Below are positions 1-35,362 of a DNA stretch of 35,362 nt, piece after piece. Numbering within the stretch: position 1 is the stretch's first letter; each line of letters starts with the position of its first letter. The position numbers were made by a program, and so were the translations under genes. Below the pieces are notes generated by a model that saw nothing but the letters and a program-made list of their open reading frames with translations, did no database searches and was not told where the DNA came from. Source of the stretch: a virus; IMG/VR virus record IMGVR_UViG_3300031963_000486, positions 1-35,362 of that record; one strand, written 5' to 3'.

Positions 1-1
1 T

Positions 2-91
2 GTCCTTGGAGATTCTCAAGAGTCATATTGCGAAAACTGCATATACGGATCGCCTTGGAAGAAGGATTACTACAAGGAGAAGAACGCATGA
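2..91 (+). CDS. 3'-terminal fragment of an early phage gene (5' end outside window)
   Basis: An open frame enters from the left edge and runs to TGA at 89-91. It encodes the last 29 residues of a protein ending ...YKEKNA, with a Cys-Glu-Asn-Cys pair that could be half of a zinc site. Its stop overlaps the start of the next gene as ATGA, the coupling used throughout this operon, which is the main reason to believe it. The coding end also carries the SD of the next gene. The family cannot be recognised from so short a tail. Confidence 0.55.
   Translation, partial: VLGDSQESYCENCIYGSPWKKDYYKEKNA
74..91 (+). repeat. 18-nt SD/stop/start coupling block, copy 1
   Basis: AAGGAGAAGAACGCATGA encodes the end of one gene (KEKNA-stop), the SD and the ATGA overlap of the next. 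The second copy at 307-324 differs at one base. Confidence 0.8.
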
Positions 92-324
92 CTATCGAGG
101 ACGAACTAAAAAAAGAAATTGCTTTGTTAACAAGTTTAAACCAGCAACTTACTCACCAATTGTATGACTACCGAGCCGCTTTTATGAGAGCACGTGACCG
201 TGAATGGGTTGGGCTGACGGATGAGGAAATACACGAAATGAGGCTTAAGACTTTAGACAGCGTGGCAACAAACTACGAAACATATAAAGCCATCGAAGCC
301 AAACTAAAGGAGAAGAACACATGA
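88..324 (+). CDS. small coiled-coil early protein, unknown function
   Basis: This is a 78-aa protein beginning MTIEDELKKEIALL. The ATG at 88 is chosen because AAGGAGA lies 7 nt upstream at 74-80 and the ATG overlaps the upstream stop (ATGA). The frame is open further 5', but a start at 28 has no SD and would overlap the upstream gene extensively. The N-terminal half is heptad-like and hydrophilic, with an acidic stretch (GLTDEEIHEMR) in the middle. There is no signal peptide or membrane segment. It is the second gene of a tightly coupled early operon. The family is not recognised. Confidence 0.7.
   Translation: MTIEDELKKEIALLTSLNQQLTHQLYDYRAAFMRARDREWVGLTDEEIHEMRLKTLDSVATNYETYKAIEAKLKEKNT
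307..324 (+). repeat. 18-nt SD/stop/start coupling block, copy 2
   Basis: AAGGAGAAGAACACATGA is 17/18 identical to 74-91 and has the same triple job: C-terminal codons (KEKNT-stop), SD and ATGA overlap. It may have arisen by gene duplication or by transfer of a functional coupling unit. Confidence 0.8.
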
Positions 325-629
325 AAAAAGCAACTAAGAAAACTACAAAAACTACAAAGTCCTCGCCGATGGCCTTGGTCAAGATAGAGGACTTAGATAA
401 ACTACTTAAGGGTGCATGGCAAGTAAGCAACGATCTTGATGAGTTGTCATACAGGTTTGATGAGGTCAGTCAGTTACTTGATTCTGTACACATTGATTTC
501 GATGACGGTAAGGCGGCCTGCTTTTTCTATTTGTCTGAGCGTTTGTATAACGAAAACAAAAAACAATTGGAAGAGATACTGCATCGATTGAGTCAGGTGT
601 TATGGGAAGCAAGAGGGATAAGGGGGTAG
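321..629 (+). CDS. small early protein with Lys/Thr-rich N-terminus, unknown function
   Basis: This is a 102-aa protein. It starts at an ATGA overlap with the previous gene, behind AAAGGAGA. Residues 2-13 are a basic Lys/Thr tail (KKATKKTTKTTK) that could bind nucleic acid. The rest is acidic and mostly helical, with LxxL-type spacing that suggests a helical bundle. A conserved domain cannot be named. The next gene starts 3 nt after its stop, so it is probably co-transcribed with the other early genes. Confidence 0.75.
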   Translation: MKKATKKTTKTTKSSPMALVKIEDLDKLLKGAWQVSNDLDELSYRFDEVSQLLDSVHIDFDDGKAACFFYLSERLYNENKKQLEEILHRLSQVLWEARGIRG

Positions 630-632
630 ACG

Positions 633-839
633 ATGGCAGTTGAGATGACCGATTTTGAAGAGAAGGTGTGGAAATATCTACTCTCTCACCCTAAAACCCC
701 CGTTCAGGCAAGGACGATTGCAAAAGCATGGATCGTAAGCGATAACAAAGTAGCCCGTGTTTTGCACAGGTTTGTTGAGAACAATATTGCTGATGTGGTG
801 CGTATTGGCTCCAAGAAATTTTATAAGGTGAAAGAATGA
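633..839 (+). CDS. small winged-helix DNA-binding protein
   Basis: This is a 68-aa protein. Residues 6-66 have the pattern of a winged helix-turn-helix: helix 1 (FEEKVWKYLLSHP), a turn, helix 2 (QARTIAKAWIV), recognition helix (SDNKVARVLHRFVENN) and a beta-wing (ADVVRIGSKKFYKVKE). Such one-domain proteins usually act as transcriptional regulators; the target here is unknown. The gene lies 3 nt after its neighbour, and its stop overlaps the next ATG (ATGA). It is the first of three dissimilar winged-helix candidates in the first 1.9 kb. Confidence 0.75.
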   Translation: MAVEMTDFEEKVWKYLLSHPKTPVQARTIAKAWIVSDNKVARVLHRFVENNIADVVRIGSKKFYKVKE

Positions 840-976
840 CTCCTGAAGAATACAAAGCCGAGATCGAACGCCTAAAGAAAGAAGTTGAGCATTGGAAGCA
901 GGCATACCACAGGGTCAAAACCGAGAATGAAAAATTATCGCTTGACTTAGGAATAAAGAACAAGGACTTCATATGA
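836..976 (+). CDS. 46-aa coiled-coil microprotein
   Basis: This short gene lies between two coupled genes. ATG at 836 overlaps the previous TGA, and its own TGA at 974-976 overlaps the next ATG, so both ends show ATGA coupling. The product begins MTPEEYKAEIERLKKEVEHW and continues as one amphipathic helix with heptad-spaced hydrophobics, ending KNKDFI. It resembles small leucine-zipper-like phage proteins that dimerise or act as adaptors. Without it there would be a 133-nt hole in an otherwise gapless operon. Its function is unknown. Confidence 0.7.
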   Translation: MTPEEYKAEIERLKKEVEHWKQAYHRVKTENEKLSLDLGIKNKDFI

Positions 977-1284
977 CACCCGAAGCCAAAGTAAAGAAGG
1001 CGGTTAAGAAGATGTTAGATGATCGCGGGGCGTACTACTTCATGCCTGCCACAGGTGGGTATGGTAGGAGCGGTGTGCCTGACATTGTGGGTTGCCACAA
1101 AGGAATCTTTTTTGGGATCGAGTGCAAAGCCGGAGACAATCAGCCGACTGCCCTGCAATTACGAGAACTAGACAAGATACAAATGCACGAGGGATATATT
1201 TCTATCGTAAACGAAAAGAACTTACTACAAGTGGAGGTGATGCTTGACTGCATCGAAGCCGAGCGCAACGCGTCGCAGGATTAG
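973..1284 (+). CDS. VRR-NUC domain nuclease
   Basis: This 103-aa protein is a single VRR-NUC domain of the PD-(D/E)XK fold. Residues 28-40 (GGYGRSGVPDIVG) carry the SGVPD signature with catalytic Asp37. GIECKAG at 48-54 supplies the Glu50-x-Lys52 pair, and PTALQ at 58-62 is the conserved Gln region. Stand-alone phage VRR-NUC proteins are presumed structure-specific or Holliday-junction-type endonucleases and often occur in the same genome as an SNF2 helicase, as here (5227-6774). It is ATGA-coupled to the upstream coiled-coil gene. The next gene starts inside its 3' end. Confidence 0.92.
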   Translation: MTPEAKVKKAVKKMLDDRGAYYFMPATGGYGRSGVPDIVGCHKGIFFGIECKAGDNQPTALQLRELDKIQMHEGYISIVNEKNLLQVEVMLDCIEAERNASQD

Positions 1285-1510
1285 GAGATGCCCTCGCAGA
1301 GCACGGTTGGTGCAGTTGATGCGTGTGCTGAAAGGGCAATGGGGGCTTTCGACAAAGCAGATCGCTAGGCGTATGAAGGTAAGCGAGAATAGTGCGAGAC
1401 TTTACATAGGAAACTTAATGGAGACCCACAACGTAATTATTAATTTTAGACACAGAGGTTCAGATTCTAAACGGCCTGTTTTTTATTATGCATTGAAGGG
1501 AACAAAATGA
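1244..1510 (+). CDS. winged-helix DNA-binding protein, TTG start
   Basis: This is an 88-aa protein. The TTG at 1244 is favoured because GGAGGTGAT (1233-1241), an almost full anti-SD match, lies 6 nt upstream. An internal ATG at 1319 would give only the winged-helix part. Residues 1-24 are very basic (RRRIRRCPRRAR). From about residue 26, LMRVLKGQWGLSTKQIARRM plus the following helix form a helix-turn-helix, followed by a wing (RPVFYYALKG). It overlaps the VRR-NUC gene by 41 nt in another frame, and its stop overlaps the next ATG. It is probably an early regulator. Confidence 0.75.
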   Translation: MTASKPSATRRRIRRCPRRARLVQLMRVLKGQWGLSTKQIARRMKVSENSARLYIGNLMETHNVIINFRHRGSDSKRPVFYYALKGTK

Positions 1511-1812
1511 AGTTGAATAATTTGGTAAACACAATCGGGGCAATCAAGACTGAGTTTGATCTTGATCTGCTAGACCTACAGTTACTTGTCGCGGCACAGA
1601 GCCGATGGGATGAGGGACGCACGGTGCGGATCACAGACTTGGTGCATGAGTTTAAGATTGCGTCGCCTGCGACCATTCATTACCGCGTCACTAAAGATCT
1701 TATACGGAAGAAGATGATCAAGTTGGAATCTAACCCCGAAGATATGCGTGAGAAGTTTGTGCTTGAGGGATCAGCGTTTAAGAAACTACAAAAGTTTTTG
1801 GGGAACAGTTGA
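1507..1812 (+). CDS. MarR-like winged-helix protein
   Basis: This is a 101-aa protein. Residues 20-95 have a MarR-like layout: helical start (LDLQLLVAAQSRWDEG), VRITDLVHEFKIASPATIHY as the helix-turn-helix, a second helix RVTKDLIRKKMI, then a charged wing (NPEDMREKFVLEGSAF). It lacks the long dimerisation helices of full MarR proteins (about 140 aa), so it may be a minimal version or another winged-helix family. It is ATGA-coupled to the previous gene and TGATG-coupled to the next. It is the third winged-helix candidate in the operon. Confidence 0.75.
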   Translation: MKLNNLVNTIGAIKTEFDLDLLDLQLLVAAQSRWDEGRTVRITDLVHEFKIASPATIHYRVTKDLIRKKMIKLESNPEDMREKFVLEGSAFKKLQKFLGNS

Positions 1813-2192
1813 TGGGCGCAGATCAATTATCCACTGCTGTAACGATGTTGTGTGACCGCATGAAGATACACCCCGAAGAGTTTATAAATGCGGAGTGGGA
1901 TCCAATTAAAATTAATGCGTGGGACGATGAGCCGTTTGATAAAGTGCGGTGGGGTAACTTCATACGAGTTGTTATGACCACAGGTAAAGAACTTATATTT
2001 TCAGACGAAGAGATTGAGCACATACGGGACTGCTACAAAAAACTATTACGCAAACAATTTGAAGAGTGCATAGTAAAAGAACTTGTAGGCGGTGAGTGGC
2101 AGAAGAGTATTGAGTTTCAGGAGAAGCAATTAAACTTACCCTATATACCCCCGCCTACTAAAACACAACGAACGAACAAAGGAACTAAGTGA
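1812..2192 (+). CDS. conserved-type hypothetical early protein
   Basis: This is a 126-aa protein of unknown function. The ATG at 1812 is chosen because it overlaps the previous stop (TGATG); a TTG one codon earlier is less likely. The protein is mixed and hydrophilic, with conserved-looking aromatic and acidic pieces (WDPIKINAWDDEPFDKVRWG) and a charged C-terminus ending in a Pro/Thr/Lys tail (PPPTKTQRTNKGTK). It has no membrane segment or signal peptide. Its stop overlaps the GTG start of the DNA polymerase (GTGA), so it is probably translated as a unit with it. Confidence 0.75.
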   Translation: MGADQLSTAVTMLCDRMKIHPEEFINAEWDPIKINAWDDEPFDKVRWGNFIRVVMTTGKELIFSDEEIEHIRDCYKKLLRKQFEECIVKELVGGEWQKSIEFQEKQLNLPYIPPPTKTQRTNKGTK

Positions 2193-4000
2193 TTATCACA
2201 GTAGATTTTGAAACGTACTACAGCCGTGAATATAGTTTGTCGAAGATGACCACTGAAGAGTACATACGGAGCGATGGGTTTGAAGTTATCGGTGTGGGGG
2301 TTAAGGTAGATGAAGGCGAAACGACGTGGTTCTCCGGCACCAAGGGGGAAACTCAGGAATTTCTTAACCAGTACGACTGGGCAAATGCCCTTGTACTCGC
2401 GCACAACACCGCGTTTGATGGGGCAATACTCTCGTGGGTTTACGGGATTAGCCCGAAGGGTTGGTTGGATACTCTTTGTATGGCGCGTGCTACTAACGGA
2501 GTGGATGTCGGGGCTAGCCTTGCGTTCTTGGCGAAGCATTACGAACTGGGTCAAAAAGGTACGGAGGTTGTAAATGCGTTGGGTAAGCGTAAGTCTGACT
2601 TCACTCCTGAAGATCTTGATGCGTATGGTGAGTACTGTAAGAACGACGTAGACCTGACCTATAAACTATTCCACATACTAGCGGCAAACTTCCCTAAGTC
2701 CGAACTGAAGGTGATCGACTGCACGCTACGGATGTACACCGATCCTAAACTCATACTGGATCTGCCCCTGCTTGAGCAACACCTGCACGATGTGAAGATC
2801 AAGAAAGAAAGGTTGCTTGAAGCGGCTACTGCCAGCAAAGATGATTTGATGTCCAATGACAAGTTTGCAGAACTGCTCAAGCAACTGAAGGTTGACCCCC
2901 CACGTAAGACAAGCGCAACGACAGGGCGCGAGGCGTGGGCGTTTGCCAAGACCGATGAGGGCTTCAAGGAACTGGCTTCTCATCCTGATCCCCGCGTACA
3001 GACGTTGGTTGCGGCTAGGCTTGGAAACAAAACCACGCTTGAGGAAACACGCACGCAACGCTTTATCGACATTGCTAAACGTGGGCGTATGCCCGTCCCG
3101 CTCAAATACTACGCGGCGCACACAGGTAGGTGGGGCGGTGATGACAAAGTAAACCTACAAAACTTACCCGCACGTGGTAACAACGCAGGCAAACTCAAGA
3201 GTGCTATCCGTGCCCCCAAGGGGTACATACTTATTGATGCAGACTCATCACAAATCGAAGCCCGGACGGTTGCTTGGTTGGCGGGTCAGACCGATTTGGT
3301 GGATGCGTTTGAGAAAGGCGAAGATGTATACAAAATTATGGCATCGGCTATCTATGCGAAAGAGGTTGACGAGATTACAAAGGACGAAAGGTTTGTCGGA
3401 AAGACAACTATCCTTGGTGCAGGATATGGCATGGGGGCTAACAAGTTTAGCGCACAACTTAAGACGTTCGGGGTTGACGTTGACGAGGCCGAAGCAAAAC
3501 GGATCATTGAAGTTTATCGACAAACTTACAGCGAGATCCCATCGCTATGGAAACAAGCGCAAAGCGCACTTGACGCTATCCTCACAGATCGCACTGCTGA
3601 ACTTGGTGAATACCCCGAGGTTCTTAGTGTCGAAGGAAGTGCCGGGATTCGACTACCGTCCGGGTTGCTTCTACGCTACCCCGAACTTACCAAAGACTCA
3701 GATGGTCAATATGCCTATAAGACAAGGGCAGGGTTTACCAAAATCTACGGGGGTAAGGTAATTGAGAACGTGTGTCAAGCCGTAGCACGGTGCATCATAG
3801 CGGAGCAGATGCTAAAGATTAACAAGAAATATAAGGTAGTCCTGACGGTGCACGATGCTGTGGCGTGTCTAGCCCCCGTGGGAGAGCGCGAAGAAGCGGT
3901 AAAATATGTGGAAGAATGTATGCGTTGGCGACCCGATTGGTGTAAAGATCTACCTTTAAACTGTGAAGTAGGATACGGAGAGAGTTATGGTGAAACTTGA
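2189..4000 (+). CDS. polA: family A DNA polymerase with 3'-5' exonuclease
   Basis: This 603-aa replicative polymerase starts at a GTG overlapping the upstream stop. The exonuclease domain (about 1-170) has ExoI VDFET (Asp6, Glu8), ExoII AHNTAFD (Asn73, Asp77) and ExoIII YCKND (Tyr149, Asp153), so proofreading looks intact. The polymerase domain has motif A DSSQIEAR (Asp352), motif B RFVGKTTILGAGYG (Arg401, Lys405, Tyr413) and motif C VHDA (His555, Asp556). There is no 5'-nuclease domain, as is usual for phage enzymes. The O-helix position equivalent to E. coli Phe762 is Leu409, a residue discussed in virioplankton studies as a lifestyle marker. The next gene overlaps its 3' end by 14 nt. Confidence 0.97.
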   Translation: MIITVDFETYYSREYSLSKMTTEEYIRSDGFEVIGVGVKVDEGETTWFSGTKGETQEFLNQYDWANALVLAHNTAFDGAILSWVYGISPKGWLDTLCMARATNGVDVGASLAFLAKHYELGQKGTEVVNALGKRKSDFTPEDLDAYGEYCKNDVDLTYKLFHILAANFPKSELKVIDCTLRMYTDPKLILDLPLLEQHLHDVKIKKERLLEAATASKDDLMSNDKFAELLKQLKVDPPRKTSATTGREAWAFAKTDEGFKELASHPDPRVQTLVAARLGNKTTLEETRTQRFIDIAKRGRMPVPLKYYAAHTGRWGGDDKVNLQNLPARGNNAGKLKSAIRAPKGYILIDADSSQIEARTVAWLAGQTDLVDAFEKGEDVYKIMASAIYAKEVDEITKDERFVGKTTILGAGYGMGANKFSAQLKTFGVDVDEAEAKRIIEVYRQTYSEIPSLWKQAQSALDAILTDRTAELGEYPEVLSVEGSAGIRLPSGLLLRYPELTKDSDGQYAYKTRAGFTKIYGGKVIENVCQAVARCIIAEQMLKINKKYKVVLTVHDAVACLAPVGEREEAVKYVEECMRWRPDWCKDLPLNCEVGYGESYGET

Positions 4001-4157
4001 TTATGCTTGTCATGAACTTGAGGCAAAAAAGCACCTCAAAGAAATTACGGAATTGCTTAACAAAAAGCAGTTTGCAGAAGCGGCGGGTAAGGTAGAGTTT
4101 GTTATAGTCGAGATGCGAATGATGAAGGCGGCTATCAACAGCCACATACCCGAATGA
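3987..4157 (+). CDS. 56-aa helical small protein
   Basis: This small gene fills the space between the polymerase and the Cas4-like nuclease. It starts at ATG 3987 inside the last codons of the polymerase, behind GGAGAG (3978-3983), and ends with TGA at 4155-4157 overlapping the next ATG (ATGA). The product begins MVKLDYACHELEAKKHLKEI and is predicted all helical, with many Glu, Lys and Met residues and no membrane segment. The coupling at both ends and the absence of any other gene in the 150-nt interval support it. Its function is unknown. Confidence 0.7.
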   Translation: MVKLDYACHELEAKKHLKEITELLNKKQFAEAAGKVEFVIVEMRMMKAAINSHIPE

Positions 4158-4828
4158 AACCATACACTTGGTCGTACTCGTCCCTCTCTTTATTCCAACA
4201 GTGCCCTAAAAAGTACTACCACCTACGGGTGGTTAAGGATCATAAAGAGCCTGAAACCGATGCCTTGATGTACGGCAAGCAGTTGCACGAGGCGGCTGAG
4301 TTTTACATTGGTAAGGAAATTCCCTTACCTCCTCAGTTTTCTTTCATAAAGAACTCTCTTGATCTCTTAAAAGCATTAGGTGATGGCGGGGAGTTTTTAT
4401 GCGAATACCGCATGGGGTTGACTCGGGATCTGGAACCATGTGACTTCTTCTCTAAAGATGTTTGGTGGAGAGGTGTAGCGGATCTAGTAATTGTAAAAGA
4501 TGAAAAAGCGTATCTTGTAGACTACAAGACGGGTAAATCGTCCCGCTATGCCGATACCAAGCAGTTGGAGATACTGTCCTTGGCGCTATTCAAACACCGC
4601 CCTGAAATCAAACTTATTAAGGGTGGGCTATTGTTTCTCGTAGCCAATGACTTTGTGAAGGTTAATTATGAGGGTAGCCAACAGGCCGAACCGTGGGTAA
4701 AATGGCTAAATGAAACCAAGCAGTTGGAAGCCGCCTATGAGAACGACGTTTGGAACCCCAAACCTAACTTCTCTTGCAGACAGTATTGTGCGGTAGTTAA
4801 CTGCATACACAATGGGAAGAATCACTGA
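4154..4828 (+). CDS. Cas4/RecB-like PD-(D/E)XK nuclease with Fe-S-type cysteines
   Basis: This 224-aa protein matches the PDDEXK_1 (Cas4/RecB/AddB) layout. WSYSSLSLFQQCPKKYY at 6-22 is the N-terminal signature with Cys17. His45 lies in GKQLHEAAEF, Asp110 in RGVADLVI, and Asp123-Tyr-Lys125 in AYLVDYKTGKSS; QLEI around Gln137 is motif QhxxY-like. A C-terminal Cys208/Cys212/Cys217 cluster, together with Cys17, is the four-Cys arrangement that holds a [4Fe-4S] cluster in Cas4 and AddB. Phage members are DNA exonucleases used in recombination or end processing. There is no sign of a CRISPR locus. It sits between the polymerase block and the SNF2 helicase. Confidence 0.9.
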   Translation: MKPYTWSYSSLSLFQQCPKKYYHLRVVKDHKEPETDALMYGKQLHEAAEFYIGKEIPLPPQFSFIKNSLDLLKALGDGGEFLCEYRMGLTRDLEPCDFFSKDVWWRGVADLVIVKDEKAYLVDYKTGKSSRYADTKQLEILSLALFKHRPEIKLIKGGLLFLVANDFVKVNYEGSQQAEPWVKWLNETKQLEAAYENDVWNPKPNFSCRQYCAVVNCIHNGKNH

Positions 4829-5139
4829 TGCCGTACACTAAATCGCCACGCCCCTACAAGCATGAGTATGAAATGCAGAAGGCTCGGGGCGAGCACGACA
4901 ATCGTATGGAGCGGCAACGTGCCCGTCGTAAATTAGATAAAGACGGTAAAGATGCTAACGGGAACGGCAAAGCCGACGCTCGTGAAGGTAAGGATGTAGC
5001 CCACAAGAAAGCGTTAAGCAACGGTGGTTCAAACAAGCACGGGGTTTATGTAACTACCCCTGCAAAGAATCGTTCGTTCAAGCGTAATTCTCAGGGTAAA
5101 CTCGTATCAGAAACAAGCAAAAAAGAACGTAAGAAGTAG
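4828..5139 (+). CDS. basic HNH-like protein, possibly degenerate endonuclease
   Basis: This 103-aa, very basic protein starts at a TGATG overlap with the Cas4-like gene. The N-terminal 45 residues are an Arg/Lys-rich helix. The middle (KDVAHKKALSNGGSNKHGV, about 55-73) resembles the beta-beta-alpha core of small phage HNH nucleases (D-[VI]-x-H-x2-PLSxGGxN). The PAKNRSFKRN that follows resembles their C-terminal signature. The usual second catalytic His/Asn pattern is incomplete, so DNA binding without cleavage is possible. It is also rich in Gly, Asn and Asp (DKDGKDANGNGKADA), which looks EF-hand-like but is not placed convincingly. Confidence 0.6.
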   Translation: MPYTKSPRPYKHEYEMQKARGEHDNRMERQRARRKLDKDGKDANGNGKADAREGKDVAHKKALSNGGSNKHGVYVTTPAKNRSFKRNSQGKLVSETSKKERKK

Positions 5140-5226
5140 TAGAATCAGTTTTACAGTAGTCGTAGTTTTTCGGGCGGAGAGTGAAAACATCACTTTCGGC
5201 CTATCGGCGTCTTTGTGGAGAGTGAA
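5140..5226 (+). promoter_or_regulatory. leader region of the SNF2 helicase gene with repeated SD block
   Basis: This is the widest gap in the left part of the operon. GGAGAGTGAA occurs at 5176-5185 and again at 5217-5226, just before the proposed TTG start. The same decamer precedes the ATG at 6829. A GTG at 5181 opens a 14-codon frame that closes at 5223-5225, next to the helicase start. No clear -35/-10 pair was seen. The duplicated SD could be a standby ribosome site or a translated leader; both are inference. Confidence 0.35.
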
Positions 5227-6774
5227 TTGCAGATATTAAATAATAAGGTTCTGCTGTTGAAAGTAAAAGAACCAAACAGAATTACCACGGTGATACCAAA
5301 AAGCCGTGTGCTTGATAGTGGTGAAGTAGCAGTGAAGTGGGGGCTTGAAGAAGCGCAAGTATTAAAGAACTTACGTATTCGGAACGTGCCCTCACCCATC
5401 ATTGCGCATTACGATTGGCCCGGTCTGTACAAACCGTTTGCTCATCAAAAAACTACCGCAGAGTTTCTCACGTTGCATCGCCGTGCGTTCTGTTTTAACG
5501 AGCAGGGTACAGGCAAGACGGGTAGCGTGATATGGGCGGCTGACTACCTGATGAAATTGGGAATGATCAAACGTGTGCTAGTACTATGCCCGTTGTCAAT
5601 CATGGAGTCTGCGTGGGTCAATGACTTATTCAGATTCGCTATGCATCGCACGGTGCAGGTCGCACATAGTTACTCACGAGACAAACGAATCAAAGCGGTG
5701 CAGTCTAACGCTGAGTTTGTAATATGTAACTTTGATGGTCTTGAGATTGTCAAGGATGCAGTCAACGAAAGCAATTTTGATTTGATCGTAGTTGACGAAG
5801 CAAATGCGTACAAGACGGTGGCAACAAAGCGTTGGAAAACGCTGAACTCAATTATCAAACCTAGCACGTGGGTGTGGATGCTAACAGGAACCCCTGCGGC
5901 TCAAGCACCTACCGATGCGTATGGGCTTGCAAAGATAGTCAACCCATCAAGCGTGCCACGATTCTTTGGTTCGTTTAAAGATCAGGTGATGCAAAAGATT
6001 ACGCAGTTTAAGTGGGTTCCCCGTCCCCGCGCAGAGGACATCATCCATCAAGTCTTGCAACCCGCAATTCGGTTTACGAAGGAAGAGTGCCTTGATCTAC
6101 CGGACATGACCTATGTAACTCGGAAGATACCCCTGACCCCTCAACAAGAGAAATACTACGAAACTATCCGTAAACATATGGTGGCAACAGCGGCAGGCGA
6201 GGAAATTACTACGGTAAATGCAGCAGCAAACCTTAACAAATTACTACAACTGTCAGGGGGCGCGGTCTATTCGGATAGTGGAGAGATCATAGCCTTTGAT
6301 GCTTCCAATCGATTAGCCGCTCTAAAAGAAGTTATAGACGAGGCATCACACAAGGTGATTGTATTTGTGCCGTACCGTCATGCCATTCAGATCGTGCACG
6401 AAGAACTTATCAGAGACGGATACACCTCAGAAATTATTAATGGTGCGGTGCCAGTCAACAGGCGCACGGAAATCTTTAATCGATTCCAAACGGAGCCTGA
6501 CCCCAAAGTGCTTGTTATCCAACCGCAGGCGGCATCTCATGGAGTTACTTTGCACGCCGCAAACGTGGTGGTGTATTGGTCGCCCGTCATGTCTGTAGAA
6601 ACTTATTTACAGGCGAACGCACGTGTTCATCGGGCCGGTCAGCGTAATCCTTGCACCGTAGTACATCTTCAGGGATCTCACGTTGAGAAAAGAATGTATG
6701 CAATGCTCGAAGCGAAAGTCGATATTCATACTAGGGTAGTAGACCTTTATAAAAATTTATTAGAGGAGGCTTGA
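5227..6774 (+). CDS. SNF2-family DNA helicase/translocase
   Basis: This is a 515-aa superfamily 2 ATPase. From the chosen TTG, Walker A (NEQGTGKTGS) has Lys97, motif II is DEAN (Asp190-Glu191), and motif III is LTGTPAAQ. Motif V is ASHGVTLHAAN and motif VI is QANARVHRAGQ, the last being typical of SNF2 enzymes. It has no accessory chromatin domains. TTG at 5227 is preferred over the in-frame GTG at 5215 because GGAG lies 6 nt upstream and the same SD serves 6829; the GTG would sit inside that SD. Such phage translocases probably remodel DNA or act with nucleases such as VRR-NUC. A promoter overlaps the stop codon. Confidence 0.93.
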   Translation: MQILNNKVLLLKVKEPNRITTVIPKSRVLDSGEVAVKWGLEEAQVLKNLRIRNVPSPIIAHYDWPGLYKPFAHQKTTAEFLTLHRRAFCFNEQGTGKTGSVIWAADYLMKLGMIKRVLVLCPLSIMESAWVNDLFRFAMHRTVQVAHSYSRDKRIKAVQSNAEFVICNFDGLEIVKDAVNESNFDLIVVDEANAYKTVATKRWKTLNSIIKPSTWVWMLTGTPAAQAPTDAYGLAKIVNPSSVPRFFGSFKDQVMQKITQFKWVPRPRAEDIIHQVLQPAIRFTKEECLDLPDMTYVTRKIPLTPQQEKYYETIRKHMVATAAGEEITTVNAAANLNKLLQLSGGAVYSDSGEIIAFDASNRLAALKEVIDEASHKVIVFVPYRHAIQIVHEELIRDGYTSEIINGAVPVNRRTEIFNRFQTEPDPKVLVIQPQAASHGVTLHAANVVVYWSPVMSVETYLQANARVHRAGQRNPCTVVHLQGSHVEKRMYAMLEAKVDIHTRVVDLYKNLLEEA

Positions 6775-6799
6775 CAGAGTAAAACATTATGATTAGTAT
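6771..6799 (+). promoter_or_regulatory. sigma70-like promoter overlapping the helicase stop codon
   Basis: TTGACA (6771-6776) is a perfect -35 box, followed after 17 nt by TAGTAT (6794-6799), a 4/6 match to the -10 box. A TATTAT at 6797-6802 is an alternative -10 with longer spacing. The -35 box contains the TGA of the helicase gene. Transcription would begin about 6806-6808, just before the SD GGAGAGTG of the next gene, and would drive the SSB and primase-helicase block. Motif-based only. Confidence 0.55.
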
Positions 6800-6828
6800 T
6801 ATCAAACATAACTATATGGAGAGTGAAA

Positions 6829-7224
6829 ATGGACAATGTGTCTGCCGATAAGTTGGTCAAGGCGTACATCAAAATCCGCGATAGGCGCAAGCAACTCACG
6901 GATGAGTACGAAGCGCAAGACAAAGAGTTAGAAGAATCGCAAGACATGATCAGCGAGAAACTTCTCGACGTTTGCAAAACAATGGGTGCTGACGGGTTCA
7001 AGACTGAATTTGGTACGGTGAGTCGCCGTGTTGCAAAAAGGTTTTGGACAAACGATTGGCACTCGTTTCACAAGTTCCTATTGGAACATCAAATGCCGGA
7101 GTTGTTGGAGAAGCGCATTGCGCAAACCAATATGGCTACGTTCCTTGAAGAAAACCCCGATTTGCTTCCACCGGGGCTAAATGTGGATAGCAAATACACA
7201 ATCTCTATCAGGAGAAAAACATGA
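6829..7224 (+). CDS. coiled-coil phage protein beside SSB, unknown function
   Basis: This is a 131-aa protein. ATG 6829 has GGAGAGTG 4-11 nt upstream; a GTG two codons earlier lies within that SD. The N-terminal 50 residues (DKLVKAYIKIRDRRKQLTDE and onward) form a charged coiled coil. The C-terminal part has GFKTEFGTVSRRVAKRFWTN, then a helical segment and a short hydrophilic end (VDSKYTISIRRKT). Similar coiled-coil proteins occur beside ssDNA-binding proteins in other phages, so a role with the SSB-like protein is plausible but unproven. It is the first gene after the 6771 promoter and ATGA-coupled to the next. Confidence 0.75.
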   Translation: MDNVSADKLVKAYIKIRDRRKQLTDEYEAQDKELEESQDMISEKLLDVCKTMGADGFKTEFGTVSRRVAKRFWTNDWHSFHKFLLEHQMPELLEKRIAQTNMATFLEENPDLLPPGLNVDSKYTISIRRKT

Positions 7225-7370
7225 GTGAAGAGCAAGAGATTAATTTACGGTTGGAGGCAATGCGCATAATCGTAGATTTTTATAAAAGAAGTAACGCTAA
7301 TTTAGATGATTTGATAGGTGCATCTAATGTTGTTTATAAATTTTTAAAAGGAGGTTTACCAAATGAGTGA
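7221..7370 (+). CDS. 49-aa small protein overlapping the SSB-like gene
   Basis: ATG 7221 overlaps the previous stop (ATGA) behind AGGAGAA, and TGA at 7368-7370 lies 8 nt inside the next gene. The product begins MSEEQEINLRLEAMRIIVDF and is mostly helical, ending with KGGLPNE. The last codons also encode the strong SD AAAGGAGGT of the next gene. Without it there would be a 138-nt hole in the operon. Its function is unknown; it may mainly couple translation to the SSB-like gene. Confidence 0.65.
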   Translation: MSEEQEINLRLEAMRIIVDFYKRSNANLDDLIGASNVVYKFLKGGLPNE

Positions 7371-8235
7371 CTTAGCATTATTGAATCAAAATCTACCTGC
7401 GCACTTGCGCGAAGTTGAGATAGACGAGACGACCAAAGCCCTTATGGGTGGCGGAGGTGGTACGAAGCGTATTTCCATCGAGGGTGGTGTATGGCGCATG
7501 ATGGTTAACGGCAAAGAAGTTGCCCGTAATGAAGAGCGGGTGATGAATGTTGTTATCGTTGCCGCCGCACCAAAGGTATCCCGCACATTCTATGCAGGTG
7601 TATACAAGAAGGGTGTAGCATCTGCTCCCGATTGTTGGTCTGCTGATGGCGAAGTACCTGATGCAAAAGCAAAAGCACCACAGGCCAAGACCTGTAAAGA
7701 CTGCCCTCAGAACATCAAGGGTTCCGGTCAGGGTGACAGCCGTGCGTGCCGTTTCTCTCAGCGTCTAGCAGTTGTGCTTGAGAACGATATTAATGGTGAC
7801 GTATATCAACTTACCCTACCAAGCCAGTCAATCTTTGGCGAGGGTGAGCCGGGGAAATGGCCTTTACAGACATACGCCAAGATGATTGGAAGCAAGGGCG
7901 TACCCATCACGTCGGTTGTTACCGAGATGCGCTTTGACACTAACAGTGCCACTCCGAAATTGACTTTCAAGCCAGTACGATTCTTGGAGACCAATGAGTT
8001 CAATACCGCTTTGGGTAAGGGTAAAACCGGAGATGCAATCAAGGCAATTACCATGACGGTGGCTCAGGCTGATGGTGTAGACTCAGAAGTTCCCGCTCAG
8101 GAAACAGTAAAAGAGGAAGCCCCCCAAGTGAAAGCCGAAGCCGTAGAAGAGCCTACCAAACGTGCAAGCAAGAAGGAAGAAGCCCCTGCACCGAAGAAGG
8201 ATCTCAACAAGATCCTTGAAGAGTGGGACGACTAA
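7363..8235 (+). CDS. ssDNA-binding-like protein with zinc-finger cysteines and acidic tail
   Basis: This 290-aa protein sits behind a near-perfect SD (AAAGGAGGT, about 8 nt before ATG). A beta-rich core (about 35-230) contains Cys91, Cys111, Cys114 and Cys129, a plausible zinc site inserted in an OB-like fold, as in some phage SSBs. From about 235 the protein is a low-complexity Glu/Lys/Ala/Pro linker ending ILEEWDD, an acidic aromatic tip like those SSBs use to recruit partners. The position between polymerase and primase-helicase supports a replication SSB. The OB fold is inferred from layout, not from a recognised signature. Confidence 0.75.
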   Translation: MSDLALLNQNLPAHLREVEIDETTKALMGGGGGTKRISIEGGVWRMMVNGKEVARNEERVMNVVIVAAAPKVSRTFYAGVYKKGVASAPDCWSADGEVPDAKAKAPQAKTCKDCPQNIKGSGQGDSRACRFSQRLAVVLENDINGDVYQLTLPSQSIFGEGEPGKWPLQTYAKMIGSKGVPITSVVTEMRFDTNSATPKLTFKPVRFLETNEFNTALGKGKTGDAIKAITMTVAQADGVDSEVPAQETVKEEAPQVKAEAVEEPTKRASKKEEAPAPKKDLNKILEEWDD

Positions 8236-8247
8236 CGGGAGGTTGTT

Positions 8248-8481
8248 ATGTCACGTGGATACACCACCAAGTTCATCAAAGCCGTGAATGAAGCAGATCA
8301 AACTAAGTTAGGAGTACAACTTGGGCAGATCTGCATCAAGAACGATATTCCGGTTGTAGATGTATCTGAGTTTTTAAAAGTTACACGCATGACGGTTTAC
8401 CATTGGTTTAAAGGTAAAACAAACGTAGTCAATAAGCACAAAGAAGTAGTTGAGAAGTTGCTTGCGAAATTGAATACGTAA
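8248..8481 (+). CDS. small helix-turn-helix regulator
   Basis: This 77-aa protein has a helix-turn-helix at about 30-58 (IPVVDVSEFLKVTRMTVYHW followed by FKGKTNVV), of the Cro/XRE type with Trp in the recognition helix. The N-terminal 28 residues are helical. It begins 12 nt after the SSB-like gene behind GGGAGGTTG. Cro-like size and its position just before the structured leader of the primase-helicase gene make it a candidate regulator of that gene or of the early-late switch. The operator is not identified. Confidence 0.8.
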   Translation: MSRGYTTKFIKAVNEADQTKLGVQLGQICIKNDIPVVDVSEFLKVTRMTVYHWFKGKTNVVNKHKEVVEKLLAKLNT

Positions 8482-8488
8482 ACAGTTT

Positions 8489-8550
8489 AAGGAGGCTAGG
8501 GGGCACCCGAAAAGGGTAGTCCGCCGTCCTATCCCTGCCTACCTTATTTT
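8489..8550 (+). promoter_or_regulatory. structured leader RNA before the primase-helicase gene
   Basis: The 88-nt gap before ATG 8570 starts with AAGGAGG (8489-8495), which has no start codon at usable distance. ACCC-GAAAA-GGGT (8505-8517) forms a small hairpin. AGGC-T-AGGG (8493-8501) can pair with CCCT-GCCT (8533-8540) around it. An alternative helix GGTAG (8515-8519) with CTACC (8539-8543), followed by TTATTTT, competes with both. This could be a weak terminator/antiterminator or a fold that moves the SD close to the start. Structure judged by eye. Confidence 0.4.
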
Positions 8551-8569
8551 AACGACGGCGCATTGATTG

Positions 8570-11434
8570 ATGGCGGCTATGGTCTCAAAAACAGAATTTC
8601 TATCTCTTGTCTTACCCCCAACAGGACAATACTGTGTAGTGGGTCTAGGTGCGGACAAGAAACCAAAGCAGGTCTTTGTAGAGTCTATTGATGAAGTAAG
8701 CGACTACGCAGATGCGATGGTGCACAAGGGCTACGATGCTTACTTTGCTCTAGCGAATTTCCAATCAGACGAAGGGCGTACAGTTGCCAATGCAAAAGAA
8801 CTTAACTCGTTCTTTATAGATATAGATTGCGGGGCGAACAAAGCCTACGCCGATCAGACGGAAGGTATCGAAGCATTACAAAAGTTTTTAGCAAACACCG
8901 ACTTTACCAAGCCAACCGTAGTTGTTAATTCAGGGCGCGGCCTGCACGCATACTGGGTACTCGAACAACCTATAACACGTGAAGAGTGGAAGCCTATAGC
9001 CGAGCGGTTTAAGGCACTGTGCCAAGAGCACAAGTTCGAAGCCGACCCCGCAGTTACGGCAGACGTGGCACGCATCCTACGCATACCGGAGACGCTTAAC
9101 TTTAAAGACCCGGACAACCCCCTGCCAACCAAAGTATTGAAAGCAGGTAAGCGGGTTAGTCTTAGTGCGTTCTCTGAGAAGTTACCTGTAATAGATCTCC
9201 TTGACATTCCGGGTAAGAAGCCATTTATACGTCAGATGGATCCAATGACCTTGGCGCTGATGGGTAACTACCAATCCAAATTCAAAACAATCCTTATCAA
9301 ATCAGTCAATGGAGAGGGCTGTGAGCAGATTGCCAACGCATTTAGGAATCAAGACTTACTCGAAGAACCTCTATGGAGAGCCGCTTTATCCATCGCAAAC
9401 GCCTGCGTGGATGGAAGCGTGGGTATCCATAAAATCTCAGAACAACACCCTGAATACTCAGCAAATCGGACTATTAAAAAGGCTAATGAGACTAAGGGGC
9501 CGTACACCTGTGCAACCTTCAAAACGCTTAATCCATCAGCCTGCGAGGGGTGCACACTTAAAGTAACGTCTCCGATCCAAATTGGAAGAGAGATTGTCGA
9601 AGCCGCCGAAGAAGATAATGTAGTTACACAGGTGGAAGAAGTTACCAAGGAAGAAATAACCTATAACATCCCAACGTATCCGTTTCCGTACTTCAGAGGC
9701 AAGGTAGGTGGAGTGTACCGCCGTGCTGACCCTAACAAAGAAGATGACAAAGACGAATTGATCTACCCATACGATATGTATGTGGTGAAACGTATCCACG
9801 ACCCTGATGACGGGGAAACGCTCCTGCTCCGGTTGCACTTACCCAAAGACGGTGTACGTGAATTTATATTGCCGCTGACTTCTGCGCTATCCAAAGAGAA
9901 GTTTATTAACGCAGTCGCACAGCAGGGTGTAGCCATACTGGGGAAGAGACAGGACTTACTTATGTCATACGTAACAAGATGGGTAGAAGAACTACAGGCA
10001 ATGGGCAAATCAGAAATAGCCCGTAAGCAGTTTGGTTGGCTAGAAGATAACAGCGCATTTATTATCGGAGACCGTGAGATCTGCGCAGACGGTAGGGTTC
10101 TGTATAGCCCACCAACAAGCGTCACCGTGCCAATCATTCCTGCAATGAAGAGCCGGGGCGACTTCCACACATGGCGAGACATCATCAATGCCTACGGTAG
10201 ACCGAATATGGAGCAACGAGCCTTTGCCTTGTTTATGGGCTTTGGCGGTCCCCTTATGAAGTTTGTAGGTGAAGGGATGCTCGATGGGTTCTTACTAAAC
10301 CTAGTTAGCCAAAAGGGTGGTTCGGGTAAGACGACTCTGCTCCACGCTATCAACTCTATTTACGGTAGCCCAAAGCCCCTGCTCCTGTCCTATAAGGACA
10401 CCCACAACCACCGGATGCAACGGATGGGCACGATGCAGTCTTTGACTCCTACGATTGACGAGTTAACTAACCTAGAGCCGAAGGCTATGTCGAGCCTTGT
10501 GTATGACATCACATCCGGCAAAGGCAAGAACCGCATGAGTGCCAAGGCTAACGTCGAGCGCACCAACGTCACAACGTGGCAGATCCCGGTGGTGTCCTCA
10601 TCCAACCGCCGTGTGAAAGACGCCTTGCTGACAACCAAATCGTTTCCTGAACCGGAGTTACTGCGTATCTTAGAGGATGAGATTCTGCCTGACCCGGATA
10701 ATGATCCAACGTGGTCTAAGGCGCATTTCGGGCGGTTAATGAGTAATTATGGGCACGCCATCGACCCCTTTATTAAGTACGTGGCAACCAACCTGCCCAC
10801 GGTTATCGAACTACTGGGGCGCGTAAATAGGAAATTAGACCGTGCCGCAAACATCACGAACACCGAACGCTTTTGGTCGGCAGGTATAGCCATTGACCTC
10901 ACGGGGGGCATCATCGCTCACAACTTGGGACTGCATAACATCCCTATAGAACCCGTGTTTCAGCACGCTATAAACCTAGTTAACAACACCCGCAACAAGA
11001 ATAACGAAGAGTTTTCGCACGTTGCTGACTATCTTGGCGGCTTCCTACAGCGTCACTATCAGGATATTTTGGTCATAAATGGTAAGACCCACAGCCGGAC
11101 AGGACTAGAGCAGGCACCGATCCGTGAACCCCGTGGCAAGGTGGTAGTCCGCTACGAGCCGGATACGAAGTTACTGTTTGTGGTCAATAAAGAGTGGCGG
11201 GATGACTGTGCCAAATCATTTATAGGCTACGAGGACACCCTGAACCCCTACCGCAAGAGCAAGGCTTTTACGGGCTTGAAGAAGAAACGGATGCTTGCAG
11301 GTACGGCAATGGGTGCATCTGACGGGGTTATGGCTTTGACATTTGATACATCGAAACTAGACTTTTTTGCTGAGGACGCCATTGTAAATGCAGATCTTAA
11401 ACCTGAAGGTGGAGATACCTTGGGCATCGATTGA
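8570..11434 (+). CDS. fused AEP-type primase and superfamily 3-like/DUF927-type helicase
   Basis: This 954-aa protein joins primer synthesis and unwinding. The N-terminal primase part (about 20-210) has FFIDIDCG with the Asp84-x-Asp86 metal pair, and NSGRGLHAYW with His126, the RepB/prim-pol signature. IPETLNFKDP follows. A Cys-rich segment (CEGC, near 325) is like PriCT linkers. The helicase part has a DUF927-like entry (QFGWLEDNSAFIIG), Walker A GGSGKTT (Lys587), Walker B PTIDE (Asp630-Glu631) and sensor-like VVSSSNR. ATG 8570 is used; ATG 8579 and TTG 8567 are alternatives, and none has a strong SD. It probably acts at the fork with the polymerase. Confidence 0.9.
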   Translation: MAAMVSKTEFLSLVLPPTGQYCVVGLGADKKPKQVFVESIDEVSDYADAMVHKGYDAYFALANFQSDEGRTVANAKELNSFFIDIDCGANKAYADQTEGIEALQKFLANTDFTKPTVVVNSGRGLHAYWVLEQPITREEWKPIAERFKALCQEHKFEADPAVTADVARILRIPETLNFKDPDNPLPTKVLKAGKRVSLSAFSEKLPVIDLLDIPGKKPFIRQMDPMTLALMGNYQSKFKTILIKSVNGEGCEQIANAFRNQDLLEEPLWRAALSIANACVDGSVGIHKISEQHPEYSANRTIKKANETKGPYTCATFKTLNPSACEGCTLKVTSPIQIGREIVEAAEEDNVVTQVEEVTKEEITYNIPTYPFPYFRGKVGGVYRRADPNKEDDKDELIYPYDMYVVKRIHDPDDGETLLLRLHLPKDGVREFILPLTSALSKEKFINAVAQQGVAILGKRQDLLMSYVTRWVEELQAMGKSEIARKQFGWLEDNSAFIIGDREICADGRVLYSPPTSVTVPIIPAMKSRGDFHTWRDIINAYGRPNMEQRAFALFMGFGGPLMKFVGEGMLDGFLLNLVSQKGGSGKTTLLHAINSIYGSPKPLLLSYKDTHNHRMQRMGTMQSLTPTIDELTNLEPKAMSSLVYDITSGKGKNRMSAKANVERTNVTTWQIPVVSSSNRRVKDALLTTKSFPEPELLRILEDEILPDPDNDPTWSKAHFGRLMSNYGHAIDPFIKYVATNLPTVIELLGRVNRKLDRAANITNTERFWSAGIAIDLTGGIIAHNLGLHNIPIEPVFQHAINLVNNTRNKNNEEFSHVADYLGGFLQRHYQDILVINGKTHSRTGLEQAPIREPRGKVVVRYEPDTKLLFVVNKEWRDDCAKSFIGYEDTLNPYRKSKAFTGLKKKRMLAGTAMGASDGVMALTFDTSKLDFFAEDAIVNADLKPEGGDTLGID

Positions 11435-11585
11435 ACCCGGTATGTCGTTTTTCGTACCGTGCCTAGATACCGAAAACGCTGTTAAGCAACTTACGTGGGA
11501 AGCGGGCCGGTATAGGTACAGAGTTATCTGTAAACAAGTTATTGAAGGAGATAGATACGGGTTGCGCTGCTGGAGGGTTGAGTGA
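11388..11585 (+). CDS. small protein at the end of the early operon
   Basis: This 65-aa protein overlaps the primase-helicase gene by 47 nt in another frame. MQILNLKVEIPWASIEPGMS starts the reading from ATG 11388; an internal ATG at 11442 is possible. Neither has a good SD. The protein is beta-rich with aromatic and Cys residues (FFVPCLD, YRVICK, YGLRCW). It resembles short conserved phage proteins found near replication genes, but no function can be assigned. It is the last gene before the terminator. Confidence 0.6.
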   Translation: MQILNLKVEIPWASIEPGMSFFVPCLDTENAVKQLTWEAGRYRYRVICKQVIEGDRYGLRCWRVE

Positions 11586-11603
11586 TATTCTTGGGCCTCA
11601 CTC

Positions 11604-11625
11604 TCCTATCCTCTCCTCGATAGGA
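11604..11625. other. perfect 7-bp hairpin at the convergent junction
   Basis: TCCTATC (11604-11610) and GATAGGA (11619-11625) pair perfectly around an 8-nt loop. No T-tract follows on either strand, so it is not a terminator on its own. It lies just upstream of the + strand terminator and may block exonucleases or assist termination. Confidence 0.55.
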
Positions 11626-11628
11626 TTA

Positions 11629-11658
11629 ACCCCCGGCTAAATGTCGGGGGTCTTTTTT
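11629..11658 (+). terminator. rho-independent terminator of the early operon
   Basis: ACCCCCG (11629-11635) pairs with CGGGGGT (11645-11651) around a 9-nt loop, followed by C and six T. This is a strong + strand terminator ending the replication operon. The T-tract overlaps the stop codon (11657-11659) of the convergent late gene. On the - strand the hairpin has only a weak T-run (TTAAT), so it is one-directional. Confidence 0.88.
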
Positions 11659-14600
11659 ACAGCCCTGCTATATTCTTACGCATCGCCGGAATGTTGTAGA
11701 ACTTAAGCATCTCGTTCTCAGTCCGCTCAATTTCATCAATTACCCTGCGTTTTTCTTCCCCACCCATAGATTTGTCACCTGCTACAAGTTTGCGCAGTGC
11801 ACGAAAATCTTCCATCTGTTGATCAATCTCGTTGATCGTCTGCACGAGGGCGTATTTATTTAACTTCTCGTCAGTCAGATATGGCATCAACTCATCTACT
11901 CGACCATCGGCAACCATCCCATTGACGGTTGCATTTACCTCGGTCACTTTATCCCGCAAATCGTAATACTGCTCTTTGTAACCGCCCGGAATCTTGTCAT
12001 ACATAAACGTCTTGAATCCCGGCATTTCATACACATGGCGGTCAGGACGGTTAGTAAACGCCATGTTGGTCATGTCAAGCAACGTACCACCTGCAATACC
12101 TGTGTATCCCCGAAACACATACTCTAACTTCATCGGGGACAGCCCAGTGAGTTCACCAAACATCTTAGCCAACTCAGATGTGTTAGTCGTAAATTGTTGG
12201 TAAGCCTCTCTATCCTCTAAACCACGGCCCACAATCGGGGTGTTCGTAAAGAATGATTGGTTAAGCGATACTTCAATCAATGGCTTAATAAACTGCGGTG
12301 TTAAGTTCGGGCCTGTAATGGCATCAAACCCTGCCGTGGCAATAGCCTTGCGTAGTGCTGTTGCGTCCTGTGGACTTTCTGTGCCTTGACTAGCGATATA
12401 GTTGTAAGCACGCTCTGGCAATACTTTGAACAGGAACCCAACCTCAGGGGCTACTGGAATCTTAATACCTGCACCGGGGACGATAAAGTTCTTGTCTTTC
12501 TCAAAGTCACGCAGACCTTCGTACTCTTCATCATCCCCAACCATCATGGCGTACACAGCAGACAACGCTGCAAGTTTTATACCTGTAGACCAAAAGAGTC
12601 TAGTAGCCACTGCGCGTTCTTCAGATGCAATTCCTCGACCCGTCATGCTACGGTAGAACACCTCCATACCCTGAAGATAAGCGTTCATAAACGGAATAAT
12701 TTGCCGGAACAGACCTACCATCCGGTTAGCACCCTGCCGTTTAAAGTTAATAATCTCTTGAGCACGGTAACGGGCAAGCAAGACATCACCTTCAGGGAAC
12801 TGCTCAGATTTAGTTTCAGCCAGCGTTTGTTCAAAAACAGATTTGCGCAGTGCGGCATCTGAAGCAATAGAGAACGACTCCATAAAGTTAAGCGCTCTCT
12901 CCATCGTGCTACGTTGCTTCAAACCAAACTCTTTCTCAATATCTTCTTTTACGCGCCCCGTCATCAGGTCATACATACCCACAATGCCTAACTGCTCAAG
13001 ACGTTTGGTAGTAGCATCACCAAAATATGCGCCTTTAAACCCAGCCAACACACCTGCCGCAGTGCGGAAAGGATTCTTCGTGCCTGACATAACTGTGGCT
13101 CGGTACGAGTCTTGGAACAACTGACTGATAGCAAATTGTGGTGTGGCTGTCGTGGCTTTCCGCAAGAAGTTGGCAAATGATGCGAATGATTTAAGCAAAG
13201 GCATGGACAAACTCTCTACACCCTTAAATGCATACACATCAACTAAAGAATCTAATTCGTAGGACTCAGGCTTGCCGTCACGGTAAATGTAAATAACTTT
13301 GTTGGGGTCAACACCAGACTGCCCCTCTTGCACCCGACGGATACCAAGATTTAACTCATTAAACGTATCAACCAGATTTAGGGCGGCATGGTTACGGATG
13401 GCACTATTAGTCATCCAAAAGGACAAACCAACCATATTGTCAAAGACGTTGTTAATTTCGTCCTCACTACCTTTCAATTTGCCCATCTGCCCAAGGTTCG
13501 TTAGACCCTTGAAATATCCTTTGGGGCTAGTCTGTGCGGACTCTTCGTACTCTTTAATACGGTTCCAAGGCACGTAATCAATAGCATCTTTCCAAACCTG
13601 AGCCTGTTCTTTGCTTAACCTATCACCCTCTACCATCGCGTCAATCAGACCATTTTTAAACCCTGTGTACTCCTTAAACGCGGTCTCAAGTTCAGGGAAG
13701 TCTTTAAATGCTTGTAAGCCAGCATCAATCTTGTCTTGGCTTGGTAGGTTAAACACATCTTTATTAGGGTGATTTTTTAAGGCGTTAGCACGACGGGCAA
13801 TGAAAGCATCGTTGGCTAGTTTAAATGCAAGTTCTTGATTGCCTAGCCTATCACCCAATTTACGCACCGTATTCATGGCGCCTTCTAAACTGTTTGGGCC
13901 TTGCTTAACATCCCAACCGATATTTTTATTCAGGAACAGCGTGCCCTGCTTCATAGCGGCAACCGTCATGGTGTCCGAATGTTCAGCAGCGGTCATAAAT
14001 ACGTCAGGGCGGACTTTACCTAAAGCATTACGTATTTTGCCGCCAAAGGCATCAGTTAGTTTGCGTTGTACAGAATAACCTTTAAAGAAAACTTGGGTTC
14101 CAATTTTATCAATCTGGTCCTGCCGATAAGATGGATCAAAGAATAAAGCACCAACCTTTTCAATCGTAGATCTTTCAGGAACCTTGGGCTTCTCGTTAGA
14201 CATACCCTTCATCTTGTCTACAGCCTGTTGCGCTCTCTGCCCTTCGGCAGTCAGAGTTGGTGCAGCCCCACGACGGAATACCCCTTCTTGCTTACCTGCC
14301 ACGCCTTCAGCCCGTGTGCCTTTACCTTCTATAACGTAATCTCTGGCTTGATCTAATATGTCGTTTATATCTTTGGCGCTGATATTTTTAGGAAGAGCAC
14401 CAATCTTGACAAGGAATCGACGTATGAGATCTTTAATACGTTGAATAACACTCTTAATCTGCTTTTCTTCTACAGGCGTAAGCCGAGCATTGGTTTCGGA
14501 CATTTCAGCCAAAACTTCTTCAACAGCAGTCCGTTTATCTAGTTTAGTTTCCTTAATCTTTTCATCGGCACGTTGTCTAATTTCTGAGTTAGACGCATAA

Positions 14601-17116
14601 ATACTATCCATAACCTTGCGGTATTCTTTACCAAGGATAGATCTAAGACCAAAATGCCCAACGGTTTCGTGTGCTACTGTAAGTATTACGTCTTCATAAC
14701 CCACTAAGTTATCAGAAACAAGATAGACCGCTTGAGTACGAGAATCCCAAACACCTTTAGGGTTGGCTCCAGCAGCGGCAATTTCTGACCGTAAATTCTC
14801 AGGCAGTTCGCTTATGGATTGAACAACTTCAATCTTGGGTACATTAGCCCAGCCAGCCGTTAACTTACGGACTGCTTTCTCGACCAAATCCCGTGGATTA
14901 CCTGTTGTTCCGGCTTGAGCATTTCGGTATCTTAGATAGCGTTGAGCGGCTTTCTCACCTTGCTTGGCTTTGAACCGATACTGCTTAACTTTGTCCTTTA
15001 GACGCTCCTGCAACTCAGGAGAGAGGGCTTTCTGTGCGGCCTTATTGACACGGTTTAGTTTGGTCTCAAAGGCAATCTCGCCAGCCATCCGGTCAACTGC
15101 GGCGTTAATAGAACCTGTATTCTTAACGTACTCACCAAAGGCGGCATTGGCTTCGTCTATAGTTTGCTGTCTTAGTGGACGTTGCTCAGGTCTCTCTCCA
15201 GCAGCAAGTGGTCCAGCGTCAGGGATATTATCTTCCACTCCCTCTGTGACAGTTGGTTCAGCGGCTCCGGTAGGGGCCAATTCTCCTCCGGGTACTCCAG
15301 CGCTAGGAACGCCTGACTCATCTGTTCCGGGGACAGTTTCTCTATCAACTCCGACATCTTGTTCTCCTCTGAAACCCATCTTGTTCAGGAAATCTTCTAC
15401 TCCTTGAGCAACTTTGGGGCTTCGCTTAGGGTCACTACCAAACGCATCAAGCGCCTCTTTAACTGTAGCCGCCTGCTCGGGGTCAGTTAAATCCTTGCCT
15501 AGAATCTCTTCTCTTAGTTTCTTATTAGACGGGGCTATGCCCATGTCCTTAAAGTCTTGCTCCGTAATAGGGCGACCTTCGGCAACTGGTATCGCTTCTT
15601 CTACAACCTCTTCTTCGACAGCCCCGGTGCGTAATGCTCCCGGCGTTGGCTCGCCTTTTTTCTTTCCCTTGGTCGCAAACAACTCTTGTTGCTGTGCTGC
15701 GGCCCCAAATCCCTGCAACGCCACGCTCTCAATACCAGACTTAGTAGACTCGCTCAGGTTAGGGTTAGCCCTTACACGATTGAGAATCTGCCCAACAGCA
15801 ACTTGATCTTCTGGGTCAGTTAAATCTTTACCCTCAAGTTCTTTATAGAAAGAAGAACGCTTACTTAAACCGGTCCGGTCTAAAACGTCAGCCGTAAGCA
15901 CTGTGGGAAACTGTGCTTCAGGAACAGGCCCAGCAAACTCATCTCCGGGTATAAACCCAGTCTCTTCTAAACCAGCCTCACGGATAGCCATCTGAGTCGG
16001 TGCTTGAGTCCTAATCTGTTCTTCCAGCGTGGTTGGCTCAGTACGAGCAAAAAACTCCTCATCTGTTTCTTTACGCTTCTTCCCGCCTTTTTCTTCTACA
16101 GGAAGTTTTATACGGGCCAAGTCTTGCTCAACCTGCTGGATGTCGGCTGCACGTAACTCTTCAATCCGTGCTTGAATATCAGGGGTCTGCTCCCCACTCA
16201 TTAACGACGCCATCTCTCTTGCCCGATCTACAGGCGTCATCTCAAATGCATTAACAGGGGCGACAGGAGGAGTAACAGCAGTCTCGGCAGGGGTAGTAGG
16301 AGCCGCAGGCCCACGAGCACGACGACCAATAGCCAAGTCAAGTAAGCCCTGAACAATTGCACCCGTAGCACCACCGTAGGCGGCTTGCTCTCCAAGACCT
16401 TCGATTAGTTCTTGCTCGGGTTTATAGATGCCCTTGGCAATTAAGTTCTGAGCGAACCCGGAGGCGGCTTCCTGCGCGGCTTCTTCACCACCAGCAGCAA
16501 GAGCACGTTTTACATACGCAACTCCACCACCCACGATGTCATCACTAAGACGACCCAAGATACGTAATGGAGCAAAGGCTTCAGCCGCACCCGGGATAAT
16601 TCCGTATCCAGTAGCCGCAGCCCGTTGTTCTTCCGTAGCCCCTTCTGCTTCAGCCCGTGTTCTAGCCTCACCTGCACCAGCCGCCGTACCAAGACCCACT
16701 GCCGCAGCACGTCCAGCCAGACCAAATGGGCCAGCAGCAAGGAACGGAACAGTTGAGCCAACCGCTTCACCCAGTTTACGTCCTACAGTCTCTTCATATC
16801 CGGGGGCGGCTTCGAAAGGTTTCTTAGCGGCAGTGGCTAATTCTTTAATTTTTTCTCGGGTTGGTGTTTCGTATTCTTCAGGCAATAAAGCAGCCGCACC
16901 GGCACCAGCCGTTTCGAGCAACCCAACCGCACCGGGAACTAGACCTTTAAAGGCTTCCTTGACCTGCCCACCGACTGTGGGTTCGGGGGTAGGTTTAATG
17001 GGTTTGGGTGCAAATTGTCTGGCAGCAAAAGCCGCCACTTGTTCTTCAGTAGCGTCATCAGGGCCTTCAATTCGGTAGATAGATCCATCTGGACCTTGAA
17101 CCCTAAAGATAGCCAC
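11657..17116 (-). CDS. 1819-aa polyvalent/internal virion protein with HETVGH metallopeptidase motif
   Basis: This giant late protein starts at GTG 17116 behind AAGGA (7 nt). The N-terminus (MAIFRVQGPDGSIYRIEG...ATEEQVAAFAA) is a short module common on large phage proteins. Ala/Gly-rich helical segments (about 60-270) could be membrane-active. Two related segments carrying GKDLTDPE (about 425 and 537) follow, then Pro/Glu/Gly-rich linkers. HETVGH at 816-821 is an HExxGH zinc-peptidase motif. From about 970 the sequence resembles the LPD38 region of polyvalent proteins, including RQIIPFMNAYLQGMEVFYRS. Such proteins are thought to be packaged and ejected with the DNA, to protect it or modify the host. 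A 61-codon gene is nested at 15172-15357. Confidence 0.85.
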   Translation of the reverse strand: MAIFRVQGPDGSIYRIEGPDDATEEQVAAFAARQFAPKPIKPTPEPTVGGQVKEAFKGLVPGAVGLLETAGAGAAALLPEEYETPTREKIKELATAAKKPFEAAPGYEETVGRKLGEAVGSTVPFLAAGPFGLAGRAAAVGLGTAAGAGEARTRAEAEGATEEQRAAATGYGIIPGAAEAFAPLRILGRLSDDIVGGGVAYVKRALAAGGEEAAQEAASGFAQNLIAKGIYKPEQELIEGLGEQAAYGGATGAIVQGLLDLAIGRRARGPAAPTTPAETAVTPPVAPVNAFEMTPVDRAREMASLMSGEQTPDIQARIEELRAADIQQVEQDLARIKLPVEEKGGKKRKETDEEFFARTEPTTLEEQIRTQAPTQMAIREAGLEETGFIPGDEFAGPVPEAQFPTVLTADVLDRTGLSKRSSFYKELEGKDLTDPEDQVAVGQILNRVRANPNLSESTKSGIESVALQGFGAAAQQQELFATKGKKKGEPTPGALRTGAVEEEVVEEAIPVAEGRPITEQDFKDMGIAPSNKKLREEILGKDLTDPEQAATVKEALDAFGSDPKRSPKVAQGVEDFLNKMGFRGEQDVGVDRETVPGTDESGVPSAGVPGGELAPTGAAEPTVTEGVEDNIPDAGPLAAGERPEQRPLRQQTIDEANAAFGEYVKNTGSINAAVDRMAGEIAFETKLNRVNKAAQKALSPELQERLKDKVKQYRFKAKQGEKAAQRYLRYRNAQAGTTGNPRDLVEKAVRKLTAGWANVPKIEVVQSISELPENLRSEIAAAGANPKGVWDSRTQAVYLVSDNLVGYEDVILTVAHETVGHFGLRSILGKEYRKVMDSIYASNSEIRQRADEKIKETKLDKRTAVEEVLAEMSETNARLTPVEEKQIKSVIQRIKDLIRRFLVKIGALPKNISAKDINDILDQARDYVIEGKGTRAEGVAGKQEGVFRRGAAPTLTAEGQRAQQAVDKMKGMSNEKPKVPERSTIEKVGALFFDPSYRQDQIDKIGTQVFFKGYSVQRKLTDAFGGKIRNALGKVRPDVFMTAAEHSDTMTVAAMKQGTLFLNKNIGWDVKQGPNSLEGAMNTVRKLGDRLGNQELAFKLANDAFIARRANALKNHPNKDVFNLPSQDKIDAGLQAFKDFPELETAFKEYTGFKNGLIDAMVEGDRLSKEQAQVWKDAIDYVPWNRIKEYEESAQTSPKGYFKGLTNLGQMGKLKGSEDEINNVFDNMVGLSFWMTNSAIRNHAALNLVDTFNELNLGIRRVQEGQSGVDPNKVIYIYRDGKPESYELDSLVDVYAFKGVESLSMPLLKSFASFANFLRKATTATPQFAISQLFQDSYRATVMSGTKNPFRTAAGVLAGFKGAYFGDATTKRLEQLGIVGMYDLMTGRVKEDIEKEFGLKQRSTMERALNFMESFSIASDAALRKSVFEQTLAETKSEQFPEGDVLLARYRAQEIINFKRQGANRMVGLFRQIIPFMNAYLQGMEVFYRSMTGRGIASEERAVATRLFWSTGIKLAALSAVYAMMVGDDEEYEGLRDFEKDKNFIVPGAGIKIPVAPEVGFLFKVLPERAYNYIASQGTESPQDATALRKAIATAGFDAITGPNLTPQFIKPLIEVSLNQSFFTNTPIVGRGLEDREAYQQFTTNTSELAKMFGELTGLSPMKLEYVFRGYTGIAGGTLLDMTNMAFTNRPDRHVYEMPGFKTFMYDKIPGGYKEQYYDLRDKVTEVNATVNGMVADGRVDELMPYLTDEKLNKYALVQTINEIDQQMEDFRALRKLVAGDKSMGGEEKRRVIDEIERTENEMLKFYNIPAMRKNIAGL
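15172..15357 (-). CDS. nested 61-aa gene in the +1 frame of the polyvalent protein gene
   Basis: ATG 15357 has AGAGGAGA about 6 nt upstream on the - strand, a strong SD in the middle of another gene. The product (MSELIEKLSPEQMSQAFLAL, then a PEENWPLPEPL segment and a long Leu/Glu helix ending SNVH) looks like a real soluble helical protein. In contrast, the main frame here (about residues 587-648) is a Pro/Gly/Thr/Glu linker of the kind expected from an unconstrained frame. It resembles small acidic Leu-rich phage proteins with an ENWP motif, but I cannot name a family. It is probably translated independently from the late transcript. Confidence 0.65.
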   Translation of the reverse strand: MSELIEKLSPEQMSQAFLALEYPEENWPLPEPLNQLSQREWKIISLTLDHLLLERDLSNVH

Positions 17117-17119
17117 AAA

Positions 17120-18841
17120 TTATTCCTTGCCTAATACTCTAAACCCACCACCACCACCACCACCACCGCCACCCATGCGCGAAGCCTTATATTGCTCAAA
17201 AGTAGTAATACCTTCATCTCTTGCTAACATCATTTTTTTGGCTGGATTCATCTTGTCCCAGTCTTCTTGCAATTGCCGCTCATCAACCATACCTAGTTTA
17301 GGGCCTCCAAAGTAACCTCTAAGTAACTGTTGTGCTACAGGGTCGCCAGCCTTTGCTTTTGCTTGAAGTTGATATAACTCAGTAATTTGAGTTGGTCGAG
17401 CGGCAGAGGCTTTCTGAGCCTCAACGCCCATGAGTTGAATGCGACGCTGTTCAGCCTTGTCCTCAAACTCAAGTGCCTTGTCTACGTCGCCACGCTTCAT
17501 GGCATCTTCGGATTTGTTGATGTCACGGTTAATCTTGTCAATTTCTTTTTGCTCTTCACGGGTTTTTTCCTTACCTTTCATGTACTGACCAAACCCAGCC
17601 GTACCTGCTTTCTGAGCAAACTCTGCCAAATTACGTGCGCCCACACCGCTTAGGCCACCCATAATCATAGCAAGTGCTTTATTCTCTTTATCTTGGGAAG
17701 CAATATCATCCATCCGCGCCCTAAGAGCCTCTCGATCAGCAGCAAACGGATCTTCAGACACTCCGGATTCTTTTAACATACGCTTGCGTCGTGCCAAGAA
17801 ATCTTCTGTTGTTTCTCCCTTAGTGGGAGCAGCGGCTTTAGCAGCCTTAGCGGTATCAGCCTTTTCAGACGATTTACCTTTAGGTGCAACATCCTCGGCT
17901 ATGCGCTTTATACCAGATAGATTTTCGTCATACCGAGCACGGTTTTCAGGACTCATGCTTTCTCTTGAAGCAGCGGCTTTGGCTCTAAGAGTTTCAATAG
18001 AATCTCTGCCAGTCGTAGCGGTTGGAGTGGGGGATTGTCTACCAGCATCGGCAGCACGGCGAGCGTCTTCCAGACGCATATATTCTCCAAAACTAACTTC
18101 CTTACCTGTAGCCGGGTCAATTCTCATATCACTACTGCCAAGACCAGCAATACGACTACCTATGTTGCTAAACATTTCACTTAAAGATGAAGCAGCCCCC
18201 GGAACGGCAGGTCTGCCAAGTTCTTCAAACTTTTTACCTGTCGGGCCTAAAGTGTAGGTAGGGTCGCTTTTTGCTCTCTCAGCCTCAGTCATCAACTCAA
18301 ATGGAAGCGGCATACCCCTAGAGATATAGTAGGCACGTAGGGTTGCAGGATCAGTTTGGGTTTGCGATAGCGATGCTGGATAAGTTTCCGTACCGATGCC
18401 TCTAACTAAATCACCACCTTGGAACGCCACAATCCCGCCACCTGCGTACTCATCAGGGAACATATCCTCATCGACAGGTAACGAACTTAACCCGCCCTTA
18501 GCCAAAGATACAGTTCCCGAAGGAGCCGCAGCCATTTGAGTATTTGCTTGGGGGGCCATCTGAGGGGCCGTTTGTGCTTGGGGTGTGGCGCCTAGACCAG
18601 CCATTTGCGGAGCCGGAGCCATAACATCTTGGGCTACAGTAGTGTCAGACTGCTGCTCTTTAATTGCGGCGTTTCGCATCCGGTCAATAAACATACCAGC
18701 CATAACGGCAACAGTCGGGTTAATCAATCCCATCTGGGCGGCTTCACCAATCTTACGCTTATCCCCGCCATATTTATTGGCAACCTTCTCGGCTGATAGC
18801 AAGTCAAAACTATCTAAATCTTCTAAACGAAAATCATTCAT
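17120..18841 (-). CDS. internal virion protein with poly-Gly C-terminus
   Basis: This 573-aa, Ala/Gln/Met-rich protein sits between two other late virion genes. The N-terminal 60 residues are helical (LEDLDSFDLLSAEKVANKYG). A segment at about 110-145 (SLAKGGLSSLP ... YAGGGIVAFQGG) uses the same GGL/LP-type motif as the 755-aa neighbour. A long charged coiled coil (about 400-490, MKGKEKTREEQKEIDKINRD and onward) and a C-terminus RMGGGGGGGGGGFRVLGKE follow. Low complexity with charged helices is typical of internal or ejection proteins of podovirus-like phages; the assignment is by context. Its stop lies 3 nt before the GTG of the polyvalent protein. Confidence 0.75.
   Translation of the reverse strand: MNDFRLEDLDSFDLLSAEKVANKYGGDKRKIGEAAQMGLINPTVAVMAGMFIDRMRNAAIKEQQSDTTVAQDVMAPAPQMAGLGATPQAQTAPQMAPQANTQMAAAPSGTVSLAKGGLSSLPVDEDMFPDEYAGGGIVAFQGGDLVRGIGTETYPASLSQTQTDPATLRAYYISRGMPLPFELMTEAERAKSDPTYTLGPTGKKFEELGRPAVPGAASSLSEMFSNIGSRIAGLGSSDMRIDPATGKEVSFGEYMRLEDARRAADAGRQSPTPTATTGRDSIETLRAKAAASRESMSPENRARYDENLSGIKRIAEDVAPKGKSSEKADTAKAAKAAAPTKGETTEDFLARRKRMLKESGVSEDPFAADREALRARMDDIASQDKENKALAMIMGGLSGVGARNLAEFAQKAGTAGFGQYMKGKEKTREEQKEIDKINRDINKSEDAMKRGDVDKALEFEDKAEQRRIQLMGVEAQKASAARPTQITELYQLQAKAKAGDPVAQQLLRGYFGGPKLGMVDERQLQEDWDKMNPAKKMMLARDEGITTFEQYKASRMGGGGGGGGGGFRVLGKE
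17144..17174. repeat. ACC/GGT trinucleotide tract coding for ten glycines
   Basis: A run of CCA/ACC units (GGT on the coding - strand, interrupted by one GGC) encodes the ten-Gly stretch near the C-terminus of the 573-aa virion protein. Such tracts can vary in length by slippage; a change of one unit keeps the frame. Confidence 0.85.
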
Positions 18842-18848
18842 TTCAATC

Positions 18849-19754
18849 TCACTTCAGAAGGTTATATACGCCAAGCCCAGCCAAACCCAAACCACCGATC
18901 TGTGATGCTACGGATGGAGGCGGCTCATAAACGGTCTTACCTCCAGTAGCCGCAAGGTTTGCGCTACCACGCAGGATGTCAGACATAAAGCCAAGTTGCT
19001 TGTACGGATACTGTTGCTGTTGTAAGAAGTCCTGATATTGTAGGTCAAGGGCTTTCTGTTGCTCGGCCTGACCCATTGCACCAAAGGCTTCCTGCGCTTT
19101 AGCCAAGTCAATACCTGCCTGCTGCTGACCAATACCCAACTGACCTAATGTAGCGCCTGCTTGAGTAGCGGCTTGGGAGCCTTGTAGCCCAGCCGTAGTG
19201 CCAAACTGCATACCCTGCATGGCTTGTTCGTAGGCTTTCTGGGCACCTGTTGCCTGAATGTTTGCCAGATTTTGTTGTAGGTTGCGCTCACGCTCAGTCC
19301 CAGCAAGAAGTTGACGTGCACCTCCGTATGTACCCTGACGAGCCGCCCCTAAATTCTGAGCCAACTGCCCTTTCTGGGCATCACGGATTGCTTCTTGTTT
19401 TTGCAGATCAACCACGTTCTGCATATAGGGGGACATAAAGGCTTGCTGCGCCATCGGGTCAGTAGCCATCTGCATATACTGTTGCCCTGCACCAAGAGCA
19501 CCTAATCCCCCAGCAGCGGCTAACCCAGTACCAGCAGCAAATTGACCGGGTTGCTCCATAGCAGCCACGTTTTGCCGAACGGCTTGTTGCTCTGGGGTAG
19601 CAGTAGCCATACGCTGCCCACCGTAGGTTTGATAAGGAGATTCTGTTAATGCTTCGGATTTACCAAGCATCTTCTCCGCATACGGTTTAGCATACTCAGG
19701 TATCGTCGTTTGCGACGTACTGGTTGGTGCTGGTGGCGCTGATGGTGAACACAT
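18849..19754 (-). CDS. Gln/Ala-rich internal virion or DNA-transfer protein
   Basis: This 301-aa protein has a Ser/Pro-rich start (MCSPSAPPAPTSTS), a Gly/Ala-rich hydrophobic segment (about 75-92), and a long Gln/Ala/Gly helical region. FMSPYMQNVVDLQKQEAIRD and GAARQGTYGGARQ resemble a family of late proteins widespread in aquatic podovirus-like phages and placed near internal virion proteins. A C-terminal Gly-rich hydrophobic end (IGGLGLAGLGVYNLLK) may contact membrane. The Cys at position 2 is not a lipobox, because no signal peptide precedes it. A role in DNA ejection is inferred from composition and neighbours. Confidence 0.75.
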   Translation of the reverse strand: MCSPSAPPAPTSTSQTTIPEYAKPYAEKMLGKSEALTESPYQTYGGQRMATATPEQQAVRQNVAAMEQPGQFAAGTGLAAAGGLGALGAGQQYMQMATDPMAQQAFMSPYMQNVVDLQKQEAIRDAQKGQLAQNLGAARQGTYGGARQLLAGTERERNLQQNLANIQATGAQKAYEQAMQGMQFGTTAGLQGSQAATQAGATLGQLGIGQQQAGIDLAKAQEAFGAMGQAEQQKALDLQYQDFLQQQQYPYKQLGFMSDILRGSANLAATGGKTVYEPPPSVASQIGGLGLAGLGVYNLLK

Positions 19755-19765
19755 AATTTGTTACC

Positions 19766-20227
19766 TCAAAAAGTTACAGTCATTGCATGGGCTGTATGCT
19801 GGTACCCCATACGAGATAAAAGTTTTGATACTCTCAAATCTGTTGCTGTCGTAATGTTTAATCTTTTAACACCACGTTTCTCTAATTCTTCATGGACTGC
19901 TTTAATTAACTTTCGCCCCCAACCTGTTCGATGCTCTTTTAGAACAAAGACGGTATCTTCTTGGGCTATCAGGTCTTGGTTATGCATATCATTCGTTACG
20001 TAAACATTGCTATAACCAACCGCCTTACCATCTAGCCGTAAAACAAAAGTCAATAACCACCCACCATCACTAGCCCTTATGTACTCGTCAAGTCTTGGGT
20101 TGTAAGGAGAGTACTGCACCCCTTGCTCTGCCAACCGCTCAACCATCTCTGAGTAATGCTGCCTATATAAAGGCTCTAATTCTGAATACGTTTCTTTAAA
20201 TTTCTCTAATCTTATCTCGTAGTTCAT
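19766..20227 (-). CDS. GNAT-family N-acetyltransferase
   Basis: This 153-aa protein has the GNAT acetyl-CoA signature. VFVLKEHRTGWGRKLIKAVH (about 93-112) contains the R-x-x-G-x-G/A pyrophosphate loop. The following ITTATDLRVSKLLSRMGYQ is motif B with the usual x-RMGY ending. The N-terminal part has the typical strand YSNVYVTNDMHNQ. Its ATG overlaps the stop of the 755-aa virion gene (ATGA), so it is a true member of the late operon. GNAT genes recur among late virion genes of aquatic phages; the substrate is unknown (virion protein, host protein or small molecule). Confidence 0.9.
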   Translation of the reverse strand: MNYEIRLEKFKETYSELEPLYRQHYSEMVERLAEQGVQYSPYNPRLDEYIRASDGGWLLTFVLRLDGKAVGYSNVYVTNDMHNQDLIAQEDTVFVLKEHRTGWGRKLIKAVHEELEKRGVKRLNITTATDLRVSKLLSRMGYQHTAHAMTVTF

Positions 20228-22491
20228 GCAGGCATATATCTTTGTGCGTTGACTTCGGGTGCTTGACGCTCCCGACCTGTTCTTGCTTTTCTAATTTTGT
20301 CCATCATCGCATACAACTTCTTAGCACCGGCTTTGCTCGACCCATTACCAAGATGGGATACCACATCTGCCGGAACTACAAACTCACCGTCGGCTAACCT
20401 AGCCTCTTGCTTACCGTCAATGTTAGCCTTAATTGAGTCACTCATACCGTCTCCACCACCTGATAAAAACCGTGGGGGTAGGGCAGCGCCAAGACCGCCC
20501 TTGGCAAAGTTTTGTTCAACAGCGGCTTCCATGCTGGAATCTTTACGACTATCAGCAAACTTATAGTAGGGGTCACCCTTAAGAGATTTAGATCTGGCTT
20601 TAGCCTGCCCACCAGCCTTGTACTCATCCCGACCATATTCGTCATCATAAGTTTGCCCGTTGAGAGCGGCTAGACCACCTTGAGCGGCCTGATAAATGGG
20701 CTGTGGGCTATAGGTATATCGTACTTGCTCGCGTTCCCTTGTATCCTGCGGGGTGTACTGAGGCGTGCCCGATGGGTTAGTAATATCTAAATCGTAGCCA
20801 CGGATGTAGGATTTTGATGGCTCGGGGCCTTTTGGAGGTTCTGCTGCCGCCGAAGCCAAAGGCACACCTGCGGCTATTGTTGTCCCATACGGAAGGGCCG
20901 CACCAAACCTAGCCCGAGCAGCGGCACCACCCGCATCAGCAGATTTAAATACGTTTCCAAGTCCTTCTGTAGCGGCTCCAAAACCTGTAGGTTGTACTGT
21001 GGCTGGCGGAATATTAGTTGCGGAGAACATACCCGCTTGTGGTGTGGCAGCAGGTATTCCAGTAGGTGTAACTGTCGGGGCAGAAATTGAAGAATTTAAA
21101 AGGCTAGTTTTTTGTGGCGCACCCGCCATAAAATCTCCGGCAGAACCAGACACAGTGCTCATATCAAGAGGAGGGGTAGGGGCGGATGGTGGTACGGGAG
21201 TCATTGTTGCAGCACCTTCTACCGGGGTAGCCGCATTTACTAAACCTTCACCTAAACCAGCGCCACCATAAGCCCCTAGACCCGCCATTAAACCCTTCTT
21301 AAGGCTTCCCGTAGCCACACCTGTTAAGGCACCTACAGTTAGGCCCGCCTGAAGCGCAGACATCATTTGAAACCCTGCTGGGCCAAGAGCAAAGCCAGCC
21401 ACCATTGGAAGAATGGCACTTAAAAACCCTGCTTCTGGTAGTCCAGTCTGGGGGTTAATAGTGAGCGAGCCACCTTGGGACATAGCCAAAGCCTGAAGTC
21501 CTTTGACCTCACCGGGGGTCATGTGGACAAGCATTGTGTCCTGACCACGGCCTTTACTTTGTACTTGTTGCGCTGCGGCAAGACCGCCTTGTTCGTATCT
21601 CATAACTTGACCCCCTGCACGCCAATCACCAGTGGCGGCTCCTGTATCTGAAGCCCCTGAACCTGTTGTAGAAGTATCGTTACCACCCGTTGCTGTGCTC
21701 CCACCACCACCGCCACCACCAACATCTCCACCACCAGCGCCAGTATCGGTACCAACACCACTAGGGCCAACGCCTACAGTCTGACCACCCTCAGCATCAA
21801 CAGCGTCTTGCGTAGCGGCGACAGTAGCAGCGACATCAGCAGCGACAGCGGCGGGACTAGCCTCTTCTTCTGCTTGTTGCACTTGATTCATAGCCGTCAA
21901 AGCGGCGAGAGGACTAACTTCTTGTACGGCGGGTGGGGCCACAGGATTAATATCAACAGCAGTAGTAACTTGTGGTCCAAAAAGCCCCATTGAAGTCTTG
22001 GCTTGGTTGGCTTGCTGATTGGCTGCGGCTAGGGCGGCATCTGCTCGCTCATTTGCATTCATTGCCTGATTTACGCCCATGTTGGATAGGGCGCCTGCGA
22101 TACCTAGACCCGGTACAGCCATAGCAACAGGGCCTAGAGCATTTTGTACATTTGTAACAGCGGCATTAACTCCTTGGGCAATACCCCCTAAAGTGCCACT
22201 AGAACCTACCGTACCGGAGGAAGTAGATCCCGGGGAACCCGGAGAACCAACCCCACTATCTCCACCACCCCCATAATCATAGTTTTGAGCCGCCATCATC
22301 TGATTGGCTTGTTGCTCCGGGGTAAGGCGTATATATGTCTGAGTAACTGGGTCATAAGAGTATCTAGGAATTGTAGAAACGCCACCATCCTGAAACCGTC
22401 TAACGGGCAAGGACGCTAAACCACCACTAGCCATACCGGGCATGGTGGGAGCGAATCCGTATTGGGGTTGGCCTATGGTGGGATATTGCAT
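20224..22491 (-). CDS. 755-aa Gly/Ala-rich internal virion protein with GGL motifs
   Basis: This large low-complexity late protein repeats a short motif: MASGGLASLPVRRFQDGG near the N-terminus, YEQGGLAAAQQ, AAQGGLAALNG, and FAKGGLGAALPPRFLSGGG. A Gly-rich run lies near 260. A hydrophobic segment (about 355-425, LPMVAGFALGPAGFQMMSAL and onward) looks membrane-active. The C-terminus has ARLADGEFVVPADVVSHLGN followed by a helix (GAKKLYAMMDKIRKART), a conserved-looking end also seen in other aquatic phage virion proteins. It is probably packaged inside the head and ejected; this is inference from composition and location. Confidence 0.75.
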   Translation of the reverse strand: MQYPTIGQPQYGFAPTMPGMASGGLASLPVRRFQDGGVSTIPRYSYDPVTQTYIRLTPEQQANQMMAAQNYDYGGGGDSGVGSPGSPGSTSSGTVGSSGTLGGIAQGVNAAVTNVQNALGPVAMAVPGLGIAGALSNMGVNQAMNANERADAALAAANQQANQAKTSMGLFGPQVTTAVDINPVAPPAVQEVSPLAALTAMNQVQQAEEEASPAAVAADVAATVAATQDAVDAEGGQTVGVGPSGVGTDTGAGGGDVGGGGGGGSTATGGNDTSTTGSGASDTGAATGDWRAGGQVMRYEQGGLAAAQQVQSKGRGQDTMLVHMTPGEVKGLQALAMSQGGSLTINPQTGLPEAGFLSAILPMVAGFALGPAGFQMMSALQAGLTVGALTGVATGSLKKGLMAGLGAYGGAGLGEGLVNAATPVEGAATMTPVPPSAPTPPLDMSTVSGSAGDFMAGAPQKTSLLNSSISAPTVTPTGIPAATPQAGMFSATNIPPATVQPTGFGAATEGLGNVFKSADAGGAAARARFGAALPYGTTIAAGVPLASAAAEPPKGPEPSKSYIRGYDLDITNPSGTPQYTPQDTREREQVRYTYSPQPIYQAAQGGLAALNGQTYDDEYGRDEYKAGGQAKARSKSLKGDPYYKFADSRKDSSMEAAVEQNFAKGGLGAALPPRFLSGGGDGMSDSIKANIDGKQEARLADGEFVVPADVVSHLGNGSSKAGAKKLYAMMDKIRKARTGRERQAPEVNAQRYMPA

Positions 22492-22523
22492 AATGGGATT
22501 ATCCTGAATTTGTCAAGTGAAGT

Positions 22524-23303
22524 CTATGGGGCTATGGTAACTGTGACTGTCCCCACAGAACCGGAAGCGGGTACCGAAGAAAGGCGTACTACAGTCTTAT
22601 ATAGGAGCGAGGAAACAAACGTGATTGACCCTATAACCGAGGGGATGGCAGGTCTGACAAAAGGCGAGACTTGGGGGCCGTCATGGTAAATATAAACACC
22701 ATTAGTTGGGGTAGTGGGGTTGCCAGCCAGATCTGTAGCCCAATACAACTCAATCTCATCTCCAGCGATAGCAGTAAAAGTAGCCTCGGAATACCCGCAA
22801 ATATAGCCTTCTTCCCCCGGACTAGCACTTTTACGGGCTGGGATGGTAAAGATTGTGGTTGAGTTATCTACGTCTATATTATTGACTTTAAGCCAAACCG
22901 TGGCGTAGTGAATAGCGTTTGCCGTATTGATAAACTGAAGGCTAAAAGTAATTTTATAAACCCCGTCATAGGTAGCCGTTGCTGAACCGGGAGGATTAAG
23001 TGTCCATCCATACTCAGAGTCAAGCGTATTAAATTTAACCTGAGTGGCGGTGTTATTACCACTAGCAATCTGATCTGTTGAATCAGATGCGGCAATATGG
23101 GGGAAGACTAAGTTTTGACCATACCCAATAAACTCCCCGCCATAAAAATAGTCGGCACGGTACGAGTTGGCTTGGTTGGGGGTAAGCGAGTCTAGTTGGT
23201 TAAAGTATAGGCGAAGTATACGAATCAGATCCGTGTGGTATCTCTGATCGTATTCAACAGGCGGTACCGGTAATGCTGGCGCCTGAAACCTCTCCATTGC
23301 CAT
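22524..23303 (-). CDS. virion protein with C1q/TNF-like jelly-roll segment
   Basis: This is a 259-aa protein. The N-terminus (RFQAPALPVPPVEYDQRYHT, then LIRILRLYFNQLD) is a short helical anchor seen on virion proteins of related phages. Residues about 85-195 form a beta-sandwich like the C1q/TNF family: YDGVYKITFSLQFINTANAI, then an HYATVWLKVNN strand and the IAGDEIELYWATDL strand. Ser/Thr/Val-rich strands close the protein. A capsid decoration or neck/tail appendage role is likely. TAATG overlap with the upstream 635-aa gene indicates close co-translation. Confidence 0.75.
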   Translation of the reverse strand: MAMERFQAPALPVPPVEYDQRYHTDLIRILRLYFNQLDSLTPNQANSYRADYFYGGEFIGYGQNLVFPHIAASDSTDQIASGNNTATQVKFNTLDSEYGWTLNPPGSATATYDGVYKITFSLQFINTANAIHYATVWLKVNNIDVDNSTTIFTIPARKSASPGEEGYICGYSEATFTAIAGDEIELYWATDLAGNPTTPTNGVYIYHDGPQVSPFVRPAIPSVIGSITFVSSLLYKTVVRLSSVPASGSVGTVTVTIAP

Positions 23304-25210
23304 TAGCGTTTACCATCCACACGAGCATCTAGTCTAGGCACACCTAACTGCCAGTTAACTCCTAAGTCCTCTGAACTAATCTTTAGCGCCATTTGACGGG
23401 CACGGGCACGAATAAATACCTGCTCCGTATACACATCCACCGCAGTCTCAATTACCGGCTTAGAGTCTGTAGTGCCTACCGATTGGAAACCTGACCCGGG
23501 GAAGTTACGAGGGCGAAGTTGTATCGTTACCTCTGGTTGAGCGGCAGTAGACTTAGCAAAGTTAACGTCAGGAAGCATACGACGAGTCAGCATAAACTGC
23601 TCACCGTCAGCAATATCAAAGTCAGATGACTGAATGTAGGCCGCTATTGGGGCACCATCGTCATCTAAACCATTTTCTTGATCGTATAGAACCCCAGTAT
23701 TGCTTCCGCTAGGCGTATTAACTGCCATAGGATACTCACGCAGCGGGCTGTCTAACCAAGCAGTGCGGTCAATATTTCCGTAGTACCAGATACGCTCAAG
23801 GTAGTTATAGATTACATAACGGTTGGGGTATCCAACATCAGAACTTGGATACATCCACCAAACCTCATTCCAACCCTCGTTCGTGCCAGAGATAATAGTG
23901 TCGGCCTGACTGTAGTTAATATCTTGATAGACAAACTGCCGTAGGGTACAGGGGAGCGTCTCAACACGGCCTGAATAGACATAAAACTTATCATGCCCCA
24001 TCCAGTAAGTGACGTTATTTACGGTTACAGCAGCCCGTGGGCTAAGGATGGAGATATTGTCTGCTAATTCTTGTAAGCCAAATACGTCCGTGGTTCCAAG
24101 AAATTGAAAAGAATAAAGATGTGATTCTGTCCACACCAAGATCTCTTGTCTGGTTGGTAGAGCACGGACAATCCTTGAACCCCTAGAGACTCTTATAAAT
24201 CCCGCAGAGTTGGTAGGCGTCGGAGTCCATTGACTCGGATTATCCTGATCAGCCCACCTAATAAGAAGGGGGTCAAAATCAGCCACACTAGTAGAACCAA
24301 AAGGCACACTCCCAAAAGCGAGAAGATGCTTATCGTTCTGTGATACAAGAACCTGCATAGCCTTGGTTGGTACTGCATTGGGGTTGTATCCATCTGCGGT
24401 AGCCTTTGTTGAAAGAAGAATTGCGTTAGTTTGAAGCGCTACCCCGGGATTAACAGAAGACCCACGCTCCCAATAATAAATAGCGCCATCTCTTATATTG
24501 GCAACTAAGTCATTATCAAAGTTGTCGTACCACCAATCGCTACCTTGTAAAGCAACGGGCGTTGTACCACCAAGACCCCACTCAAGGCGCCCCCAAGTAT
24601 CTGTACCCCAACCGTAACCAAATGTACCACCCGCAGTGCCAGCGTTTATTTGATATTTACCAATTACTGAAGCGCCACCGTTACCAGAATCAGAGGCATT
24701 GGCTGTAACTGGGACAACAATTGTGTATGCGTTGGCATTAATTACGGTGGCAATCTCAAAGCCTTGGTTGACGTTTAAAATCGCAGCCGTGACATTACCA
24801 CCCAAAGAAACAGCGCCAGTAAACTGAACGTAATTACCTACTTGGGCTGGGTTGCCTGTATCTGAAACTGTTACGGTAGAAGATCCGTTAACAGCAGCAA
24901 ATGTTACGTCCCCGGCAGCCGTTGTGGCTTGGAGCGGAGTGATGTCATAGAAGTAACCACCCGCTTCTAAATACAACTTAAGGTTTGTCCCAACGGCTAA
25001 TAAGTTGTCCCCAAAAGTTGTTACGTAGTTAAATAATTGTCGGCAAGTGCCAAGGAACGTATTGGGGGTCTGTTTAAGCCAACCACCAATCTTTTGGGGG
25101 AAACCCGATAAGAAGCGAACTTTGTCGCACTCGTACCACCCACCCTCATTAGAGTAGTTAGTCTGATCCCGGTTTACCCCCGGCTTAAATCTAAGTGCTA
25201 TAAATGGCAT
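23303..25210 (-). CDS. P22 gp10-like packaged-DNA stabilisation/tail protein
   Basis: This 635-aa, beta-rich, Trp/Tyr-rich protein has no membrane segment. The N-terminus (FKPGVNRDQTNYSNEGGWYE) and the repeated blade-like segments (e.g. IVRALPTRQEILVWTESHLY, YWMGHDKFYVYSGR, YVIYNYLERIWYYGN) match the layout of the P22 gp10 stabilisation family. This family closes the portal-tail channel in podoviruses. At 635 aa it is longer than P22 gp10 (about 470). An insert at about 90-180 (TVTVSDTGNPAQVGNYVQFT) looks like an extra beta-domain. Its position after the endolysin and before the internal proteins supports a tail-machine role. Confidence 0.75.
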   Translation of the reverse strand: MPFIALRFKPGVNRDQTNYSNEGGWYECDKVRFLSGFPQKIGGWLKQTPNTFLGTCRQLFNYVTTFGDNLLAVGTNLKLYLEAGGYFYDITPLQATTAAGDVTFAAVNGSSTVTVSDTGNPAQVGNYVQFTGAVSLGGNVTAAILNVNQGFEIATVINANAYTIVVPVTANASDSGNGGASVIGKYQINAGTAGGTFGYGWGTDTWGRLEWGLGGTTPVALQGSDWWYDNFDNDLVANIRDGAIYYWERGSSVNPGVALQTNAILLSTKATADGYNPNAVPTKAMQVLVSQNDKHLLAFGSVPFGSTSVADFDPLLIRWADQDNPSQWTPTPTNSAGFIRVSRGSRIVRALPTRQEILVWTESHLYSFQFLGTTDVFGLQELADNISILSPRAAVTVNNVTYWMGHDKFYVYSGRVETLPCTLRQFVYQDINYSQADTIISGTNEGWNEVWWMYPSSDVGYPNRYVIYNYLERIWYYGNIDRTAWLDSPLREYPMAVNTPSGSNTGVLYDQENGLDDDGAPIAAYIQSSDFDIADGEQFMLTRRMLPDVNFAKSTAAQPEVTIQLRPRNFPGSGFQSVGTTDSKPVIETAVDVYTEQVFIRARARQMALKISSEDLGVNWQLGVPRLDARVDGKR

Positions 25211-25217
25211 GGCGTCC

Positions 25218-25682
25218 TCACGCTACGAGTCCCGGTAGATACACTGTTTTACCGTTTTGCTTGGTAGCGGTCAAGTTTTGCTTCTTAAGATTAGCCGGGT
25301 CATAGGAGACGTGCACCCAGCCTGAGTCCGGTACGCCCGGAGTGTAAAACTCAAGGATTAACTGGGTATAGGTTAAGTTATCCATGATCCACACGGCTAA
25401 GTCTGCGTTGGCAATACCGGGAATCTCAATGTCAGCGGCCTGTCCCTTACAATGGTCGGACGTTTTGGAGCCTCCCACCTTTGCGTTGACTTCGGGGTGC
25501 CTGAATCCTGAGTTGACCTTGACTCCGGTTTTGAAGTGTTCACGGACGGGCTGCAATACCTTTTCACAGAGTGTTTTAAGATTAGCAATCTCAGCCTCCC
25601 CCGGTGTGTTGTCCATGTCATGCCGCAGTGCAGTATCAGACTTCACCATCTCAGCAAGGGAAAAGTTATTTGTCAGTTGCAT
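25218..25682 (-). CDS. M15-family peptidase endolysin
   Basis: This 154-aa protein matches the M15_3 (zinc D-Ala-D-Ala or L-Ala-D-Glu carboxypeptidase-like) family. The zinc ligands are visible: His77 and Asp84 in SDHCKGQAADIE, and His124 in GWVHVS. VNSGFRHPEVNAKVG supplies the conserved Ser-Gly-Phe-Arg61. There is no signal peptide, so release through a holin is expected, and the holin gene lies immediately upstream and overlaps by 17 nt. It cleaves peptidoglycan peptides at lysis. An alternative role as a virion-associated lysin is possible but less likely, given the holin neighbour. Confidence 0.93.
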   Translation of the reverse strand: MQLTNNFSLAEMVKSDTALRHDMDNTPGEAEIANLKTLCEKVLQPVREHFKTGVKVNSGFRHPEVNAKVGGSKTSDHCKGQAADIEIPGIANADLAVWIMDNLTYTQLILEFYTPGVPDSGWVHVSYDPANLKKQNLTATKQNGKTVYLPGLVA

Positions 25683-26079
25683 CTTTTTTCGCCTTCATGT
25701 CCATGATCTTCTCAAGGGTGCGTCCGCCAAAGTAAAAGGACATAATTAGCATCCCCCACTGGCCCAAGAGTTCAACGTAGTTATTGTTAACCTCAATCTC
25801 CCAAGCGCTCATCATCCCAAAGACGGTATAAGTTATTAGGATAAAGATCAGCGTCATAGGCCGGATGTTCTTAGATAGCCAAGAGTCCGACTTCATATCG
25901 GCCTCAGCCCGTTTGGTCAGGTTATCTTGCTCATTCATGTCCGCTTGGAGTTTGGCAAGTTCGCCTTTTTGTTGCATCTCTAAAAGCATGGCCTGCGCCT
26001 TGGCACGAGCCTCCGGGTCTGGAAGAACCTTGTCCAGTACTTTTTCACCGATAGATAACAGCGCAGCAATTGGAAACAT
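25666..26079 (-). CDS. 3TM-type holin
   Basis: This 137-aa protein has the layout of the GTA/3TM holin family. An amphipathic N-terminus (MFPIAALLSIGEKVLDKVLP) leads into DPEARAKAQAML and a charged helix, then WLSKNIRPMTLIFILITYTV with a hydrophobic helix. A second hydrophobic stretch (LLGQWGMLIMSFYFGG) precedes a Lys-rich tail. It would form lesions in the inner membrane to release the endolysin, whose gene it overlaps. It is TAATG-coupled to the upstream membrane protein. Confidence 0.88.
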   Translation of the reverse strand: MFPIAALLSIGEKVLDKVLPDPEARAKAQAMLLEMQQKGELAKLQADMNEQDNLTKRAEADMKSDSWLSKNIRPMTLIFILITYTVFGMMSAWEIEVNNNYVELLGQWGMLIMSFYFGGRTLEKIMDMKAKKDATDK

Positions 26080-26693
26080 TATTTTTTACTCCTTGAAAGC
26101 ATGGTTGCGGCGATATTGAGCATCGCCCGGGTTTGGTCTAAATCAGCGGGAGGGGTTGCCCAGCCCACGGTAATCTGCCCTACAAACCGACTTGGCTCAG
26201 GCGGGATACTGATCCTGCACCCAAACCGCATACCCTTTTCTATGTACCACAGCCCAATCTCTGACTGCGCTGCCTTGTACTCACTACACGGAATGTTGCC
26301 TGCCATGAGATTTACCACGTCCTGATTGTTGGCTTGATTGGCAGTAAAGAGTCCAACGTCCAGCCCGTCATTTGTCTTGTCCCTACCTTCTTTGGTATAT
26401 GCCCGATACTGCACCCGAGTTCCAAGCAAGGGGTTCACCTTAAACACTGCCACGGTAGCCGCACTTGTAGTCTTAAATAAATGGGCTACAGCATCCTCAA
26501 CCCGGTCATCCACAATGTCCGGCAATTTCTGATGTTCTTTATAGGTGCCTACGATCAGGTCTTTGTTGTCGTATAACATCCAACCACCAAAGGCTAACAC
26601 CGCCATAAGGATCATGGCAAACAACTTAAATGGCGAGTCAACATACGCCAGCACTTTAGATAGCGTGTCGTTAGCGTTTAGTTTCTCAGTCAT
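26079..26693 (-). CDS. membrane-anchored protein of the lysis block, GAF-like domain possible
   Basis: This is a 204-aa protein from ATG 26693; a TTG two codons earlier has too short an SD spacing. One transmembrane helix near 24-43 (FKLFAMILMAVLAFGGWMLY) is followed by a soluble domain. That domain (ATVAVFKVNPLLG ... GMRFGCRISIPP ... GQITVGWATPP) has a GAF-like alternation of strands and ends in a long helix. The orientation is probably N-in with the domain in the periplasm. The neighbours are the 48-aa membrane protein and the holin, so a role in lysis timing or as an anti-holin/sensor is plausible but inferred. It is not a recognised spanin. Confidence 0.7.
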   Translation of the reverse strand: MTEKLNANDTLSKVLAYVDSPFKLFAMILMAVLAFGGWMLYDNKDLIVGTYKEHQKLPDIVDDRVEDAVAHLFKTTSAATVAVFKVNPLLGTRVQYRAYTKEGRDKTNDGLDVGLFTANQANNQDVVNLMAGNIPCSEYKAAQSEIGLWYIEKGMRFGCRISIPPEPSRFVGQITVGWATPPADLDQTRAMLNIAATMLSRSKK

Positions 26694-26699
26694 TCGCAA

Positions 26700-26846
26700 T
26701 TACCCTTTTGTTGCTATATACAAACCAATGTTGCTAAAAGAATAACCGGCAAACACAATAGCCATCGCTATGTTGCCCTTAGCACCTTGCTCAAAACCTA
26801 TGTAGGCATAGATACAACCCACAAAAATCATAAGCCAAGGACTCAT
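26700..26846 (-). CDS. 48-aa two-helix membrane microprotein in the lysis block
   Basis: ATG 26846 overlaps the stop of the phosphoesterase gene (ATGA), and TAA is at 26700-26702. The product has two hydrophobic segments (WLMIFVGCIYAYIGF and IAMAIVFAGYSFSNIGLYI) joined by a short EQGAKGN loop, a hairpin topology. Neighbours on the right edge are the GAF-like membrane protein and the holin. It could be a small holin, antiholin or unrelated inner-membrane factor. Because it is short it is easily missed. Confidence 0.75.
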   Translation of the reverse strand: MSPWLMIFVGCIYAYIGFEQGAKGNIAMAIVFAGYSFSNIGLYIATKG

Positions 26847-27784
26847 ACTCTTTGCCCACGAAAGTAAGCCACCCCGTCAATAACCTCACAAAGTTCAGGC
26901 GGCAATAATTTCCCATTCTCAAACGTCAGTACGGCAAACCCTGAACACCAATTGACCGGGTTCATTTCCGTATATGTAAATTGTTCACCATAAGGTTCAG
27001 CAAGCGTCCCGGCATCGACCCCCCAGCGACGCCCGTCATAATCACTAAAGGGGGTCGATCTGAGTTGGTGTAGATGCCCCGTGATAATTGATCTTCCGCT
27101 TTTCAGGGCATTGTTCCAAGTACTATGAATTCCGTTATGCCAGCGATGTTTGATAACAACTGATCCGTTAATATCAATCCGCCACCCATGATGCCAGCCG
27201 GGGAAGTAGTCCCACAGCGAAAGCATGTCTCCTATCTCAGGAGCATTAACGGCGATATACCGATGCAACCGAACGTCGTGATTACCTATCGTCCACAGGA
27301 ATACAGCGTTCTTTGTGGCGTTACGCACCTCATCAAGCCTATCTCTACAAGCCTCAATCTCTTTCTTTGGTGTGGGTGGGTTCGTGCCCATTAAGGGTTC
27401 GTGCCGTGAAATCCTAGCGCCGTCTACAACATCTCCGTTCATGATGACTGTTTTAGGCTTGTATTCTTTTATTAGAGAGACAAACGCTTTATGCGCTGTC
27501 GTAATCTGATCAGGCCAGTAGTGTGCGTCTGATCCAATAAACACCATACCATTTTCGACCCTATGTTCTAAAATCCGCCGATCTTCAGGTATGAAAGTTT
27601 TTTGATGGGTTTTTTGTGACGCAGAGTAAGCAGGCAAAGAAATTCCTTGTTCAGTTTGAATCTTTGCCTTGCGTAACCCAAACGCACGAGTAGACATACC
27701 AACGTGCGCAGCCGCCTTTTGGGTGCTACCAAATCTCTTCATTGCAGAGATTACTTCTTCATCAGAGACTTTTTTTAACGCCAC
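26843..27784 (-). CDS. metallophosphoesterase with N-terminal helix-turn-helix
   Basis: This 313-aa protein starts at GTG 27784 behind AAGGA. Residues 8-42 (EVISAMKRFGSTQKAAAHVG, then MSTRAFGLRKAKI) form a homeodomain-like HTH. The calcineurin-like domain has all metal motifs: GSDAH (Asp86, His88), MNGDVVD (Asp118), GNHD (167-170), KHRWH and GHLH (236-239). Such phage enzymes may act on phosphodiesters in nucleotides, DNA or phospho-proteins. The HTH suggests DNA targeting or a link to terminase-like proteins. It overlaps the Ntn-hydrolase gene by 23 nt and is ATGA-coupled to the 48-aa membrane protein. Confidence 0.9.
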   Translation of the reverse strand: MALKKVSDEEVISAMKRFGSTQKAAAHVGMSTRAFGLRKAKIQTEQGISLPAYSASQKTHQKTFIPEDRRILEHRVENGMVFIGSDAHYWPDQITTAHKAFVSLIKEYKPKTVIMNGDVVDGARISRHEPLMGTNPPTPKKEIEACRDRLDEVRNATKNAVFLWTIGNHDVRLHRYIAVNAPEIGDMLSLWDYFPGWHHGWRIDINGSVVIKHRWHNGIHSTWNNALKSGRSIITGHLHQLRSTPFSDYDGRRWGVDAGTLAEPYGEQFTYTEMNPVNWCSGFAVLTFENGKLLPPELCEVIDGVAYFRGQRV

Positions 27785-28205
27785 GAGGCTTCCTTGGTAG
27801 TTTTATTTCATCAATAGGGCCATGAGAACTTGAGTCGTACAAACAAGCAATCTCAACCGCCTCCTTCGGAGAAGCCCCAAAATGCATCGCCGCTATGGCA
27901 AAGTTGGCTCCTGTCCCTATACTCCAAAAATCATTCTTAATCTTTGCTGGAATAATCGAACTCTCATATATCCACAAACCGTCGTGCTTTAAAGCAAGCA
28001 CCGTAACCTCGGTATCAGAATCCAAGTCACCCCCGGACTCCATTACTTGATAGAACTTTAGAATCTTGTCCCAATCCCCGCAGGCACCATAAATACATTC
28101 TTTGCCTTGCCGTAACTTCTCTACTAAGTAAAAACTATCATCGCCGCTTACCATGCTATCTGCGGCAATTTCACCCGTAGAAAACTTAGCGGCAATGGTG
28201 GTCAT
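27762..28205 (-). CDS. proteasome/HslV-like Ntn-hydrolase family protein
   Basis: This 147-aa protein begins MTTIAA, which after Met removal would expose Thr2, the N-terminal nucleophile of proteasome beta and HslV subunits. AADS (14-17) and Lys30 fit the Asp17/Lys33 region of that family. GTGANFAIAAMHFGASPKEA (about 97-116) matches the conserved C-terminal helix region, followed by VEIACLYD. No HslU-type ATPase is seen in the window. The N-terminal boundary is set by ATG 28205 (TAATG overlap). The role is unknown: a virion or host protein peptidase, or a non-proteolytic relative. Confidence 0.8.
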   Translation of the reverse strand: MTTIAAKFSTGEIAADSMVSGDDSFYLVEKLRQGKECIYGACGDWDKILKFYQVMESGGDLDSDTEVTVLALKHDGLWIYESSIIPAKIKNDFWSIGTGANFAIAAMHFGASPKEAVEIACLYDSSSHGPIDEIKLPRKPRGVKKSL

Positions 28206-28663
28206 TACAGATGTCCCTTAGCAATGTAATAAACAGTTACCATGAAGAACGCTATGGTGAAGCACCAGACCTTTAAAAGTCTTAATTTAGCCAGATCCCT
28301 ACCAAACTCGTCCTTGCCTTCTTTTACCTCTTTTATCTGGCGCTCTTTAATTGCCAGAATCTCAATCCATTCCTTCTCGGCTACTTCTTTGCCGTACCGC
28401 TCAATTAAACTATCCTTTAATTCGTTTTCCGCTTCTTTAATTTGCTTTAATCTGCGCCACTCAGCGAAGGCTGTCATGATTGTAGTGTCCCCTGTAACAA
28501 CCCGTTGCCTTTGTTTGAATGCTTGTTTGGCTTGTAACTCGGCTACACCTAGACGTTGAATATCATCTACCGCAGACGATAACTCCTTGCCGGACTGAAT
28601 TGCCGATTTGATTCCCTGCGTGGCGCCTTTTGCCGCAGTCAGTATTGGATCTATATCTGCCAA
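28205..28663 (-). CDS. coiled-coil protein with C-terminal membrane anchor
   Basis: This 152-aa protein starts at TTG 28663, behind GGA about 7 nt upstream. The N-terminal 50 residues are Ala/Gln-rich; then long charged helices (EWRRLKQIKEAENELKDSLI and onward) suggest a coiled coil. The C-terminal 22 residues are a transmembrane helix (LKVWCFTIAFFMVTVYYIAK) with a short His-Leu end. This tail-anchored layout could be a spanin-like or DNA-ejection accessory protein. It is TAATG-coupled to the Ntn-hydrolase gene. Confidence 0.75.
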   Translation of the reverse strand: MADIDPILTAAKGATQGIKSAIQSGKELSSAVDDIQRLGVAELQAKQAFKQRQRVVTGDTTIMTAFAEWRRLKQIKEAENELKDSLIERYGKEVAEKEWIEILAIKERQIKEVKEGKDEFGRDLAKLRLLKVWCFTIAFFMVTVYYIAKGHL

Positions 28664-28678
28664 GATTCATTCCTATTC

Positions 28679-28897
28679 CTAAGTCTGGCCCCAAGTCTTA
28701 GCACCGGCTTTGGGTACGGATGTAGCCCAGACCGATACGGACTTTCTTAACTTCAGGGGTGCGCCACAATCGGAGCAAGTGTCAGCCGCCAACTCAGCCT
28801 CATCTAAGTCATACCCACAGGAGGCACAAACATGAACTTCTTCTGAGCGGCAAACTTTTACCCCATCTACCTTATGCGCTTCAATTACTGTTTTCAT
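28679..28897 (-). CDS. zinc-ribbon protein
   Basis: This 72-aa protein has two Cys pairs, CASCGYD at 24-30 and CSDCGAP at 41-47, spaced as a zinc ribbon. An additional Cys at 16 is unpaired. The N-terminal beta strands and a short hydrophilic C-terminus (PKAGAKTWGQT) complete it. Such small ribbons bind DNA, RNA or proteins. It lies between the membrane coiled-coil gene and the oxygenase cassette, and has near-average rather than AT-rich composition. Its role is unknown. Confidence 0.8.
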   Translation of the reverse strand: MKTVIEAHKVDGVKVCRSEEVHVCASCGYDLDEAELAADTCSDCGAPLKLRKSVSVWATSVPKAGAKTWGQT

Positions 28898-28916
28898 GAC
28901 GGTTCCTTAAATTTTA

Positions 28917-29489
28917 TTAGTGGCAACAAGAGCCACTTTTAGGGGCGTAGGAATATTTTAAACTGTCCGTAACATCTAAATAATCACTATTAAAAACAAT
29001 CGAAGTTTTAGTAATAATGCTTTTGTTAGGTTTAGAACAGTGAATTAAAGAATTAGGAAAAGTTAAAATATCTCCTTCGGCTACAGCAAATGACACTTCG
29101 TTACCCATTATGTTAAAAGTTGTTTGGGTGTCATTAGGTAATTCAACAAAATAAATATTAGAAAACATACAAGACGGATGAATATGCCATCCATGAAAAT
29201 CATTTTGTTTGTATTGTTGAAACCAATAATTTACTATTCTGCCATTTATAAAATGTTGATGGTTACCAATTTCTTCAATGTGGTCTAACGCACTTTGTAA
29301 AAATATATCCCAATATGGACGTGAGATATTTGGTGGCAAAAACCAATCCGTATTTGAAATACATTGTGATCGATCACATACCGAATGTTTACCCATACTA
29401 ATAATAGCCGCCAGTAAATTAGTTTTTATAGCAGCATGATTAGGATTTTTTCTAACAAAAATCGGTATATTTAAGTTGTTAATAATCAT
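28917..29489 (-). CDS. 2OG-Fe(II) oxygenase-like protein A
   Basis: This 190-aa protein has the 2OG-FeII_Oxy_5-type layout. HGWHIHPSCMFSNIYFVELP (99-118) supplies the first iron-ligand region (His102 and His104), and FPNSLIHCSKPN (144-155) supplies the distal His150. The Lys/Thr following it (KTSIVFNSD) could bind 2-oxoglutarate. The C-terminus ends SGSCCH, a possible extra metal site. Its ATG overlaps the stop of the next oxygenase (ATGA). The coding sequence is AT-rich against its surroundings. The substrate is unknown. Confidence 0.8.
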   Translation of the reverse strand: MIINNLNIPIFVRKNPNHAAIKTNLLAAIISMGKHSVCDRSQCISNTDWFLPPNISRPYWDIFLQSALDHIEEIGNHQHFINGRIVNYWFQQYKQNDFHGWHIHPSCMFSNIYFVELPNDTQTTFNIMGNEVSFAVAEGDILTFPNSLIHCSKPNKSIITKTSIVFNSDYLDVTDSLKYSYAPKSGSCCH

Positions 29490-30067
29490 TTAAATGGCTT
29501 TCCAGAAACCCACCCAACTAATGAATACCTTGTCCCCCTACTTACTGGGGTAACTCTATGCAAAACATAACTTGGAAAAACTAAAAGAGTCCCTTGATTT
29601 TTTCCTAAAATTGTTGGTTCACTTGAATAAACTAACTGTAATTCTCCGCCGTCATATAGTTCTGGTTTCTGTAACTGTAAAACAATACTTAACTTTCTTA
29701 TTATACCTCTTGAAACAACGTCTACGTGCAAATCATACTTACTATCTGGAGCCTCATATTTTGTAAACTGAAGACCTTCGTTAAAACCACTTAAATCAAA
29801 ACCAAAAAATTGATTATTAAGACTAACTATTGCATCTGTTAATCTTTGGTAAATCCAACGAGTTTCATCTGAAGGTGATATCCACGATACTTTACTTTTC
29901 CTAATATCACTAACGTGTTCATTCTCACGTATTGTTCCATCAACTAAATTATTTTTTTCACCTAATGAAATAATTGATTGGCACTCATCTTCCGTAAACA
30001 ACATATCCCAAAAAGCCCATTCATGTACTGGATCATTATAAAAAGACCAATGTGGGCTGTAGTTCAT
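29486..30067 (-). CDS. 2OG-Fe(II) oxygenase B (prolyl-4-hydroxylase-like)
   Basis: This 193-aa protein starts at ATG 30067, overlapping the upstream stop (ATGA); a longer 5' extension would lose this coupling. It has a double-stranded beta-helix of the P4H/PiuC type: YDLHVDVVSRG (His114-x-Asp116), YDGGELQL, FPSYVLHRVTPV (His170) and GTRYSLVGW (Arg180). The full HxD...H...R set suggests an active Fe(II)/2-oxoglutarate enzyme. Likely acts on a protein or small molecule; the substrate is unknown. Confidence 0.9.
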   Translation of the reverse strand: MNYSPHWSFYNDPVHEWAFWDMLFTEDECQSIISLGEKNNLVDGTIRENEHVSDIRKSKVSWISPSDETRWIYQRLTDAIVSLNNQFFGFDLSGFNEGLQFTKYEAPDSKYDLHVDVVSRGIIRKLSIVLQLQKPELYDGGELQLVYSSEPTILGKNQGTLLVFPSYVLHRVTPVSRGTRYSLVGWVSGKPFK

Positions 30068-30654
30068 ACAAATTGTACCCAACCCGTTAGGATAAATTTT
30101 TCACCCTTTAACGGTGGGTTACCTCTATGCAAATGAGTAAAATGTGCTGGAAATATTAGCAATCGACCAACTATTGGATTGACTCGCATATTTTGATATA
30201 AAAATTCAGTTTCCCCGCCGTCTGTAACTTCGTTTAAATACAATATAAACGCTAAAATTCTATCTGTATGCTTTCTACCTTGACATTCAGCGTGCCAGAC
30301 ATGATACCCCTGTCCCGGTAGTGTTCTCTGAATTTTTATGTAATTAACGGTATGTTGCTCTAGTCCGCTATTTACATGAGGAAATTCATTTGTGTACTTA
30401 GGATAGACAGTATTCCAAAAAATATCCGAAAAAGTTTTGGAATGGGAAACCATTCCGTATTCCATTTCTGTTTTACAAAATTCAAGCGGAACAACTGATA
30501 AATCATCTATAGTGCTTTTTGCTACTGATGAATACTCTTGACGTTGATACGTCATACCAGAAGCATCGGCAAATTTAAACTGTTCTATAGCGCTTTTGCA
30601 GTAATCTTCACTAAACAAACCATCATAAACACGGATAAAATTCTCACTCGACAT
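30064..30654 (-). CDS. 2OG-Fe(II) oxygenase C with HxE motif
   Basis: This 196-aa protein is the first of the three oxygenase genes in transcription order. YHVWHAECQGRKHTDRILAF (117-136) gives His121-x-Glu123 in place of the usual HxD. GGETEFLY, FPAHFTHLHRGNPP (His171 or His174) and EKFILTGWV (Lys186 at the 2OG carboxylate position) follow. HxE is known in some 2OG enzymes and in phage relatives, so it need not mean loss of activity. It overlaps the adhesin companion gene by 11 nt. Confidence 0.9.
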   Translation of the reverse strand: MSSENFIRVYDGLFSEDYCKSAIEQFKFADASGMTYQRQEYSSVAKSTIDDLSVVPLEFCKTEMEYGMVSHSKTFSDIFWNTVYPKYTNEFPHVNSGLEQHTVNYIKIQRTLPGQGYHVWHAECQGRKHTDRILAFILYLNEVTDGGETEFLYQNMRVNPIVGRLLIFPAHFTHLHRGNPPLKGEKFILTGWVQFV

Positions 30655-30979
30655 GTTTTACCCATTGTTGAGTTTCTTCATTCCACCAATATTCATCAGA
30701 AGAACTCCCCTCTATACCGGGATATGGGGTAGGTGCTCTCCACTTATAAAATTCACTTAGTGACCATGATGGGTAAGGTTGTGGAGCGATAAAAATATTT
30801 AATTGTCGATTGTAAGTTGTACCAACTCCGCCAATAACTCCATATTCAGGTTGGGCTGAACTATTAACAATCACCCAGTCATTAACTTGTTCTGGGAAGT
30901 TTTGTTCAATAAATGTGAAATCATCAATAACAATTATATTGTCAACTATATTTTGGTCGTTGATATGTACGCAATCCAT
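30644..30979 (-). CDS. small tail-fibre companion protein
   Basis: This 111-aa protein has GGAG 7 nt before ATG 30979. The C-terminal half (FIAPQPYPSWSLSEFYKWRA, then PTPYPGIEGSS and YWWNEETQQWV) matches a short domain found in cyanophage and other aquatic phage proteins near tail-fibre genes. It is rich in Trp, Tyr and Pro. It is placed right after the Gly-rich adhesin, so a chaperone or tail-fibre assembly role is plausible. AT-rich like the oxygenase cassette. Confidence 0.7.
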   Translation of the reverse strand: MDCVHINDQNIVDNIIVIDDFTFIEQNFPEQVNDWVIVNSSAQPEYGVIGGVGTTYNRQLNIFIAPQPYPSWSLSEFYKWRAPTPYPGIEGSSSDEYWWNEETQQWVKHVE

Positions 30980-30996
30980 TTACATTCTCCAATAAA

Positions 30997-31839
30997 TCAA
31001 GGACTGAACGTACCAGAGTTGGTAAATGTATGACTTGTATAAGTCCCATCATTAGTAACCGTACCTCCAGTACCCTTCTGAGCGCCTAAATAACGAATAA
31101 CTACGATACCCGCAGCGCCCGATCCCGGGTTTGTAAATCCATCATTTGGTACACCAGCACCTGCTGCTCCGCCGCCATAGTTATTTCCGTTTACGGCGGG
31201 AGAGGCTTCACCCGGAGTGCTTGTTCTCGCTCCACCATATGGGCCGGGAGATGCGCCACCATAAGCCCCGGGGCCGGGACGACTACCGGGAGCGGTTTGT
31301 CCTTGTTCCCCTGACGTATTAGTAGTTCCCCCAGAGGCCGTACCGCCTGCACCACCGGGACGGCTATTACCACCCGAACATCCTGAACCACCAAAACCGC
31401 CACTACCACCATTTGCGGTCATTGTAGGGCCACCATTTACACTAGATGTTCCACCTGCCGGAGCCTGAGTAGTACAATGGTCATTTGCCGCAGCGCCAGC
31501 GCCACCAACAGTAACAGTTAGTGATGATCCGCCGGGGGCTATAGCATAATTGTTATAAAATGCATGACCACCGCCACCCGCACCTGAAGATGGGCGATCT
31601 GCACCACGAACTGAACCACCACCGCCACCGTTTACATAAATTAATAAATTATATGTATTTGCCTTGCCATAAAAATCAGTAGGCATAACAATGGCACCAG
31701 AGGCTTTACCGGCAAGACCTCGAACTGAGGCTTCATTTAAACTAATTTGTGTGGTAGCGCCAAGCCCTAATTCGACGGCAATAGACTGACCGGCTGTACT
31801 ACCAGCAAGACTAATTGGGCCTGAGTTATTAAGAGCCAT
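30997..31839 (-). CDS. glycine-rich tail adhesin
   Basis: This 280-aa protein has an N-terminal conserved module (MALNNSGPISLAGSTAGQSI, then LNEASVRGLAGKASGAIVMP) common to phage tail-fibre ends. It is followed by a beta segment (YNLLIYVNGGGG) and a Gly/Ser/Pro-rich region (about 75-255) with GG-rich runs that can form polyglycine-II-like sheets, as in Gly-rich phage adhesins. It ends with a short beta region (GAAGIVVIRYLG). It is probably the receptor-binding tip. Residues accessible to the adjacent oxygenases (Pro) are present in GGPT, RPGGAG and GPGAYG-type sequences. Confidence 0.82.
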   Translation of the reverse strand: MALNNSGPISLAGSTAGQSIAVELGLGATTQISLNEASVRGLAGKASGAIVMPTDFYGKANTYNLLIYVNGGGGGSVRGADRPSSGAGGGGHAFYNNYAIAPGGSSLTVTVGGAGAAANDHCTTQAPAGGTSSVNGGPTMTANGGSGGFGGSGCSGGNSRPGGAGGTASGGTTNTSGEQGQTAPGSRPGPGAYGGASPGPYGGARTSTPGEASPAVNGNNYGGGAAGAGVPNDGFTNPGSGAAGIVVIRYLGAQKGTGGTVTNDGTYTSHTFTNSGTFSP

Positions 31840-31841
31840 TT

Positions 31842-32846
31842 TTAACCCTCCAGTTTTTCAACTCGAGATGTAAGTTCAGCGATAGCGGCAAAAGCCAATG
31901 CACTTAACTTTTCGTAGTCTACAGCCAAAGACCCATCATCACGAGTTCTTACTGCCTGTGGAAACACGGTTTGTACGTCCTGAGCAATTACACCAAAGTC
32001 AGACTTACTTATGAAATACCCATCTTCACCACCGTGCTCTGCAATATAGGCATCAGTCCAATCAAAAGTTTTTCCACCAATAGCCGTAACCTTATTAAGA
32101 GCATCTTCAATTGGTTTGATATTTTCTTTAAATTTACGGTCTGACGAATAAAACGCTGTAACGTTGTTAGTTGCCCGAATTTCACCTGCGGTTCCAGAAG
32201 CCGGAGTTCCCACGCCAAGAGAGTCAAGTTGAACATCCCAAGCCACAAAACCTCCAGAAGCATCTCTGGCTACAATTGTAGAAGCACCGTTTGATGCGCT
32301 TGCGGTAGTCCTTGCGTTGTCTATAGTTCCAGACGATATGGAAGAAGCATTTAAAGAGGTAATATTTGCGCCCGAAAAAGTTGCTGTAGTTGATCCGGTA
32401 CCACCAGAAGCAATCGGAAGTGCAGTAGCAAGAGTTAGATTACGTAAGTGAGTAATTGCATCCGTACAGTCAGTACCATTGTTATAAACAAACATAGTTT
32501 TACCGGCGGGAACTGCAACACCGGTTTGTCCTGTTACTTTGATTGTGATGGTATCAGCACAACCGTTGTTTACTATGTATAACTTTTCAATCGCCGGAAC
32601 TACAAGATCTTGGGCGCCACCAGAAGTGCCTGTCAGGTTAAGGCGTAGGTTACGTGCCGTTTGACTAGCATTACTGTCCGTAAGTGTCAACGTTACAGTC
32701 GCACTAGAAAAGGTCACATCAGCCGAGCCTACAATGGCCTCTTCTAACGCTATCCCTAAGTTATCATTGGTGACGTTACCCCATGTCCCCGAGTTTTCTC
32801 CGGTAGCCATAAGTTGAATTTTTAAACTACTGTACGTACTTGCCAT
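31842..32846 (-). CDS. tail fibre/spike protein with C-terminal S74 self-cleaving chaperone
   Basis: This is a 334-aa protein. The N-terminal 135 residues are beta-rich. A Ser/Thr/Ala-rich shaft (about 145-205) leads to the Peptidase_S74 intramolecular chaperone. FYSSDRKFKENIKPI carries Ser235 and Lys240, the dyad used for self-cleavage in endosialidase-type fibres; cleavage would occur just before Ser235. The rest (FGVIAQDVQTVFPQAV, then DYEKLSALAFAAI and a C-terminal coiled coil) matches the chaperone family. The released trimer would form part of the adsorption apparatus with the Gly-rich adhesin. Confidence 0.92.
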   Translation of the reverse strand: MASTYSSLKIQLMATGENSGTWGNVTNDNLGIALEEAIVGSADVTFSSATVTLTLTDSNASQTARNLRLNLTGTSGGAQDLVVPAIEKLYIVNNGCADTITIKVTGQTGVAVPAGKTMFVYNNGTDCTDAITHLRNLTLATALPIASGGTGSTTATFSGANITSLNASSISSGTIDNARTTASASNGASTIVARDASGGFVAWDVQLDSLGVGTPASGTAGEIRATNNVTAFYSSDRKFKENIKPIEDALNKVTAIGGKTFDWTDAYIAEHGGEDGYFISKSDFGVIAQDVQTVFPQAVRTRDDGSLAVDYEKLSALAFAAIAELTSRVEKLEG

Positions 32847-32861
32847 TATTTACTCCTTAAA

Positions 32862-34418
32862 TTAAGCCGCTATCGGCAACCAATTTGGTGTTTGTACATC
32901 ATTAACCGGTATCCAGTTGGGGTTTTGATTGGGGTTAATTTTACTCCAGATCAATACTTTTCCAACACGCCCTTGCCCTTGAACCCCCGTTACAGATACA
33001 TTTTTGGGGATCCTTACTACAACACTACCTATTGAACCTGTTGCCTGTTGGAGTGTGACCGGTATGTAATTAATTGTCTTGGTAGTAACCTGCCCAAGCG
33101 CTGAAGTCCCTACAACTCCAGTTATTAGTACATTAGCCGCACCGCTCTCATCGGTTTCACCTAACTGCGTTGTTCCAACAATTCCTGTAACTTGAACATT
33201 AGCCCCAGCCGTAACAACTACAGCCCCAACCTCTCCGTCGCCCTGTACCCCAGTAACGTAATAAGCAGTGCGCTGTGTTACTTGACCAACTGCCCCGGAG
33301 GCTTGAACCCCGGTTACGGACACAGTTGCCCCAGCCCTAGCAACTACCTGCCCAACCTGCCCATCACCCTCAGTCCCTGTAAGTTGAACAGTGGCTTCGG
33401 TCTTTACCTCTTCTTCACCAAGTTGGCCCTCACCTTCGACACCAACCGGGAACACATTTGCGGCAGCAATTATTACAACAGAACCAATTTGACCAGTAGC
33501 AGTTACAGGGTCTACGTTAAATCCGGTTACATCTGCGCCCCAACCACCACGACTCCACGGGCCTGAACCCCAACCAATATAGTTAATATCGGTGCTGGTC
33601 TTTATTACTCCTATATTTCCAGAACCTTGAACCCCAGTAACGTAATAGGCAAATTCTTCTTCTTCTTCACCTACTACCCCGCTACCTTGTACTCCAGTTG
33701 GGTATACATTTGCTGCTAGAGCAACTGCAAGAACTCCGGTTTCACCGGTGCCTTCAACACCAGTGGGTTGAACATTTGCCCCAGCGTCTACAACTGTTGT
33801 TCCAACTTCACCTGTTGCTTCAACACCAAATACGGACTCATTAGCGGCGGCGGTTACAACGGCTTGCCCAAGTTCTACCTCGTGCTGGAACCCTGCTGGC
33901 TCAACTTCGGAACCTGCGGCAACACCTACCGGATCAAGTAATGCACTACCAACTACTCCAGTAACACTAACAAAAATATTAGCATTACCTATACCCCAAC
34001 CGCCTTCACCCCAAGGGCCAATACCCCACCCAAGAAGTCTTGGGAGTTGACCTAACTCACCACTTGCTTGAACTCCAGTTAAGTCTACTTCCACACCTAC
34101 ACGAACAAATTCATCTCCAAGTTCGCCAGTACCCTCTACACCTGTTGGATACACATTAGCAACTTGGTTAAACGTAACTACACTAACTCCACCTTCACCT
34201 TCAACACCAACTGGAAATGCATTAGCGCCTGTGAGTATTGTTACTTGTCCAAGATCAACAGTATGTTGAAAGCCTGCTGGTTCAACCTCTGCCCCTGCGG
34301 CAACACCTACTGGATCTAATAACGCACTACCAACTACTCCAGTAACACTTACTAAAGCGTTTGGATTACCTACACCAAAATCACCCTCCCCATAAGGCCC
34401 TATGCTCCAACCAGCCAT
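32862..34418 (-). CDS. 518-aa virion repeat protein with GVxGxG repeats and WGxGPW modules
   Basis: This protein is made almost entirely of short repeats of the form V(x)TGV(x)G(x)G(x)(V/L)G, over twenty of them, each probably a beta-hairpin. Three modules begin with GW-x-x-GP-(Y/W) (residues 3, 130 and 282). The first 58 residues are repeated almost exactly at 130-185. The C-terminus is Pro/Trp-rich (PNWIPVNDVQTPNWLPIAA). It has no enzymatic motif. A fibrous or decoration virion role is likely, next to the tail-fibre block. Repeats may expand or contract by recombination. Confidence 0.78.
   Translation of the reverse strand: MAGWSIGPYGEGDFGVGNPNALVSVTGVVGSALLDPVGVAAGAEVEPAGFQHTVDLGQVTILTGANAFPVGVEGEGGVSVVTFNQVANVYPTGVEGTGELGDEFVRVGVEVDLTGVQASGELGQLPRLLGWGIGPWGEGGWGIGNANIFVSVTGVVGSALLDPVGVAAGSEVEPAGFQHEVELGQAVVTAAANESVFGVEATGEVGTTVVDAGANVQPTGVEGTGETGVLAVALAANVYPTGVQGSGVVGEEEEEFAYYVTGVQGSGNIGVIKTSTDINYIGWGSGPWSRGGWGADVTGFNVDPVTATGQIGSVVIIAAANVFPVGVEGEGQLGEEEVKTEATVQLTGTEGDGQVGQVVARAGATVSVTGVQASGAVGQVTQRTAYYVTGVQGDGEVGAVVVTAGANVQVTGIVGTTQLGETDESGAANVLITGVVGTSALGQVTTKTINYIPVTLQQATGSIGSVVVRIPKNVSVTGVQGQGRVGKVLIWSKINPNQNPNWIPVNDVQTPNWLPIAA
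33864..34031 (-). repeat. direct repeat, downstream copy in 518-aa repeat protein
   Basis: Codons for residues 130-185 repeat those for residues 3-58 (34245-34412). The protein copies share SVTGVVGSALLDPVGVAAG and EVEPAGFQH exactly. The copies lie 381 nt apart on the coding strand and differ mainly at synonymous sites, so the duplication is old or diverging by drift. Confidence 0.85.
34245..34412 (-). repeat. direct repeat, upstream copy in 518-aa repeat protein
   Basis: This is the first copy of the 56-residue module (see 33864-34031). It starts GWSIGPYGEGDFG where the other copy has GWGIGPWGEGGWG. Confidence 0.85.
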
Positions 34419-34446
34419 GATTTGTCCTTTAGGGGAGGTTTGTTAA

Positions 34447-34935
34447 TTAAGCAATACGAATAATTGCGTTTGATGCGTCGTTAGTTGGGAAAATGATGGT
34501 GAAGTCACCGTCCGAAGCGGTTTTGTCAGCACCAAAGTCCAACACACAAACCGATGCATTGGTCAACGTGGTATTAGCATTGCTGTTTGCTGAAGGCGTG
34601 GTGTTATAAATCAAAGCGCCACGAGCAGTAAAGTTAGCGTTAGTAAACGTCTCATCGGAAAAGTCAGTAAAACCCGTGCCGGTGTTGGCGTTGATGTTGG
34701 TTGCCGTTACACCTGTGTTAGTTAGTGCTTGCCCGCCAGCCGTGTAGTTAGTACCGGAAGACGAAACTTCGTTGCTTGATGTGTAAGCAGTTGTATTTGC
34801 ATCCAATGAGGCTGAGGATGTATACAAAGCGAGTTTAAAAACGTCTGCGCCAGTATCAGCCGACGGACGGAAATCATGCACTCCAAGCAGAAGTTCTGCT
34901 TTGAATGATGTGGTCATTGCTTGCGTAATAGCCAT
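34447..34935 (-). CDS. Ser/Thr/Asn-rich virion protein
   Basis: This 162-aa protein has an N-terminus MAITQAMTTSFKAELLLGVH followed by a beta-rich Thr/Asn/Ser domain (FKLALYTSSASLD ... NTTAYTSSNEVSSSGTNY ... VCVLDFGADKTASDGDFTII). Its layout matches a virion protein family common in aquatic phages. It lies just before the repeat protein. A decoration or tail role is likely. Confidence 0.75.
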   Translation of the reverse strand: MAITQAMTTSFKAELLLGVHDFRPSADTGADVFKLALYTSSASLDANTTAYTSSNEVSSSGTNYTAGGQALTNTGVTATNINANTGTGFTDFSDETFTNANFTARGALIYNTTPSANSNANTTLTNASVCVLDFGADKTASDGDFTIIFPTNDASNAIIRIA

Positions 34936-34946
34936 GTTAGGCTCCT

Positions 34947-35243
34947 TTATTCATCTAAAAGTTTAATAAACTCAGGATGTCCTGCATTCCTGAACTTGAT
35001 AGCCAACGTCGTATGGTGCGACTTAATGGCTTCTTTCATATAAAACACCAAAACCTGACGGATTTGATCTTTAAACGCTTCTGCCTGATCTCGAATAGCA
35101 GGGTGCGTTTGCGAACCTACAGAAATAATTTTATCTAAGGCCCGTTCGGCAACTTCCTCTGGCAAAAATCCACGACCAGAAGTTGTTAATACTTTGACTT
35201 GACTGCCTCCTAAAAGGAAGGCTACTTCGCTCATCGTGCTCAT
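34947..35243 (-). CDS. small helical late protein
   Basis: This 98-aa protein starts at ATG 35243, overlapping the upstream stop (ATGA). An N-terminal beta piece (VAFLLGGSQVKVLTTSGRGF) is followed by helices (EEVAERALDKII ... AFKDQIRQVLVFYMKEAIKS) and the end HPEFIKLLDE. No enzymatic motif is visible. It could be a head-tail or tail assembly factor; function unknown. Confidence 0.7.
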   Translation of the reverse strand: MSTMSEVAFLLGGSQVKVLTTSGRGFLPEEVAERALDKIISVGSQTHPAIRDQAEAFKDQIRQVLVFYMKEAIKSHHTTLAIKFRNAGHPEFIKLLDE

Positions 35244-35362
35244 CGGACTTGAACCCTTGCTTGAGTTGTACGGTATGTATCTTGACGGTCTTTGCCTTCG
35301 CCAAGTTGTTTCAACATGGCAAGCGCTTCATTATACCGGGCTACATAGTTGTCATTGACATC
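35240..35362 (-). CDS. 3'-terminal fragment of a late gene (5' end outside window)
   Basis: An open frame enters from the right edge and ends with TGA at 35240-35242, ATGA-coupled to the next gene. The last 40 residues read DVNDNYVARYNEALAMLKQL then a basic tail ending TQARVQVR. The helical part and location suggest a virion or assembly protein; it cannot be identified from the fragment. Confidence 0.65.
   Translation of the reverse strand, partial: DVNDNYVARYNEALAMLKQLGEGKDRQDTYRTTQARVQVR

Follow-up and report, generated by a model that had tools for sequence, protein, structure and literature searches.

A predicted gene family overprinted on the large polyvalent protein genes of uncultured tailed phages

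Genes nested out of frame inside larger genes have rarely been proven in double-stranded DNA (dsDNA) phages, and gene prediction programs have a bias against overlaps. Fully embedded +1 genes are known in these phages, with Rz1 within Rz as the model case, and such o-spanin genes have usually gone unannotated (PMC6139136). Genes contained completely in another gene account for ca. 30% of the overlaps annotated in viruses (PMC7017920). The large polyvalent proteins of phages, for which packaging in the virion, injection, and processing by zincin metallopeptidases have been proposed, were defined in a paper that makes no mention of overlapping or alternative frames (PMC5512222), and no published description of polyvalent genes that contain a nested gene was found in the subset of the open-access literature searched.

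Here, we analyzed an uncultured virus sequence of 35,362 nucleotides (IMG/VR record IMGVR_UViG_3300031963_000486, positions 1 to 35,362, hereinafter the window), in which a 61-codon frame lies inside the gene of one such protein. As in the Rz/Rz1 pair of lambda and its relatives, a small gene lies entirely within a longer dsDNA phage gene, in its +1 frame. Unlike in that pair, the host is a giant polyvalent protein gene, of the kind characterized by the domains LPD38 (PF18857) and LPD39 (PF18858), and not a lysis gene, and the predicted product is acidic and helical. A motif search found a lipobox in none of the 134 members of the family described below, and we rejected on this ground its membership among the o-spanins (Rz1). 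The nested gene is also distinct from every domain described in phage-type large polyvalent proteins. The family and its setting appear new, although the architecture itself is known.

The nested frame and its host gene

The host gene (positions 11657 to 17116, minus strand) encodes a protein of 1819 amino acids, which its homologues, the virion genes nearby, and an LPD38 domain at residues 1529 to 1699 (12020 to 12532, minus strand; Pfam E = 2.7e-29) identify as a large polyvalent protein. Around it lie virion structural, endolysin, and tail fiber genes, and two genes upstream, also on the minus strand, a DNA ejection protein gene (18849 to 19754; PHROG 4287, E = 4.8e-18), a neighborhood that points to a tailed phage and to its late genes. 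In the translation, residues ca. 587 to 648 form a linker of Gly, Pro, Thr, Val, and Ala (15175 to 15357, minus strand), in agreement with the Pro/Gly/Thr linker noted previously, and the zincin-like motif HETVGH (14654 to 14671, minus strand) follows the nested stretch after ca. 170 residues. Among the 134 homologues, the main frame across the overlap is rich in Gly (16.5%), Ala (13.5%), Pro (12%), Val (11%), and Thr (10%), and Cys and aromatic residues are nearly absent. By this composition, the main-frame linker is predicted to be disordered, its residue pattern being partly a shadow of the nested codons.

The nested gene occupies positions 15172 to 15357 of the minus strand, wholly within the 1819-aa open reading frame (ORF) and in its +1 phase. 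It starts at ATG 15357, ends with the last sense codon CAC followed by a TAA stop (15174 to 15172), and its 61 codons translate as MSELIEKLSPEQMSQAFLALEYPEENWPLPEPLNQLSQREWKIISLTLDHLLLERDLSNVH. An initial annotation, made from the letters of the window, had singled out this minus-strand frame and a Shine-Dalgarno (SD) sequence ca. 6 nt before its ATG. Both are present, the SD being AGAGGAGA (15363 to 15370, minus strand), with a spacing of 5 nt to the start codon and a duplex energy with the anti-SD of -9.1 kcal/mol. Taken alone, the open frame of the window is weak evidence for a gene, since it stayed open in 12.5% of the synonymous shuffles of the main gene and, as detailed below, 9.4% of in-phase ATG or GTG codons have an SD. 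It is the comparison with relatives that places the nested gene far beyond chance.

Nested relatives and their translation starts

Relatives of the 61-aa product, for which a profile search had been suggested, do exist and are all nested. Profile and pattern scans of uncultured phage contigs gave 134 distinct sequences, a number that is a lower bound because 80 of the 197 relatives reported by the last scan were kept as loci. All members come from metagenomic viral contigs, and every one lies on the same strand as, and wholly inside, a longer ORF (median, ca. 2,040 aa) in another phase, as Rz1 does. This phase is identical in 134/134, each main codon beginning at the third position of a nested one. 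The nested ORF of one close relative (L001) is 90% identical to that of the window, and the distant nested homologues retrieved from loci coding for the big protein, with ca. 30% identity, keep the same phase. A profile built from six sequences led to 34 loci, all nested, and exactly one nested copy was found in each of the 14 positive contigs tested.

No stand-alone copy appeared among the 134 distinct sequences, nor any bacterial or prophage copy in the GTDB genomes scanned. Similarly, no isolate was found to carry the gene, as three tblastn queries had no match in 50,697 phage records, and the 61-aa family was not found in the isolates with LPD38-like genes (L122 to L127). Pattern-based scans miss diverged copies, so the statement that the gene never stands alone applies to the collections searched. 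A former stand-alone gene over which the big frame was extended had been considered as an origin, a scenario that these searches do not support. In codon usage, the main frame is the slightly closer one (P = 0.001), which weakly suggests that it is the older of the two, although as a guide to age this signal is too weak to decide.

Two classes of host genes carry the family, LPD38 and LPD39, with different C-terminal parts, and in 117 of 128 host proteins the nested stretch is followed within 900 residues by a HExxH or HExxxH motif. The nested gene is present in most lineages of a tree built on the C-terminal region and absent from a few (L063/L065/L069, L115, and L118), as well as from the homologues of cultured phages (L122, L125, and L126). 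This pattern fits ancient vertical descent, the gene having been lost or replaced sporadically. As judged from the tree and the scans, the family is mostly vertically inherited in LPD38- and LPD39-type genes of uncultured tailed phages and, within the collections searched, is found only there. The zincin-like motif is kept in big genes devoid of the nested gene (L008, L063, L065, L069, and the isolates), so the latter is not required for it.

To locate the starts, we took in 128 members the ATG or GTG nearest to the profile start, chosen blind to the SD (89 ATG and 39 GTG); six members have neither codon near the domain boundary. An SD duplex of -5 kcal/mol or better preceded 87% of the 128 starts (median, -6.9), versus 9.4% of 13,760 in-phase ATG/GTG controls (median, -1.5; P = 8e-61). 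In addition, 31 members have an in-frame stop five codons or fewer upstream of the start, and three members (L100, L102, and L066) have a frame that opens at the ATG itself or immediately before it. The SDs and the upstream stops support independent initiation and disfavor access to the frame by frameshifting. A programmed frameshift from the big gene, which in place of a free microprotein would give a shortened polyvalent protein ending in a helical tail, would be in line with the constant phase of the nested frame. However, we regard it as very improbable in view of the start codon with an SD that most members have at the domain boundary, of the stops preceding it, and of the three frames that open at, or immediately before, their ATG.

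With the open frame, the start codon, and the SD all conserved in relatives, it is very likely that this is a true overlapping gene, independently initiated at an internal SD and start codon. Ribosomes would start separately there, at ATG (or also GTG in relatives), on the mRNA of the polyvalent protein and, in the +1 phase, would produce a distinct protein, acidic and helical, of ca. 57 to 61 residues, while this DNA would be decoded in the big frame into a disordered linker. The independent microprotein contemplated in the initial annotation is thus supported by the conserved start and SD and by the constraint on the nested frame described in the next section, from which we infer its translation.

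Constraint on the two overlapping frames

Between the window and L001 there are 17 substitutions, 10 of them at nested third positions, and the synonymous/nonsynonymous codon counts are 9/6 in the nested frame and 4/11 in the main frame. Over 31 disjoint pairs, nested positions 1, 2, and 3 accumulated 276, 161, and 419 substitutions, with synonymous/nonsynonymous counts of 289/332 (nested) and 50/531 (main). Given that the alignments of these 31 pairs had been built on the nested frame, the test was redone blind, on 22 closer pairs aligned by the big protein only. Inside the overlap, main codon positions 1, 2, and 3 had 174, 83, and 42 substitutions, versus 3752, 2304, and 9293 outside (Fisher P = 6e-61, a value that is indicative only, as sites within one pair share history). 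Correspondingly, the synonymous/nonsynonymous counts of the main frame were 26/227 inside the overlap and 7099/4682 outside, and the direction was the same in nearly every pair.

Other comparisons were made along the genes. In diverged pairs, amino acid identity was higher in the nested than in the main frame (in alignments made on the nested frame). A sliding scan of whole big genes for suppressed third-position change recovered the nested stretch in most of the judgeable pairs, that is, those with enough substitutions, and in the window pair this was the sole stretch flagged. Two more stretches flagged for low change at main position 3, in the pairs L020/L032 and L027/L031, have stops in each of the two alternative frames and are common linkers that evolve fast.

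On these counts, the nested frame is the more constrained of the two across the overlap and is under purifying selection, as had been anticipated when the frame was first noted. The accompanying idea that the main frame tolerates anything does not hold, since it is open in 134/134 and its disordered composition is kept. An open frame arisen by chance and kept only through a conserved main protein or an RNA element might seem compatible with the window gene, 12.5% of whose synonymous shuffles leave such a frame open. Against it stand the piling up of substitutions at nested third positions together with their suppression at main third positions, the higher nested identity in diverged pairs, and the two other fast-evolving linkers, in which no other frame is open. 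The blind 22-pair test refutes this explanation, to which we give practically no weight, and the stretch is almost certainly a real gene.

A different nested ORF, of 78 aa (MTDLQLKTLQSLLRITKKAPPQHRL...), was detected in the same phase in another LPD38 polyvalent gene without the 61-aa family (L014, positions 6628 to 6864, plus strand, corresponding to L237, 5001 to 5237), with a relative in L238 (5001 to 5231). Between L237 and L238, the synonymous/nonsynonymous counts of the main frame are 0/17 in the overlap versus 40/10 in the upstream flank, and those of the nested frame in the overlap are 10/9. This ORF is probably a second overprinted gene, unrelated to the 61-aa family.

The nested product and its possible roles

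The family consensus is approximately MxxxxLxxLSPEQVSQAFxxLxxxxxxPPELxxLxxxEWxLLxxxLDxLLxEKxxSxLH, and the C-terminal residue is His or Gln in 130 of the 134 members. The proteins have a median pI of 4.6 and a median charge of -5. The helical nature attributed to the product from its sequence is echoed by two AlphaFold models (pLDDT, 78 and 82), which are helical and have no strands. No assignable match was obtained in sequence searches of Pfam, PHROGs, NCBIfam, PADLOC, or PDB. The best PDB profile match, a MarR winged helix-turn-helix (wHTH) protein (E = 0.012 over 43 residues), was not significant, and we discarded this identity in the light of models without strands and of Foldseek, which for the two models gave no match below E = 0.8 and thus no fold that would back any function.

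Made from the same message as the polyvalent protein and never found apart from its gene, the nested protein would most simply be a partner synthesized together with this virion-packaged protein, a role that we propose tentatively, at somewhat less than an even chance. Such a partner may be an assembly chaperone of the polyvalent protein or an inhibitor keeping its zincin-like metallopeptidase inactive until injection. The strict linkage between nested and host gene across two host classes counts in favor of this role, as do the zincin-like motif downstream in 117/128 hosts and the ejection gene nearby. However, the big genes without the nested gene that retain the motif speak against an obligatory partnership, and the linkage need not be functional, because the overlap itself hinders relocation.

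For this last reason, it is about as likely that the gene, although real, encodes an independent effector, acting in anti-defense or host takeover, whose overprinting on a permissive linker is incidental and which is functionally unrelated to the polyvalent protein. Small acidic helical proteins, as the nested products are predicted to be, are typical of phage inhibitors. The occurrence of the family in two host-gene classes with different C-terminal parts and the unrelated nested gene in another polyvalent gene also point in this direction. Nevertheless, free effectors usually change loci, and a stand-alone copy is absent from the 134 distinct sequences and from the GTDB-genome and isolate scans.

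Whichever of these roles applies, uncultured phages that have diverged widely conserve the nested gene, invariably in one relative frame and in one kind of host gene, and the family offers a clean data set on how overlapping genes evolve. The linkers of giant virion proteins can apparently hold a second coding layer, which raises the testable question of whether an injected polyvalent protein has its own regulator in another frame. A broader proposal, which we consider rather unlikely as a whole, is that of a widespread family existing solely as an overprinted gene in giant injected polyvalent proteins and acting as their dedicated partner, with polyvalent linkers being a general nursery for overprinting, the latter suggested by the unrelated second nested gene. 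If it were true, an effector and its controller (e.g., a chaperone, or an inhibitor acting on the zincin-like protease) would be encoded by the same DNA.

Some additional features of the polyvalent loci were observed. Thalassomonas phage BA3 (L124) has two annotated hypothetical genes inside its big gene (2619 to 2951 and 5712 to 6056), neither of which is a member of the 61-aa family. The main ORF of L001 (30 to 5816) includes before LPD38 an extra segment of ca. 140 aa, missing from the window protein, which contains VDAEGKPLMAYHGTPYFEGYEFKPFESKN and resembles an ADP-ribosyltransferase, a difference that represents a putative domain gain or loss between close relatives. Finally, at the 3' end of the polyvalent gene there is an opposite-strand gene of ca. 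65 aa (L001, 5888 to 6085; L008, 10208 to 10411; L015, 10056 to 10250), which adjoins a primase/helicase gene and has a conserved product (...FIPCLDT...GLRCWRVK).

Follow-up and report, generated by a model that had tools for sequence, protein, structure and literature searches.

Oxygenase genes in a phage late operon and the proline content of the glycine-rich adhesins encoded beside them

An adhesin, a small partner and three oxygenases in one operon

The DNA analyzed here is IMG/VR virus record IMGVR_UViG_3300031963_000486, and “the window” denotes its full length of 35,362 bases; labels of the form Lnnn and Wnn denote comparison loci and records of the present analysis. In the window, the plus strand carries the replication genes (polymerase, helicase and primase matches) and the minus strand the virion genes. 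A late operon reads, 5′ to 3′, glycine-rich adhesin, g111, OxC, OxB and OxA (Table 1), i.e., it begins with the adhesin and g111, upstream of three oxygenases. A first-pass annotation had described three oxygenases between 28917 and 30654, with iron motifs of the HxH, HxD and HxE types and two ATGA-coupled junctions. ORF calls and Pfam matches confirm the three genes, all complete and on the minus strand; the motifs are present as WHIH (OxA), HVD (OxB) and WHAE (OxC), and both couplings are seen in the sequence, with an 11 bp overlap between g111 and OxC as a third. The g111 gene starts 17 bp after the adhesin. For OxB, the ORF list starts at TTG 30082, but the ATG at 30067, which overlaps the OxC stop as ATGA, is the more likely start. 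Promoter-like sites (13 vs 16.3 expected) and terminator-like sites (10 vs 7.3 expected) were uninformative.

Table 1 Genes of the late operon in the window
Feature	Position	Strand	Properties
Glycine-rich adhesin	30997..31839	-	280 aa, 17 prolines; PF21722 32.5 bits vs cut-off 24.3; proposed substrate
g111, small adhesin partner	30644..30979	-	111 residues; PHROG 7759 E 1.6e-13; possible chaperone
OxC, prolyl-4-hydroxylase-like oxygenase, HxE	30064..30654	-	196 aa; PF13640 48.1 bits vs cut-off 27
OxB, PKHD-like oxygenase, HxD	29486..30067	-	193 aa; PF13640 54.4 bits vs cut-off 27
OxA, HxH oxygenase	28917..29489	-	190 aa; PF13759 38.5 bits vs cut-off 27

Elsewhere in the late region, a metallophosphoesterase gene (26843-27784) adjoins an HslV-family peptidase-like gene (27762-28205; PHROG 1040, E 3e-28). 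The largest gene of the record (11657-17116) encodes a 1819-residue protein of PHROG 9854, function unknown.

The active-site residues of OxB and OxC are complete. In the PF13640 family, an H-x-D/E...H triad holds the iron and a basic residue binds 2-oxoglutarate (2OG), and alignments recover triad and basic residue in both OxB (H114, D116, H170 and R180, invariant in 16 of 16 relatives) and OxC (H121, E123, H176 and K186, with HxE in 14 of 15). The HxH of OxA is invariant in 15 of 15 aligned relatives, and the position near the end of the core where a 2OG-binding Arg would be expected is occupied by Lys in the window and the closest relatives and by Arg in several others. Since each iron motif is the usual one in its own family, the differing motifs are family marks rather than oddities of this phage.

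By sequence, OxB is nearest to PKHD-type hydroxylases (E 1.5e-20 to NF003974) and aligns over most of its length with PiuC/YbiX (9ghl, 3dkq), while remaining below the equivalog cut-off for that group (best 73.6 vs 143 bits, NCBIfam). PiuC/YbiX are cellular and, to judge by their names, connected with iron uptake, whereas OxB is encoded in a phage late operon. OxC is nearest to bacterial prolyl 4-hydroxylases (P4Hs) and matches the virus-encoded P4H of PBCV-1 (5c5t) with an E of 0.001. The AlphaFold model of OxA (pLDDT 84.7) also matches the 5c5t fold; its top Foldseek matches, 2rg4 (E 5e-9) and 3bvc (E 7e-9), are weakly found by sequence search as well, and its score against TIGR02466 (28.8 bits) is below the NCBI cut-off of 62.5.

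Oxygenase runs and base composition across phages

We gathered 75 other oxygenase loci via OxA, OxB, OxC or g111, near-duplicates included, and built oxygenase profiles from the three window proteins over the first 66 loci plus the window. Three such genes in a row had been considered unusual, a view that does not survive this comparison: runs of at least three occur in 18 of the 75 loci, and four-gene runs are found in the cyanomyoviruses and pelagiphages S-MS29, S-SSM5, P-RSM4, S-CAM8, S-TIM4 and HTVC008M. The C-B-A order recurs in L020-L022 and L030, while S-SM1 has the order glycine-rich gene, g111, OxC, OxB; cyanomyoviruses also carry oxygenases far from any adhesin. In relatives, the three genes occur together in this order in some cases and scattered in others, a mixed result for the condition that the first-pass annotation had named as refuting.

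Multiple phage 2OG oxygenases are already published: according to the accessible portions of PMC3037559, PMC9602691 and PMC9599517, most cyanomyoviruses have several of these genes, one phage has 24, and in pelagiphages the genes are co-located. These cyanomyovirus and HTVC023P-type pelagiphage sets resemble the one in the window in comprising several divergent oxygenases of the same Pfam families, often near one another, but where those portions propose a role for them it is metabolic, and adhesin composition is not brought into connection with them. The literature found (mostly open-access, bioRxiv aside) named no substrate for a bacteriophage 2OG oxygenase, a statement that covers the accessible portions of PMC3037559, PMC7824862, PMC9301287, PMC12774648, PMC9608196, PMC9599517, PMC9602691 and PMC10611076. 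A metabolic or DNA-repair role, in which the enzymes would change 2OG levels or repair DNA, has been proposed for cyanophages (PMC3037559, in its accessible part) and is in keeping with the many such genes per genome. Against it, OxA, OxB and OxC match no DNA-repair oxygenase family above cut-off in Pfam or NCBIfam profiles, and it leaves the adhesin composition described below unexplained, so that we regard this role as very improbable here.

Pfam identifies the S-SSM5 “DNA endonuclease” (L076:6782-7297) as a 2OG oxygenase (PF13640, 41.5 bits vs 27), and since PHROG 2297 bears the same name and matches OxB and OxC, this misnomer has apparently been passed on among cyanophage records. Oxygenases are adjoined by proteins named “ferrochelatase” (PHROG 2954) at L084:7313-7930, L076:4376-4963, L078:8781-9422, L085:5985-6626 and L081:4354-4959, and these five have no Pfam match. 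In PHROG 3531, also named “ferrochelatase”, the C-terminal part matches OxB and OxC and the N-terminal part matches the PHROG 2954-named proteins, i.e., it is apparently a fusion linking the two. In the cyanomyoviruses L075, L076, L080, L081 and L088, the oxygenase cluster is separated from the glycine-rich gene by an opposite-strand carbamoyltransferase gene (Nol-like in all but one of these five loci), whose product is another candidate modifier.

The first-pass annotation had also proposed that the three genes, visibly AT-rich and unlike their flanks, were a moron acquired as a unit. Its count of 20 G+C among the 60 bases at 29041-29100 is borne out by a count by eye, and the cassette stretch as a whole has a G+C of 33%. 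Gene by gene, G+C is 0.31 for OxA, 0.34 for OxB, 0.36 for OxC and 0.37 for g111, whereas the other 34 genes average 0.464 (sd 0.035); with the G+C of g111 close to that of the oxygenases, the AT-rich block consists of four genes, not three. At fourfold-degenerate sites, G+C is 0.10-0.28 in the cassette, 0.25-0.30 in the fibre genes on one side and 0.47 on the zinc-ribbon side. At these synonymous sites the cassette resembles the fibre genes, which are upstream, and differs from the zinc-ribbon side; its codon usage is not atypical.

In 71 of the 75 loci, the oxygenase genes have a lower G+C than the genes around them (mean difference 4.5 points); the gap exceeds 10 points in only two, and the drop in the window is larger than nearly all of these differences. 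The closest relatives of OxA (L064, L024-L027), OxB (L032-L043) and OxC (L003-L014) lie on separate contigs, which disfavors a single foreign block of three. On this evidence, and given AT-rich oxygenases in most loci, the cassette does not look acquired as one block. Over nine loci, OxB seemed to be co-inherited with a protein of PHROG 3287 encoded at 23303-25210 (Mantel r 0.64, p 0.013), but this was set aside, as it fades without L021 (r 0.25, p 0.13).

Adhesin proline content and neighboring oxygenases

Searches recovered relatives of g111 (PHROG 7759) from 39 phage records, and 22 of these records were analyzed. All 21 of the g111 records searched for PF21722 (the search left out W14) contain this domain, and in 15 of the 21 the g111 relative follows a PF21722 adhesin on the same strand, with ≤200 bp between them (Fisher p 3e-22 for adjacency over 18 lineage-reduced records, i.e., without W22, W10 and W15). 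Oxygenases occur ≤5 kb from the g111 relative in 11 of the 22 records. In oxygenase-bearing records, they are nearer g111 than under random placement (p 1e-4 over 12 records, 1e-3 over 9); the Fisher tests here left out near relatives, either W22 or W22 with W09, W10 and W15. In the oxygenase-selected contigs (without W22), adhesins were not demonstrably nearer oxygenases than chance (p 0.28).

The g111 family has no Pfam match. A T4-foldon-like reading of its C-terminus was dropped: the top Foldseek match was a T4-foldon fusion, but with an E of 0.62, and Pfam gave no such match. A weak fold match of the family (one row, Z 4.8, 53 residues) is to the Pam3 fibre-complex chain 7ypx_a, which at a length of 162 agrees with gp25 as described in the accessible part of PMC9608196. 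There, Pam3 gp24-gp25 (7YPX) is a glycine-rich receptor-binding fibre with a dedicated small chaperone encoded beside it. Relatives of g111 are likewise found directly behind glycine-rich adhesins, but gp25 has a helical C-terminal domain in that account, unlike the g111 model; the same part of PMC9608196 includes no oxygenase. With so weak a fold match, “chaperone” is a working label, and g111 is possibly an assembly chaperone of the adhesin.

In an exploratory count over the last 250 residues, 35 adhesins from oxygenase loci had a mean of 16.3 prolines and 15 adhesins from loci without oxygenase a mean of 6.4. As this signal was exploratory, we fixed the hypothesis, the expected direction and a distance limit of 5 kb before fetching new loci. 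New loci were collected with a DNA pattern for the adhesin C-terminal motif that contained no proline codon and was blind to oxygenases, and an adhesin was counted as positive when an OxB/OxC-type (PF13640) gene lay ≤5 kb away. Among the matches listed, this gave 120 loci with the first pattern and 114 and 97 new loci in later scans. The first 80 loci yielded, among the matches listed, 86 adhesin ORFs in 76 loci: 31 with OxB/OxC (mean 18.9 prolines), 52 without (mean 7.3; p 3e-10) and 3 with OxA only. The remaining 40 loci (19 positives, mean 20.3; 28 negatives, mean 10.4; p 1.5e-4) and a second viral pattern (15 positives, mean 16.4; 76 negatives, mean 6.3; p 1e-5) gave the same direction, both among the matches listed. 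In public genomes, again among the matches listed, two positives from one Pelagibacteraceae locus had a mean of 23.5 and 61 negatives a mean of 6.5. The C-terminal motif of the window’s own adhesin retrieved 34 adhesin ORFs in 48 loci, with 0-9 prolines (mean 4.0) and no oxygenase near any of them; the window adhesin itself has 16 prolines in its last 250 residues, counted over a slightly different stretch than in these 34.

Overall, after pooling and dereplication (partner genes >85% identical dropped), 45 of 51 adhesin–partner pairs with an oxygenase and 8 of 123 without had ≥11 prolines per 250 residues among the matches listed. Adhesins with <25% Gly were dropped, which removed two in the identity-cluster test, and the filter was kept in later sets. 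Also among the matches listed, 38 of 39 proline-rich adhesins have their nearest OxB/OxC gene downstream and on their own strand. By oxygenase set, in 115 pairs among the matches listed, mean proline was 18.3 with OxB alone (15), 19.9 with OxA and OxB (21), 15.0 with all three (5), 9.3 with OxA alone (3) and 5.1 with none (70). Because OxC was always accompanied by OxB in these pairs, its contribution is inseparable. In phage Melnitz, PF13640 genes lie ~28 kb from two g111-paired adhesins that hold 2 and 2 prolines, so that an oxygenase elsewhere in the genome is not enough.

The co-evolution of oxygenase and adhesin is proline-specific. In a regression corrected by the g111 tree and pooled over sets, among the matches listed, proline was the most shifted of the 20 residues (+6.0/250, t 5.7, p 5e-8), and in the first 115 pairs, likewise among the matches listed, it had a p of 4e-5; the pooled regression and the pooled pair count leave out two long-branched tips, one of them the window’s own. 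In the 115 pairs, among the matches listed, the excess was found in the glycine-rich part of the adhesin (7.4% vs 2.1%), with none in its N-terminal part (3.4 vs 3.9) and hardly any rise in other ORFs of the same loci (4.1 vs 3.8). The first set was also enriched in Cys, which the first pair test did not bear out (3 up, 1 down), and Pro-Gly was discarded as a target motif, with 202 observed vs 204 expected in oxygenase-positive loci. By eye, the proline-rich pelagiphage-like adhesins L089-L091, L093, L094 and L097 share approximately GNTPPxSPxQG and low-proline ones GTxxQGxxGG, and a GNTPPxSPxQG-like motif may be a preferred site.

Two other substrates within the late region were considered and rejected. 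The g111 protein was first suggested by its motif PYPSW...PTPYP, but its relatives near oxygenases hold less proline (4.8% vs 6.9%, in the 115 pairs among the matches listed), P82, P97 and P101 are invariant (8 aligned), and the prolines are kept in oxygenase-free loci. A collagen-like substrate was excluded by the lack of any run of ≥5 G-X-X in the adhesin, g111 and four other late proteins of the window. PBCV-1, whose enzyme is named a collagen hydroxylase in the PDB, is an algal virus, while the candidate substrate here is a phage adhesin without G-X-Y runs.

The association could also reflect shared ecology or lineage, i.e., oxygenases and proline-rich adhesins would both be traits of phages of certain hosts or waters and be passed on jointly in host-recognition modules, although the enzyme does not modify the adhesin. 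The distribution of positives over lineages is uneven: they are concentrated in pelagiphage-like and cyanophage-like groups, many of them in one pelagiphage-like group. Among the matches listed, the proline difference holds for clusters at 50% identity (7 vs 34 clusters, p 2e-4), while at 40% all positives fall in one cluster (p 0.14). Independent pairs, among the matches listed, went in the expected direction in 11 of 12 cases in the first set (Wilcoxon 0.001) and, pooled, in 13 of 18, with 4 down and 1 tie (Wilcoxon 0.0036, sign test 0.049). When pairs were restricted to branches with strong support, the 8 pairs among the matches listed gave 3 the same way, 0 opposite and 5 equal, which is not significant. 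Against this explanation, tree correction leaves proline as the one residue of 20 that stands out, the other proteins of these loci hardly share the rise, and single high-proline positives are nested among low-proline relatives (L032, L034, L044, L058 and L087). Lineage effects are only partly excluded, and we consider this explanation unlikely, if the most plausible of the alternatives.

Exceptions occur in both directions. Six oxygenase-positive adhesins had few prolines among the matches listed (L397, L423, L388, L112, L037 and L085); the first three come from the last scan, and the one in L112 shares its locus with an adhesin of 19 prolines. Eight proline-rich adhesins lacked a nearby oxygenase among the matches listed. 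L113, a 32.9 kb contig without PF13640, is a plain exception; in L069 (phage Bellamy), oxygenases lie 8.5 kb from the g111 gene, inside the adhesin array; and L089, L159, L375 and L399 are contigs of about 7 to 10 kb.

Candidate substrate and wider meaning

When an oxygenase from a family that includes prolyl hydroxylases shares an operon with an adhesin, and the proline content of a single domain of that adhesin varies with the presence of the oxygenase, the simplest reading is that the enzyme modifies the adhesin. Based on this co-evolution, we estimate a probability of about 0.6 that OxB, perhaps together with OxC, hydroxylates prolines of the adhesin receptor-binding domain. Specifically, OxB (PKHD-like), possibly helped by OxC (P4H-like), would use Fe(II), O2 and 2OG and act on prolines of the glycine-rich, receptor-binding part while the adhesin is made and folded with its partner g111, converting them to hydroxyproline. 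The benefit may be stiffer polyglycine-II/polyproline-II-like segments, an altered receptor contact or a handle for further modification. That the prolines are hydroxylated, that OxB does so and that the phage benefits in one of these ways are all three steps that we infer. Among the targets guessed at in the first-pass annotation, modification of a virion fibre is the one best supported by the adhesin proline signal. Its other guess was a host protein. Modification of one such as EF-Tu or a ribosomal protein in favor of the phage would fit the resemblance in sequence between OxB and the P4H of Pseudomonas putida whose structure with EF-Tu is 4iw3 (E 7e-4), but predicts neither a late-operon position directly behind the adhesin nor an adhesin-specific proline signal, and is in our judgment improbable.

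More broadly, the chances seem about even that adhesin, folding partner and at least one PF13640 oxygenase form a recurring mobile host-recognition module of aquatic phages, in which the oxygenase would install hydroxyproline in the glycine-rich receptor-binding domain and the adhesin would have evolved its high proline content to be modified; phage receptor-binding proteins would then be subject to a dedicated post-translational chemistry. The proline signal points to a specific candidate substrate, residue and enzyme type, in phages already cultured: Synechococcus phage S-SM1 and Pelagibacter phages HTVC023P and HTVC033P have the module, and Pelagibacter phage HTVC025P lacks it. If adhesin hydroxylation is correct, oxygen and iron supply would bear on how such phages build the proteins that bind their hosts, and reading an adhesin sequence would require knowing its modification.
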